A stretch of 64,000 nt of DNA from Candidatus Paceibacterota bacterium (GTDB taxonomy: Bacteria; Actinomycetota; Actinomycetes; Nanopelagicales; Nanopelagicaceae). The DNA lies in assembly GCA_035530615.1 (NCBI GenBank), contig DATKUL010000002.1, positions 558,001-622,000 of the forward strand. Direction: 5' to 3'. Below the pieces are notes generated by a model. The model was not told the DNA's origin, did no database searches, and worked only from the letters and a program-made list of their open reading frames with translations. Made by a program: the position numbers and the translations under genes. Shown piece after piece: positions 1-64,000 of the stretch. The first letter of the stretch is position 1; each line of letters opens with the position of its first letter.

Positions 1-51
1 GATCTGGTGAACTTCTTCGTGGACTCCCGGCGCCCAATTTCATCCCATTAG
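1..51 (+). CDS. possible 3' end of an unidentified gene cut by the window edge
   Basis: Frame 1 is open from the first base to a TAG at 49-51 and would encode a 16-residue tail (DLVNFFVDSRRPISSH). It is too short to identify. It lies about 45 bases before the TTGCCC cluster and 155 before the att-like core, which is where the last gene of a neighbouring element could end. This is an inference from position only. Confidence 0.2.
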   Translation, partial: DLVNFFVDSRRPISSH

Positions 52-451
52 CGCACGACAAGCCTGTCCACGATTTTGCCCATCTTGCCCAAAATTTGCC
101 CATATAAAATCGTAATTTTGCATTAGGTCTTGCACACTTCTCAAGCAAAGAAACTTACTGGAATAGGCGTGCAAGAGCGCACCAGAGAGTTGTAAAACAG
201 AAGAGTCGCCCTATAAGCCGGCAAAGCTCCTTCCATTCAATCGCTGGAGCATGCTGACACCACGGGCTCGTCATGGTCGATCACCTGGTGGTCGTCGGCG
301 AGGGCTGGTACAAATCGGCTCTTCTCGAAGGGCCGTAACCAAAGACCCTTCTCATGGTCACACCCTTTAGTTAGCATCGATCCATGTGTAACTCAATACC
401 TCAAACACATTTATCGTCGCATAACTGTTCCAATTAGGAGACTCTGATTCA
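52..451. other. non-coding stretch carrying an att-like site
   Basis: No convincing gene. Three TTGCCC motifs lie at 76-101, a small GTGC/GCAC hairpin near 169-182, the 15-bp core CGCCCTATAAGCCGG at 207-221, CTCCTT at 227-232 and the partial palindrome GGAGCATGCT at 246-255. The same order recurs at 11440-11650. A 21-codon frame at about 273-338 was noted but has no support as a gene. Confidence 0.5.
207..221. repeat. 15-bp direct repeat, left copy; putative attachment-site core
   Basis: CGCCCTATAAGCCGG occurs here and, in the same orientation, at 11590-11604. The last TTGCCC before it ends 106 bases upstream; at the right copy the distance is 105. Read on the other strand the core is CCGGCTTATAGGGCG, which resembles the 3' end of bacterial RNase P RNA (family pattern CCGGCTTA...). 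Whether this is a recombination site is inferred from the repeated architecture. Confidence 0.5.
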
Positions 452-1711
452 ATGACTGATGAGATGAGCTATGGAGATGCCATGGAAGACGAAGTGCGCA
501 AAATTGCGGCTCGTCTGGGCGTTGCCGACTTCGTCTACACCGTTCCAATACTTTCCAAGGGGGCTGGCGGCAGTCGAGAGGTCGGCGACGCCCTGCTTAT
601 CTCTAATGGACGCGGGGCAATCATTCAGGTAAAGACCCGTGAACCAAATTCACGCTCCGAAACTGGCGAGGCATGGTTGGCTAAGCACGGCGAACGAGCG
701 TACCGACAGGGACAAGGAACTCGACGACAGATTGGCGAAAAGCAAAAGTCCGGAGAGATACTCACTGCGTACCCTGTTCGCACAGAAAACTGGGCTCTAA
801 AGGTTCGGGGAGAGGCTGCCCTTTCGTTGGACATGGATGTCTCAGGCTGGCCAACCATCATCGTGGTGGATCATCCAAATGTGGACGGAACTCAACCCAC
901 GAGAACCGATGCGTTTTGGATTACGCCTGACGATTGGTTAATGCTGAATCGTGCCATCCGATCAGTAACGGGACTATTGATCTACGTAGAGCGCTCTCTC
1001 GAAGCCGGTCCAAGAGTCTGCCCGCCACTAGGCCATGAAGACGAGCGATTTCGTCAAATGGTCCAAGCAGACGCAGTTTTCTCCTCCACAGGCGGGAAAT
1101 CGAGTCGTCCCTGGCTGACTGCGGATTCTCTGAACGACCCGACTGGAGCACAGCTCTATCGAGAACTCCTTGAAAGGATCTGGCCAGAAAACCCAGAGGA
1201 GCTACCTCACGTACCGATTGGGGATGCGCGGCGGATTCTGGAATTTCTCGATGGCGTACCCCCTAGCATGCAAGCTGAAGCTGGTCGGTGGATTCTAAAA
1301 AAGCGTTCCGAAATAGTTGACGGAGTGTGGGCTTCCGGCGCATTGATGTTCAACAGTGAGCGTCTGTTTATCTTCGGTTGTTCACCGGCTAATTCGTTCG
1401 TAGATATTGAACACTTCGATGCCAAGCTTGCCTCTATCGCATGTGTTCGAGCTAAGGAAATTTCTATGCAAGGAGTCGCTATCACATCTCTTCTTGCCGT
1501 CGGCCACATAGTGGGAGATGGCTATATCGACTATCGGTACATCTATATGGAACCTCCTCGCGACGCTCCTGCAGAACTGATGCGGTCAATTAGACATCAC
1601 CATGGAATGTTCAACCTGAAAACTCGCGAGGTGAACCTCATCAAAGCTGAACGCAATGCGAGATGTCCGTGCGGAAGTGGACTCAAGTTCAAGTACTGCG
1701 ATAGGGCTTAA
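452..1711 (+). CDS. PD-(D/E)XK-like nuclease-related protein with C-terminal SEC-C motif
   Basis: The 419-residue protein has an N-terminal region with EVGDALLI (about residue 43) followed by IIQVKTRE (about 58-64). This fits the acidic-x(n)-(D/E/Q)xK core of the restriction-endonuclease-like fold. The extreme C-terminus (about 401-417, RCPCGSGLKFKYC) is a SEC-C zinc-binding motif. The middle, about 150-390, is unrecognised. The ATG at 452 has AGGAG at 437-441, so the start is well supported. The next gene overlaps its last 56 bases, suggesting coupled translation. SEC-C tails occur on many nucleic-acid or ribosome-associated proteins and on accessory nucleases. A defence or DNA-processing role fits the neighbourhood (ApeA follows) but is inferred; catalysis is unproven because the upstream acidic residue is not certain. 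Confidence 0.6.
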   Translation: MTDEMSYGDAMEDEVRKIAARLGVADFVYTVPILSKGAGGSREVGDALLISNGRGAIIQVKTREPNSRSETGEAWLAKHGERAYRQGQGTRRQIGEKQKSGEILTAYPVRTENWALKVRGEAALSLDMDVSGWPTIIVVDHPNVDGTQPTRTDAFWITPDDWLMLNRAIRSVTGLLIYVERSLEAGPRVCPPLGHEDERFRQMVQADAVFSSTGGKSSRPWLTADSLNDPTGAQLYRELLERIWPENPEELPHVPIGDARRILEFLDGVPPSMQAEAGRWILKKRSEIVDGVWASGALMFNSERLFIFGCSPANSFVDIEHFDAKLASIACVRAKEISMQGVAITSLLAVGHIVGDGYIDYRYIYMEPPRDAPAELMRSIRHHHGMFNLKTREVNLIKAERNARCPCGSGLKFKYCDRA

Positions 1712-2240
1712 CCTATCGACCAGGGTCTGCTCAGCGAAACCTAAGCGGAACAAGCTCCTTCCTAGAAGAGGCGCAGTCCTTGTTTCGGCTCGATGTGGCA
1801 CATCAGCAATCATCGCGTTTTACATCAACCTTGCCTCACTAAATGTAGTGGGCGAACTTGTGGTTCAGATAGTTGGCACATTGGTTGCCCTGATGTCGCT
1901 CGTGGCCAAGCATCAAGGTGGCAAGTCGCTTGTCGTCGGGCGGTTCATGGATGGTGTTCTGGTCGTCATCGGATTGAGCTTGTTGATGTTCACTACAGTC
2001 AACCTCGCCGCGCATTGGCAAGACATGGATCTTAAAACGACAGGGATGACGCTTGCGATGTCGATTTGGTTGCCACTCGCCCTGTTGCCCTTCATCTACG
2101 TACTCAGTTTCTATGCCGCAGCCGATAGAGTATTTACAATGTTGCCGTACTCGAATGAACGCAAGAAACCGAATTGGAAGGCCCGCCTCGCGGTGTGTCT
2201 GCCGATGGGGCAATTGCTCCATCGGCGCTGTGAGCCATAG
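1656..2240 (+). CDS. small integral membrane protein, unknown function
   Basis: The predicted 194 residues begin with about 45 basic, Ser-rich residues, followed by three or four hydrophobic segments: about 50-83, 98-117 and 132-155. The likely topology is membrane-embedded with a short basic C-terminal tail. The ATG at 1656 lies inside the preceding SEC-C gene in another frame. No in-frame ATG, GTG or TTG is seen before a GTG near 1848, which would remove the first membrane segment, so the overlapping start is preferred though its ribosome site is not obvious. The overlap with a nuclease-like gene suggests a two-gene unit (effector plus membrane partner), an inference only. I do not recognise the family. 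Confidence 0.5.
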   Translation: MRDVRAEVDSSSSTAIGLNLSTRVCSAKPKRNKLLPRRGAVLVSARCGTSAIIAFYINLASLNVVGELVVQIVGTLVALMSLVAKHQGGKSLVVGRFMDGVLVVIGLSLLMFTTVNLAAHWQDMDLKTTGMTLAMSIWLPLALLPFIYVLSFYAAADRVFTMLPYSNERKKPNWKARLAVCLPMGQLLHRRCEP

Positions 2241-2451
2241 AGCTTTCAATGAGTCAACGCCAAGGGCCACTGTTAGGCAAATCGGCCTTCATCCGGCGAA
2301 TGCTCCTTAGGTCTGAATTGGACCAGGAGTGCAAAAGATTGCCTGAAGTGCACAGTCCGAGCTACATGAGTAAGGTTCAATGCATCTCGGGTTATGAAGG
2401 AAAATGCTTGAAACGATTTGATTACTCTGGCTGCCCTGCCATGATGTATTC

Positions 2452-3846
2452 ATGTCCAACGTAAACCTTAAAGCTTCGAAAATCACGCCAAATGAGATCG
2501 GGGGACAAGGAAAGTGGTGGCTCCCAACATCCCCGGGCAAGACGGTGACCGGCATTTTGACTTACACGCCTACTGCGGGTGGAGTTCTTGAAATTTTAGG
2601 AAGCTTGGAGCCAATCGCTGGGACGGAATTCGATTCAATAATTTTTGGCGAGATAAAGGGCAAACTTTATACGCTTGATCATGGGTTTAGAACTCAGGAG
2701 CTCGAAGTATTCCCCAGTCCATCAAGTGAAGAAACTTGGATGTGTACGACGATATTTCGTGGCGCGCACCTACCGAACGCATCCCTGACTGTCTTTAGCA
2801 GTTGTGAAATCGAAACCCAACTTTTTCAAGGATGGGTGTATCGACCCAGACCACTGATTACTTCGAGAACGCGAACAAAACTTCGAACCTCAATCGAAAC
2901 GCCCTCCAGCTTAGCCGCGAACTTGGTCAATGGACGAAATCTGACTTTTCAGTGGAGAAGGTCGTACAACGTTGGGTTATTGGAAGTTTCGGCAGATGTC
3001 ACGCCCCTAATGAGAGTCACCCAAGTAAACGAAAGTCTCTACTGGATTCATGACGAACTAATAACTCCACTGATTTATTTGATTACGTTTTGTATGGGTA
3101 GCCCTGACAGCGTATCTCGTCTCACGGTTACATTTGAAGACCATGAGTTGAATGCGATCACCCCTATTGAAGTGTTTGAGATGCGCAGCCGTCCATCCAA
3201 TCAGCGCAATGTCCCACTATCACCGCATGAGCATATGATTCAATTGAGTGAAGTTGAGACTAGATTCGAGAATTTCATCAATGATTGGTTTTCACTATAT
3301 TCGGGCTCGAAATACGCTTTCATGGACTACTTTGCAACTCTATTCAATGAGGGTATGTACGCCGAAGAGATGTTTCTACGCATAATTCGTAGCTTGGAGA
3401 GCTGGCATACGAATCATAATAAGGGCATGAAATCTTCTGATTATTCCGTAATTCGGCGAATTCTAAGATCCATGAAAACTGTCTTACCCCCTCATGAACT
3501 TAAATTGATCGAAGATAAACTAAATCAGTTTAATGGACCTTCTTTGCGAGAAAGATTGGTTGTGCTCATTAATAACACCGAAATAGATATACGGACTTTC
3601 TTGACGGCGAAAAAGGATTTTGTAGTGCTTTGCCTAGCGACAAGGAATAGATTTACCCATCATTCTATTAAGCGCAAGGTTTTTGAAGGTGAGGACTTGT
3701 ACTGGGCTGAACAGTTCTTGACCGCGATATTTATATGTGAGGTAATGGCTAAGCTGTCATTAAGTAAAGCCGAAATCCAAAGAAATCTTCAAAGATCCAG
3801 ATTCGGAAGGTTAATTGATTCGAAGATTCAAAAGACTTGGCCCTAA
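2452..3846 (+). CDS. apeA: ApeA-type HEPN antiphage (abortive infection) protein
   Basis: The 464-residue protein begins with the pattern typical of the ApeA N-terminal domain 1: G-x-WWLP-x-SPG followed by G-x-L-x-Y and L-x-I-L-G-S-L (about residues 18-55). The C-terminal third is helical and contains ATRNRFTHHS at about 395-404, giving the HEPN catalytic signature R-x4-H. Family knowledge: ApeA is a single-gene antiphage system whose HEPN domain is an RNase thought to act on cellular RNA during infection. Length agrees with the family. The ATG at 2452 has no strong ribosome site just upstream. It stands alone, downstream of a nuclease-like/membrane gene pair and convergent with the next gene, consistent with a defence island. 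Confidence 0.8.
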   Translation: MSNVNLKASKITPNEIGGQGKWWLPTSPGKTVTGILTYTPTAGGVLEILGSLEPIAGTEFDSIIFGEIKGKLYTLDHGFRTQELEVFPSPSSEETWMCTTIFRGAHLPNASLTVFSSCEIETQLFQGWVYRPRPLITSRTRTKLRTSIETPSSLAANLVNGRNLTFQWRRSYNVGLLEVSADVTPLMRVTQVNESLYWIHDELITPLIYLITFCMGSPDSVSRLTVTFEDHELNAITPIEVFEMRSRPSNQRNVPLSPHEHMIQLSEVETRFENFINDWFSLYSGSKYAFMDYFATLFNEGMYAEEMFLRIIRSLESWHTNHNKGMKSSDYSVIRRILRSMKTVLPPHELKLIEDKLNQFNGPSLRERLVVLINNTEIDIRTFLTAKKDFVVLCLATRNRFTHHSIKRKVFEGEDLYWAEQFLTAIFICEVMAKLSLSKAEIQRNLQRSRFGRLIDSKIQKTWP

Positions 3847-3917
3847 AGGAATGATTGACTTAGACACTACTCATTTACTGTGAAAACTAGCCGACTCTTT
3901 GATAATTGGACTGTCAT

Positions 3918-4115
3918 CTATTCCCCTGCGTCGGTATTGAGCGAGATTCCAATTTCGACAAATACGCTCATTCCCGAGCCGATTTCTCTGCTAGCAGTCT
4001 CACTTTTCATTGATGCAATGACCGCTTGAGGCCAAGTCCCTTCGGGCGCACTCCGCAGTTGTTCATATTCCTCTAATTGTTCGAATGACATGAAAACGAT
4101 CGGCAAGGTTTTGGA
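3918..4115 (-). pseudogene. out-of-frame C-terminal extension of the DUF5677-like gene
   Basis: An open stretch of about 65 codons directly follows the suspected frameshift near 4115. It begins SKTLPIVFMSFEQLEEYEQL and ends NTDAGE before a stop at 3918. It has no start codon with a ribosome site of its own and reads naturally as the displaced C-terminus of the upstream frame. It could instead be chance open frame. Confidence 0.35.
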
Positions 4116-4836
4116 TTCGCGAACTCCAGGGCCTATCAGTCGTCATCTGATCCCAAGCCGTCAGCGTAAGGATTAAGGACACGACCTGACTACCGAATGC
4201 TTGTTCAACCCATTCGTATCGTGGCGACAATTCAATTGCGTATCCTTTTTCAGGATCTGCAAACTCATGCTTCACGTGCAAGTATTGGTGCAAAATGCTC
4301 TGTCCTGCATGAGAAACCTTGGATAACTTGCGGTACGGCAGATAGAGTGATTCTCCCCCGGCAAATCTCTTAGAGCGTTCTAGATGAGAGTGCGAAGCTG
4401 GAGCATCAAATTCAGCGAGTTTTTCAACTGCTGCATTCACTTGAGCGCGCCTTTCCTCAGACACGGGGACATTTATGTCTAGCATGTGCCTCAAGAGTTT
4501 CTGCTCTTGCACGGCATACCCATAATTCATTGCTTTTACTGCATTAGGTGTAACAGACACCCACGCCGCCGTGATTCCGCACTCAAGTGTCAATCGGATG
4601 AGAGGGATGGATTGAAGGTACATTCCATGCTCTGCCAGCAAAATCACTGATTCCGTGAGCGAAATTGCGTGTTCCGCTATTGTTCGAACGCACAGGCCCG
4701 TGTCGAAACTTTCGTCGACCTCCGGTACCTGAATTAGATCATCCCCATTTTGCCAAATATCCATGAGTTCTCTCATGCCCCCAAGGGATTTTTCGAGACT
4801 TGGAATTTGATGGCTATCCAAACTTGCTTCATTCAT
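4063..4836 (-). CDS. DUF5677-like protein, C-terminus probably frameshifted
   Basis: The 257-residue frame has a helical core with R-T-I-A-E-H and LIRLTLECGITAAWVS (about 70-115), the spacing seen in DUF5677-type proteins of unknown function that turn up in accessory loci. The assignment is by pattern and moderate. The last 17 residues look unlike the rest. In another frame at 3918-4106 an open stretch continues with acceptable composition (LPIVFMSFEQLEEYEQLR...). Removing one base near 4113-4117 would join them into about 305 residues ending at 3918. This may be a sequencing error or a real lesion. The gene lies alone on the minus strand, convergent with apeA. Confidence 0.5.
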   Translation of the reverse strand: MNEASLDSHQIPSLEKSLGGMRELMDIWQNGDDLIQVPEVDESFDTGLCVRTIAEHAISLTESVILLAEHGMYLQSIPLIRLTLECGITAAWVSVTPNAVKAMNYGYAVQEQKLLRHMLDINVPVSEERRAQVNAAVEKLAEFDAPASHSHLERSKRFAGGESLYLPYRKLSKVSHAGQSILHQYLHVKHEFADPEKGYAIELSPRYEWVEQAFGSQVVSLILTLTAWDQMTTDRPWSSRIQNLADRFHVIRTIRGI

Positions 4837-5156
4837 ACCTTCAAGTTAGAGCATTGCGCTGACACGAAGGCTCCGAGGTAGAAAGGTCGAGAATCTAAGG
4901 CTCAAGGGTTCGATCAAGACTCCCCGTGCCTCTTTCATCCCATCCGAACGCCTCGATTTACGCCTAACAACTTCTCAAATCGGATTTCTCAATCCTTCTG
5001 ATCGCTTTCTTTCCTTTAACGCCGTTTGATATCGCTTTGAGCTGAATAAAGTTGCCGTGTTCTCATGGGCAACGATAAGGGACCATCTTCAGTGCGCCCT
5101 TAAGAGCAACTGTTTCCCTTTCTTGAACGACTTGCAGAGATTATGACCCGAATGCC
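4837..5156. other. non-coding gap between two minus-strand accessory genes
   Basis: I see no gene, tRNA, strong hairpin or repeat here. It holds the upstream region of the DUF5677-like gene and the downstream region of the next gene; no promoter stands out. Confidence 0.4.
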
Positions 5157-5903
5157 TCACTTAACCCGAGTTATCTTCCCTTCAAAATATTGCCATCGGA
5201 CGTCATGAGGCCCATCAAAAAATGTTTCAGGGAGAGGCGCGCATTCCGAACTCACGGTTTCAAAAACTGCGCAACGGTAGGAAATTTCTTCAATACCAAG
5301 TTTTCCCTCCTCTGCCTCAACCAATTCCTTCACCATTTCTATATCAACCTGTTCCTTCGAAAAAAGTTCTTTGATAAAGCCATCAAGGTATTCTCGATTC
5401 TTTTCATGTTTAGTAACAACCACAACAGCGCTGACATATTGGTGATCAGTAGTTAGTTTCCCATTCCGACCCACCTGGTTCTGAGCTGAGAATCCCGTGC
5501 CTGGCCCAGGAGTGAATAGTGTGGAAATATCGCCGTACATAGCAGAGATGACGAATGTATCCCCTAGATTTACGCCAGCATTTAGCGGATTCGCAAGCAC
5601 GACAATAAGTGGGGTACTGGGATCTCTAAACGGTTTGAGTTGCTTAGCCGCGGCAGATATTTGATTCCGAACGGGAGCGACTAGCTCTCCAACGGAACGG
5701 GTAATCAGAGTTCCTGGGTTAGCCATCATCAAAGCTTCGATTCCTTGTGCTTCGAATTCCTTTACTTCGCATATAGCTCGAATCGCGTCTCTAAAGATGG
5801 CGAAGTCTGGCCTCTTTACTCCCCCAAGATCTGGTTCGAATTCGTAGGTATAGCCGTGAGAGGAAAGAGAGCCTGCAAACCATCTCTCAGATTCGGTTTT
5901 CAT
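5157..5903 (-). CDS. PD-(D/E)XK-like endonuclease-fold protein
   Basis: The 248-residue protein opens with MKTESERWFAGSLSSHGYTY, then RPDFAIF (about residue 30) and AICEVKEF (about 43-49). The E...PD-x(n)-E-x-K arrangement is that of restriction-endonuclease-fold proteins (a helix with E, then D and E-V-K on adjacent strands). The remaining two thirds are alpha/beta and unrecognised. No methyltransferase or helicase partner is adjacent, so it is not an ordinary type I-III restriction system; a standalone nuclease or DNA-interaction module is more likely. Family assignment is by motif; function is inferred. Confidence 0.55.
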   Translation of the reverse strand: MKTESERWFAGSLSSHGYTYEFEPDLGGVKRPDFAIFRDAIRAICEVKEFEAQGIEALMMANPGTLITRSVGELVAPVRNQISAAAKQLKPFRDPSTPLIVVLANPLNAGVNLGDTFVISAMYGDISTLFTPGPGTGFSAQNQVGRNGKLTTDHQYVSAVVVVTKHEKNREYLDGFIKELFSKEQVDIEMVKELVEAEEGKLGIEEISYRCAVFETVSSECAPLPETFFDGPHDVRWQYFEGKITRVK

Positions 5904-5995
5904 GGTCGACTAGTTATTCACTTTTGGTTGAAAAGGCGATGCATGTCACCCTTCGCACTCCAAACTTGACGGTTCGAATTCCATTTTCGACGGAA

Positions 5996-7270
5996 TCAAC
6001 CCAAAACTGCAAAATTCTCTAGCCATATATCTTTCGTAAAATTCGTAACTGGGACATCCGCGTCCTTCTCGAAACTATAAATCTCCGCACCAAATTCATC
6101 AGTATTAAAATTTAAGGTGGAAAACATTACCGAGTCATTTCCCAAGGAGGTTAATTCAGAAACGTACTTAAACGGCGCGATATTCACACATCTAATTAAT
6201 GTATTAACCAAGTTAATCTTGCAGAGTTCGTTCAGCGCAAGCTGTACTTCCCCTTTTGATTTGACAAAATAAAGAGTATTTCCATCTGATGAAGTCTGCA
6301 TCTGACTCAAAGATTTCATTCCATCGGGCTCACTGAATAGCCAATTAATTCCCGAGTTCTCTGCATAATCAAACATTGAACTTGATCTCGTCTTCATATC
6401 CAAAGCTTTCTTAATTGTTATAGTTGGGGCATCTTGATTGAGAGACAAAATGAAAGAGCGTGGTGTTGTGGTCTGTGCAGTCGCACCCTCCCACAGGAGC
6501 TCTAAACTCAGATACAGTTTATTAGAGTGATGGTCCGCCCTCAGCCCTGAAATGGAATACCCATAAGCACAACTCCTATCGGTAGACGAGTAACAATATG
6601 TAGAAAAAATAGGAGTCAACTCTCCTGAGGAGGTGTCGACTCGGTAGACAACTGATCTCACACCATCAATCGGTTGAAACTTGGTCAGCGCATAAACATA
6701 TTTTGGATCTCTCCCAAAGTTCGCGCCCGTAAACCAAGAGTACGAGAAAATATCCGGATGCTTTATTTTGTCTAATGAGACACTTGATATATTTTTGTCT
6801 TTTAGCCCACTGACAAAGAAGGAATTATTGCAGGAGGAAATGCAGGAAATAATTTTATCTTGCCAAATATCCAAGGGTTGAAAATTGCCAGGATAAGCCG
6901 TTTGATAGTCCAATCCGTCGACTATGAAGGCATAATCGGATTTCAAACTTTGCATTACCAAACTAAGATTCATTACCCCGTTCCGCTTTTTAACCCAAGC
7001 CATTCCAGCTAACTCATTTACTATTTTTGGTGCAGTTGTTTGCGTTGGCGTAGGGACCGGGGTTATTTTGGAGGCAGGTTTTACTGCCACCCCCTTATTC
7101 CAAATCGACGTAATACCTGACTTAATGCAGGTGTATTTCTTTCCGGAAACAATTGATGTTTGACCAAGTTTTTTGCAAACTGCGCCTGACTTGACTGCCG
7201 AATTCGCCGGCGACACTGATAGAATAATTATTCCTGCGACACTTACAAGGCTGAGTAGAATCCGCTTCAT
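5996..7270 (-). CDS. secreted protein with N-terminal cell-surface module, unknown function
   Basis: The open frame extends to 7357, but the ATG at 7270 begins a textbook signal peptide (MKRILLSLVSVAGIIILSVS, cleavage near PANSA|V), so a 424-residue product is preferred. After cleavage comes a short module with two cysteines (AVCKKLGQTSIVSGKKYTC), then a Pro/Thr linker (PVPTPTQTTAP) and a long beta-rich domain. That domain has several Cys pairs and repeated strand-turn units consistent with a propeller-like fold. I associate the N-terminal module with surface proteins of planktonic Actinomycetota. The substrate is unknown. It is unrelated to the defence-like genes next to it. Confidence 0.6.
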   Translation of the reverse strand: MKRILLSLVSVAGIIILSVSPANSAVKSGAVCKKLGQTSIVSGKKYTCIKSGITSIWNKGVAVKPASKITPVPTPTQTTAPKIVNELAGMAWVKKRNGVMNLSLVMQSLKSDYAFIVDGLDYQTAYPGNFQPLDIWQDKIISCISSCNNSFFVSGLKDKNISSVSLDKIKHPDIFSYSWFTGANFGRDPKYVYALTKFQPIDGVRSVVYRVDTSSGELTPIFSTYCYSSTDRSCAYGYSISGLRADHHSNKLYLSLELLWEGATAQTTTPRSFILSLNQDAPTITIKKALDMKTRSSSMFDYAENSGINWLFSEPDGMKSLSQMQTSSDGNTLYFVKSKGEVQLALNELCKINLVNTLIRCVNIAPFKYVSELTSLGNDSVMFSTLNFNTDEFGAEIYSFEKDADVPVTNFTKDIWLENFAVLG

Positions 7271-7676
7271 ATCCACAAAGTAGCCCTTTTCCCGCGTCTT
7301 TTCTATAATGGATAAATTTGCGTAAACACGATGTTCATATTGAGTCCTGCGATTCAAGAGCCTGAGGTCAAACGCATGCCGACGATACGTATAAGACGCA
7401 GGAACAGTGGCGAGTTGAGACTACATCTTCCCTACCAGGTCATATTCAGGGGGTAAAGAAAACTAGGACTCCATCCAGGGATGGCTAGGAAACAGTATTA
7501 GTTAAGTTGTACGGCAACTCGCCCCGTAAATTAGCAACCCTGGAATATTTGTCCGTTTCCATTCCGATTGCTATAAGAATTTGGACGAAATTAGACGAAG
7601 CTCTGCATAACTCGAAACTTGACGAAATGAGCACAAGCGATAGTGTTTCAGCGTAAATGTGTGCGTGAAGCACTTT

Positions 7677-7720
7677 CTACGGATCAGAAGATTCGGGGTT
7701 CGAATCCCTTCGGGCGCACA
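7677..7720 (+). pseudogene. 3' half of a tRNA-Arg(ACG) gene (integration scar)
   Basis: The stretch begins at the anticodon loop CTACGGA (anticodon ACG), followed by the 3' anticodon strand TCAGA, a variable loop, a T-arm with GGTTCGAATCC and the acceptor strand CGGGCGC plus discriminator A. The 5' half (expected GCGCCCG..., D-arm, 5' anticodon strand) is absent; unrelated sequence abuts at 7676. Integrative elements that enter a tRNA 3' end leave exactly this kind of 3' fragment at one end, so this is read as an attachment-site remnant. The intact tRNA is not in the window. Confidence 0.75.
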
Positions 7721-7729
7721 AGATCCAGC

Positions 7730-7745
7730 AACCCCACCAATCGTT
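7730..7745. repeat. 16-bp direct repeat, left copy
   Basis: AACCCCACCAATCGTT occurs here, ten bases after the tRNA-Arg fragment, and again at 8606-8621 in the same orientation. The two copies bracket the membrane protein gene at 7875-8576. Confidence 0.7.
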
Positions 7746-7874
7746 AATGCAACCCTTAAGAAAGACCTCCCTAAAGGAGGTATGGGCAACCGTCTGTCCT
7801 ACAAGTCGTTAATGTCCTCTTAGCCGGAATGGCGAATTATCAGAAATTTTCAATAAATCAATGAGGATCCGAAC

Positions 7875-8576
7875 TTGAACACCCCTTGGCCGTTAGAATC
7901 TCGGTTTATGGTGACGCGAAAGAGTGTAACTGAGTTCAGATCTTATCCCCTTGTACGCATCTTTCTGAAGGAATTGATTCTGATCGAGCAAGTGATGCAG
8001 CAACTAAAAAGTAGTGATTCTGAGATTCTTGTGGAAACTGAAACGTGGACGGCCAAAACGCTCCAAGAGTTAAAAGACGCCGACCCCCAAGAAATGTCAC
8101 CTCGGAAATTGAGTATTACGTGTGTCGAGCCTACATTGTCCATTTCAATAGAGCGGGGATCGTTGTCCAAGTTGTACGCGGGGGACATCAATGATCTACG
8201 TGTCCGCGGTGCCGTTGACAAAATAGATTCAATTCTGAAGGAATGCAAGGCGGCGCCTTTTGCGAGGTTCTTTGGTTCAACCAGGGGTTGGGCGGTCATA
8301 CTCCTGCTTGGAGTCATTATCAATGGAATACTCATTCTAGGTAACGTCGATAATGCATTCGTGACTCCAGGCATGCTTGCATTTATCGCGGTCGGTTTTG
8401 CCGGGTCAACTATCGGAGTGGATAGATTGAGTCGTAAATCTTCTGCCAACCTATTTAATCGCGAGATCAGAATTGGTTTTTTTCGACGCAACAAAGATCG
8501 CATTATTTTAGGCATTTTCTTTACCGCGCTAGGTGCAGCGTTAACGTGGCTCGGCACACGGTTGTCTCAGCACTGA
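7875..8576 (+). CDS. membrane protein with cytoplasmic N-terminal region, unknown function
   Basis: The 233-residue product has about 135 soluble residues followed by three hydrophobic segments: about 138-157, 162-180 and 210-230. The proposed start is TTG at 7875, because AGGA at 7864-7867 lies 7 bases before it; the ATG at 7908 lacks a ribosome site. I do not recognise the family. The gene sits between two copies of a 16-bp direct repeat and just after a truncated tRNA, so it may have arrived as a separate insertion. Composition (soluble domain plus C-terminal membrane anchors) would suit a membrane effector, but that is speculation. Confidence 0.5.
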   Translation: MNTPWPLESRFMVTRKSVTEFRSYPLVRIFLKELILIEQVMQQLKSSDSEILVETETWTAKTLQELKDADPQEMSPRKLSITCVEPTLSISIERGSLSKLYAGDINDLRVRGAVDKIDSILKECKAAPFARFFGSTRGWAVILLLGVIINGILILGNVDNAFVTPGMLAFIAVGFAGSTIGVDRLSRKSSANLFNREIRIGFFRRNKDRIILGIFFTALGAALTWLGTRLSQH

Positions 8577-8605
8577 CTTTACTTGAAATAGCAACATAAC
8601 TCGGG

Positions 8606-8621
8606 AACCCCACCAATCGTT
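8606..8621. repeat. 16-bp direct repeat, right copy
   Basis: Second copy of AACCCCACCAATCGTT, 30 bases after the stop of the membrane protein gene. The bases following it (GGTGTAATCC) still resemble those after the left copy (AATGCAACCC), so the homology may extend further with divergence. Confidence 0.65.
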
Positions 8622-8750
8622 GGTGTAATCCTTTCCACGCCGTGATCTATAGGTGGGTGTGAGCGCTCGGCTGTTCTGCAAGCCGTTAGAAGCTCCTAAG
8701 CGCTTCAATGGTCTATTGACGAATCGGCTCCTAAATTCTAAGTTCCTAAT

Positions 8751-8978
8751 ATGAATGAAATGGGAATAAGCATGCAGGACCTTCAAGGGCGCTTAAGACC
8801 GTTGGCTATGGTAAGTGGACCAACCGCGTTGAATGACAGTGTTAAGGAACTTAAATCGTGGGATCACGCTGACGACATGGCACGGGATTTTGGAGTGGAT
8901 CCGAGAATGATCACATGGGGGCCCGGCACCTTGGATTGGTGCAAATCAGAATGGGGTGAGCCTCCTACAAGGAACTAG
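8751..8978 (+). CDS. small hypothetical protein
   Basis: A 75-codon frame, or 68 from the ATG at 8772, which has GGGAATA just before it. The product contains SWDHADDMARDFGVDPRMITWGPGTLDWCKSEWG and has no signal or membrane segment. It is isolated by more than 170 bases on either side. Its Trp/Asp-rich composition is plausible for a real small protein, but it may equally be a relic of a longer gene. No family is recognised. Confidence 0.3.
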   Translation: MNEMGISMQDLQGRLRPLAMVSGPTALNDSVKELKSWDHADDMARDFGVDPRMITWGPGTLDWCKSEWGEPPTRN

Positions 8979-9256
8979 GTAAAGCTCCTATCTTTGGAAC
9001 TTCCCTTGCTTTGGTTCTTTCGCATGAAAGAACAAAGCCTTGTTTCAGTTGCTAGGTGTAACCACTTTTCGAGCCATTAACTCACTCATTTCATAAGTTA
9101 GTTTGAGTAATGGTCGGTGAATGCCGCGACGTCGAGAGCAACGGACACCGGGTGGTACGTACTACTAGCAACGGCGGCTTCGTGCATCCATTATGTTTGC
9201 GCGAGTTTTGGCCGAAATAAGGGTTCTTAACCTTCCAATGATTGCTATTCCATCAA
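8979..9256. other. non-coding gap before the large secreted protein
   Basis: No gene or strong structure is evident; it presumably holds the promoter of the following gene, which I cannot place with confidence. Confidence 0.3.
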
Positions 9257-11278
9257 ATGAGTCGCATGATTACCATCATGAGCTATCGGAAACTCGTCAC
9301 GGTCTTGTTAACTCTCCTTCTGAGCATACCCACTACATTGGCTTCAGCTGCGGGAAGCCTTGGGGTCAATGGCATTCTTCAAATTCAAACCCCCTTCCCG
9401 CTTTCCGTGCCTGCAACAAGTGACAGAATAGATATTTCGGTTTCATTGCCGAGTTCCGTCACCCTTGGCTCCAACGATGTCATCACATGGTCTGCATCCG
9501 CGACTATGGAGACAGTCAATGGTTGGGCGACTTCGTTCTCGAGCAGTGGCGAAAGCACGTACACGGATGGTTACTTCCAAATCACTTCTCTTGGGCGAAG
9601 CGCGACCATCACTTTCATTCCGCCAACGCTGTCAGGTGATTATGCGATACATATCCAAGCAGCCATTGGTTCACACACTTACGATGTGAGTGGCAACATT
9701 CATGTGGGGAGCAATATACCTCCTCATTACTGGCTTGATTCAATTTCAGGGGCTAAATCCACGATTCTAAATCCCAGTGTGGGCAAAGACTTGCAAACAA
9801 CTATCGGCTTCATCGGTTCTGGAGTGACAGACGTTACCCCCGTCAATTGGAAAGGCGAACCATTAAAAGATGGGGGTTACGCTAATGATGGACAGACGGT
9901 GAAATTTCAAGTCAAATATCTCGATTACTTGAACCAAGGCTTTGCATTAAAGTTGCATCTGTGGAGTTGTAGCACTTGGATAATGGAATGTCTCAATTTT
10001 TACAAGACTGTCCCAGTTACTATTGATTTTCCGCCACCTACACAAACGGTTTCTGCGTCATGTGAAGATGTATACAAAGAAAAAGAAACTTTTTGTCACC
10101 TTTCCCCAGACAGCATGGACCCTACTGGAACGAAGGTTCAGCAAGGTCAAAATGTTAAAATGACATGGAGTGAATCTGTGGATGGTGCAATCACCAAATC
10201 TGGAACTGTCGATGGTCTTATTGGCGCTGATACACAAGTCGCCATCGGTCCGGGGACAAAGCCGATAACTTTCTCAGCTAGAATTGTGGGCCAAAATGTA
10301 GACGTTACGACAACTGCTCCATCTCACGCTTATTCTTTGTTAGAGACTGTTGGAGTGGTTTGGAGCATTAGTTGTCAGCAGTCCAGTGGAATGGCAAAGT
10401 GTATCGCGAAGCCCAGTGTTGTCCCGAAGACAGGCTTTGATATGCCAGCGACAATTCCGCTTCAAGTGGTGTCCAATAGTTCTGGAATACGGAAAACGCT
10501 AATTTCTGTAAGTGTCGTTCCCAATGGAAATTACAGTTTTTCAGTAGCCGTCAGCACGAAAATTCAATCTCTTAATGTTCGCGTCAGTCCCAGTGATTCA
10601 GGGGCATCTTGGAAGAATCCATCGTTTATCATGCCCTTATCTAATGGCGATGTAAGTGTGACGCTTAGTTGCCCGACTTACATAACAAGCACCTTCGTAT
10701 GTACAGTTTCTCCAAAATCCCAGGTTCATTCGTCCCAGAAGATAACTGTCTTAATACAAAGGAGACCTGGAGAAACGGGTTCGTGGAAATTGGACCAACA
10801 GGTGCAACTTAATCTTGGTCAGAGTAAGAAAGTTACTCTCAAAGGGAATGGACGTGCCCTCCAGGTTAGAGCATCACTGAAGGGATTTTCCGGAACCAGT
10901 AAAATCTTTAGTTGGGCGGATGCGCAACCAAAAGCAAAAACTGGGCTCTTTACCGTAGCCAACACAATTTCCGCTCTTGAGTTGTCTCTTGGGGTTAAAT
11001 TTGAATATGGCGTTGCGATACCTCTTTGGTGGAACGGCGTCCATCTCGCAGAAGGGTATTTTACTACCGATGCTTCAAACCTCTTTATCATGATTTATCC
11101 AAGCGCAGGTGGTCTGCAAGGGGATGATCCCCGTTCTCTACAGGTCATGCAGCAAATGGGTAACAGAAATGCGCTTGTATGTAACAACATGTGGATTGTC
11201 TATCCTCCAAATATCAAGCAAAAAATTTCCTCTGCGGTAAATTCAGTTGCACTTGCTAACAAAGTCAGTTGTAACTAG
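9257..11278 (+). CDS. large secreted protein with repeated two-cysteine Ig-like units
   Basis: From the ATG at 9257 the product is 673 residues; in-frame ATGs at 9266 and 9278 are alternatives and none has a clear ribosome site. A signal peptide is evident (YRKLVTVLLTLLLSIPTTLASAAG). The mature protein is Ser/Thr/Val-rich and beta-stranded. Three units share an SC-x(7-9)-C-x(1-3)-(S/K)P pattern: SASCEDVYKEKETFCHLSP, SISCQQSSGMAKCIAKP and TLSCPTYITSTFVCTVSP. The first two lie about 95 residues apart and the third a further 105 on, suggesting tandem Ig-like domains with one disulfide each. The C-terminus has another Cys pair. No sortase motif or membrane anchor is seen. Likely surface or extracellular; ligand unknown. 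Confidence 0.6.
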   Translation: MSRMITIMSYRKLVTVLLTLLLSIPTTLASAAGSLGVNGILQIQTPFPLSVPATSDRIDISVSLPSSVTLGSNDVITWSASATMETVNGWATSFSSSGESTYTDGYFQITSLGRSATITFIPPTLSGDYAIHIQAAIGSHTYDVSGNIHVGSNIPPHYWLDSISGAKSTILNPSVGKDLQTTIGFIGSGVTDVTPVNWKGEPLKDGGYANDGQTVKFQVKYLDYLNQGFALKLHLWSCSTWIMECLNFYKTVPVTIDFPPPTQTVSASCEDVYKEKETFCHLSPDSMDPTGTKVQQGQNVKMTWSESVDGAITKSGTVDGLIGADTQVAIGPGTKPITFSARIVGQNVDVTTTAPSHAYSLLETVGVVWSISCQQSSGMAKCIAKPSVVPKTGFDMPATIPLQVVSNSSGIRKTLISVSVVPNGNYSFSVAVSTKIQSLNVRVSPSDSGASWKNPSFIMPLSNGDVSVTLSCPTYITSTFVCTVSPKSQVHSSQKITVLIQRRPGETGSWKLDQQVQLNLGQSKKVTLKGNGRALQVRASLKGFSGTSKIFSWADAQPKAKTGLFTVANTISALELSLGVKFEYGVAIPLWWNGVHLAEGYFTTDASNLFIMIYPSAGGLQGDDPRSLQVMQQMGNRNALVCNNMWIVYPPNIKQKISSAVNSVALANKVSCN

Positions 11279-11445
11279 AGCAAAAAGGTGGGAAATATTC
11301 CAATTTACGAGCGCATGTTCTTAGGCGACAGGCGGCGGCACATCCGTTCCCACTCTTCCCTACGCCCGAGGCTTTGGCATTAAAGGCCATGCCGTAGATT
11401 CCGAGCGCCACAGACTATTTAGATTGCCACTAAACCTACGTACCC

Positions 11446-11486
11446 TTGCCCGACTTTCTTGCCCGACTGCCCGACTTTCTTGCCCG
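11446..11486 (+). repeat. tandem CTTGCCCGACTTT-type repeats
   Basis: The motif (T)TGCCCGACT is repeated three to four times with a spacing of about 10-17 bases. TTGCCC is also repeated three times at 76-101. At both sites the last copy lies 105-106 bases before the shared 15-bp core, so these could be arm-type binding sites of a recombinase. This is an inference from symmetry of layout. Confidence 0.5.
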
Positions 11487-11547
11487 TGAAAAATCCTTTA
11501 TTTGCGATAAGTGCTGTCAGAATTTGTTGCACATAAATCGGGAAAGC

Positions 11548-11570
11548 GTGCGGAGTTTTTACCTCCGCAC
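11548..11570. other. 8-bp stem hairpin upstream of the right att-like core
   Basis: GTGCGGAG and CTCCGCAC form a perfect 8-bp stem with a 7-base loop, ending 19 bases before the core repeat. The left site has a shorter GTGC/GCAC hairpin at the same relative place. Confidence 0.5.
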
Positions 11571-11589
11571 CCCGAAATGAGAGAAAAGC

Positions 11590-11604
11590 CGCCCTATAAG
11601 CCGG
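11590..11604. repeat. 15-bp direct repeat, right copy; putative attachment-site core
   Basis: CGCCCTATAAGCCGG matches 207-221 exactly. Here the similarity to an RNase P RNA 3' end is longer: on the minus strand the stretch reads CAGGATCCGGCTTATAGGG, close to the family's conserved CAGAACCCGGCTTA. No RNase P RNA body follows on the minus strand, so it would be a 3' fragment only. Confidence 0.5.
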
Positions 11605-11856
11605 ATCCTGCCCTCCTTTAGAACGGACAAAACTTGGAGCAACGCATGCTCAGCAATGAATTCTGGGGACTCCCAAATCCTGATATCTACACTCCTTTTA
11701 CCTCCCGAAGAAGATTTATTAGTGACTTCAAAGTCTGACTTAACGTTTTAACGTGTGGTAAACAGGTGAGCAACCTAGGATATTTTGAAGAGTCTTACAG
11801 CCCTTTGACCCGCTCAAATATTTCGTTATATTAGAAAAACTGAATATGTGCGTCCC

Positions 11857-11887
11857 TGCCAGGTGACTCTTAGTCATCTGGCAGGCG
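11857..11887. terminator. long inverted repeat, possible terminator
   Basis: CCTGCCAG/CTGGCAGG (8 bp) continues, after one mismatch, into TGACT/AGTCA (5 bp) with a 3-base loop. No clear T-run follows on either strand, so it is either a factor-independent terminator of weak type for the TPR gene ending at 12013 or a regulatory or protein-binding site. Confidence 0.35.
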
Positions 11888-12012
11888 TTTCAATCCGGGA
11901 CTGGCCTACATTTGTTCAAAAACTTGGAACGCCGAATCTCTATTGATATCGAAGTTAGTGGGTAGTTCATTTTCACTACGGTCGATCAATGTCGGGGAAG
12001 AAGAGAATAGCG

Positions 12013-13041
12013 TTACGAGGTTTGTGAACGCTCCAACGCATCTGTCGAGCCATCACGATCCAACTGCGCACACTTTCCAAACCATTCCTTAGCCTCAGAC
12101 TTTCGTCCAGCGGCATCAAGCGCATCTGCATATGCATAACGCAATCGGACTGACCATTCAGCACCTTCAGTTTTCAACTCTTTGCAAGTTAAAGTGATGA
12201 CGGCAGCATCCAACTGACCCATATCGCGTCGGGCCCCGGAGGCGACAATTCGCATCTCAATCTCTTCTGCCTTCTCCAGTTTAGTTACTTCAGGAGAGCC
12301 AGCCATGTCGAGCGCCTTCTGCGGGCGACCTAACCCTCTCTCGCAATCAGCCATCACGGGCCACGTGGAAACATCTCCGGAAATCCTATGAGCCGCTCTT
12401 AGTTCACGAAGGGCTATTTCATATTTGCCCGCACGATAGGCGGCGTATCCTGCTGACTCACGAGCAACTGCAAGACGACCTGCATGATGTGCAGCAGCCA
12501 TTCCATGCAGGTAAGCGCGCTCTGGATCTGAATCAATAAATATTCCGACACAAACTAAATGCCGTGCAACGACTTTTGCATTATCCGCAGAAAGGGAAAG
12601 CAATTCTGCCCGTGCAGACTTCTCTAACTCTTCGCCCGTAACTTCATCGGGAATAAGAGGTTCAACAATTCGTGGACGAAAACGCGTCGGGTCACTGGAA
12701 CGCCCCATCGGAGTTCGCGGGGAGACGGCACGACTGTTTCGGTCTCCGGCAGTCTTGGAAATACCTGGACGTCTTGCACCGGCGCGATCCGGTCTTCCAC
12801 CTCTTGGGCTATCCGAACGTGGACGATCTGAAGTTGGTCGGTCCGAACGTGGACGATCTGATGAACTACTTTGTGGACGCGATGTAGTGCTGCTGGAAGA
12901 CGGTCTACTGCTTGAAGGACGGCCGGATGATGGCCTTCCACTTGAAGAAGTACCCGATGTTGAACGTGATGACGGACGGCCAGATGAAGGACGGCCAGAT
13001 GAAGGACGTGAACCCTTACATGGCGGGCGTCGTGAATCCAT
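12013..13041 (-). CDS. TPR-repeat protein with Ser/Arg/Pro low-complexity N-terminus
   Basis: The 342-residue product begins with about 110 residues built of RPSSGRPSS- and DRPRSDRP-type repeats (12710-13010 in DNA), highly basic and surely disordered. Residues about 140-335 form TPR-like helical pairs, for example YAAYRAGKYEIALRELRAAH and YAYADALDAAGRKSEAKEWF. It starts at an ATG with GGAGCAAGG just upstream. It lies directly after the rRNA operon on the same strand, beyond the operon's terminator. The basic tail could bind RNA or the envelope; function is unknown. The repetitive DNA is prone to length variation. Confidence 0.75.
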   Translation of the reverse strand: MDSRRPPCKGSRPSSGRPSSGRPSSRSTSGTSSSGRPSSGRPSSSRPSSSSTTSRPQSSSSDRPRSDRPTSDRPRSDSPRGGRPDRAGARRPGISKTAGDRNSRAVSPRTPMGRSSDPTRFRPRIVEPLIPDEVTGEELEKSARAELLSLSADNAKVVARHLVCVGIFIDSDPERAYLHGMAAAHHAGRLAVARESAGYAAYRAGKYEIALRELRAAHRISGDVSTWPVMADCERGLGRPQKALDMAGSPEVTKLEKAEEIEMRIVASGARRDMGQLDAAVITLTCKELKTEGAEWSVRLRYAYADALDAAGRKSEAKEWFGKCAQLDRDGSTDALERSQTS

Positions 13042-13093
13042 GTCCTTGCTCCATTCCGAGTGAAGATCCTAATTTCAACTATAGATAGAAAAT

Positions 13094-13129
13094 AGAGAAG
13101 GGGCACTTAGTTAAAAGTGCCCCTTCTCT
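13094..13129 (-). terminator. rRNA operon terminator
   Basis: A perfect 15-bp stem (AGAGAAGGGGCACTT paired with AAGTGCCCCTTCTCT) around a 6-base loop sits just downstream of the 5S gene. It is followed on the minus strand by ATTTTCTAT. Strong intrinsic terminator. Confidence 0.9.
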
Positions 13130-13138
13130 TAAAGGATG

Positions 13139-13257
13139 TTCGGCAACGTTCTACTCTCCCACAAGGTCACCCGTGCAGTACCATCGACGCTGTGAGGCTT
13201 AACTTCCGGGTTCGGAATGGAGCCGGGTGTTTCCCTCACGCTATGGTCGCCGAAACT
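13139..13257 (-). rRNA. rrf: 5S ribosomal RNA
   Basis: The minus strand reads GTTTCGGCGACCATAGCGTG at the 5' end, has the conserved CCGAACCCGGAAGTTAAGCC internal segment and ends ...AGAACGTTGCCGAAC, which pairs with the 5' end. Last gene of the rRNA operon; ends estimated to within a few bases. Confidence 0.95.
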
Positions 13258-13277
13258 CTATTGAGATATCAATCATT

Positions 13278-13304
13278 TGGTTCTCGACCGTATCTCGAGA
13301 ACCA
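13278..13304 (-). other. hairpin in the 23S-5S spacer
   Basis: TGGTTCTCGA and TCGAGAACCA form a 10-bp stem with a 7-base loop. The same segment is also part of the inverted repeat that can pair with the 5' flank of 23S (16424-16466), so two alternative structures are possible during processing. Confidence 0.6.
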
Positions 13305-13327
13305 CACAGTGGACGCGTAGCAGCTTT
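13283..13327 (-). other. 3' strand of the pre-23S processing stalk
   Basis: The segment ACACAGTGGACGCGTAGCAG and its flanks are the inverse complement, with few mismatches, of 16424-16466 (CTCGCGTCCACTGTGTAGTT). The two flank 23S rRNA and would form a stem of roughly 40 bp, the usual RNase III-type processing stalk. Confidence 0.75.
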
Positions 13328-18250
<4,923 letters not shown>

Positions 18251-18657
18251 AGAAAGTTTTTATCTGGCGTACAGACTATTAATAACTGACGTTATTTTTT
18301 TGTCTTTACCAAAGGAAATCAACGGGTATAGCTTTTTGCTCTCCAGCAAAGCTGGAAAGCTAGTGCCATACCTCATTGAGGTATTACTTCGTGGTCTCAC
18401 TCCGTCACGCTCAAAACCCGAAAGTTTTCAGACATGGCAAGAGGAGCCACATTGGCATTGACTTATGGCACGCTGTTGAGTTCTCAAGGTACGGATGCGC
18501 ACTGCTTCCGAAGATCTCTCTTCATTTTCAGGGCAGACCCACAAATCTAGTCCAGCGGCGCTTGTGCAGTCAAACCGCACGCAAACCACTAACTTCGAAT
18601 TTGAAGGAAGTTCTTGCTGTCCGGCCTTAAATCGTCCGGTGCACTGCAAGGAGCGTA
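18251..18657 (-). other. rRNA operon leader
   Basis: About 400 bases between the promoter and 16S. It contains the palindromic box TTGAGTTCTCAA at 18476-18487 followed on the plus strand by GGTACGG, the same box type as in the 16S-23S spacer. Such boxes serve as antitermination or processing signals in actinobacterial rRNA leaders. No gene is supported here. Confidence 0.6.
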
Positions 18658-18686
18658 ACTATATGTGGCGTCCCGCCTAGGGTCAA
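18658..18686 (-). promoter_or_regulatory. rRNA operon promoter
   Basis: On the minus strand TTGACC (18681-18686) and TATAGT (18658-18663) are separated by exactly 17 bases, a near-consensus sigma-70-type promoter pointing at the 16S gene. It lies 44 bases after the tyrS stop. Confidence 0.85.
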
Positions 18687-18729
18687 ATCGAGATCGAACC
18701 GAGAGTGGGCTCCCTTGAAAAACCTTGAT

Positions 18730-20007
18730 TTATAAGGCTTTTTTCGAAATCTCCACGGCAATGAGGTCACGCTTGCCTTTTCTCAGGATGGCAAAACGGC
18801 CGAAAAAGAAGTCTTTTTCCGCGGGCGCAAAGTCCTCACCGGCGATTTTCGCGTTATTGAGATATGCGCCACCCTCTTTCACCACCCGCCGAGCCGCAGA
18901 CTTTGAATCCACGACCCCGGATGCCGCCACCAGGTCCACCCAGGTTGGGATTTCCTGGCGGGAGGCCACAAATACGTGTGGAAGTTCGGCTAGCGCGCTC
19001 TCCAGCGTGGCCTCATCCAGCTCTGAGAGCTCGCCCTGGCCAAATAGCGCCCGCGCGGCGGCTTCAACTCGTTCGCAGTCCTGTGACCCATGTACGAGCG
19101 TCGTGAGTTCGCGGGCCAATGCGCGGTGCGCCGTGCGTGCACCAGGATTTTCATTATGGGACTTTTCTAGTTCATTAATTTCATCGTGTGAAAGAAATGA
19201 AAAAACTTTGAGGAATTTAATGACATCTCTGTCATCGGATGCCAACCAGTACTGGTAGAACGAGTACGGAGATGTCATAGCCGGGTCAAGCCAGACATTT
19301 CCCGCAGCGGTTTTACCAAACTTGGTGCCGTCGGCCTTCATCAACAGTGGAACAGTAAGCGTATGAGCACTTCCACTCTCAACGCGACGGATTAAATCAA
19401 GTCCGGCAACGATATTGCCCCACTGGTCCGAACCGCCGACCTGCAAGGTGCAATTAAACCGACGGTAGAGTTCGAGGAAATCTAAAGACTGCAGTACTTG
19501 GTAAGAAAATTCCGTGTAGGAAATCCCTCCGCTTTCCAAACGGGCAGAGACAGATTCCTTTGCCAACATTTGATTGACGCTGAAATGCTTTCCGATGTCA
19601 CGAAGAAATTCGATGGCCGACATTGGAGCGGTCCAATCAAGGTTATTGACAATGCGCGCAGGATTGGTTGGCGCTTCAAAATCCAAGTACTGAGAAAGTT
19701 GCTCGCGAAATCTGCTCGCCCATTGCTCCACTACCTCTTCGCTGTTTAGAGTTCGCTCTTCGTTTCTTCCGCCCGGATCCCCTACTAACCCAGTTGCGCC
19801 GCCGACGAGGGCGATCGGATGGTGCCCTGCCAACTGAAAACGGCGCAGCACCAGCAGAACTACCAGATTGCCTATCCCCATACTTGGAGCAGTGGGATCA
19901 AAACCAATGTAAAGCGTAAGGGGCTTTTTCAAAGCCTCTCTCAGCGCTGCTTCATCCGTTGACTGCGCGAACAAACCACGCCACTTCAGGTCATCGAGTA
20001 AGTTCAT
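18730..20007 (-). CDS. tyrS: tyrosyl-tRNA synthetase
   Basis: Charges tRNA-Tyr with tyrosine in the cytoplasm. The 425-residue product (start ATG 20007, sharing ATGA with the argH stop) has the class I Rossmann core with YIGFDPTAPSMGIGNL (HIGH-like region), the KFGKTA loop (KMSKS equivalent, LLMKADGTKFGKT) and a C-terminal S4 RNA-binding domain (SGVVDSKSAARRVVKEGGAYLNN). Length fits bacterial TyrS. An upstream extension of the open frame into argH is rejected. It is the last gene of the arg cluster transcript. Confidence 0.95.
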   Translation of the reverse strand: MNLLDDLKWRGLFAQSTDEAALREALKKPLTLYIGFDPTAPSMGIGNLVVLLVLRRFQLAGHHPIALVGGATGLVGDPGGRNEERTLNSEEVVEQWASRFREQLSQYLDFEAPTNPARIVNNLDWTAPMSAIEFLRDIGKHFSVNQMLAKESVSARLESGGISYTEFSYQVLQSLDFLELYRRFNCTLQVGGSDQWGNIVAGLDLIRRVESGSAHTLTVPLLMKADGTKFGKTAAGNVWLDPAMTSPYSFYQYWLASDDRDVIKFLKVFSFLSHDEINELEKSHNENPGARTAHRALARELTTLVHGSQDCERVEAAARALFGQGELSELDEATLESALAELPHVFVASRQEIPTWVDLVAASGVVDSKSAARRVVKEGGAYLNNAKIAGEDFAPAEKDFFFGRFAILRKGKRDLIAVEISKKAL

Positions 20008-21431
20008 TGCCCCATCATGCCCGAAAAGCGTTGACTCTCGCTGGTAATCCACGAATGGTTCTGGGCGATCTGCGATTCGAGAGTAGCGATTTGAGAAGTT
20101 AACTGAGCAGGTGCCGTGCCACCAAATGTGCTGCGCGAAGCAAGCGCCCCGGCGACGGTAAGTACGCCGCGAACTGCGGCTGTCAGGGCCGGGTGAATCG
20201 CTATGAATTCATCATCCCTTAGTTCGTGCAATTCGCGACCGGTCGCCTCACACTCACGCACGCACTCTCCGGCGGCTTCATGGGCCGTCGCGAATGGAAT
20301 ACCAGCACGTACCAGGAAATCAGCAATTTCAGTGGCCAGTGAAAATCCAGTTGAGGCTGACAGCGCCATCTTCTCCCGATTGAAAACTGTCGTATCAATC
20401 ATTCCGGAAAATGCCGGGATCACGAGGCTCATCGTGTCGATTGAGTCGAAGAGTGGCTCTTTGTCTTCTTGTAGATCACGGTTGTATGCAAAGGGCAAGC
20501 CCTTGAGCATGGTCAGGACGGTCGTGAGGTTTCCAATAACCCTTCCGGCTTTTCCGCGCGCAAGTTCGGCAATATCAGGGTTCTTCTTCTGGGGCATGAT
20601 GGAAGACCCCGTCGCGTATGCGTCATCAAGTTTCGCCCATCCAAATTCAGTCGAGGTCCACAAACACCACTCCTCTCCCATTCGAGAAAGATGAAGTCCA
20701 ACCATAGTGATTGCAAATAATGCCTCTGCGACAAAATCTCTATCACTCACTGCATCAATACTGTTGGCAATCGGCGCTTTGAATCCCAGCTCTGCTGCAC
20801 TCGCGGCGGGGCTGATCGGAAGGGATGATCCCGCCAGGGCTCCCGCACCCAGCGGCGAGAACGATGTTCGTTCGTACCAATCATGAATTCGATCAACATC
20901 TCTTCCCAATGCGTGCGCATGCTTGGCAAGTTCGTGGCCGAAGATCACTGGCTGTGCATGCTGAAGATGGGTGAAACCTGGCGCAGGAGCATCTGCATAC
21001 TCCGTCGCCTTTTTTAGGATTGTCGACTGCAGATCGCAAACAAGTCCAGCGACATGGAGCATGTGATCAATGGCGTACAACCGCAGATCGGTTGCAACTT
21101 GGTCATTTCGCGATCGACCCGCGCGAAGTGCACCGCCAAGTTCGCCTAACTTCTCAGTGAGTCCACGTTCGAGTGCACTGTGAACATCTTCATCGGTATC
21201 GTTCGGAGCGAATGCACCAGAGCCAACTTCACTTTGCAATTGCCGGAGGGCGCCACGAATGAGAGACGCATCGGCAGTACTCACCAGTCCCCCATCCGCA
21301 AGTCCCTGTAAATGAGCAAGCGAGGATCTCAGATCGTAAGGCGCCAATCTCCAATCAAACTCAATACTCCGCGACAGGGCGAAAACCGCATCCGCCGGTC
21401 CATGCGAAAATCTTCCTCCCCAGAGCGCCAT
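20004..21431 (-). CDS. argH: argininosuccinate lyase
   Basis: Cleaves argininosuccinate to arginine and fumarate, the last step of arginine synthesis. The 475-residue sequence has the family start (MALWGGRF), the SRNDQVATDLRLY segment and the fumarase-superfamily signature GSSIMPQKKNPD (about residues 285-296) with the catalytic Ser loop. It is intact. It starts 2 bases after the stop of the argG remnant and overlaps tyrS by 4 bases. It keeps its function only if argininosuccinate is supplied by another ArgG. Confidence 0.95.
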   Translation of the reverse strand: MALWGGRFSHGPADAVFALSRSIEFDWRLAPYDLRSSLAHLQGLADGGLVSTADASLIRGALRQLQSEVGSGAFAPNDTDEDVHSALERGLTEKLGELGGALRAGRSRNDQVATDLRLYAIDHMLHVAGLVCDLQSTILKKATEYADAPAPGFTHLQHAQPVIFGHELAKHAHALGRDVDRIHDWYERTSFSPLGAGALAGSSLPISPAASAAELGFKAPIANSIDAVSDRDFVAEALFAITMVGLHLSRMGEEWCLWTSTEFGWAKLDDAYATGSSIMPQKKNPDIAELARGKAGRVIGNLTTVLTMLKGLPFAYNRDLQEDKEPLFDSIDTMSLVIPAFSGMIDTTVFNREKMALSASTGFSLATEIADFLVRAGIPFATAHEAAGECVRECEATGRELHELRDDEFIAIHPALTAAVRGVLTVAGALASRSTFGGTAPAQLTSQIATLESQIAQNHSWITSESQRFSGMMGQ

Positions 21432-21433
21432 GA

Positions 21434-21748
21434 CTATGCCTTCATTCTTAAATTTCGCGCGGAAGCGATACGGGAAGGAAGGCCCCAGAGATCGACAAAT
21501 CCCTTTGCCAAGGATTGATCAAAGGTATCCCCCTCATCGTATGTCGCCATATCGAAATCATACAAAGAGGCTTCGCTACGACGACCAGTAACCCAGCATC
21601 GACCCGCATGCATTTTCAATCGAACATCACCAGTGACATATTCATTGGCAACGGCGATCACTTCCGCGCCAGTTTCGCGTTCGATCCAGCCAATTGCGAC
21701 AGAGCTATCCAACCCGCCTGAATAAGCCAGAACAATCTTCTCTCTCAT
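21434..21748 (-). pseudogene. argG: argininosuccinate synthase remnant with large in-frame internal deletion
   Basis: The 104-codon frame joins two ends of ArgG. Residues 1-34 are the N-terminus with the ATP-binding P-loop (AYSGGLDSS), and residues 35-104 are the C-terminal tail ([20 protein letters not shown]...[16 protein letters not shown]). In normal ArgG (about 400 residues) these are separated by roughly 300 residues carrying the citrulline- and aspartate-binding sites. The join is at about 21647, at an Ala codon (GCC) that both sides could supply. It cannot be catalytic. Flanking genes are normally spaced: the start overlaps the argR stop (TGATG) and the stop lies 2 bases before argH. 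Real deletion or assembly error cannot be told apart here. Confidence 0.9.
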
Positions 21749-22272
21749 CAGCGCACTCCTCGGATATTTGTCCCCCTGTGAGAAATCTTCATTGGTTCCG
21801 CGATTTTTCGCAATTCTTTAGCTAAGGCTGCTCCACCTGCGCTCTTCTTGGAAACAAGAAGAACAGTGTCATCCCCCGCTATGGTTCCGATGAAGGAATT
21901 TAGCAGTCCATGCGCAAGGGCCACATCGAGAGCGCAAGCGAGCAATTGGGCACCTCCCGGAGGCGTTCGTACAACTGCAAGATTGCCGCTGGATTCAACT
22001 GAAAGAATCAACTCCCATGGCAGTGAGATGACGCGAGAGCGACTCTGGGCTTCATCAACCTGTAGTTGGTATACAGAATTTCCTTCCCTATCGCGACTGC
22101 GGATCGCACCTATATCTACCAGATCGCGACTTGCAGTTGCTTGCGTCACTTCAAAGCCAGACTTCTCAAGCAGACGGACGAGATCGGACTGTGAACGCAC
22201 CAGACCCGCCTGCACGAACGATATGACCTTAGCTCTGCGCGCAGAAGCGCTGGTTCTCTTAGGTTCAACCAT
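21748..22272 (-). CDS. argR: arginine repressor ArgR
   Basis: Arginine-dependent hexameric repressor of arginine biosynthesis. The 174-residue product has the N-terminal winged helix-turn-helix ([27 protein letters not shown]) and a C-terminal oligomerisation/arginine-binding domain with [12 protein letters not shown]. It overlaps argD by 8 bases and touches argG by one base. Candidate operator boxes lie upstream of argC (26421-26458), so the cluster is probably autoregulated. Confidence 0.95.
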
Positions 22273-23446
22273 GATTCACCTCTCCTAGAACCTTGGAAAA
22301 TATGGAAATGAATTTGTTCACTTCGGAAGAAGTGACGATAAGTGCGGGTGCGATTCGAAGCACATTTGGCGTTGGTGCATTAACTAGCACGCCAGCTTTT
22401 TGAAGCGCGTGCTTCATAGCCGTCGCAATCTCCCTTTCCAAAACAATCCCAAGAAGCAATCCCATCCCACGGACTTCTTTCACTCCGGGTAGATGCGAGA
22501 GTGATGACTTGATAGTGAATTCGTGATCGCGGGTTCGTTTGAGGAGTGCTTTCTTTTCAAGCACATCAATCGCCGCCAACGCACTCGCACATGCGACTGG
22601 ATTTCCTCCAAATGTCGTTCCGTGATCCCCTGGTTGGAATAAATGAGCACTCCCGCCCAGCGCAATCATCGCCCCAAGCGGAAGTCCGCCGCCGAGTCCT
22701 TTGGCCAAAGTAATGACATCAGGTATGACGCCTTCGTGCTCGTAGCCAAACCACTGTCCAGTTCTTCCCATCCCCGTTTGGACTGCATCAACAACCATTA
22801 ATGTTCCAGTCGTGTTGCAAAGTGCCCGAATCCCCGCCAGATAACCAGGTGGAGGCATGACAACTCCGGCTTCGCCCAAGATCGGTTCAATAATGACCAT
22901 CGCGGTTCTGCGACTCACTCTCCTTCGCATCGCCGCAAGATCGCCATATGGCACGTGGACAATTCCGGGAAGAAGTGGCTTAAATGGGTCTCGCTTGGAT
23001 GGTTGACCAGTTAAGGAAAGGGCGCCCATGGTTCGCCCATGGAATGCTCCTTCCGTTGCAACAATTCGTTTTCTTCCAGTCTTGCGCGAAAGTTTAAGGG
23101 CTGCCTCATTCGCCTCCGCACCGGAGTTGCAGAAGAAAACCCGGGCAGAAGGATCTCCGACCAACCCTTGCAATTTCTCCGCCAGGGCTAGGACGCCAGG
23201 ATGGCTGTAAAAATTACTGACATGTCCCAAGGTGGAAATCTGCGCGGTCACGGCTTTCACGATTGCTGGGTGAGCATGTCCTAAAATATTGGTGGCAATT
23301 CCACCCAGGAAATCCAAGTAAGTTCTTCCTTCGCTGTCTGTGACCTTTGCGCCCTTACCGCTAACCAGAGTCAACTCGGGTTGTCCATAGTTAGATTGAA
23401 TTGAGTTATCCCAACGAGCGGAAAAATCCTTCGCAGGAATTGTCAT
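22265..23446 (-). CDS. argD: acetylornithine aminotransferase
   Basis: PLP enzyme that converts N-acetylglutamate semialdehyde to N-acetylornithine. The 393-residue sequence has the class III aminotransferase hallmarks: FFCNSGAEANEAALKLSRK, GAFHGRTMGALSLTG, the VVDAVQTGMGRTG loop and the PLP lysine in ITLAKGLGGGLPLGA (about residue 249). Complete. It overlaps argB by 4 bases and argR by 8 bases. Confidence 0.95.
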   Translation of the reverse strand: MTIPAKDFSARWDNSIQSNYGQPELTLVSGKGAKVTDSEGRTYLDFLGGIATNILGHAHPAIVKAVTAQISTLGHVSNFYSHPGVLALAEKLQGLVGDPSARVFFCNSGAEANEAALKLSRKTGRKRIVATEGAFHGRTMGALSLTGQPSKRDPFKPLLPGIVHVPYGDLAAMRRRVSRRTAMVIIEPILGEAGVVMPPPGYLAGIRALCNTTGTLMVVDAVQTGMGRTGQWFGYEHEGVIPDVITLAKGLGGGLPLGAMIALGGSAHLFQPGDHGTTFGGNPVACASALAAIDVLEKKALLKRTRDHEFTIKSSLSHLPGVKEVRGMGLLLGIVLEREIATAMKHALQKAGVLVNAPTPNVLRIAPALIVTSSEVNKFISIFSKVLGEVNHG

Positions 23447-24243
23447 GGCGTCACTACCGTTCCACCTATTCCGCGCAGAGCCAGGGCGAATGCCTGCGGA
23501 TCCTTACCGTCAATAATTCGCACACTTAATGCGCCAGCCTCGATGGCGTTGAGACAGGCCAGGACCTTAGGAGCCATACCCTCTGCGAATTCACCCTTTA
23601 TCAATCTCAACTCAGGAGCAGAAATCGTCGTAATCAAAGAGGAGCTATCTGGCCAATTTCGGTAAATTCCCGCCACATCGGTCATAAAAATCAGCGTCGA
23701 TGCGTGCACCGCACCGGCTATCGCACCGGCAGCAAGGTCTGCATTGACATTCAATCCAACTTTCGAATTCTCATACGTGTCATCGCCTTCTACGGCAACT
23801 GATGAGATAACAGGCAGGAAGCCTGATGAAATCAAAGTCTCCAAAATCGAAGTATCGACGCGCACGACCTCACCCACCTGACCCAAATCAACGGGCGATC
23901 CATCCACCAATTGGCTCAACTTCTTTGCCACCAGCAGGCCTCCGTCGCGACCAGAAATACCCACTGCATTAATACCTGCATCTCGCAACTGAGCAACCAC
24001 ATTTCTGAGGACGACGCCACTCAAGACTTTCTGAACAATTTCAAAAACTTCCGGGGTCGTAACTCGAAAGCCGCCCAGGTAGGACGGAGTGATATGTGCT
24101 TCTTTAAGAGCAGCATCAATCTGTGGCCCTCCGCCATGCACAATGATGCACTCTTCGCCTATGTCGAGGGCACCCTGGACCGCCTTTGCGAATAGGCCTT
24201 CCTCATCTGTCATGGCATGACCGCCAAACTTAATCACGATCAT
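23443..24243 (-). CDS. argB: acetylglutamate kinase
   Basis: Phosphorylates N-acetylglutamate, the usual feedback-controlled step. The 266-residue product has VIKFGGHAM at the N-terminus, IVHGGGPQID, GISGRDGGLL and NVNADLAAGAIA, all amino-acid-kinase motifs. It lacks the long N-terminal helix of arginine-sensitive forms (it begins directly at the first strand), so arginine inhibition may be weak; that is an inference. It overlaps argJ and argD by 4 bases each. Confidence 0.95.
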   Translation of the reverse strand: MIVIKFGGHAMTDEEGLFAKAVQGALDIGEECIIVHGGGPQIDAALKEAHITPSYLGGFRVTTPEVFEIVQKVLSGVVLRNVVAQLRDAGINAVGISGRDGGLLVAKKLSQLVDGSPVDLGQVGEVVRVDTSILETLISSGFLPVISSVAVEGDDTYENSKVGLNVNADLAAGAIAGAVHASTLIFMTDVAGIYRNWPDSSSLITTISAPELRLIKGEFAEGMAPKVLACLNAIEAGALSVRIIDGKDPQAFALALRGIGGTVVTP

Positions 24244-25385
24244 GTTGCATACGCCGAATTCTCGTGAACATAATCATGACTCAAATCATTGGTCATCACC
24301 GTCGCGCTCTCATGTCCAGACTTGAGATCAATAATAATTTCCACCCTTGGACCAGAAAGATCAACCAGAGTTCGATCTTCTCCAGGTCCACTCGAACGGG
24401 AGACGAGAATTCCATTGAGAGTGACATCCAAGTCAAATGCATCGAACTCTGCATCGGCTGTGCCAACGGCAGCCAGGATCCTCCCCCAATTGGGGTCGCC
24501 GCCAAAGAGCGCGCACTTAAGTAAATTATTTCGGGCGCACGCACGTCCAACGCTTACCGCATCCTCTTCCGATTGTGCATTTATCACTTTGATGAAAACA
24601 ACTTTGGTATGACCCTCCGCATCGCCAACGAGTTGAGTAGCCAAGTCTCCACAAACGTCCATCAGCACTTCTTCTAATTCCGCCTCTGAGATCGATACGC
24701 CCGAAGCCCCCGAAGAAAGTAGAAGAACAGTGTCATTGGTTGAAGTGCATCCATCTGAGTCAAGGCGATTGTAGGTACGGTCACAAACTCGGGAGAAAAT
24801 GACCTGCATGGCAAGTGGGTCAACCAGCGCGTCCGTCATTACTACTGAGAGCATCGTGGCCAGCGATGGTGCCAGCATGCCGGCACCCTTTGCTATTCCT
24901 GTAGTGCGGACACCAAATTTCTCACTAGTCGCCATTTTCGGTACTGAATCCGTGGTCATGATGGCTCGCGCAGCTAATTCCAAATGATCATTGCTCATGT
25001 CGAGAGCAATCGAATCGATACCCGCAAGTACTTTTCCCATCGGCAAAAGTTCACCGATGAGTCCCGTCGAACACACTGCTACTTCAGAGGATGAAATATC
25101 AAGTGCCTCTGCAACGTGTTCAGCACTCTTGTGGGTATCAGCAAAGCCCTGCGGACCGGTGCACGCGTTGGCTCCACCCGAGTTGAGCAATACCGCCCTA
25201 ATCGCACCACCACTTACGATCTGCTTCGTCCAAATAACTGGTGCGGCAACCACCTTATTGGTAGTAAGAACTCCGGCACAGAGAAACTCCGGTCCCTGGT
25301 TCTCAATAATGGTCAGGTCCAGCAGACCCGAACTCTTCAGCCCGGCGGCGGTGGCACCCGCCCTAAACCCGCTGGGAAACTTCAT
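24240..25385 (-). CDS. argJ: ornithine acetyltransferase / N-acetylglutamate synthase
   Basis: Transfers acetyl from acetylornithine to glutamate, recycling the acetyl group. The 381-residue precursor self-cleaves before a Thr in the conserved KGAGMLAPSLATMLSVVMTDA region (about residues 167-187; nucleophile Thr). Also seen are LLNSGGANACTG and GGDPNWGRILAAVG. Complete. It overlaps argC and argB by 4 bases. Confidence 0.95.
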   Translation of the reverse strand: MKFPSGFRAGATAAGLKSSGLLDLTIIENQGPEFLCAGVLTTNKVVAAPVIWTKQIVSGGAIRAVLLNSGGANACTGPQGFADTHKSAEHVAEALDISSSEVAVCSTGLIGELLPMGKVLAGIDSIALDMSNDHLELAARAIMTTDSVPKMATSEKFGVRTTGIAKGAGMLAPSLATMLSVVMTDALVDPLAMQVIFSRVCDRTYNRLDSDGCTSTNDTVLLLSSGASGVSISEAELEEVLMDVCGDLATQLVGDAEGHTKVVFIKVINAQSEEDAVSVGRACARNNLLKCALFGGDPNWGRILAAVGTADAEFDAFDLDVTLNGILVSRSSGPGEDRTLVDLSGPRVEIIIDLKSGHESATVMTNDLSHDYVHENSAYAT

Positions 25386-26401
25386 ACGCCTAGCCCACCT
25401 GTTTCAAGTCCAGTCGATTCCGGCAGTCCTGCGATGAGATTTGCGTTCTGAATCGCCTGACCGGCAGCACCCTTTCCTAAGTTATCTATTGCTACCGAAA
25501 TGACGACCCGATTGGTATGGGCATCTATAGCAACTTGGATTTGTGCTCGGTTGCTACCTGTCACACTCGCCGTCTTGGGCAGCACACCATGTGGCAGAAA
25601 TGTAATGAACTCCTCTAATCCATACTGGTTAGAGTAAAGAGAACGTAAGTGGTCCTCGTCTATAACTGCACTTAATTTCGCAGTTATCGTGGCGAGAATC
25701 CCCCTGGGCATCGGCGCAAGTATGGGTGTGAACGAAATATTCACTGGTTTATTGATGACACGGGTGAGCGACTCTTCGATCTCCGGAGTGTGCTGGTGGA
25801 CTCCGCCAAATTTGTATGAACTAAGCGAACCCATTACTTCACTGGCCGAGAGGGATGACTTTGAACTCCTACCTGCACCTGTCGTACCAGAGGCAGCAAC
25901 CACAACCACATCAGAGTAATCAATCACAGAGAGCACTGGCGCTATGCCAAGGGCTATCGCAGTTGCATAGCAACCTGGGTTGGCAATTCGTTTCGACTTC
26001 AAAATCTCTGCACGTGCGCCGGGCAACTCCGGCAGTCCATATGTCCAGGTGCCAGCATGATCGCCATCGTAATATCTATTCCAGGATTGCGAACTTTGCA
26101 ATCTGTAATCAGCGCCTAGATCGACAACGAGTTGATCATCGTTTAATTGATTAACAACTTGGGCGGACTCTCCATGCGGAAGAGCCAGGAAAATCAACTC
26201 CGCAGATCTCAATTCGGAGATATCTAACGCAGAAAAAGTTTGACCCTCATAGCCACTCAGGTGGGGATGGAGTGAATTGATGAGCTCTCCGGCATTTGCA
26301 TGCGCGGTTAGGTGGCTCGGATTAAAGGTCGGATGGATCTGTAGCAGACGAAGTAACTCGCCGCCCGCGTACCCACTTGCGCCCACCACGGCCGTTTTCA
26401 T
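25382..26401 (-). CDS. argC: N-acetyl-gamma-glutamyl-phosphate reductase
   Basis: NADPH-dependent reduction of N-acetylglutamyl phosphate. The 339-residue product from the ATG at 26401 begins with the Rossmann motif (AVVGASGYAGGELLRLL) and has the active-site Cys in RIANPGCYATAIALG. A GTG at 26419 in frame could add six residues, but the ATG places the Rossmann strand at the usual distance. It is the first gene of the arg operon, with ArgR-box-like DNA directly upstream. Confidence 0.95.
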   Translation of the reverse strand: MKTAVVGASGYAGGELLRLLQIHPTFNPSHLTAHANAGELINSLHPHLSGYEGQTFSALDISELRSAELIFLALPHGESAQVVNQLNDDQLVVDLGADYRLQSSQSWNRYYDGDHAGTWTYGLPELPGARAEILKSKRIANPGCYATAIALGIAPVLSVIDYSDVVVVAASGTTGAGRSSKSSLSASEVMGSLSSYKFGGVHQHTPEIEESLTRVINKPVNISFTPILAPMPRGILATITAKLSAVIDEDHLRSLYSNQYGLEEFITFLPHGVLPKTASVTGSNRAQIQVAIDAHTNRVVISVAIDNLGKGAAGQAIQNANLIAGLPESTGLETGGLGV

Positions 26402-26420
26402 GGAAGTAGGGTACAGCACT

Positions 26421-26458
26421 ATTCACTAATTATGCAATTCTCTGCATACTTATACGCT
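26421..26458 (-). promoter_or_regulatory. putative ArgR operator (tandem ARG boxes) before argC
   Basis: Box 1, ATTCACTAATTATGCAAT at 26421-26438, fits the ARG-box consensus (wNTGAATwwwwATTCANw) on either strand with about three mismatches. Box 2 at 26441-26458 is weaker, with TGCAT and TTATAC parts. The 2-base gap between them is close to the 3-base spacing of paired ArgR sites. Box 2 abuts the pheT stop. Predicted from sequence pattern only. Confidence 0.5.
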
Positions 26459-28935
26459 CAGGAGGATCGGAGTACGGCTCCTAGTTGATTCCGCGCGGCA
26501 TCAACCGCAGCTTCGCGCATCTGCGCGACTTCGGCGCCAGTTAAAGTCCGATCAGGGGCTCGAAAGGTGAGAGTGAAAGCCAGAGAGACCTTGCCTGCAC
26601 CGATTTGTGAGTATCGGTCAAAGAGTTCGATCGATTCCAACATCTGCCCAGCGCCGCTCACCAGAGCTGCCACCACCGCTGCGCTCGGAATTGATTCATC
26701 GACTATCAGGGCAATGTCTTGGACTGCGACCGGCAAGGTACCAAGCATCGGGGCGCGCGTGATGTGTGGAGCAGGAAGGGCAGAAAGGTTTACCACGAAG
26801 GCGCAGGTGCGGGCGGGTAAGCCAAATTCGGCGACAACTCGCGGATGCAACTCTCCCGCATGCGCGACTATTTTCCCAGCAACAAGAATTTCCGCGCACC
26901 GTCCCGGGTGCCAAGGCGCGAAATCTGATCTACCAATGCTCCATTCGAGGTTGCATGCAGAGAGAACTGATCCGGCAAGTTCTATCGCATCGGTCCAGTC
27001 GTACGCGCGGCCCTTGCCCCGCCAATCCTCTTTCTCTGCCAGTCCAACCAAAAGTCCACCCAGGTGCAGTGGCTGGTTTGGGACACCCGCATAGATTGCA
27101 TCGATCTGCTCTCTCGTGGGCCTCTGTTCGGTCGAAGGGTTTTCGATAGATGCCAACTCAGTAGCATTTTGGAAGATCAATCCGATTTCGAAAATTCCGA
27201 AGTTACGATTTCCACGCCCAAGATTGCGCTGCGCTGCTTCAATCAATCCGGGGATCAAATGGGTTCGCAACAGCGGCGCGTCTTCGGACATTGGATTTGA
27301 GAGTCGAAATGCCTTCCCGCGCACTCCTGTGAATCCAAGGGATTTCATGACAGATTCGGACGTAAACGGATAAGTCTGAATCTCAACCAGACCGCGATCG
27401 GCCATCAACTGAGAGATTGCGCGGCGGCGAAGTTGCATATGAGTGAGCCCCGGACTTACCGAAGGGGGAGGCAGTACGGATGGAATAGTGTCATAACCCA
27501 CCATCCGAGCCACTTCTTCTACGAGATCGGCAGGGGCTTTAAGATCACTGCGCCAGGATGGCGGATCAATTTTCCAGAGTTTCTCACTCGATTTTTCGAT
27601 ATCGCAACCGACAATTAAGAGCATCTTCTCTACGTCGGCGATCGAAATCTCCGCGCCAGTTAAAGTGGCGACGTAGGCTGGATCAAAATCAACGATGGGA
27701 CTGTAGCGCGGCTCCCCCGCTTTCTGTGATGCAACGTGGGCCGCACCGCCCAAATCAATGAGCAGTTGTGATGCGCGAGCCGATGCAAATTCGGCCAAGG
27801 ATGGGTCCACTCCCCGCTCAAAACGTCGCGATGCCTCCGATGAAATCCGATGCTGTCTTGAGTTCTTGGCAATTGAGATCGGATCAAATCGAGCCGCTTC
27901 AATGGCTAACGTCGTGGTGGAAAGCGTGACTTCCGAATCCAGACCGCCCATAGTTCCGGCAATCGCGAGAGGGTGGATATCGTCCGCCACAAGTAAATCT
28001 TCAGGCGCGAGCACTCTTTCTTGGCCATCCAACGTGGTGAACTGAATTGGAGTACCTGCCCGGCGAATATGCAACGACCCATTGATCCGCTTGCTGTCGA
28101 AAGCGTGGAGTGGCTGTCCTAGTTCGAGCATTACATAATTTGTAACATCAACCGCCAAGGAGATAGAGCGCATGCCACACTTCTCAAGTCGCCGGCTCAT
28201 CCATAATGGTGAAGACGCGCTCGGATCAAAATTATTGAGAGTTCGGATGTAGATCACCGAAGCCCCCGTAGGATCGTCGATCGCTACTTCTACTCCACCG
28301 TTTGAGCCTGATTTTGAAATTGGGAATGCGCTCACATTTATCGAAGAAACCGGATCACGATAACCAACACCTAGAGATGCGGCTATTTCACGAGCCATGC
28401 CACGCATGGAAAGTGCGTAGCCACGATCGGGATTAACCGCGATATCAAAAACCACGTCGGCAATATCTAAGAGTGTGAGCGCATCATCTCCGATACTGGC
28501 CGAACCTGCGGGCAGGACCAATATTCCAGAATGCTCGTCACTTAGTCCCAATTCACGGGAAGAGCAGATCATTCCATTGCTCGTCTTGCCATAAGTCTCG
28601 CGTTGCGAAATCGCAAAACCGCCGGGAAGGGTTGCGCCCGGAAGAGCCACGACGACCAAGTCGCCTGCCACAAAATTATCTGCGCCACAAATAACAAAGC
28701 GCGTGGCGTCTTCGCCACAATCAAGTTCTACCCAACGGATTGGCTTTTTGAATTCGGTAATTGTCTCCACATTTACAACGCGTCCGACTTTCAACGGACC
28801 GGAAATGTCAGCGCCAGTCACATAAATTTGCTCAACTTCAAAACCGACACGGACGAAGGCATCCGAGATTTCTTCGTTGGAAAGAGATTCAGGAACATCG
28901 GTAAATTCACGGATCCAAGAAAGTGGTACGCGCAT
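26458..28935 (-). CDS. pheT: phenylalanyl-tRNA synthetase beta subunit
   Basis: Beta chain of the (alpha-beta)2 PheRS. The start is the ATG at 28935 ([15 protein letters not shown]), overlapping the pheS stop (TAATG); the open frame upstream of it lies within pheS and is not coding. The 825 residues contain the tRNA-binding EMAP-like domain (about 40-150), the B3/4 editing domain, the B5 domain and the C-terminal anticodon-binding FDX domain (GTLPVAVQDIALIVD...). Full length. Confidence 0.95.
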   Translation of the reverse strand: MRVPLSWIREFTDVPESLSNEEISDAFVRVGFEVEQIYVTGADISGPLKVGRVVNVETITEFKKPIRWVELDCGEDATRFVICGADNFVAGDLVVVALPGATLPGGFAISQRETYGKTSNGMICSSRELGLSDEHSGILVLPAGSASIGDDALTLLDIADVVFDIAVNPDRGYALSMRGMAREIAASLGVGYRDPVSSINVSAFPISKSGSNGGVEVAIDDPTGASVIYIRTLNNFDPSASSPLWMSRRLEKCGMRSISLAVDVTNYVMLELGQPLHAFDSKRINGSLHIRRAGTPIQFTTLDGQERVLAPEDLLVADDIHPLAIAGTMGGLDSEVTLSTTTLAIEAARFDPISIAKNSRQHRISSEASRRFERGVDPSLAEFASARASQLLIDLGGAAHVASQKAGEPRYSPIVDFDPAYVATLTGAEISIADVEKMLLIVGCDIEKSSEKLWKIDPPSWRSDLKAPADLVEEVARMVGYDTIPSVLPPPSVSPGLTHMQLRRRAISQLMADRGLVEIQTYPFTSESVMKSLGFTGVRGKAFRLSNPMSEDAPLLRTHLIPGLIEAAQRNLGRGNRNFGIFEIGLIFQNATELASIENPSTEQRPTREQIDAIYAGVPNQPLHLGGLLVGLAEKEDWRGKGRAYDWTDAIELAGSVLSACNLEWSIGRSDFAPWHPGRCAEILVAGKIVAHAGELHPRVVAEFGLPARTCAFVVNLSALPAPHITRAPMLGTLPVAVQDIALIVDESIPSAAVVAALVSGAGQMLESIELFDRYSQIGAGKVSLAFTLTFRAPDRTLTGAEVAQMREAAVDAARNQLGAVLRSS

Positions 28936-30005
28936 TAAATGCCCACCCCAAACGCTCTGCTGAATCGGATATCGCCTTCGACCAGGTCGTGCATATCCGT
29001 AATCCCATGGCGGACCATCAAGGTGCGCTCCAGTCCCATTCCAAATGCGAAGCCCGAGAATTCTTTGGTATCGACACCACATGCGGCAAGTACCCGGGGA
29101 TTGACCATCCCACAGCCGCCCCATTCAATCCATCGACCATTAAAGAAGATATCGACTTCCGCGCTGGGCTCGGTGAAGGGGAAGAACGATGGACGCAGCC
29201 GGGTCAAGGCTTCCTCTCCGAACATCTCTCGGGCGAACAAATCCAAGGTGCCTTTAAGGTGTGCCATGGTAATTCCACGATCTACTACGAGTCCTTCGAC
29301 TTGATGAAAGACCGGCGTATGGGTTGCATCCAATTCATCGGCCCGAAAGGTTCGGCCCGGACAAATGACGTGAATTGGTGGATCGTTCTCCAACATGGTA
29401 CGAATTTGAACCGGTGAAGTATGAGTTCGCAGAACTAGCCGCGCATCCAGAGGTTCTACGAAAAAAGTATCCTGCATCGAGCGTGCTGGGTGATCCTCTG
29501 GCATATTGAGGGCATCGAAGTTAAGCCATTCTGCTTCAAGTTCGGGCCCTTCAGCCACGCCATACCCTTGCGCAATGAAGTAATCACTGATTTCATTTTT
29601 CAATATCGTGATGGGATGCAGCGCGCCCCGGTGGCCTCTAGTTGCGGGAAGGGTTACGTCGACCACTTCCTCCAGCAAGACGCGCGCATCGCGCTGCGCC
29701 TCGAGAATTTCCTTCTGCTGTTCAATTGCCGCAGAGACTTGTCCGCGCGCCTCCCCAATGAGTTTGCCCATACGTGCGCGTTCATCGGCGGCAAGCCCAC
29801 CCAATGATCGGCTAGCCAGTGCAATCGGTGATTTATCTCCTGCATGCGCAATCCGGGCGCTTTTCAGATCATCGAGATTCGTAGTTTCAGCAATCGCGCT
29901 AAGCGCAGCGCTGACCCAAAGATTGAGATCGTCTCCCGAAGTCCCCGAAGTCCCCAAACTCATGGCGTTGAGTCTACTGTTCGCTCCTGGTAACTCGTCG
30001 GACAT
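28935..30005 (-). CDS. pheS: phenylalanyl-tRNA synthetase alpha subunit
   Basis: Catalytic class II subunit. The 356 residues have an N-terminal coiled coil, motif 1 [12 protein letters not shown], motif 2 ([15 protein letters not shown] with upstream [16 protein letters not shown]) and motif 3 [13 protein letters not shown]. The ATG at 30005 lies 6 bases after the stop of the methyltransferase gene, so the two are probably co-transcribed from the infC side. Confidence 0.95.
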
Positions 30006-30011
30006 TTACTT

Positions 30012-30818
30012 TTAGGTCTCGTTCGCATTGGATTTTTTTGCAGTACTCACATGAAACATCACGATAGATGCCGCAGCAGCTAAATTAAGACTTTCCGCAT
30101 TTCCAGCCATAGGAATTGAGATTTCTCTGACGCGAGAATGTCCTACCCAATCTGATAGACCGCGTGCCTCATTTCCGAAAATCCATAACGACGGTCCTTC
30201 CGCCTGTACTTCAAGAAGCGAACTCTGGGCATTCGCCTCAAGTGCAAATATTGAATCATTGGGCCAGAGTGGGAGGAGATCGGCAAACTGGACTCGCTCT
30301 ACAACCGGTAGGTGCCAGAGTGATCCAGCGCTGGCGCGGACAACTTTCGGCGAGAAAAGGTCGACGCTATTTGGTGAGGTGATAACTCCAGAGAATCCCG
30401 TGGCATCTGCGCTTCTTAAAATCGTGCCGGCGTTTCCCGGATCTTGGATTTCATTCAAGTAGATGTACTTCGAAGTTGGATCGAACACGAGCTGACCCAA
30501 AGATAACTGAGGTAACTCACAGAGCCCAATGACGCCTTGCGGGGTAACCGTCTCCCCCATCGCAGTCATCACATCATCACTCACATCCAAGATGTGGATA
30601 TGATCAATGGAGATTCCTTCGGTTTCTATTTTTCTTCGCGCGCTGCTTGTGAGGTACAAGGTTTCAATGCGCGGTATGGCACCGGTGACAGATGCTTCGC
30701 GCAGAAATTGCATGCCCTCTGCCAGGAAGAGCCCGGATTCTTTCCGCTCCTTTTTACCCCGCGAACCAAGAAGAGCCTTCACTCGCGCGATATGCGGCGA
30801 ATGAAGGCTCTCAATCAT
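30012..30818 (-). CDS. SpoU/TrmH-family RNA 2'-O-methyltransferase
   Basis: S-adenosylmethionine-dependent ribose methylation of rRNA or tRNA. The 268 residues show the SPOUT knot motifs: YLNEIQDPGNAGTILRSADA (motif 1, about 137-156), LWIFGNEARGLSD (motif 2) and ISIPMAGNAESLNLAAAAS (motif 3). The N-terminal L30e-like substrate-binding part begins SPHIARVKALLGSRGKKERK. The position between rplT and pheS is typical of Actinomycetota and suggests a 23S rRNA target. The exact nucleotide cannot be told. Confidence 0.9.
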   Translation of the reverse strand: MIESLHSPHIARVKALLGSRGKKERKESGLFLAEGMQFLREASVTGAIPRIETLYLTSSARRKIETEGISIDHIHILDVSDDVMTAMGETVTPQGVIGLCELPQLSLGQLVFDPTSKYIYLNEIQDPGNAGTILRSADATGFSGVITSPNSVDLFSPKVVRASAGSLWHLPVVERVQFADLLPLWPNDSIFALEANAQSSLLEVQAEGPSLWIFGNEARGLSDWVGHSRVREISIPMAGNAESLNLAAAASIVMFHVSTAKKSNANET

Positions 30819-30836
30819 TGGCTGGAGCGATAGAAG

Positions 30837-31193
30837 TTAAACGAGGCTCTTGCGAGCAACTTCAACTAGGGTCTTGAAAGTCTCTGGTTCGTTGGTTGCG
30901 AGTTCTGAGAGAACACGACGATCAACTTCGACTCCGGCAGCCTTCAAACCTTGGATGAAACGGTTGTAGGTCAGACCATTTGCACGGCTTGCCGCATTAA
31001 TTCGTTGAATCCACAACTGGCGGAAGTCACCTTTCTTGTCTTTGCGATCGTTGAACGCATAGACCATGGAGTGAGTAACTTGCTCTTTTGCCTTTGCATA
31101 AAGCCGTGAACGCTGTCCGCGGTATCCGCTGGCGCGCTCCAGAGTGGTACGGCGTTTCTTTGCGGCATGTACGCCACGCTTAACTCTTGCCAT
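30837..31193 (-). CDS. rplT: 50S ribosomal protein L20
   Basis: Early-assembly 23S-binding protein. The 118 residues have the family start [19 protein letters not shown] and the signature [20 protein letters not shown]. Third gene of the infC-rpmI-rplT operon. Confidence 0.97.
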
Positions 31194-31207
31194 TTAACTC
31201 GCGCTCC

Positions 31208-31405
31208 TTACTTCAAGCCAAGCATGCGCTTGGCCGTAAAAGTTACTGTTGTATTGGCCGTGGCATCTTTGCCCAAGCGACGGGTAAGTCGCGAAGACTT
31301 GTGCTCAAGAAGGTGGCGTCTGCCAGCTCGCTCGTGCATGATCTTTCCAGATCCAGTGACGCGGAAGGTCTTCTTGGCGCCACTGTGCGTTTTCATCTTT
31401 GGCAT
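31208..31405 (-). CDS. rpmI: 50S ribosomal protein L35
   Basis: The 65-residue basic protein begins [20 protein letters not shown] and ends AKRMLGLK, typical of L35. It lies between infC and rplT in the conserved order. Confidence 0.97.
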
Positions 31406-31445
31406 ATTCGCGATCCTCTCGTTCGTGCTCCTGTAAAACTAACTA

Positions 31446-32030
31446 CTACTCGACTTCCTGTGCCTTCGCATCGGCTTTCGCTTTGCGAGCTGCCTTCTGT
31501 TCGGCCACTGCTTCGGTCTTTCGCTTTGTCGGCCCCAGCACCATGGTCATATTGCGACCCTCTTGCTTGGGCGCGAATTCCACGAAACCGAATTCGCTAA
31601 TATCTTGAGCAAGCTTCTGCAAAAGTTTGTAGCCCAACTCCGGTCTGGTCTGTTCGCGACCTCGAAATTGCATAGTGATCTTCACTTTGTCGCCACCGCG
31701 AAGGAATTTCTCGATATGAGCCCGCTTGGTCTCATAGTCGTGACTTTCAATCTTGGGACGCATCCGAACCTCTTTGACCACGATATGGGTCTGGTTCTGC
31801 CGCGCTTCGCGTGCCTTCTGTGCGATCTCGTACTTATATTTTCCGAAATCCATGATCTTGCACACGGGCGGATTGGCATCTGGGGCGATTTCGACGAGGT
31901 CGAGACCGATTTCATCTGCCATTCGCAATGCGGTATCGATATCCACGACGCCTATTTGTTCAGCGGTTGGACCGATGAGACGAACTTGCGGTACGCGAAT
32001 GCGATCGTTGATGCGGGCTTCAGTGCTGAT
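31446..32030 (-). CDS. infC: translation initiation factor IF-3 with AUC start codon
   Basis: Binds the 30S subunit and proofreads initiation. The first ATG-type start gives a truncated 166-residue frame lacking the conserved N-terminus. The homologous part continues upstream ([20 protein letters not shown]...) to an ATC codon at 32030, preceded by AAGGAGT five bases away. This gives 194 residues with complete N- and C-domains (MQFRGRE and VLGPTKRK seen). Family knowledge: infC commonly uses AUU or another rare start so that IF-3 represses its own translation. ATC here fits that mode. Confidence 0.9.
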
Positions 32031-32097
32031 ACTTACTCCTTCTTGGTTGCTCGCTTGTCAGTTGAAATATCCTGCAATGAGAGCGCCCGCGATCGAA

Positions 32098-32161
32098 GTG
32101 TCCGTATACGGACCACGACGTACCATCTCGCCGAAGCGATGAAGGTGGGAGCGGAAACTCC
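32098..32161 (-). promoter_or_regulatory. structured 5' leader of infC
   Basis: Three hairpins lie in a row on the minus strand: GGAG/CTCC at 32148-32161, a UUCG-capped CATC..GC/GC..GATG stem at 32124-32141, and the perfect palindrome GTCCGTATACGGAC at 32100-32113. They lie 70-130 bases before the infC start, in the interval between fabI and infC, which has no gene. Position suggests a ribosomal-operon leader regulating IF-3/L35/L20. Confidence 0.5.
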
Positions 32162-32235
32162 TCTTGCAGTGAACAATCCACTGGTCTGGGCGTAAGGGTA
32201 CTAGAGAGCGGGCAAAGGAAGAAATCGAGCCCCAA

Positions 32236-33003
32236 TCATCCACCAATGGCGTGAACGCCGCCGTCGACGTGGATGATCTCCCCGGTGGTCTTGGGCATCC
32301 AGTCGGAGAGCAGGACGACCGTCGCCTGTGCCGCAGGTACAGGGTCATTGAAATCCCAGGTGAGCGCTGATCGTTGGTTCCAGAGCGCCTCAAACTGCTC
32401 AAACCCCGGGATCGACTTCGCGGCGATGGTCCGCAGCGGGCCAGCGGCCACCAGATTGACTCTCACATTATCCGGACCAAGGTCGCGCGCCAGGTAGCGC
32501 GTCGTTGATTCGAGGGCAGCCTTGGCTACTCCCATCCAGTCATATTTTGGCCAGGCCACCGTGGCATCAAAGTCCAGCCCTACCACAGATGCGCCACCGG
32601 AGAACATTGGTTTGGCGGCCATTGTTAAGGATTTAAGCGAGAAAGCCGACACATGTATGGCCGTCGCCACATCGGGCCAGGCGGTGTGCAGGAAATTTCC
32701 ACCCAGGGCTGCCTCGGGGGCAAAAGCGATCGAATGCACTACCCCATCGAGGGTGGGAACGTACTGGCCCACTCGATTGGCAAGGGCCGCCAGATCTTCA
32801 TCATTGGTGACATCGAGCTCGATAACTGGGGCGGGCTTTGGAAGTCGACCAGCGATCCGTTCAGTAATTCGAAAAACGCGTCCGTAAGAACTCAGAACGA
32901 CATTGGCGCCCTCTTCTTGCGCCAAACGCGCAACATGGAAAGCAATGGAAGCCTCAGTGAGCACTCCTGTAACCAATATATTTTTTCCGTTCAGAATTCC
33001 CAT
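32236..33003 (-). CDS. fabI: enoyl-[acyl-carrier-protein] reductase (NADH)
   Basis: Last step of each fatty-acid elongation cycle. The 255-residue short-chain dehydrogenase begins NGKNILVTGVLTEASIAFHVA and has the FabI/InhA catalytic motif YDWMGVAKAALES (Tyr and Lys, about 155-165). It starts immediately after the fabG stop, the mabA-inhA order of Actinomycetota. The drug-relevant InhA family is recognised by the Y-x6-K spacing. Confidence 0.93.
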   Translation of the reverse strand: MGILNGKNILVTGVLTEASIAFHVARLAQEEGANVVLSSYGRVFRITERIAGRLPKPAPVIELDVTNDEDLAALANRVGQYVPTLDGVVHSIAFAPEAALGGNFLHTAWPDVATAIHVSAFSLKSLTMAAKPMFSGGASVVGLDFDATVAWPKYDWMGVAKAALESTTRYLARDLGPDNVRVNLVAAGPLRTIAAKSIPGFEQFEALWNQRSALTWDFNDPVPAAQATVVLLSDWMPKTTGEIIHVDGGVHAIGG

Positions 33004-33004
33004 C

Positions 33005-33712
33005 TCAATGCCCCATTCCTAGTCCACCATCAATTGGTATTACCGCACCTGTTATATACGAAGCCTTAGCGGAAGCGATAAATGCAACGACACCTGCAAT
33101 CTCCTGCGCCGAACAGAATCTGCCCAGAGGTATGGATGCTGCAATTTCGTCGCGACGTTTAGTATCGAGTTCTGCGGTCATATCCGTCTCAACAAAACCC
33201 GGTGCAACCACATTTGCGGTGATGCCACGACTACCAAGTTCGCGCGCAAACGAACGCGCCATTCCAACCAGCCCAGATTTGCTGGCCGCGTAGTTCACTT
33301 GTCCGGCAGATCCGATACTTCCCACCACCGAGCCAACGAAGATGATGCGACCCCGCTTGAGCTTGAGCATTCCGCGAGTTGCCCGCCGGGCAACTCTGAA
33401 AGCGCCTGTGAGGTTGGCATCGATGACGTCAATGAAATCTTCATCGCTCATCCGCATCACCAAGGTGTCCTTGGTGATTCCCGCGTTTGCCACTATCACC
33501 TCGGGCACGCCCAACTCTCTTTCAATCCAGGTAAAGGCCTCCTCAACGCTCTGAGTCGAGGTCACGTCCATCTGAACTGACGAAAATCCTGCGGGTGGAG
33601 TTCCGGAGCGGTAGGTAATCACGGCTTCAAAACCGGCAGCCTTCAACTCGGAGGCGATAGCAAGGCCGATCCCACGATTCCCACCGGTTATGAGAGCAAT
33701 CGGAAGAGTCAT
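33005..33712 (-). CDS. fabG: 3-oxoacyl-[acyl-carrier-protein] reductase
   Basis: NADPH-dependent ketoreductase of fatty-acid synthesis. The 235 residues contain the cofactor motif TGGNRGIG, the NAG strand (VIVANAGITKD), catalytic Ser (GSVVGSIGSAG) and Tyr/Lys (NYAASKSG), ending DGGLGMGH. First gene of the fabG-fabI pair, divergent from the DUF3099 gene with 68 bases between. Confidence 0.93.
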   Translation of the reverse strand: MTLPIALITGGNRGIGLAIASELKAAGFEAVITYRSGTPPAGFSSVQMDVTSTQSVEEAFTWIERELGVPEVIVANAGITKDTLVMRMSDEDFIDVIDANLTGAFRVARRATRGMLKLKRGRIIFVGSVVGSIGSAGQVNYAASKSGLVGMARSFARELGSRGITANVVAPGFVETDMTAELDTKRRDEIAASIPLGRFCSAQEIAGVVAFIASAKASYITGAVIPIDGGLGMGH

Positions 33713-33780
33713 GGCTAAAACCTACTGGCTACCTAGGCGTAAGTAAGAATTTCCACGCCGCAGGCGCGTAGGGTTATGCC

Positions 33781-34047
33781 ATGGGCGAGGAAATTCACGA
33801 CATTACCAGCGCTCAAAAAGGGCTCAGTAGCGATCTGCCGAGCCGTCAACGACGATATTTCATTTCCATGATGATCCGCACTGCCTGCTTTATCGCAACC
33901 GTCCTTCTCCCCAGCCCCTATCGGTGGTTCGCTTTAGGCGGGGCATTGATCCTGCCCTATGTAGCGGTGGTCATGGCCAACGCCGGTAGGGAGACGATCG
34001 CACCTGGATCTGCTGTTATTGATGACTCAACTAAAAGCATCACCTGA
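33781..34047 (+). CDS. DUF3099 small membrane protein
   Basis: The 88 residues match the actinobacterial DUF3099 pattern: ITSA near the N-terminus, RQRRYFISMMIRTACFIA, a first membrane segment, PSPYRWFALGGA and LPYVAVVMANAG in the second. Function unknown. It overlaps the SURF1-like gene by 26 bases, a conserved pairing in the phylum as far as I know. Confidence 0.85.
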   Translation: MGEEIHDITSAQKGLSSDLPSRQRRYFISMMIRTACFIATVLLPSPYRWFALGGALILPYVAVVMANAGRETIAPGSAVIDDSTKSIT

Positions 34048-34747
34048 AAAGCGTGGGAAAGAGTCCCATGCCTTTCTTTCAACCCTCATCGCCCTTGCTC
34101 TCATTGGGCTCTGTCTCTGGGCCAGCCAATGGCAGTATGAGCGGGGAGTTGCGCGCCATCAGCGAAATGCACTGATTGCATCCCAGTCCATCCTGCCTGC
34201 GACGACTCTCGACCAAGTCGAAAGAGAGATTACTTCAGCAGAATGGCGCCAGGTCGAAGTGATCGGCGTTTTTGATCCGACTCACCAAATCCTGCTGCGC
34301 AATAGATATTCGCAAGGGGCGTATGGGTTTGATTTGTTAACTCTCTTTACCGACACCAGAGATCGATCATTCTGGGTCGACCGCGGTTGGATCGCACCCG
34401 GGAAATCTGCAACCGTCACACCAGAACTTCCGCCGACAGTTACTACTCCAGTGACAATAACTGGAAGAATTAGATTGGATCGCTCCCTTCCGCAAGGTTC
34501 GTTCTTTGCAGTCTCGCCTGGAAGTGAGAATCTCATTGAGAAATGGAATGCGCGCAGCGGTAGTCGCGTACAGACAGAGACCTTCTATGTAGACCTGCTC
34601 TCATCATCCAATCCGGAAATGACGCCTAAGGTGCCCGTCGAACTGCCAGAACTCTCCGATGGCCCACATATGGCTTATGCATTGCAGTGGATTTTCTTTG
34701 CAGGCCTAGTCGTGTATGGACGATTACTCTTGCGTCGCGCTCGATAA
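34022..34747 (+). CDS. SURF1 family protein (cytochrome oxidase assembly)
   Basis: SURF1 proteins help assemble haem-copper oxidases in the membrane. The 241 residues have an N-terminal membrane helix (TLIALALIGLCLWASQWQYERG), the family segment GAYGFDLLTLF, a WVDRGWI strand and a C-terminal helix (MAYALQWIFFAGLVVYGRLLLRR). Start ATG 34022 lies inside the DUF3099 gene. The 3' end overlaps the convergent ABC transporter gene by 24 bases. Confidence 0.88.
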   Translation: MTQLKASPEKRGKESHAFLSTLIALALIGLCLWASQWQYERGVARHQRNALIASQSILPATTLDQVEREITSAEWRQVEVIGVFDPTHQILLRNRYSQGAYGFDLLTLFTDTRDRSFWVDRGWIAPGKSATVTPELPPTVTTPVTITGRIRLDRSLPQGSFFAVSPGSENLIEKWNARSGSRVQTETFYVDLLSSSNPEMTPKVPVELPELSDGPHMAYALQWIFFAGLVVYGRLLLRRAR

Positions 34748-36598
34748 ATCCTGTCTCGCGTATAACTCACTATACAAACCGTTGGATGCCACCAACTCTT
34801 CGTGGGTGCCGCGCTCGGCAATCGCACCATTATCTAAGACAAGAATCTGATCGGCTTCCATGACAGTGCTCAACCTGTGTGCAATCACAATGCTGGTCCT
34901 TCCTTGCAGCGCGGTACGCAGGGCTTCATGAACCATCGACTCATTCTCAGAATCTAAATGTGCGGTGGCCTCATCCAGGATGACGATGGATGGTGATTTC
35001 AAAAGTAACCGCGCAATTGCCAGGCGTTGTTTCTCGCCGCCGGAGAGTCGATGGCCCCGCTCTCCCACCATTGTATCCAGGCCATTGGGCAGACTCTCAA
35101 TGAGAGACCAGATACGTGCCGCTTCGCATGCGGCTCTCATCTCTTCATGAGTCGCATCAGGTTTCGCATATCGGAGATTTTCGGCAATCGTGTCGTGAAA
35201 TAAATGGGCATCTTGCATGACGACACCGATGGAAGTGCGCAAACTTTCAAGAGTCAAACTTCGGACATCAACATCGCCAACGAGTACTGCACCTGAAGTC
35301 ACATCATAAAGTCTTGGGATGAGTGCGCTGATCGTTGTCTTACCCGCCCCGGAGGGACCCACCAATGCAGTCATTGTGCCCGGTGCCGCCACGAAAGAAA
35401 TTCCCTTGAGAATTTGGCCGCTCGGGACCGTCTCTGGTTTCGATACGGACTCCAACGAAGCAAGAGATATTTCGTGGGCCTGCGGATAGGAGAAATCAAC
35501 ATCTCTGAATTCAACTGAAAGTTTGCCCTCATGGAGTGGCTGAGCATCCACGCGATTTTGCACCATGGGGGCGAGATCAAGAACTTCAAAAACTCGTTCG
35601 AAGGAAACGAGTGCGGTCATTACGTCGACACGGACATTCGAGAGTGCCGTCAATGGACCATAGAGCCGTCCGAGAAGTGCAGTGATCGCCAGCAACGTCC
35701 CCACAGTGACTCCACCAGAAATAGCGAGGTGACCGCCAATTCCGTAGGCAAAGGCTGTCGCAACCGCAGCGACGCTTGTGAGAGCGACAAAGAAGAGTCG
35801 ATTAAGGAGGGCAATGGAAATTCCTATATCTGCCACCCGCCGAGCTTTAGTCGAGAAAAACTCATGCTCCCGCTTTGGTTCTCCATAAAGAGCAACCAGC
35901 ATTGCTCCTGAGACGTTAAAGCGCTCGGTCATGGTGCTGGACATCTCGGCATTGAGTTGGAAGGACTGCCGAGTAAGACCTTGCAATTTTTTTCCCACCC
36001 ATTTAGTTGGAAGCAGAAAAAGAGGGAGAAGTACCAGAGAGACGGCCGTAATCTGCCAGGAGAGAACAAGCATCGTTACGAGTACGAGTACCAAGCTCAC
36101 CACATTGCTCACGACCCCTGAGAGCGTTGCAGTAAATGCTTGCTGCGCTCCTATGACATCGGAGTTAATGCGCGAAATAAGTGCGCCGGTTTGCGCACGG
36201 GTAAAGAAAGCAATGGACTGACGCTGTACATGCGCAAAGACAAGTGAACGCAGATCATAAATCAAGCCCTCTCCAATACGTGATGAGAACCAACGCCCAA
36301 CAATGCTCATCAGCGAATCTGCAATCGCAAGGAGTCCCACCAAGATTGCCAGACGAGTGACCAATGCACCGTTACGAGGGATCACTCCCTCATCAATTAG
36401 TTGGCGGAGAAGAAGCGGAGTCGCGATCACCAGTACGGCATCTATGACGACGGTTACGAGAAAGAAAATGATCTGCCATTGGTAAGGTTTCGCAAACGAG
36501 GCGATCCGACGGATCGTTCCGGGCTTTAATTTCTGGTTCTTAACGGATGGATCTGCCAGCATCGACCGAAAAGACATCCAAGCCGCGTGATTGGACAT
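34724..36598 (-). CDS. ABC exporter (fused membrane and ATPase domains)
   Basis: The 624-residue half-transporter has six membrane helices in residues about 35-330 and a nucleotide-binding domain with Walker A GPSGAGKTT, signature LSGGEKQRLAIARLLL, Walker B IVILDEATAHLD and the H-loop IAHRLST. It presumably works as a homodimer (type IV, MsbA/LmrA-like). Substrate unknown. It follows sufT by 3 bases and could be in the same transcript. Confidence 0.88.
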   Translation of the reverse strand: MSNHAAWMSFRSMLADPSVKNQKLKPGTIRRIASFAKPYQWQIIFFLVTVVIDAVLVIATPLLLRQLIDEGVIPRNGALVTRLAILVGLLAIADSLMSIVGRWFSSRIGEGLIYDLRSLVFAHVQRQSIAFFTRAQTGALISRINSDVIGAQQAFTATLSGVVSNVVSLVLVLVTMLVLSWQITAVSLVLLPLFLLPTKWVGKKLQGLTRQSFQLNAEMSSTMTERFNVSGAMLVALYGEPKREHEFFSTKARRVADIGISIALLNRLFFVALTSVAAVATAFAYGIGGHLAISGGVTVGTLLAITALLGRLYGPLTALSNVRVDVMTALVSFERVFEVLDLAPMVQNRVDAQPLHEGKLSVEFRDVDFSYPQAHEISLASLESVSKPETVPSGQILKGISFVAAPGTMTALVGPSGAGKTTISALIPRLYDVTSGAVLVGDVDVRSLTLESLRTSIGVVMQDAHLFHDTIAENLRYAKPDATHEEMRAACEAARIWSLIESLPNGLDTMVGERGHRLSGGEKQRLAIARLLLKSPSIVILDEATAHLDSENESMVHEALRTALQGRTSIVIAHRLSTVMEADQILVLDNGAIAERGTHEELVASNGLYSELYARQDLSSATQE

Positions 36599-36601
36599 TA
36601 A

Positions 36602-36913
36602 TTAAACGGTAAAGCCCAGAGCGCGTAATTGCTCCCGTCCGTCATCTGTAATTTTGTCTGGTCCCCAGGGCGGCATCCACACCCAGTTGATCCGAACATC
36701 CTCGGTCAATGGCGCAAGAGCAGCGCGTGTCTGGTCTTCAATCACGTCTTGTAAGGGACAGGCAGCAGAGGTCAAGGTCATGTTGAGAATCGCAATATTG
36801 CTCTCATCGACCATGATGTCGTAGATGAGACCGAGGTCCACCACGTTGATACCCAATTCTGGGTCGACAACATCCTTCATTGCCTCTGTCACATCATCTA
36901 TCTTTGCGACCAT
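36602..36913 (-). CDS. sufT: SufT-like iron-sulfur assembly protein (DUF59/MIP18 family)
   Basis: The 103 residues show the DUF59 core: DVVDPELGINVVDLGLIYDI, MTLTSAACPLQDVIEDQ and WVWMPPWGPDKITDDGREQLRALGF. Family members help mature or deliver Fe-S clusters. The ATG at 36913 has GGAGGAG upstream. Last gene of the SUF operon. Confidence 0.9.
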   Translation of the reverse strand: MVAKIDDVTEAMKDVVDPELGINVVDLGLIYDIMVDESNIAILNMTLTSAACPLQDVIEDQTRAALAPLTEDVRINWVWMPPWGPDKITDDGREQLRALGFTV

Positions 36914-36945
36914 TCTTCTCTCCTCCAGGTGCCTACTTTAGCGAT

Positions 36946-37380
36946 CTATTTACCTTGAATTTGCACTGCTGCGTCCTTGAAAGCCATCCACCCTAAAAGG
37001 GCACACTTAATTCGGGCTGGGTACTTGGAGACGCCCGCAAATGCCACTGCGTCTTCCAAAACGCTCTCATCGCCTTTCTCGGTTCCCTTGCTCTGCATAA
37101 GTGCTACAAACGAGTCCAAAATCGGAGTTGCATCGATGAGGGTCTTGCCGTTCAAAAGTCCGGCCATCATGGATGCGCTCGCCATGGAAATTGAACATCC
37201 CATGCCATCCCACGAAATTTCAGCGCAACCATCTTTCAAGGAGAGATTGAGAGTGAGTTCGTCACCGCAACTGGGATTGACATGATGAACCTGGACGTCA
37301 GGATTGGCCGAAAGTCCCTTATGTTCTGGTCTCTTGTAATGATCAAGAATTACCTCTTGATACAAGCTATCGAGTTGCAT
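36946..37380 (-). CDS. sufU: SufU sulfur-acceptor / scaffold-like protein
   Basis: Zn-dependent sulfurtransferase that accepts sulfane sulfur from SufS. The 144 residues have three conserved Cys regions, NPSCGDELTL, GMGCSISMASASMM and RIKCALLGW, with the IscU-like fold start LYQEVILDHYKRPEHKG. The start adjoins the end of sufS. Confidence 0.93.
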   Translation of the reverse strand: MQLDSLYQEVILDHYKRPEHKGLSANPDVQVHHVNPSCGDELTLNLSLKDGCAEISWDGMGCSISMASASMMAGLLNGKTLIDATPILDSFVALMQSKGTEKGDESVLEDAVAFAGVSKYPARIKCALLGWMAFKDAAVQIQGK

Positions 37381-38648
37381 CAGCGGCTGCCAAAATATTC
37401 TTGGGCGTTCGAGACGCCAGCGATCAGTGCATCAATATCCGCCGCATCGTTATAGAGGTACACAGAGGCGCGGGTTGTGGAATTAACACCCAACTTGCGA
37501 TTCAGGGGCCAGGCACAATGATGCCCCGTCCGCACCGCGATTCCTTGGCTATCAAGAAACTGCCCAACATCATGGGGATGAATATCTTTAACTGCGAAGG
37601 AGACAACTCCACCGCGCATATCCAGATCGCGCGGACCGAAGATTTGAACGTCCTGGTTTGACTCGAACCCGCGAAGTAACCGACTCGTTAAAGCAACTTC
37701 GTGATCGTGAATTTTCTCCAAGCCGATTGTGGTTAGGTAATTCAACGCCGCTCCAAGACCGACCGCCTGGGCCATATTGGGCACTCCCGCTTCAAACTTA
37801 CGGGGCGCAGATGCCCAGGTTGAATCCGTCATCGTCACTGACTCGATCATCGATCCACCGAAGAGGAATGGAGGCAATTCATCGAGCAATTCGCTTTTGC
37901 CCCAGAGAACGCCGACGCCAGTTGGACCCAAACTCTTATGACCAGAAAACGCGAGAAAATCAATCCCGAGAGCAACAACATCAACTTTCATGTGGGGAAC
38001 CGATTGACAAGCATCCAAAACAACAACTGCACCTACATCGTGCGCGCGCGCGACAATTGCATCCAGCGGATTGATCGTCCCCAGTACATTTGATTGGTGC
38101 GTAACGGCAACCACCTTGGTGTTCGCAGTTATAACGGACTCAATATTTGAAAGATCCAACCGTCCATTCGCGTCCACATTGAACCAGGCGAGTTCGGCAC
38201 CTGTACGTTTAGCCAATTCTTGCCAAGGGATCAGATTCGCGTGATGTTCCATCTCAGTGACAACAATTCGATCATTGCTCGTAAGGTGAAAGCGATTGCT
38301 CTTATCTGCATTACCGAAGGAATATGCGAGAAGATTCAGACTCTCCGTAGCGCTCTTTGTAAAAATAATCTCATCAACATCTGCACCTAGGAATTTGGCG
38401 ACGATGGAACGGGCACCTTCATAGGCATCGGTTGCCTCTTCGGCCAGCTGATGAGCACCTCGGTGTACCGCTGCGTTATTTCTGCGATAGAAATTTGATT
38501 CAGCTTGAATTACCTCTAGCGGTTTTTGACTAGTGGCGCCACTATCTAAATAGATCAGCCGCTTGTCCCCGCGGATCAACCGCTCGAAGATGGGAAAATC
38601 TTTGCGGATCAGAACGCCGTTGAGAGTCATAGTTGTAAGAGAGGTCAT
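37380..38648 (-). CDS. sufS: cysteine desulfurase SufS
   Basis: PLP enzyme releasing sulfur from cysteine for Fe-S assembly. The 422 residues show the PLP lysine in FSGHKSLGPTGVGVLWG and the catalytic Cys in RTGHHCAWPLNR, with the class V aminotransferase start YLDSGATSQKP. The ATG directly follows the sufC stop; a second ATG at 38630 is an alternative. Confidence 0.95.
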   Translation of the reverse strand: MTSLTTMTLNGVLIRKDFPIFERLIRGDKRLIYLDSGATSQKPLEVIQAESNFYRRNNAAVHRGAHQLAEEATDAYEGARSIVAKFLGADVDEIIFTKSATESLNLLAYSFGNADKSNRFHLTSNDRIVVTEMEHHANLIPWQELAKRTGAELAWFNVDANGRLDLSNIESVITANTKVVAVTHQSNVLGTINPLDAIVARAHDVGAVVVLDACQSVPHMKVDVVALGIDFLAFSGHKSLGPTGVGVLWGKSELLDELPPFLFGGSMIESVTMTDSTWASAPRKFEAGVPNMAQAVGLGAALNYLTTIGLEKIHDHEVALTSRLLRGFESNQDVQIFGPRDLDMRGGVVSFAVKDIHPHDVGQFLDSQGIAVRTGHHCAWPLNRKLGVNSTTRASVYLYNDAADIDALIAGVSNAQEYFGSR

Positions 38649-39401
38649 TTAGCTAACGACGTACTCTGCATATCCGTTCTCTTCCAACTTATCTGCCAGT
38701 TCGGGTCCGCCTTCTTCAACGATGTGGCCATTGGCAAAGACGTGAACGAAATCTGGCTTGATGTAGCGCAAAATGCGGGTGTAGTGGGTGATGAGAAGGA
38801 CTCCCAGGTTGTTGGCTTCCTTCGCCCGATTAACACCTTCGGAGACGATGCGAAGTGCATCTACATCGAGCCCCGAATCAGTCTCATCAAGGATGGCAAT
38901 CTTTGGCCGCAGCAATTCCAACTGCATGATTTCGTGACGCTTCTTCTCGCCACCGGAGAATCCCTCATTCACGTTCCGCTCAGAGAAGGCGGGATCCATA
39001 TTGAGGGCGTTCATGGCGGCCTTCACCTCACCGACCCAGGTACGCAACTTGGGAGCTTCTCCTCGAAGAGCGGTAGCTGCCGTACGGAGGAAGTTTGAAA
39101 CGGAAACTCCTGGAACTTCAACCGGATACTGCATCGCTAAAAAGAGACCGGCCTTGGCGCGTTCATCAACCTTCATAGCCAGCACATTCGCACCATCAAG
39201 AGTGACGGTGCCACCAGTGACTGTGTATTTGGGATGACCGGCAATGGAATATGCAAGGGTGGACTTGCCCGACCCGTTCGGTCCCATGATGGCGTGAGTT
39301 TCACCCGATCGAATTGTCAGATCGACGCCCTTCAAAATTTCAATAGCGCCCTTTTCCGTGATTACCGAAACTTCCAGTCCGCGGATCTCCAGTGTGCTCA
39401 T
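38649..39401 (-). CDS. sufC: SUF ATPase SufC
   Basis: ABC-type ATPase of the SufBC2D scaffold. The 250 residues have Walker A GPNGSGKSTL, signature FSGGEKKRHEIMQL and Walker B KIAILDETDSGLDVD, which is the SufC form of these motifs. AGGAG precedes the ATG. Transcribed between the Rieske gene and sufS. Confidence 0.95.
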   Translation of the reverse strand: MSTLEIRGLEVSVITEKGAIEILKGVDLTIRSGETHAIMGPNGSGKSTLAYSIAGHPKYTVTGGTVTLDGANVLAMKVDERAKAGLFLAMQYPVEVPGVSVSNFLRTAATALRGEAPKLRTWVGEVKAAMNALNMDPAFSERNVNEGFSGGEKKRHEIMQLELLRPKIAILDETDSGLDVDALRIVSEGVNRAKEANNLGVLLITHYTRILRYIKPDFVHVFANGHIVEEGGPELADKLEENGYAEYVVS

Positions 39402-39428
39402 TTTCTCCTCTTTCGGTTTGCGTATTCG

Positions 39429-39725
39429 TTAAATTTCAATGGTGACGGAGTCGTCGACGATCTGCACTTCGTAAGTCTTCACGCTTTCAACTGCGGGAAG
39501 AGTCAGCGCCTTGCCCGTGCGGAGATCAAATTCAGCGCCATGCAACCAGCACTCAATCTTCGTCCCAGAGACATCACCTTCTGAAAGAGATGCATCTGAA
39601 TGTGTGCAGGTATCGTCGATAGCAAAAACTTCTCTGCCAATTCTTGTCACACAGATAGATTGGCCGTTTTTCTCCAATCGAACCGGTTTTCCCTCTCCTA
39701 AATTGGAGAGCAATAAATCAGACAT
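39429..39725 (-). CDS. Rieske-type [2Fe-2S] ferredoxin of the suf operon
   Basis: The 98 residues contain CTHSDASLSEG and CWLHGAEFDLRTG, the C-x-H and C-x2-H ligand pairs of a Rieske cluster. Such a small non-haem ferredoxin sits between sufD and sufC in many Actinomycetota and is presumed to supply electrons to cluster assembly. It begins 3 bases after the sufD stop. Confidence 0.9.
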   Translation of the reverse strand: MSDLLLSNLGEGKPVRLEKNGQSICVTRIGREVFAIDDTCTHSDASLSEGDVSGTKIECWLHGAEFDLRTGKALTLPAVESVKTYEVQIVDDSVTIEI

Positions 39726-39728
39726 TTG

Positions 39729-40820
39729 CTAGTGGCCTGCCTTTGCTAGTTCGCCATCAATCCGGGTCATTAACCGTTCTTCGATCATTTCGTCATGGAT
39801 CTGAGAGATCACATCCGAGAAGAATCCACGCACGACAAGGCGACGAGCCTCATCCATCGGTATGCCTCTGCTCATTAAGTAAAAGAGCTGCTCGTCATCA
39901 AAGCGACCGGTGGTGCTGGCATGACCCGCTCCGACAATCTCACCTGTCTCGATTTCCAGATTGGGAACCGAGTCGGCCCGGGCTCCATCACTCAGCAGCA
40001 AGTTGCGATTGAGTTCGTATGTGTCCGTGCCTTCTGCAGCGGCTCCGATAAAGACATCACCAATCCAGACGGTATGCGCCTTGTCGCCCGCAAGCGCCCC
40101 TTTGAAGTTAACGCGCGATTTCGCCTTAGGGACTCCATGCTCAATATGAATGCGATGCTCTAAGTGTTGTCCCGCAGTAGCAAAATAAACTCCTGAGAGA
40201 TTGGCAGAAGCTCCCGGTGCCGCGAATTCAACAGTTGGGAGTATCCGAACTAACGAACCACCAACAGTGACCGTAATCGATTTGAAAGTGGCATCTCGGT
40301 CGATAATCGCATGATGTCGAGCTGCGTGTACTGATTCTTCGCCCCACTCTTGCAAAGTGATGAAGGTCAGATTCGAACCTGGTGCGAGCAAGATTTCAAC
40401 ATCTTCAGCCAGGATTGCTGACACGCTATTTTCAACGATGATGGTCGCTTGCGAATGAGCGCCGATAGAAATCTGAACTCGCGAGAGTTCGGCTCCATCC
40501 AATCCGCTGAATGAGCGATTCAAATGAATTACTTCGCTAACTTCTGTATTCGGCGCGATATCTACAACGAAGACATCTTCACTTTCAGCATGAACTCGCG
40601 CAACGATCACGTCATCTGAGTGAGATGCAGGAGCGATCAATTCGCGCGAAATTCTGGAGACTCTTACTCCTGCTGGGGCAACCCCCGAGAGCGCCAGGGA
40701 CTTCCGGTTATTCACCGTGCAGGTGCCATCATGCATTCCCGCTAAACGTTTCAGCGGAGTAAATCTCCACGCCTCTTCGCGTCCAGTTGGAGTTAAATAA
40801 TTTGTAGTCAGGACAGACAT
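39729..40820 (-). CDS. sufD: Fe-S scaffold subunit SufD
   Basis: Partner of SufB in the SufBC2D complex. The 363 residues carry the beta-helix core and C-terminal [24 protein letters not shown], shared with SufB. The start overlaps the sufB stop (TAATG). Confidence 0.93.
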   Translation of the reverse strand: MSVLTTNYLTPTGREEAWRFTPLKRLAGMHDGTCTVNNRKSLALSGVAPAGVRVSRISRELIAPASHSDDVIVARVHAESEDVFVVDIAPNTEVSEVIHLNRSFSGLDGAELSRVQISIGAHSQATIIVENSVSAILAEDVEILLAPGSNLTFITLQEWGEESVHAARHHAIIDRDATFKSITVTVGGSLVRILPTVEFAAPGASANLSGVYFATAGQHLEHRIHIEHGVPKAKSRVNFKGALAGDKAHTVWIGDVFIGAAAEGTDTYELNRNLLLSDGARADSVPNLEIETGEIVGAGHASTTGRFDDEQLFYLMSRGIPMDEARRLVVRGFFSDVISQIHDEMIEERLMTRIDGELAKAGH

Positions 40821-42229
40821 TAGCCGACAGCACCTTCCATCTGGAGTTCGATCAGACGATTGAGTTCGAGGGCGTACTCCATTGGAAGTTCGCGAGCGAT
40901 TGGCTCGATGAAGCCGCGCACGATCATTGCCATTGCTTCATCTTCTGCCAGGCCGCGCGACATTAGATAAAAGAGTTGATCATCGCTGATCTTTGAAACA
41001 GTCGCTTCATGACCCATGGAGACATCGTCTTCGCGAATATCCACGTACGGGTAAGTATCTGAACGAGAAATTGTGTCGACGAGCAGAGCATCACATTTCA
41101 CCGTGCTCTTTGAATGATGCGCGCCCTCTTGAATCTGCACGAGCCCACGGTAAGAAGTTCGTCCCCCACCACGAGCTACAGATTTTGAAATGATCGTTGA
41201 GGACGTATACGGAGCAGCATGAACCATCTTCGCGCCGGCATCTTGGTGCTGGCCTTCGCCGGCAAAGGCAATCGACAGCGTCTCTCCCTTTGAGTGAGGC
41301 CCCAAAAGAAATACCGCTGGGTACTTCATCGTCACCTTGGAGCCGATATTTCCATCGATCCATTCCATGGTCGCACCTTCTGCACACGTGGCGCGCTTGG
41401 TCACCAAGTTGTAGACGTTGTTAGACCAGTTTTGAATCGTTGTGTAACGGACGCGGGCGCCCTTCTTGACAATGATTTCGACGACTGCAGAGTGAAGTGA
41501 GTCAGAGGAGTAGATCGGAGCAGTGCAACCTTCAACATAGTGAATGTAGGAATCCTCATCAGCAATGATGAGCGTCCTTTCAAACTGGCCCATGTTCTCC
41601 GTGTTGATTCTGAAATACGCCTGTAACGGAATATCCACGTGGACACCCTTGGGCACATAGATAAACGAGCCACCCGACCAAACCGAAGTATTGAGCGCAG
41701 CAAACTTATTATCTCCAACCGGGATAACGGTGCCGAAATACTCTCTAAAGAGATCCGGGTGTTTTTTCAGTGCCGTGTCCGTGTCGAGAAAGAGGACACC
41801 CTGCTTTTCAAGATCTTCTCGGATTGAGTGATACACAACTTCTGACTCGTATTGTGCTGCAACTCCTGAGACCAACCGCTGCTTCTCTGCTTCAGGAATA
41901 CCTAGACGATCGTAAGTATTTTTGATCTCATCGGGCAAATCATCCCACGTAGTTGCTTGCTTCTCCGTTGAGCGTACGAAGTATTTGATCGTGTCAAAGA
42001 AAATTCCTGAAAGGTCTGATCCCCAGGTTGGCATGGGCTTTTTCTCAAAGAGAGTCAGTCCCTTGAGTCGCATCTCGAGCATCCACTCTGGTTCGGATTT
42101 CTTACTTGAAATATCGCGCACGACTTCTTCGTTAATGCCTCTGCGCGAGTTTGTACCCGCATCATCCTTATCCGACCAGCCGTACTCATATCTTCCCAAG
42201 CCTTCTAGCTCTGGATGCGCGATGCTCAT
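40820..42229 (-). CDS. sufB: Fe-S scaffold subunit SufB
   Basis: Main cluster-building subunit. The 469 residues show [19 protein letters not shown]-type core sequence, the conserved KCDALL Cys, and [22 protein letters not shown] near the C-terminus. No intein is present, unlike several mycobacterial SufB proteins. AGGAGG precedes the ATG, and the ATGA overlaps the sufR stop. Confidence 0.95.
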
Positions 42230-42924
42230 CGGTTTCCTCCTATAGATGCATGTTGCGGATGTGAAATCTCTGGAATGTAAGTAGTGCAGACACCATCACC
42301 GTGGGCGATGGTGGCGAGGCGTTGGACGTGCGTCCCAAGTAAGCGTGAAAATGCTTGCGTCTCGGCCTCACACAGTTGTGGAAACTCTGCTGCCACATGC
42401 GCAATTGGACAGTGATGTTGGCAAAGTTCTTCCCCCTGTGCACGTGGTAAAACATTTGCGGCGTAACCTTCTGCAGTGAGAAAATTTGCGAGCGCATCAA
42501 TTCGTTGGCGCGAGTTTTTTGCTTTCTTAATTACTGGAATCAGAGCGCGTTCGATATCTGCCGCGCGCGACTGAGCGAAGTCCATGAGAGACTCCTCCCC
42601 CACCCGCAAAGCCAGAAACTTGAGAGCAGAGACAGCCAGATCGTCATACGAGTGTTCAAACTTCTCCCGGCCCCCATCCGTCATAACGAAAACCTTCGAT
42701 GGACGCCCTCGCCCTCGGCGCACGAGAACGTGTGGTTCGCGCGCCTCTAAAAGTCCCTCGGAAACCAGTGCATCTAGGTGGCGACGGATACCAGCGGGAG
42801 TAAAACCCAGCCGTTTGGCTAAAATAACCGCACTGGTCGGCCCATTTTCCAGGATAGAGCGCGCAACCAGATCCCGGGTGCGCGCATCTTCCGGAGCACC
42901 CTCCTCGAAACCGGTCTTTTTCAC
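42226..42924 (-). CDS. sufR: SufR, Fe-S cluster-sensing repressor of the suf operon
   Basis: The 232-residue protein has an N-terminal winged helix ([25 protein letters not shown]) and a C-terminal cysteine set C-x3-C-x12-C-x27-C, beginning in [17 protein letters not shown] and ending in GDGVC. This is the arrangement of mycobacterial SufR, which binds a 4Fe-4S cluster. The start is GTG at 42924; an ATG just upstream is out of frame. First gene of the operon; a SufR-type operator overlaps its start codon. Confidence 0.92.
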
Positions 42925-42935
42925 AACATAAGTGT
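42921..42935 (-). promoter_or_regulatory. putative SufR operator overlapping the sufR start
   Basis: The minus strand reads ACACTTATGTTGTGA, that is ACACT-N5-TGTGA, the inverted-repeat form I recall for mycobacterial SufR. The right half-site contains the GTG start codon. Predicted to mediate autorepression of the whole suf operon. Confidence 0.6.
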
Positions 42936-43051
42936 GTCGTAATTCTTGCTTTTCTGCCAGTTCAAGCCCGATTGAGCGCTAGTGGCGGGCGCCACACCGC
43001 ACACCCAAGGCGGTGCTCAATTCCGCCGCGCCAACGTCCTAGGCTACCCGC

Positions 43052-43942
43052 ATGAGAAGTCGCTTTGTCCGCGTGAGAAGTCGCTTAGAAGCCCTTCTCT
43101 CCCGCCGGCTCTCCCGACTCTTAGGGCTCCTCCTAGTCCTCCAATCTGGATTGATCGTGACGGGTGGCGCAGTTCGGATCACCGGCTCAGGCCTTGGCTG
43201 TCCAACCTGGCCAAAGTGCACCGATCTTTCATACACGCCGGTTCCTCACCAACCGCAGGGCCAACTCCACGTCTGGATCGAATTCGGGAACCGGCTTCTC
43301 ACCTTCGCTCTCCTTCTCGTGGCGCTCATATCGATGATCGCAGTCATCCTTCTCAAGCGTCACGACATTAAAGCGCTAGCGATTGGTCAAGTGGTGGGAA
43401 TTTTGGCTCAAATTCCCCTCGGGGGAATCACGGTCTTAACGCATCTCAATCCAATCGCAGTGGCTTCGCACTTCATGCTCTCCATTATTTTGATCGCCGC
43501 ATGTACCTCCTTGTACGAAAGGCGGAAATCGACGCCTTCTGGGCTTCCGCGGGCAACCAAGAAGTTCCCAATTCTCGCACCAGCCCACCTAATACTTTCT
43601 GCGTTGGTCGTGATCGTCGGAACCATTGTGACGGGAAGCGGACCGAATGCGGGAGATTATTCTGCTCCGCGTTTTCATATTCGCCTGGAAACAATCGCAC
43701 GAATTCACGGTGATCTCGCGATCGCGCTCCTGCTCGTCACAATCATCTTCTATTTTGCGACGGGCAGTTCGCCCTTTCTCCGCAGAAGAATTGCAATATT
43801 TGGAATAATCAGTCTCCTGCAAGGAGCCATAGGGTTTCTTCAGTACTACCAGGGTCTGCCCGAGTTATTGGTCGGCGCTCACTTGCTTGGTGTGACATTG
43901 GTTTGGATCAGTGCATGGCGAATTCGACTAGCAGCAAAGTGA
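43052..43942 (+). CDS. ctaA: haem A synthase (COX15/CtaA)
   Basis: Converts haem O to haem A for cytochrome aa3 oxidase. The 296-residue membrane protein has about eight helices and the conserved segments GGAVRITGSGLGCPTWPKC, HVWIEFGNRLL, HLNPIAVASHFMLS, IHGDLAIALLL and HLLGVTLVW, with the haem-ligand histidines. The first 30 bases contain a duplicated GTGAGAAGTCGCTT-like stretch. The expected partner ctaB, usually between ctaA and tkt, is absent. Confidence 0.92.
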   Translation: MRSRFVRVRSRLEALLSRRLSRLLGLLLVLQSGLIVTGGAVRITGSGLGCPTWPKCTDLSYTPVPHQPQGQLHVWIEFGNRLLTFALLLVALISMIAVILLKRHDIKALAIGQVVGILAQIPLGGITVLTHLNPIAVASHFMLSIILIAACTSLYERRKSTPSGLPRATKKFPILAPAHLILSALVVIVGTIVTGSGPNAGDYSAPRFHIRLETIARIHGDLAIALLLVTIIFYFATGSSPFLRRRIAIFGIISLLQGAIGFLQYYQGLPELLVGAHLLGVTLVWISAWRIRLAAK

Positions 43943-43949
43943 GGAATAC

Positions 43950-46004
43950 ATGAATACCCAGAACGCAGAGTGGACCAATCTCGATGACGATGCGGTGGCC
44001 CACGCTCGTGCGCTCGCAATGGATGCCGTGCAGAAGGTAGGCAACGGTCATCCCGGAACAGCCATGGCACTTGCCCCGGTTGCGTACCTACTCTTCCAAA
44101 AGCATCTCGTTCACGATCCGGCAGATCCACAATGGCTTGGCCGTGATCGCTTCATCCTTTCGTGTGGGCATTCATCTCTCACGCTCTACACCCAGTTATT
44201 CTTCAGCGGGTACGGCCTCGAACTGGACGACCTCAAAGCATTTCGAACCTGGGGATCGCTTACTCCGGGACATCCTGAATACGGTCACACGGCAGGAGTT
44301 GAAACAACAACCGGCCCGCTTGGACAAGGCGTGGCCAATGGTGTGGGCATGGCAATGGCTGCTCGTTACGAACGAGGGTTGTTGGATCCGGACACTCCCG
44401 CCGGGCAAAGTATTTTCGACCACAAGATCTGGGTTATTTGTTCTGACGGCGACATGCAAGAAGGAGTGAGTGCGGAAGCGTCTTCACTAGCCGGAACCCA
44501 AGGACTCGGTTCTCTCAATGTCATCTATGACGACAATAGAATTTCAATTGAGGGCGACACCCATCTGGCATTTACGGAGGATGTATCAGCGCGATACCGG
44601 GCGTATGGATGGCACGTCATTGACGTTGACGCAGCAAGTGATGGAAATATTGACCGAGCTGGGATCAATGCTGCGATTCTTTCCGCAAACGCGGAGATAA
44701 CAAAACCAACTTTTATCCGTATGAAGTCAGTGATCGCTTGGCCCGCTCCCAAAGCACAAGGCACAGCGAAATCCCACGGATCGGCGCTGGGTGAAAGTGA
44801 AATTGCAGAAACCAAAAAGAAACTTGGACTTAACCCCGAAGAATTTTTTGCGATGCCGTCGGAGTTACTAGCTCACGTGCGTGAAGTGAAAACGCGCGGC
44901 GCCGCACTTCATTCGCAATGGAACGAGAAGTTCTCCAACTGGGAAAAGAATAATTCTGACCGTGCCCAGATGCTGACTCGCCTGCGTACTCGCGCCCTGC
45001 CTACCAACTGGGAGAGTGTCATTCCAGAGTTTGCTTCCGATAAGGAAGTCTCTACTCGCAAAGCATCAGGTGACGTCATTCAAGAAATTGCCAAGGTGCT
45101 CCCCGAATTCTGGGGTGGCTCTGCGGATCTTGCTGATAGCAATAACACCACCATTGAAGGTGGTGGCTCTTTCCTCCCAGCCGATAGTGCGATGCAGGGA
45201 GCCGACCCGTACGGACGTATCATCCACTTTGGAATCCGTGAACATGCAATGGGTTCAATCCTTAATGGAATAACCCTGCATGGTCTCACTCGTGCTTTTG
45301 GTGGAACCTTCCTCGTTTTTAGCGATTACATGCGCCCGGCCGCACGACTCGCCTCGCTCATGAACTTGGGCGTTACTTTTGTCTGGTCGCACGACTCCAT
45401 AGGGCTGGGCGAAGATGGCCCCACGCATCAGCCGGTCGAACATATAGCAGCTCTGCGCGCCATCCCTGGTCTTTCGGTTATCAGACCTGCAGATGCCAAC
45501 GAAGTCGCAGAGGCCTGGAAGAACATAATTTCGCGCGATGAGCCATCAGCACTTCTCCTTTCGCGTCAGAATCTTCCGGTCTTCGATCGCACGGTTTTTG
45601 CACCTGCATCCGGAGTTGCTCAAGGTCTTTATATTTTGAAAGAAGCCACCTCGACTCCCCAAGCAATTCTCATCGCGACGGGTTCTGAAGTTTCCCTCGC
45701 TGTGGCGGCCCAAACAATCCTCGAATCCCGCGGTATTCCAACCCGAGTAGTAAGCGCTCCATGCTTTGAATGGTTTGCCCTACAGCCGAAGAGTTATAGG
45801 GAATTAGTTCTGCCTCCAGATATTCGCATTCGAGTGAGTATCGAGGCCGGAATCTCTCAGGGCTGGCGCGAATACGTTGGTGATGCAGGCTCCTCAGTGT
45901 CACTTGAACACTTTGGCGCTTCCGCTGCTGCGCCGGTACTTTTCGAGGAGTTCGGTTTCACCCCAGAGCATGTCGTTGAAGAAGTAGTAAAGAAGCTCTC
46001 ATGA
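43950..46004 (+). CDS. tkt: transketolase
   Basis: Thiamine-diphosphate enzyme exchanging two-carbon units among sugar phosphates. The 684 residues show GNGHPGTAMALAP, the ThDP/Mg motif GDGDMQEG-type (CSDGDMQEGVSAEA), GIREHAMGSILNG and HDSIGLGEDGPTHQPVEHI. AGGA precedes the ATG, 7 bases after ctaA. Overlaps tal by 4 bases. Confidence 0.96.
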   Translation: MNTQNAEWTNLDDDAVAHARALAMDAVQKVGNGHPGTAMALAPVAYLLFQKHLVHDPADPQWLGRDRFILSCGHSSLTLYTQLFFSGYGLELDDLKAFRTWGSLTPGHPEYGHTAGVETTTGPLGQGVANGVGMAMAARYERGLLDPDTPAGQSIFDHKIWVICSDGDMQEGVSAEASSLAGTQGLGSLNVIYDDNRISIEGDTHLAFTEDVSARYRAYGWHVIDVDAASDGNIDRAGINAAILSANAEITKPTFIRMKSVIAWPAPKAQGTAKSHGSALGESEIAETKKKLGLNPEEFFAMPSELLAHVREVKTRGAALHSQWNEKFSNWEKNNSDRAQMLTRLRTRALPTNWESVIPEFASDKEVSTRKASGDVIQEIAKVLPEFWGGSADLADSNNTTIEGGGSFLPADSAMQGADPYGRIIHFGIREHAMGSILNGITLHGLTRAFGGTFLVFSDYMRPAARLASLMNLGVTFVWSHDSIGLGEDGPTHQPVEHIAALRAIPGLSVIRPADANEVAEAWKNIISRDEPSALLLSRQNLPVFDRTVFAPASGVAQGLYILKEATSTPQAILIATGSEVSLAVAAQTILESRGIPTRVVSAPCFEWFALQPKSYRELVLPPDIRIRVSIEAGISQGWREYVGDAGSSVSLEHFGASAAAPVLFEEFGFTPEHVVEEVVKKLS

Positions 46005-47098
46005 TCATTGATCAGATCTCTCAAGCAGGAACCTCTATCTGGCTGGATGATCTATCCCGTGCAAAGTTGACCGGGAAGGATCGCCACAGTCTTCCCCACC
46101 GAATTGAGAATGATGGAATTGTTGGGGTAACCACTAATCCAAGTATTTTCAATTCGGCAATTTCGCAGGGGACTGAGTATGCCGACGCAATTGCGGCCCT
46201 TAAAGGAAAATCAGTAGATGACGTCGTGCGAATACTCACAACCGATGATGTCCGCGATGCTTGCGATCTATTCTCTCCAACTTTCAAGAAAAGTGGAGGT
46301 GTCGACGGTCGCGTGAGTATCGAGGTCGATCCGCGATTGGCACGAGATGCGAAAACCACCGTCGAACAGGGAAAGGAACTCTGGGCGATTGTAGATCGGC
46401 CCAATGTTTTAATAAAAGTTCCGGCAACAGTTGAGGGGCTCGGCGCAATTACCGAACTCACCGCCGCAGGTATAAGTGTCAACGTCACGCTCATATTCTC
46501 TATCGAGAGATATCTCCAATCTTTCGAAGCATTCATGCAAGGACTTGAAGAGCGCTTACGTGCTGGCAAGGAAATCTCCGGGATTACTTCAGTGGCATCA
46601 GTCTTTGTCAGTCGAATCGATGCATCCGTGGACTCCTTACTCAAGGCTGGACGCTCCCCCGCTCATTCGGCTCTTCTGGGTCGTGCTGCCATCGCTAATG
46701 CGGCACTCGCATACGAGGGTTTTGGGAATCTGCGCAATTCAGATCGGTGGAGAAATCTTGAGGGGCACGGAGCACGGATTCAAAGGCCACTGTGGGCATC
46801 GACTGGCGTGAAAGATCTTGCATATGATGACACTCGATATGTCATGAACCTCGTTGGCCCCGACACCGTCAACACCATGCCGCAGGCTACCCTTGACGCA
46901 GTCTTGGATCACGGCGTGCTATCTGATTCCACTGTTGTAGATATCTACCAAGAATCACATGACGTCTTTGAGAGTCTAGAAAAACTGGGGATCTCAATAG
47001 CGCAAGTAACGACCGACCTTGAAATTGATGGCGTTTCGAAGTTCGCAGCCGCATGGATAGAACTCCTTTCAAATGTTGAAAAATCACGCAACGCATGA
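46001..47098 (+). CDS. tal: transaldolase
   Basis: Transfers dihydroxyacetone units in the non-oxidative pentose phosphate pathway. The 365 residues carry GVTTNPSIFN, the Schiff-base lysine segment RPNVLIKVPAT and NVTLIFSIERY. It is the longer actinobacterial form. Start and stop overlap tkt and pgi by ATGA. Confidence 0.95.
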   Translation: MIIDQISQAGTSIWLDDLSRAKLTGKDRHSLPHRIENDGIVGVTTNPSIFNSAISQGTEYADAIAALKGKSVDDVVRILTTDDVRDACDLFSPTFKKSGGVDGRVSIEVDPRLARDAKTTVEQGKELWAIVDRPNVLIKVPATVEGLGAITELTAAGISVNVTLIFSIERYLQSFEAFMQGLEERLRAGKEISGITSVASVFVSRIDASVDSLLKAGRSPAHSALLGRAAIANAALAYEGFGNLRNSDRWRNLEGHGARIQRPLWASTGVKDLAYDDTRYVMNLVGPDTVNTMPQATLDAVLDHGVLSDSTVVDIYQESHDVFESLEKLGISIAQVTTDLEIDGVSKFAAAWIELLSNVEKSRNA

Positions 47099-48633
47099 TT
47101 TCCATCCACGGACCCCTTACCTCGAAGATCGACCCATTAGATCCTCGATTCACCAAGATTGTTGAGGCAAGTGCACGCCTAGCCAAGAAGGACGTGACCC
47201 TTTGGGGTCCGGATGCACAGGCAGAGGCAAAAGTCAGACTCAATTGGGTGGACCTGCCCAGTACTTCGCGGGCACTTCTACCTGAATTAGATGCACTGGC
47301 GGCAAGATTTAAAAACTTCGAGCGGGTAATTCTCTGCGGTATGGGAGGTTCGTCCCTGGCGCCCGAAGTCATTGCGGCAACCTTTAAGAAATCACTTACG
47401 GTCATTGACAGCACTGACCCTAATTACATTTCCCGGGCGCTCAAAGGCGACCTGGCAAAATCTGTCTTTGTAGTCAGTTCAAAATCCGGCTCAACAATTG
47501 AAACGGCCTCGCAGCGCGCGTTTATTGAATCAAGACTCAGAGACTCTGGCCTCAATCCCACAGATCACATGGTCATCGTGACGGATCCGGGATCACCTCT
47601 CGATAAAGATGCGCGTTCCAGGAATTTCGCGGTTGTGAATGCCGATCCGAATGTCGGTGGCAGGTTTAGCGCGCTTTCCGCTTTTGGTTTAGTGCCAGCG
47701 GCACTCCTTGGAATAGATGTCTCCACTCTGCTGGACAGTGCTGATGATGCACTCGTACATCTCCAAGGTCCGCAATCCCCTGCCGTCGCCCTGGCATATC
47801 TCATCGCATACGAGTGTGGTCAGTACTTCGCCTTGAGCGATTACCAATCTGGTATGCCGGGACTCTCGGATTGGATCGAACAACTCATTGCCGAATCGAC
47901 AGGTAAGAATGAGACTGGTCGACTTCCTATCGTTATTGAAAATCCTAATTCTCCAATTGGATCTAAACAACTGACGATTGCCTTTGCCGGCAAAGGCGAC
48001 ATTATTGTGGAAGCGGATCTCGGTGCGCAGTTCATTTTCTGGGAATGGGTCACAGCACTTATTGGTTTCGCCCTAGAGATCGACCCTTTTAACCAACCGA
48101 ATGTGACTGAAGCGAAAGAGCGAACGTCTGCACTTCTGAAAACGTGGTCAGGTGGTTTGCCTCTTTTCACTCCTTTGCACACGGAAGACTTCGTTGAAAT
48201 CTTCTCCAACGCAACAAACGTTCAAGCGGCGCTGACTCAACTAGTCGATCTCGTTCCATCTGATGGATACATATCGATCATGGCTTATTTAGATCGCTTT
48301 GCTGACGTGGAGTTAGGAGAACTTCGAAGTATTTTGGCGCAGAAGAGTTCCCGACCAGTTACCTTCGGCTGGGGTCCTAGATTTCTGCACTCCACCGGTC
48401 AGTTCCATAAAGGTGGTCAACAAAATGGAGTATTTCTTCAGATCACTGGGGCTATCGAAAATGACATCATGATCCCTGGAAGGGATTTTACTTTTGCAAC
48501 CCTCATTACCGCCCAAGCACTGGGCGACGGTGAAGCACTTTCATCGCGACAGTTGCCAGTGGTGCGGTTGCACTTAAAAAATAGAGCTCAAGGCATTGCG
48601 CACATTCTCTCCGCTGCGCGAGCAATTATTTAG
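47095..48633 (+). CDS. pgi: glucose-6-phosphate isomerase
   Basis: Interconverts glucose-6-P and fructose-6-P. The 512 residues have ILCGMGGSSLAPEVI, VVSSKSGSTIET, GRFSALSAFGLVPAALLG and a C-terminal helical part ending near SAARAII. This compact form follows tal in several Actinomycetota. The stop overlaps the convergent rbpA by 4 bases, and the zwf-opcA-pgl genes that often follow are absent. Confidence 0.93.
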   Translation: MISIHGPLTSKIDPLDPRFTKIVEASARLAKKDVTLWGPDAQAEAKVRLNWVDLPSTSRALLPELDALAARFKNFERVILCGMGGSSLAPEVIAATFKKSLTVIDSTDPNYISRALKGDLAKSVFVVSSKSGSTIETASQRAFIESRLRDSGLNPTDHMVIVTDPGSPLDKDARSRNFAVVNADPNVGGRFSALSAFGLVPAALLGIDVSTLLDSADDALVHLQGPQSPAVALAYLIAYECGQYFALSDYQSGMPGLSDWIEQLIAESTGKNETGRLPIVIENPNSPIGSKQLTIAFAGKGDIIVEADLGAQFIFWEWVTALIGFALEIDPFNQPNVTEAKERTSALLKTWSGGLPLFTPLHTEDFVEIFSNATNVQAALTQLVDLVPSDGYISIMAYLDRFADVELGELRSILAQKSSRPVTFGWGPRFLHSTGQFHKGGQQNGVFLQITGAIENDIMIPGRDFTFATLITAQALGDGEALSSRQLPVVRLHLKNRAQGIAHILSAARAII

Positions 48634-48974
48634 TCGTCGTCTCCGCGTAATTTCTTAAGCGCATCCTCGAGAATCTTCGAACCTTCCGCGTCGCTACGTC
48701 GCTCTTTCACGTATGCCAAGTGGGTCTTGTAAGGCTCATTTTTGACAGGGCTAGGTGGGTTTGTCTTGTCCCGACCGGCCGGGTAACCACAGCGCGGACA
48801 GTCCCACTCATCAGGAATAACGACAGTGTCGTCCTCGGCAAATGAGGGACGGGTCTCGTGCCCATTTGAGCACCAGTAAGAAATCTGGAAACGACCAATA
48901 GATTCACCGCGTTCGGCTTCGCCCATTGGACCAGCACCGACACGACTGCCTCGAATTGCACTTCCGCCTGCCAT
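48630..48974 (-). CDS. rbpA: RNA polymerase-binding protein RbpA
   Basis: Actinobacterial activator that stabilises the open complex with the housekeeping sigma factor. The 114 residues show the N-terminal tail with GGSAIRGSRVGAG, the Zn-type core YWCSNGHET..DEWDCPRCG, and the C-terminal sigma-interacting helix KTHLAYVKERRSDAEGSKILEDALKKLR. This gene marks the phylum. Confidence 0.95.
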   Translation of the reverse strand: MAGGSAIRGSRVGAGPMGEAERGESIGRFQISYWCSNGHETRPSFAEDDTVVIPDEWDCPRCGYPAGRDKTNPPSPVKNEPYKTHLAYVKERRSDAEGSKILEDALKKLRGDDD

Positions 48975-49036
48975 ATTTACTCCCTGTTAGATCAAGCCCT
49001 GCAATAAACCTGCTTAGTAGACGCGGCCAAGTTTCT

Positions 49037-49264
49037 CTACTTGAGCGCCAAACTCAGTGCCACCACTCCCGCAAACCAGAGTCCACCGACAACGATGGTA
49101 ATTCGGTCCAGGTTCTTCTCTACAACAGAGGATCCACCATAGTTAGAGGAGACGCCGCCTCCGAAGAGATCAGAAAGCCCGCTGCCTTTGCCCTTATGGA
49201 GCAGCACCAGGAGAATCATCAGAACGCTCGTGAGCACGAGCAAGATAGAGAGAGCGAGCTTCAT
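49037..49264 (-). CDS. secG: preprotein translocase subunit SecG
   Basis: Small accessory subunit of the SecYEG channel. The 75 residues have two membrane helices (LSILLVLTSVLMILLVLLHKGKG and IVVGGLWFAGVVALSLAL) and the central GLSDLFGGG loop. It lies in the conserved position after tpiA. Confidence 0.93.
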   Translation of the reverse strand: MKLALSILLVLTSVLMILLVLLHKGKGSGLSDLFGGGVSSNYGGSSVVEKNLDRITIVVGGLWFAGVVALSLALK

Positions 49265-49323
49265 TGATACCCCTTACAGGTTCTACTGGCACCATCAGGT
49301 GGCAGAGGATAAGGATACTGTAA

Positions 49324-50097
49324 TTACGATTGCTTATAGAACTTCACTATTTTGGCCAATTCCTCAGGATCCAGACTGGCTCCCCCGATCAGGGCTCCGT
49401 CGACATCGGATTCACCCATTATCTGAGCGATATTTGAGGATTTGACCGAGCCCCCGTAGAGGATGCGCATAGCCTGCGCAATTTCCGGGGCGCCAATCTC
49501 TTCGATTTCATGGCGAATCGCACTACATACCTCTTGTGCGTCTTGCGCAGTTGCCGTCTTTCCGGTGCCGATAGCCCAGATGGGTTCGTAGGCAATCACA
49601 ATCTTCTTCAATTCTGGCTTGCTCAACTGCGCCAGTCCGGCTCGCAACTGACGAATAACAAAAGAGACATGAGTGCCCGCTTCGCGAACCGAAAGATCTT
49701 CGCCCACACAGAAGATAGGAGTGAGCTCATTGGCAAGGGCTGCTTTGACCTTTCGATTGACAAGAGCATCGTCTTCGCGGTGTATCGCGCGTCGTTCACT
49801 GTGACCGACGACTACGAAGGTGCATCCCAACTTCGAGAGCATGGATCCAGAAATGTCGCCAGTGAATGCTCCTGACAATTCTGGTGAAAGATCCTGCGCG
49901 CCGTAAAGCAGACGGAGTCGATCTCCATCCACCAGAGTCTGTACCGATCGGATATCCGTGAAGGGAGGAAGGACTGCAACATCGACCGCGTCGTAATCCT
50001 TGTCATCAAGGCTATAAACGAGTTTCTGAGTAACCGCAATCGCCTCAAGGTGATTGAGATTCATTTTCCAGTTACCTGCCATAAGTGGCTTGCGCAT
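49324..50097 (-). CDS. tpiA: triosephosphate isomerase
   Basis: Interconverts dihydroxyacetone phosphate and glyceraldehyde-3-P. From the ATG at 50097 (GGAG upstream) the product is 257 residues: [12 protein letters not shown], catalytic His in [10 protein letters not shown], catalytic Glu in [12 protein letters not shown], and GGSVKSSN plus GGASL phosphate loops. The open frame 8 codons further upstream is the leader. Confidence 0.96.
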
Positions 50098-50133
50098 GAG
50101 TTCTCCTTGGTTGCCGTGCACGTATGAAAAGGT

Positions 50134-51317
50134 CTATAGACCGAGAGCTTGGAGCCCTGGAAGTTCTTTTCCTTCTAGATATTCCAGTGATGCGCCACCA
50201 CCAGTGGAGATATACCCAAAATCAGAATCCGAGAATCCCAAAGCACGCACAGCCGCAGCCGAATCTCCTCCACCCACTACAGAAATCCCCGAAACTTTGG
50301 TGAGAGCCTCTGCAACAACTTTTGTCCCAGCCGCAAATGCCGGAAATTCGAAAACGCCCATGGGGCCATTCCAGAAAACAGTTTTACAGCGCTTTATTGC
50401 CGCCGCAAATGCTTGTGCAGTCTCTGGTCCTATATCAAGGCCCATCTGATCTTTCGGCATGCTTGCCGCGCCAACCAGAGTGGCCGGTGCATCTGCAGAG
50501 AACGCGGGCGCAACAACTATATCTGTGGGAAGAAGAAGTTGAACACCGTGCTTTGCGGCGCGCGCGATCAATTCTTTGACAGTAGGGATTAAATCGGTTT
50601 CGACCAGGGATGTCCCGATCTCTTTGCCTTGGGCCGCGAGAAAGGTAAAGAGCATTCCACCGCCAATGGCGAGAACGTCGACTTTCTCTATGAGGTTTGA
50701 GATCACGCCGATCTTGTCAGAAACTTTTGCGCCTCCAAGCACGACGCCGTATGGACGAAGCGGGTCATGGGTGAGCTTTTTTAATACCTCGACTTCGGCA
50801 GCAACTAAGTATCCCGCCGCGTGCGGAAGAAGTTGTGGCAAGTCAAAGACCGATGCATGTTTGCGATGCACAGCGCCAAAGCCATCACCTACATATCCAT
50901 CGACCAGGGATGCGAGCGAGCGCGCGAACTCGACGCGTACTTTGTCATCTTTGCTAGTTTCGGCAGCATCAAAGCGAAGATTTTCCAACAGGAGAATCTC
51001 ACCCGGCTTTAGATTTTTAGCAGCTTCGGTAACTGAACTTCCAGTCACCGCCCCTGAAAATTGAATATCTCTGCCCAGGAGTTCGCCCAATCGCTTAGCG
51101 ACGGGGGCGAGAGAGAGTTCGGGCTTTACTTCTCCTTTTGGACGGCCCAGATGCGCCCCAATGACGATCGCTGCTCCACCATCTAGCAGGTATCTGATGG
51201 TGGGCAACGACGCGCGAATTCGACCATCATCTGTGATGGCTTCATCCTTCAGAGGAACATTGAGATCGCATCGAAGAAAGATCCGCTTTCCAGCGATTTC
51301 CAAGGATGCCAGTGACA

Positions 51318-51318
<1 letters not shown>
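50134..51318 (-). CDS. pgk: phosphoglycerate kinase
   Basis: Makes ATP from 1,3-bisphosphoglycerate. The 394 residues show RCDLNVPL, HLGRPKGE, GGAKVSDKIGV and the C-terminal GGGDSAAAV hinge region. The start overlaps the gap stop; second gene of gap-pgk-tpiA-secG. Confidence 0.96.
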
Positions 51319-52384
<1,066 letters not shown>

Positions 52385-52539
52385 ATGAAAGGGTGGGCGG
52401 CAGAAAAACCACAGCGCCGGGGTATCTCCGTAACCTTATCATCGGCGTCGGGCGCAGAGACGATCTCTGAGCGTGACTCGTACGACTCTCGCCCTTAAAG
52501 GCGCGAAAACAGGAAGGGAGGAAAAGCGGAGAAATAGCG

Positions 52540-53517
52540 TTAATTGAGAAGATCCGGCGAAAGGCCAGCTTCAGTGTCGGCTATTCCCAGTTCGCCGGCC
52601 CGCTTATCCGCCATCGCCAGCAGACGGCGAATTCTCCCGGCGATTGCATCTTTTGTCATGGGCGGGTTGGCAAGGGAGCCCAGTTCTTCCAGGCTCGCCT
52701 GCCCATGGGTAATTCGCAGCTCACCAGCCTCTTTAAGGTGATCAGGAATTTGTGGGCCCAGAATCTCCATCGCCCGCTGGACTCGAGCAGATGCCGCAAC
52801 CGCGGCTCGTGCGGATCGACGCAAATTGGCATCGTCAAAATTGGCTAAACGATTGGCCGTTGCCCGAACTTCACGACGCATCCGGCGCTCTTCCCAGGCA
52901 AGAACACTTTCGTGAGCGCCCAGGCGAGTCAGCAGAACACCAATGGCATCTCCATCACGGATCACCACCCGATCAACTCCGCGCACTTCACGTGCCTTAG
53001 CTGCAATTCCAAGTCGGCGAGCCGATCCAACCAGGGCCAGGGCCGCTTCAGGTCCGGGGCAAGTGATTTCCAAGGATGAGGACCTTCCGGGTTCGGTGAG
53101 AGAACCGTGGGCGATAAAGGCACCGCGCCAAGCCGCTTCAGCATCGCAAATTGCGGCCGAGACTACCTGCGGAGGCAGGCCTCTCACAGGACGACCGTTG
53201 GCATCGACCAATCCAGTCTGACGGGCAAGCGCCTCACCATCTTTGATGACTCGGACAACATATCGATTGCCTTTTCGAAGACCACTTGATGAAAGAACTG
53301 CTAGATCGCTTTCATGCCCGTAAACATCGGCAATATCTTTGCGAAGTCGGCGTGCGCTTTGCGCCGCATCAAGTTCTACTTCTATGACTATTTTGCCGGC
53401 TACAAGATGCAAACCTCCAGCAAAACGAAGGAGTGCAGATACTTCTGCTTTACGGCAACAAGGCTTGGTGACGGAGAGACGAGACAATTCATCTTTAACT
53501 GCAGAGGTCATCGCCAT
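52540..53517 (-). CDS. whiA: sporulation/cell-division regulator WhiA
   Basis: Homing-endonuclease-derived DNA-binding regulator kept in Actinomycetota and Firmicutes. From the ATG at 53517 the product is 325 residues (alternatives TTG 53529, ATG 53511). It begins [14 protein letters not shown] and has the LAGLIDADG-like domain to about residue 195 and a C-terminal helix-turn-helix ([26 protein letters not shown]). It follows yvcK in the rapZ-yvcK-whiA cluster. Confidence 0.92.
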
Positions 53518-53521
53518 GTGC

Positions 53522-54469
53522 TTATCCAACCAGGCTATTCATCATGATGTGACCAAAATGAAGAGCCAATTTATCTACATCGTGATGCACGCTGCCTCGG
53601 CCCTGCCGAAGGTCGGCTACCAGGAGTTTCCCACCCATATTCTCTACTTGTCTCACCAGGGAAGACTCGTTTTTTACTAGAGAGTTATCGGCAAGAACGA
53701 AGTCCGTTCTCAGATCGGGTGCATATTCAGAAATGAGGCCGAGGTGTTCTTCCGGAGAATATCCCGCAAATTCTTTGCCCGACAATTCAGGAGTGGCGTC
53801 TAAATTAAGGACGATGATTTTTTTTGCACGGCTATCACTGAGTGCTTTCCTCTGCATGGGGACAAGAAGGTGAGGAAGTACCGACGAAAACCACGAGCCC
53901 GGTCCCATGGTTATCCAATCCGCTTCTGCAATCGCAGCAAGTGCTTCACTGCGCGCTGGAGGATCATGCGGAATAATTCTCAAAGACTCAAGCTTTCCTT
54001 GCGCCGTCGCCACCTCGGCCTGTCCGCGGATCACTTCACTCCCCTGCGACGTTGTGAAGGTGCCCTCGATATCTAATGGTTGCGATGCCATCGGAAGAAC
54101 CCGACCGATGACTTTGAGCAAAGATCCAACCCGATCTAATCCAACGACTGGATCAGCATCTCGATCCCACAGCGCGGCGAGTAACAAATTGCCGACCGCA
54201 TGACCATTCAATGGTCCATCCCCCGTAAAACGATGCTGCATGATTCTGGCCCACTCGCGCCCCCACTCATCATCAGCGCAGAGCGCAGCGAGTGCCATCC
54301 GTAGATCCCCTGGCGGAAGAATGGGATATTCCTGTCTCAATCTTCCGCTGGAACCACCGTTATCTGCGACGGTGACAATCGCAGTTATCTCAGGTGTGAC
54401 TTTTCGCAGAGATGTGAGGACTGCCGCCAATCCATGTCCTCCTCCAAGGGCTACAACCTTCTGATGCAC
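53522..54469 (-). CDS. yvcK: YvcK/CofD-like protein (gluconeogenesis factor)
   Basis: The 315 residues match the 2-phospho-L-lactate transferase-like YvcK family: [43 protein letters not shown] and [18 protein letters not shown]. The protein affects carbon metabolism and cell shape, and binds UDP-sugars in studied relatives. It shares one base with rapZ (TAG/ATG junction). Confidence 0.92.
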
Positions 54470-55341
54470 TACTCGCGTCCCACGTCTCGGTGTAGTGCAT
54501 GAGCCTCTATATCTACCGGACCCTTAACTTGATTCAGGCGAGAAGCAATCGCTTCAGAAATGGCAACACTTCGATGTTTCCCGCCGGTGCACCCCACTGC
54601 AAGAGTGACGTACTTCTTGCCTTCTCGTAAATATCCTTCAACCATTTGATGTAAAAGAGATACATAATTGTCAATAAATTCGTTAACACCAGGTGATGAG
54701 AGGACGTTCTTGCTTACGGGTTCGCTTAACCCGTTGAGAGCGCGAAGCTCGGGTATCCAATGTGGATTGGGAATGAATCGGCAATCAAGAACAAGGTCTG
54801 CATCGACCGGAATCCCATACTTGTAGCCGAATGAAAGGACGTTGAAACGAACTCCGTGATTATGACCGGACGAGAAGATCTCTCCTACTCGCTTATCAAG
54901 CTCGTGTACGTTGAGATTGCTCGTATCAATGACGACATCTGCTCTCGAACGTAAGTCTTCAAGACGCACCCGTTCGCGTGCGATTCCATCCACAATTCGG
55001 TCGGCATCTTGCAGTGGGTGAGGACGTCGAGTCGACTCGAAACGTTGGACAAGAGCTTGATCTGTAGCATCAAGAAAAAGTAGGCGAAATGGCACTCCAT
55101 CCGCCTTAAGGGTCAACAAAGAATTGTTTAAATCATCAAAAAAACGACCGCTTCTTACATCTACAACGACCGCCATCATCGAAATTTGTGCCCCATCTGT
55201 TTGCGCAACCAACGCCGGCAAAAGGGCTGCTGGGACGTTGTCGACCACATACCAACCCAGATCCTCCAAGGAGTGAGCGACCGTCGAGCGCCCGGCACCC
55301 GACATGCCGGTGAGTATTAATATTTCTCGAGGTTGATTCAT
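54469..55341 (-). CDS. rapZ: RNase adapter / nucleotide-binding protein RapZ
   Basis: P-loop protein; in enterics it guides RNase E to a small RNA, while in Gram-positives its role is unclear. From the ATG at 55341 (AGGAGG 12 bases upstream) the product is 290 residues with Walker A TGMSGAGRSTVA, the DVRSGRFF region and C-terminal GCTGGKHRSVAI. A start at 55362 adds seven residues. Confidence 0.92.
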   Translation of the reverse strand: MNQPREILILTGMSGAGRSTVAHSLEDLGWYVVDNVPAALLPALVAQTDGAQISMMAVVVDVRSGRFFDDLNNSLLTLKADGVPFRLLFLDATDQALVQRFESTRRPHPLQDADRIVDGIARERVRLEDLRSRADVVIDTSNLNVHELDKRVGEIFSSGHNHGVRFNVLSFGYKYGIPVDADLVLDCRFIPNPHWIPELRALNGLSEPVSKNVLSSPGVNEFIDNYVSLLHQMVEGYLREGKKYVTLAVGCTGGKHRSVAISEAIASRLNQVKGPVDIEAHALHRDVGRE

Positions 55342-55365
55342 AACTTCTTCATCCTCCTGCATGTG

Positions 55366-57303
55366 TCAAGAACCTGCAAGAATTTCACCCGTTTGGGCGT
55401 CAAAACTACGTTCGACTCCCTTTTGGAGATGTGCGTAAATGAGGTGGGCAATTGTCGGTCCGATTCCGGGGACTTGGGCGATTTCCACCGCTGACGCCTT
55501 TCGGATGGCAGCCACGGAGCCAAAATTCTGCAAAAGTGCAGCGCGGCGTACTTGGCCCAGGCTGGGAATTTCGTCCAATAATGACTCCAGCATCGCAGCC
55601 GATCGCCTTGAACGGTGAAAGGTAATTGCGAACCTATGGGCTTCGTCTCGAACTCTTTGCAGAAGGTAGAGACCTTCACTTGTTCTGGGAAGAATCATTG
55701 GATCTTTCGACCCCGGTAACCAGACTTCTTCCATTCTCTTGGCCAAGCCACAGAGCGGAATGTCGGCAAGACCAGCTTCATCTAGCGCACGCAAGGCCGC
55801 CTGCACTTGTGGCGCGCCTCCATCTACCACGATGAGAGAGGGTGGGTAGGCGAATTTGCCCTGCTTACCACCACTTTCCCGTACTTCGTTGAGGTCCACG
55901 CTGCGTTCATCAAGAAGCCGCTTTACTCGCCGTGCGATAACTTGGTGAATTGCTCGCGTATCATCCCATGCCGTGTCGGTGTCGATAATGAAACGTCTGT
56001 ATTCACTTTTCTTAGGCAGGCCGTCTTCAAAAACCACCATAGAAGCCACAACGGTGGTTCCGGAAATATTGGAAATATCAAAACATTCAATACGCAAAGG
56101 CGGTCGATCCAAATCAAGAGCTTCTTGAATTTCAACCAGGGCTTTACCGCTAATGGCGCTGTCGGTGGACCGCTTGTTAACAAATTGGATAAGGGCATAC
56201 CGAGCATTTCTTTCGACGGTGTTCATAATTTCGACCTTTTCACCTCTGTGAGGCACTTTGATTTCAACCTTGGAACCACGCAATCCAGTGAGCCATTCCT
56301 GCAAAGTGGCAGCATCTGCCGGCATCTCATTAATCAATATCTGGGGCGGGACATCTCCTCCGACGATTGATGGTTGACTCTCGCCATAAATCGAAGCGAA
56401 GAGTGCCGAGATATCATCTTCATCCTCAAGGGATTGCTTCTGATCCAGGAGCCAAGACCTTGACCCTTTAATGGTGCCTCCACGAATCATGAATAGCGAT
56501 CCGGCTGCATGCACTCCTTCCCGATGAATAGCAATAACGTCAGCAAAGAGATTTTCTGGTAAGGCGGCATCGGCAGATTCAAGAACATGTTCCATTGATG
56601 TGATCTGGTCTCGAATTTTGGCCGCGCGCTCATACTCTTGATTATGCGCCGCAGTATCCATCTCTTTGCGAAGAGTCGGGAGCATTTCACCCTGGCCAGC
56701 ATCCATAAAAGCAACCAGGCGATTGGCCAACTCTTTGTGCTCTGCGGGCGATATCCACCCTACGCATGGTGCAGAACACTTTCCAATATCACCCAGGAGA
56801 CACTGCCGCTGATTCTTATGGGCTTTCTGGAAAATCCCATCCGTGCACGAGCGCACCGGAAATACTTTCAGTACGACATCAAAAGTATTTCGCAGTGCCC
56901 AGGCTTGAGTAAAGGGTCCGAAATACTTGATTCCCGGACGCTTCTGTTTTCGAGTTATGAATACTCGCGGAAAATCATCTCCCACAGAGAGCGCCAAATA
57001 CGGGTAGGACTTATCGTCGCGAAATTGAACATTGTAAATCGGGTTGTACTGCTTAATCCACGAGAATTCCAACTGCAGCGCTTCAACCTCGGAATCCACG
57101 ATGGTCCAGTCGACGCGAACCGCTTCATGAACCATCCGGTAGGTACGCTCTGGAAGATTATTTTGAAAGTAATTACTCAGACGTGACTTTAAACTAAGTG
57201 CCTTGCCCACATAGATCACTCGATCGTGGTCGTCGAAAAATCGATACACGCCCGGAAGTACAGGAACGTCCTTCGGACGATACGACTCGGGATTAGCCAT
57301 CAT
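55366..57303 (-). CDS. uvrC: excinuclease ABC subunit C
   Basis: Makes both incisions in nucleotide excision repair. The 645 residues have the GIY-YIG nuclease ([20 protein letters not shown]), a Cys cluster with [16 protein letters not shown], the UvrB-interacting UVR domain, the RNase H-like C-terminal nuclease ([23 protein letters not shown]) and two HhH motifs at the end. It overlaps the uvrA stop. Confidence 0.96.
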
Positions 57304-60161
57304 CGTCTGGCAGAAATGCTCGCTCGGTTACTTTCCAAAATTTCCGCTAAGTAAGCCCCGGTGTAGCTCTTTTTGTTGAGAGCAACGTCCTCTGGCGATC
57401 CTTCGGCCACGATAGTGCCGCCGCGGAATCCTCCTTCTGGACCCATGTCTATCACCCAGTCGGCGGATTTAATGACATCCAAATTATGTTCGATGACGAC
57501 CACCGTGTTGCCGGTGTCAACGAGACGATTGAGAACTCCGAGGAGTTTGTTGACGTCCTCAAAGTGAAGTCCCGTGGTTGGTTCATCAAGGACATAAATG
57601 GTGCGGCCCGTAGAACGCCTCTGCAATTCTGTCGCCAATTTTACGCGCTGCGCCTCTCCGCCGGAGAGTGTTGGCGCAGATTGACCGAGGCGGACATAGC
57701 CTAAACCAACATCGCAGAGCGTTTTTAGATATCGGGCGATGGTTGGAACAGCTTCGAAGAAATCTCTCGCCTCTTCAATTGGCATTCCGAGCACTTCGGC
57801 AATGGTTCTGCCTTTATAGTGGACTTCGAGGGTCTCGCGGTTGTAGCGCGCGCCATGGCAGACCTCACAGGGAACATAAACATCGGGTAGAAAGTTCATT
57901 TCGATTGTGATCGTGCCATCACCCGCGCAATTCTCACAACGACCACCCTTCACGTTGAAGGAGAAGCGACCTTGGAGATAGCCACGAACTTTTGCCTCTG
58001 ATGTCTCAGCAAATAATGCGCGTACTTTGTCGAATACGCCCGTGTAGGTAGCAGGATTTGAACGTGGCGTACGACCGATCGGTGATTGGTCAACATGAAC
58101 AACCTTGTCCAGCAAATCCACGCCCGTGACACTCCGATGGCGACCAGGCACCAGACGCGCACCGTTGAGTTTGTTGGCAAGCGTCATATAAACAATGTCA
58201 TTTATCAGAGTGGATTTGCCGGAACCGCTTACCCCGGTGACTGCAACAAAGGCGCCTAACGGAATCGAGACGTCGATATCTTTTAAGTTATTCTCGCGAG
58301 CGCCTTTGACCACCAGTTTTCGTTTCGGATCGATGGGTCTACGAACTGCCGGGATCTCAATTGCACGCTTTCCTGAAAGATAAGCCCCAGTAATCGACTC
58401 TTCAGAATCAATAAGCGCTTGATAATCACCAGAAACAACAACTCTTCCCCCGTGTTCGCCAGCCCCTGGGCCAATATCTACAATCCAGTCAGCTGCACGA
58501 ATTGTCTCTTCATCGTGTTCAACCACAATGAGGGTATTTCCTAAATCACGCAACCGCGTAAGAGTCTCAATAAGTCTGCGATTATCCCTCTGATGCAGCC
58601 CGATACTCGGCTCATCCAATACATAAAGAACTCCCACCAATCCAGAACCGATCTGCGTTGCCAACCGGATGCGCTGTGCTTCACCACCAGAAAGTGTGGC
58701 GGCGGGTCTATCCAAAGAGAGGTAGTCCAAGCCAACATTGAGCAAGAACCCGAGACGAGCATGTACTTCCTTCATCACTCTTTCGGCGATCTGACTCTCT
58801 CGCGCATTCAGTTCGATATCTCTAAGGAATTCGGCGCACTCTCCGATGGAAAGTTCGCAGATCTGGGCAATATTTTTCCCGCCGACAAGTACTGCCAACA
58901 CCTCAGGCTTGAGTCGCGCACCCTTACAAACGGGGCAGGGAATTTGGCGCATGTAGGCCTCATATTTATCTCTGCTGTAATCACTATCTGTTTCGCTGTG
59001 CCTACGGTGAATAAATGGAATGACACCTTCGAAACCCGTTGAATAGTTTCGTACTCTTCCATAGCGGTTTTTATACTTTACGTGGACTTCATATTCGAAG
59101 CCATGCAGGATCGCTTCCTTCGCCTTGACAGATAACTTCTTCCACGGGTTATCAAGGGAGAACTTCACTTCTGCCGAAAGCGCCTCAAGAAGTCGCAAGA
59201 AATACTCTGAAGTCTGTCCCGTCGACCACGGAGCAATCGCGCCTTCGTGTATGGAGATCGAATCATCGGGGATGATTAGGTCGAAATCAACCTCAAGCTT
59301 CGTGCCGATTCCCGTACAGGCCGGACATGCTCCGAATGGGGAGTTGAAAGAGAAAGAACGCGGTTCGAGTTCTTCAAAGGAGAGTTCGCAGTCATGGCAT
59401 GCTAAGTGCTCGCTGAATGTCCGCTCCTTTTCAGAGCCTTTAACATCGACGAAATCGAGAAGAACAATGCCATTTGCCAATCTCAAAGCCGTCTCTATGG
59501 AATCCGTCAATCGATTCTTTGACTCTGCTTTGGCAGTCAGACGGTCAATGACAACCTCGATGGTGTGCTTCTCTTGCTTCTTGAGTTTGGGTGGCGCAGC
59601 AAGTTGAATGACTTCGCCATCAACACGGGCTCTCGAATAACCCTGACTCACCAACTCCTGAAATAGATCAACAAATTCTCCCTTGCGCGCACGGATCATG
59701 GGAGCGAGTACTTGGAATTTGGTGGTTGTGGGCATTGTCAAAATTTGATCAACGATCTGTTGCGGGCTCTGACGGCTTACCGGCTGGCCACAATTGGGAC
59801 AGTGGGGCCTTCCGGCACGCGCAAAGAGAAGACGGAGGTAATCGTAAACCTCGGTAATTGTCCCAACCGTCGAGCGAGGGTTCCTGTTAGTCGATTTTTG
59901 GTCGATGGAAACCGCTGGCGAGAGCCCCTCAATGAAATCCACATCTGGCTTATCCATCTGACCCAAGAACTGCCGGGCGTAAGCGGAGAGGGATTCAACA
60001 TACCTGCGCTGGCCTTCGGCAAAAATTGTGTCGAAGGCAAGACTCGACTTGCCAGATCCGGAAAGTCCGGTGAAAACGACCAGAGAATTGCGTGGTAATT
60101 CAATTGAAATATTTTTGAGGTTGTGCTCTCGCGCGCCGCGGACAATGAGGTGCTCTGCCAT
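57300..60161 (-). CDS. uvrA: excinuclease ABC subunit A
   Basis: Damage-recognition ATPase. From the ATG at 60161 ([14 protein letters not shown]) the product is 953 residues, the normal size. It has two Walker A motifs ([19 protein letters not shown]), zinc-finger cysteines ([20 protein letters not shown]) and two LSGGEAQR signatures. An extension to 60245 would run into uvrB and is rejected. Confidence 0.96.
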
Positions 60162-60165
60162 CTGC

Positions 60166-62250
60166 CTAAACCCCCGCCGTTTCCATGTCGCGAAGTTCTC
60201 GCTTGAGGTCCTTAATTTCATCGCGGAGTCTGGCCGCCAATTCAAAATGCAGGTCCGCCGCCGCGCCTCTCATCTGCTCCGTCAGCGACTCTATCAAGGC
60301 CAATAACTCCTGTCTTGGCAGGGAGCCCAGACTCTTTGTATACAATCCAATAGCTGGTACAGGTGAGCGCGCTACTTTTTTGCCAGCACTGGAAAGTAAT
60401 TGCTCGGTATCCGCGCTCTCTTTGTTGATTAGATCAGTTATATCGGCTATTTTCTTCCGCAGGGGTTGTGGGTCGACCCCCCGTTCTAGGTTGTACGCCA
60501 CTTGCTTTGCGCGCCGACGGTTGGTTTCATCGATAGCTTTAGCCATAGATTTCGTAATGTTGTCTGCGTACATATGCACTTCACCTGAGACATTTCGTGC
60601 CGCACGCCCAATGGTTTGAATGAGTGAAGTCGCCGACCGCAAGAATCCTTCTTTGTCCGCATCTAAAATTGAAACCAGGGAAACTTCGGGCAAGTCCAGA
60701 CCTTCACGAAGCAGGTTGATACCAATAAGTACGTCGTACTCCCCCGAACGCAGTTCACGCAGAAGTTCTACCCGTCTTAAAGTGTCCACTTCGGAGTGAA
60801 GGTATCGAACTCGGACGCCGCGTTCTTGCAGATAATCGGTAAGGTCTTCAGACATCTTCTTCGTGAGAGTGGTAACTAGCACACGTTCATTCTTCGCCGC
60901 ACGAATTTCAATTTCATTGAGGAGATCATCAATCTGTCCCTTGATCGGTTTTACAACAATCTTTGGATCCACCAGACCCGTCGGGCGAATAACTTGCTCA
61001 ACAACGTCCCCATCTACTTTGCCAAGTTCGTATGGTCCTGGAGTTGCCGATAAATAAACTTTCTGACCAACCCGCTCTAGGAACTCGTCCCAACGAAGCG
61101 GTCTGTTATCCATTGCGCTAGGAAGTCGAAACCCATGTTCTACTAACGTTCGCTTTCGGGATGCATCACCCTCGAACATGGCCCCAATTTGCGGGACCGT
61201 CACGTGGGACTCGTCAATGACGAGAAGGAAATCATCCGGAAAATAATCGAGCAGGCAGTTCGGTCCCGACCCGGCAGCTCGTCCGTCAATGTGGCGGGAG
61301 TAATTCTCAATACCAGAACAGAAACCCAGATTCTGCATCATTTCGATATCAAAGGAGGTGCGCATCCGCAGACGTTGGGCTTCAAGTAATTTCCCCTGCC
61401 GCTCGAAATTCTCCAGTTGGTCCTCAAGTTCTTCTTCAATCTCCGCAATAGCCCGTTTCATCGTCTCAGGACCGGCTGCATAGTGGGTCGCGGGGAAGAT
61501 GTACATCTCTTCTTCGTCCCTAACGATTTCGCCGGTCAGCGGATGCAGAGTCGTGATCCGCTCGATTTCATCCCCGAACATCTCTATTCGAAGAGCGAGC
61601 TCCTCATACATCGGGATAATTTCGACAGTATCACCACGAACTCGGAAGGTTCCGCGCTCGAAAGCAACGTCGTTTCGCTTGTATTGAATATCCACAAATT
61701 TGCGGAGTAGAACATTTCGGTCGATCTGATCCCCCACCTTTAAAGTGACCATACGGTCCACATACTCCTGCGGAGTCCCAAGGCCGTAAATACACGAGAC
61801 GGTGGCGACAACGATGACATCGCGACGAGTGAGGAGGGAATTAGTTGCGGAGTGGCGCAATCTTTCTACCTCGTCATTGACGCTTGAGTCCTTCTCAATA
61901 AAAGTATCCGTCTGCGGGACATATGCCTCGGGTTGGTAATAGTCATAGTAGGAAACGAAGTATTCGACTGCATTATTGGGCATCAATTCCTTGAACTCAT
62001 TTGCCAGTTGAGCAGCAAGAGTTTTGTTTGGGGCGATCACCAATGTCGGGCGTTGCAATTTCTCAATCAGCCAGGCGGTCGTTGCAGACTTTCCTGTGCC
62101 GGTGGCTCCGAGAAGTACCACATCCTGGTCACCACGCTCGATACGACGAACTATTTCCGCGATCGCCTCCGGTTGATCCCCAGCTGGAACATAATCACTT
62201 TCTACACGGAATGGTTCAACGCGCCGCTGAATCTCTGATTTTGGACGCAC
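60166..62250 (-). CDS. uvrB: excinuclease ABC subunit B
   Basis: DNA-loading helicase of excision repair. The 694 residues have Walker A GATGTGKS, the beta-hairpin [21 protein letters not shown] region, DEAD-like DESHVT, helicase motif QTIGRAARN and a C-terminal UVR domain. uvrB-uvrA-uvrC follow one another with 4-base spacing or overlap. Confidence 0.97.
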
Positions 62251-62269
62251 CAGTCAACTCTAGTCTTGG

Positions 62270-62872
62270 TCAGCTTTTCTCGCGCTGCCATTTTGGAAGA
62301 ACATCTTCCCAGAGATGCTCAACCTCCCGCAGGAGGAAATCTTCCGTAGAATTGTTGAGAATGACATAGTTTGCCACCGCCGTACGAGCCTGCGAGCTTG
62401 CTTGCGCTTGCATCCGTGCGTCAATCTCTGATGCCAGCATTCCTCGTTTCCGCAGCCGCTCTCTTCGCGATTCAATGTCGGATTCAACGGTTATTACAAA
62501 ATCAAATATTCCAGCTGCACCCGTCTCTACTAAGAGAGGGATTTCATAGATCAGTATCTCGTCCCCTTTCAGTTTGTTAACGCTCTCTTCGAGTGCATGT
62601 CGTACTCGAGGATGGATGATCCCCTCAAGCTTGCGCTTTGCATTCTCGTCTGCAAAGACAATCTCGGCGAGAGCGCGACGATCCAAATCGCCATTTCGCA
62701 AGACTGAATCTCCAAAAGTGGAAACGACCTCATCAAATCCATCAGTACCGCGTTCGACGACATCGCGCGCTAACTGATCGGCATCAATCACACGTGCCCC
62801 TAGGTCAGCGAAATAGCCGGCAACGTGGGATTTGCCAGAGCCGATTCCACCTGTCAATCCAACGACTAGCAC
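62270..62872 (-). CDS. coaE: dephospho-CoA kinase
   Basis: Last step of coenzyme A synthesis. The 200 residues have Walker A GLTGGIGSGKS, the substrate-binding DADQLARDVVERGT, HPRVR and IPLLVETG segments. It lies between rpsA and uvrB, as usual in Actinomycetota. Confidence 0.95.
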   Translation of the reverse strand: MLVVGLTGGIGSGKSHVAGYFADLGARVIDADQLARDVVERGTDGFDEVVSTFGDSVLRNGDLDRRALAEIVFADENAKRKLEGIIHPRVRHALEESVNKLKGDEILIYEIPLLVETGAAGIFDFVITVESDIESRRERLRKRGMLASEIDARMQAQASSQARTAVANYVILNNSTEDFLLREVEHLWEDVLPKWQREKS

Positions 62873-62908
62873 AGAGTGACCTTAGCCTTTCTTTTACAAG
62901 GAATAAAG

Positions 62909-62940
62909 AAACCGACTCCGAAAAGTATCGGAGTCGGTTT
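62909..62940 (-). terminator. intrinsic terminator of rpsA
   Basis: A perfect 13-bp stem (AAACCGACTCCGA with TCGGAGTCGGTTT) and a 6-base loop, followed on the minus strand by CTTTATTCC. It lies 22 bases after the rpsA stop and just before coaE. Confidence 0.88.
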
Positions 62941-62962
62941 CACTACTAGTGGTACGCGGAAC

Positions 62963-64000
62963 TTACTCAGCAGACTCCACTGGGGTTTCTACTGGAACCT
63001 CGTCAGTTGCGGCGGCAGCATCGGCTGCTTGGGCCATTTCCTTCTGCTTCTTATGCGCAATAAAGCGAGCTTGGGCTTCAGCGTACTGACGCTCCCACTC
63101 TTCACGTTGGGTTTCATATCCTGGTTTCCACTCTTGCGAATCAGCGTCGAAACCTTCCGGGTAAATGAAGTTTCCTTCTGCGTCATAACGAGCAGCCATG
63201 CCGTATTGAGTTGGATCGAATGCTTCAATCTCAACTTCATGTCCTTCATTGGCCTGCTTAAGAGAGAGTGAGATACGTCGTCTTTCAAGATCGATATCAA
63301 TGATCTTTACGAAAAGCTCGTCATCGACCTGAACGACCTGTTCTGGAATCTCGACGTGACGCTCCGCCAATTCGGAGATATGGACCAAACCTTCAATTCC
63401 TTCGTGGACGCGGATGAACGCACCGAATGGAACCAGTTTTGTCACAACACCAGGAACAACCTGGTTGATTGTGTGGGTACGGGCAAAGGCCTGCCAAGGA
63501 TCCTCTTGTGTTGCCTTGAGTGAAAGTGAAACACGCTCGCGCTCGAAGTCAACTTCAAGAACTTCAACCGTCACTTCATCGCCCACTTCAACAACTTCAC
63601 CAGGATGGTCAATGTGCTTCCAGGAAAGTTCGGAAACGTGTACCAAGCCATCCACTCCACCAAGATCAACGAAAGCACCGAAGTTAACGATGGATGAAAC
63701 AACACCCGTGCGAACTTGGCCCTTTTGAAGTTGATTGAGGAAAGTTGTACGTGATTCAGATTGTGTCTGCTCGAGGTAGGCACGGCGTGAAAGAACTACG
63801 TTGTTTCGGTTCTTATCAAGTTCGATGATGCGAGCTTCAACCTGCTTGCCAATGTATGGAGTGAGGTCACGGACACGGCGCATTTCAACGAGAGATGCAG
63901 GCAAGAATCCGCGAAGTCCGATGTCAACAATAAGACCGCCCTTAACAACTTCAATGACGGTTCCGACAACGACTTCGTCGCGTTCCTTCTTGCCTTCGAT
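62963..64000 (-). CDS. rpsA: 30S ribosomal protein S1, 5' part outside the window
   Basis: mRNA-binding S1 protein. The frame is open through the window end, so the first part of the gene is missing; 345 residues are seen. An internal ATG at 63904 is not the start, because the reading upstream continues as conserved S1 repeat (KGGLIVDIGLRGFLPASLVE). Three further S1 repeats follow (FGAFVDLGGVDGLVHVSEL, FGAFIRVHEGIEGLVHISEL), with an acidic Glu/Ala-rich tail. Confidence 0.96.
   Translation of the reverse strand: MEGKKERDEVVVGTVIEVVKGGLIVDIGLRGFLPASLVEMRRVRDLTPYIGKQVEARIIELDKNRNNVVLSRRAYLEQTQSESRTTFLNQLQKGQVRTGVVSSIVNFGAFVDLGGVDGLVHVSELSWKHIDHPGEVVEVGDEVTVEVLEVDFERERVSLSLKATQEDPWQAFARTHTINQVVPGVVTKLVPFGAFIRVHEGIEGLVHISELAERHVEIPEQVVQVDDELFVKIIDIDLERRRISLSLKQANEGHEVEIEAFDPTQYGMAARYDAEGNFIYPEGFDADSQEWKPGYETQREEWERQYAEAQARFIAHKKQKEMAQAADAAAATDEVPVETPVESAE

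Follow-up and report, generated by a model that had tools for sequence, protein, structure and literature searches.

A tRNA-Arg(ACG) 3' half beside a box-bounded gene cassette in an actinobacterial genomic island is probably a decayed integration footprint

We found an orphan 3' half of tRNA-Arg(ACG) in an actinobacterial genomic island, and conclude that it is probably the degenerate core of an attachment (att) site, used by a tyrosine-integrase element that recombined in the anticodon loop of this tRNA gene. The source element was most likely a temperate phage or integrative island recognising the tRNA-Arg gene. The half lies within a 64,000-nt stretch of DNA that was analysed as a whole (the window, C2:558001-622000), part of a 2.16-Mb genome in three contigs (C1, C2 and C3). 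As a displaced tRNA fragment at an att site it belongs to a known kind of ordinary footprint; it is one more example of a well-known class, and its value is that of a pointer. The novel part is the system of box-bounded cassettes next to it. The features concerned, in window coordinates, are as follows.

7677..7719, plus strand: orphan 3' half of tRNA-Arg(ACG), tRNA positions 32-74 (anticodon loop to acceptor end); 95.3% identity to C3:17564-17637, in a window without a predicted tRNA
7728..7761, plus strand: first of two cassette-boundary sites ('boxes'), 9 nt beyond the 3' end of the tRNA half; model R1, E=5.6e-9; alignment A1
8604..8637, plus strand: second box, closing an 876-bp cassette; model R1, E=1.6e-5; PWM score 34.5
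7875..8576, plus strand: 233-aa ORF of the only cassette here, without a match to any family; two stretches look hydrophobic by eye
1..11900, no strand: right-hand part of a ~43-kb island (C2 ~526.9-570.0 kb), missing from seven congeners; in L100-L105 and L116 the HAD and TPR genes are direct neighbours
195..221, minus strand: rnpB (RNase P RNA) 3'-end scar, left copy of the '207/11590 core'; 96% over 27 nt to the rnpB 3' region at the C2 end
11582..11610, minus strand: rnpB 3'-end scar, right copy of the '207/11590 core'; 93% over 29 nt
12013..13041, minus strand: TPR-repeat gene, the conserved right-hand island flank, downstream of the rRNA operon; orthologues in 10 other congeners, 79-90% identity
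13138..18253, minus strand: rRNA operon; Rfam rRNA matches

A preliminary description of this DNA had reported a 3' tRNA-Arg(ACG) fragment that starts in the anticodon loop and has unrelated DNA in place of its 5' half, and the fragment is present as described. Around 7677-7720 the window reads ...gtgcgtgaagcacttt|CTACGGATCAGAAGATTCGGGGTTCGAATCCCTTCGGGCGCACA|agatcca..., and the anticodon loop opens at tRNA position 32, which is where the half begins. In an alignment to the gene alone, 41 of 43 bases are identical to the genome's own tRNA-Arg(ACG) (95.3%, E=1.1e-12), a match beyond chance; a BLAST search of the same genome with a 68-nt query returned the intact gene (C3:17561-17606, minus strand, 93%, E=7.7e-14). 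Exactly one tRNA-Arg(ACG) gene, on the minus strand of C3, is present among the 60 tRNAs predicted by ARAGORN, and Rfam family RF00005 likewise has 60 matches in the genome. The fragment had been described as 44 bases long, reaching the discriminator base; 43 of these are borne out and the last is not, because base 7720 is A in the window and T in the gene. The two substitutions within the half change G to A in the variable loop and A to C in the T-stem, breaking a pair. ARAGORN found no tRNA at this position or elsewhere in the 64,000-nt window, and the 5' flank (gcgtgaagcacttt) does not resemble the 5' half of tRNA-Arg (gcatctga). Given the broken T-stem pair and the lack of anything like a 5' half, we conclude that this is a fragment and not a gene.

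The base at which the half starts recurs well outside this genome. Among 60 genomes of relatives, where most full-length matches are intact tRNA-Arg genes, several orphan halves start at the same base as that in the window; our BLAST query itself started at position 32, and the orphan flanks, read directly, extend the match by at most 4 nt. In G021, an orphan half without any mismatch to the intact gene is found 2.0 kb 3' of that gene, and those in G030 and G037 lie 5.4 kb and 22 kb from intact tRNA-Arg, so that all three sit 2-22 kb beyond the tRNA, as do element ends. The modules in G021 and G030 hold ordinary cargo without an integrase, and the interval in G037 includes a tyrosine recombinase. 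The half in G002 is followed by the terminator that often follows tRNA-Arg(ACG) in the genus. That in G013 derives from tRNA-Arg(TCG), and there a 386-aa tyrosine recombinase ends 75 bp beyond the 3' end of the intact tRNA-Arg(TCG). The same start is found in an orphan half of a more distant actinobacterium, in several IMG/VR contigs (actinobacterial proviruses) and in Corynebacterium phage Poushou, which has a tyrosine integrase nearby. Altogether the half is present in 139 actinophage records, with an annotated Y-integrase near it in both records inspected, those of Poushou and Mycobacterium phage Bipper. The method is able to detect other starts: the T-loop is where a second group of remnants begins (C3:444784, C2:60551 and several in G017, G005 and G015). 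The start shared by relatives, proviruses and phage identifies 7677 as a used edge of the tRNA-Arg att core, and it supports the earlier proposal that the half is the scar of a tRNA-targeting element. The fragment begins at an integrase crossover position, is 3'-terminal, is highly identical to the host tRNA and lacks the 5' half.

Elements of this type carry a tRNA 3' half as their attP, and their integration restores the host tRNA at one end and leaves the 3' half at the other. We propose that the attP of such an element would have recombined with tRNA-Arg(ACG) in the anticodon loop; the shared breakpoint suggests that the cut at position 32 was made by a tyrosine integrase. The core could then have reached its present place as an element-borne copy that entered the composite island by another route, or as an attR that was separated from its tRNA by rearrangement. 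We slightly favour an element-borne copy, because the 3' flank of the half matches no relative's tRNA-Arg 3' flank. Afterwards, the element and its integrase would have been lost, and the core would have decayed by two substitutions. Counting against an att core are the lack of a second att copy, of an intact integrase and of a tRNA-Arg gene in the island, the same failure to match the 3' flank to the tRNA-Arg 3' flanks of relatives, and the abutting cassette site, which, since cassettes are able to carry tRNA-like genes, offers a competing origin.

The box is a conserved ~34-bp site, GCAACCCC-ACTAATCGTTAAT-RCAACCCC. About 30 boxes occur in this genome, nearly all in co-oriented clusters, and box arrays are present in 8 of 21 genomes of the genus (window 7728-8637, L049-L052 and L154-L169); the PWM null was 0.4 matches at a score of at least 12 per set. 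Whole box-to-box cassettes are found in more than one genome, where they stand among different neighbours. These shared cassettes measure 848 bp (87.5% identity), 797 bp (86.8%), 872/870 bp (80.5%) and 283 bp (82%), with a further, tRNA-Val-like one of 470-477 bp; outside their boxes identity is near chance and the flanks are unrelated. Searches with the exact box pattern gave no match in IMG/VR and 8 stretches in GTDB contigs, all of them Actinobacteria MAGs.

tRNA-like genes are a recurring cassette cargo. Genes resembling tRNA-Val (TAC/CAC), with a scaffold unlike that of normal tRNA-Val, lie in cassettes or at array heads (L051 8084-8158, L049 15466-15542, L157 8907-8981, L161 2065-2139, L159 7049-7124 and L165 846-920), and tRNA-Ala-like (CGC) genes occur in L156 and L162. 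We considered a systematic link between tRNA-Arg halves and boxes and rejected it: only one of 19 array heads, that in the window, has a tRNA-Arg half beside the box. At two further heads, tRNA-Val-like genes lie less than 400 nt away. The adjacency in the window may be chance, and array starts may be marked by the 3' ends of RNA genes that lie near some heads (those of tRNA-Val-like genes, and the tRNA-Arg half).

Like integron arrays and CALIN, the boxes delimit co-oriented cassettes of one to a few genes with a common site, and the cassettes are exchanged between genomes as whole units bounded by that site. Unlike them, the ~34-bp site has no hairpin: we found no inverted structure upstream or downstream of the box and no complementarity to its flanks, which argues against an integron attC, and the fold z was about 0 over 85 boxes. 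By our own count, the longest ORF is antisense in about half of 62 cassettes, a share unlike that in integrons. No integron integrase was found in this genome; both of its full-length tyrosine recombinases score best as XerC/XerD, and TIGR02249 is far below cut-off for both. CALIN are by definition without a neighbouring integrase, so the missing IntI counts against an integron only. A dif/XerCD site was also rejected, since the candidate dif of the genus (mostly CCGATAAGTTACATTATGTTAA, in 20 of 21 genomes, here at C2:503798-503819) is unlike the box by eye, as was the 3' end of a conserved gene, for which there is no match in 13 congeners without arrays. No such cassette system is described for these bacteria in the literature searched, whose coverage was partial. 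We tentatively suggest that 7728-8637 could be the one-cassette case of a non-integron system of freshwater and groundwater Actinobacteria, with an unstructured ~34-bp site, co-oriented arrays, cassette exchange between genomes and a putative trans-acting recombinase. The box cassettes resemble an integron substitute that does without hairpin sites. If this is borne out, they would offer small-genome Actinobacteria another way of shuffling single genes, with a recombinase worth finding.

Could the half itself be a remnant of tRNA-Arg cargo at the 3' end of a box-bounded cassette that has lost its 5' part? In other cassettes, tRNA-Val-like or tRNA-Ala-like genes stand ahead of a terminator and a box (a tRNA-like gene comes before a box in L049, L051, L157, L159, L161, L162 and L165), and the half ends only 9 nt before the box at 7728. 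However, the tRNA-like genes before boxes belong to a different tRNA family, those inspected have a terminator and at least ~115 nt before the box, and we found no tRNA-Arg cassette. Moreover, the truncation point is the integrase crossover seen in phages and relatives, and we regard this origin as unlikely.

Random deletion of the 5' half of a duplicated tRNA-Arg gene would account for a fragment in an island where other tRNA genes (Val CAC, Val AAC) are present. It would require the breakpoint to coincide with an att edge used elsewhere, a coincidence that we estimate at ~1 in 40-70, and many other 3'-only remnants were met in the genus but no 5'-only ones, making such a deletion very improbable. 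Hardest to credit is a kept functional RNA signal, such as a tRNA-like 3' processing or decoy element. The T-loop and the 3' strand of the acceptor are indeed kept, and by eye other tRNA 3' ends follow closely on genes such as atpC, but the 5' acceptor strand is missing, one T-stem pair is broken and the half is not conserved at this locus in congeners.

As had been stated earlier, the putative att core lies inside an accessory block. In seven congeners xerD-pyrG-recN-nadK-tlyA-HAD directly joins the TPR gene (gene names by eye), and we take this as the empty site; here ~43 kb separate HAD from TPR. The intact tRNA-Arg(ACG) had been expected to the left of the island, and that expectation was wrong, the sole copy being on contig C3 (C3:17564-17637). 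The 43-kb island has no tRNA-Arg gene and no second copy of the half, and its only intact tRNAs, tRNA-Val(CAC) and tRNA-Val(AAC), are on the other strand than the half. Nor does it have an intact integrase, the only trace being a sub-threshold fragment with a stop at C2:545312; PF00589 matches in the whole genome are restricted to XerC/XerD-like proteins and fragments at C1:471740 and C2:545312. Two defining features of Islander-type islands, an intact cognate tRNA in the same orientation at the opposite end and an integrase gene within the interval, were tested and are absent, and we therefore do not class the half as part of an intact tRNA-borne island. With no second att copy, intact integrase or tRNA-Arg in the island, the element is not delimitable, and the half does not form the second end of any island recognisable today. 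The island has a possible tRNA-Pro/Arg 3' remnant near C2:536777. It also carries defence genes, for an ApeA-like HEPN protein (window 2452-3846) and, left of the window, an HmaABC-like set (L021 1861-11509).

The preliminary description inferred that at least two integration histories overlap here, and this held up. Both copies of the 207/11590 repeat are RNase P RNA 3'-end scars, in minus-strand orientation (CCGGCTTATAGG-GCG...). Where rnpB itself lies (contig junction C3/C2; L024, C2 end), the gene is followed by three further copies of its 3' end, which BLAST reports as 98%, 75% and a 33-nt stretch; such differences are as would be expected of serial insertions of different age. These repeats suggest that rnpB is an integration target, and a limited literature search on rnpB as an att site found nothing relevant. 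The tRNA-Arg half and the rnpB pair are scars from two RNA-gene targets; thus, several integration histories are stacked in an island beside the rRNA operon to whose making several integration systems contributed (tRNA-Arg, RNase P RNA and box cassettes).

Both the tRNA-targeting genomic islands and prophages of the Islander definition (PMC4383910) and the tRNA gene fragments described from attR sites (PMC9897764) share with the window half a displaced 3' tRNA fragment, an anticodon-loop crossover and surrounding accessory DNA. In contrast to Islander-type islands, the element behind the half has no definable limits, and both an intact integrase and an intact tRNA at the opposite end are missing. 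Small cassettes closed by direct repeats of tRNA 3' ends are a feature of the additive flexible genomic islands of 'Ca. Actinomarinales' (PMC7771536) and 'Ca. Methylopumilus' (PMC10872708). The integrase-less modules of the family studied here (1.2-13 kb) similarly end in tRNA 3' repeats at tRNA-Arg, and scars have moved within islands in both cases; in contrast to additive islands, the 3' end of RNase P RNA seems to serve as a site as well, and the window half is far from its tRNA. The attP of actinophages at tRNA-Arg(ACG) (Poushou, Bipper and Gordonia phages) has the same 38-44-nt core. Phage cores lie near an integrase gene, and that of Bipper inside a repressor gene, whereas both are absent at the window half. 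We asked whether an antisense ORF at 7571-7789 (minus strand), reading CAPEGIRTPNLLIRR as the antisense of the tRNA half, could be a phage repressor gene lying across attP like that of Bipper; we judged it spurious because its N-terminal part is the box read in antisense.

In this genome, insertions beside RNA genes are frequent. A 3.3-kb element remnant (L054 7008-10438) consists of tRNA-Phe, a truncated integrase and a 33-nt tRNA-Phe 3' end, and also holds an ImmA/IrrE-like ORF (by eye). A 1.2-kb single-gene module follows tRNA-Arg(ACG) and is closed by a decayed 14-nt tRNA-Arg end at C3:16367. Further orphan tRNA-Arg 3' ends are found at L022 1784-1805, directly after atpC (by eye), at L022 12775-12809 and at L023 8551-8572; the two in L022 each lie ~200 nt before a tRNA-Val(GAC) gene. 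Just 3' of tRNA-Arg(TCG) there is a 28-bp tandem repeat, CCGTTAATTAATAGGGGTTAATTCGGCG (L019 1-136 and the C1 end, L027), at which the assembly breaks.
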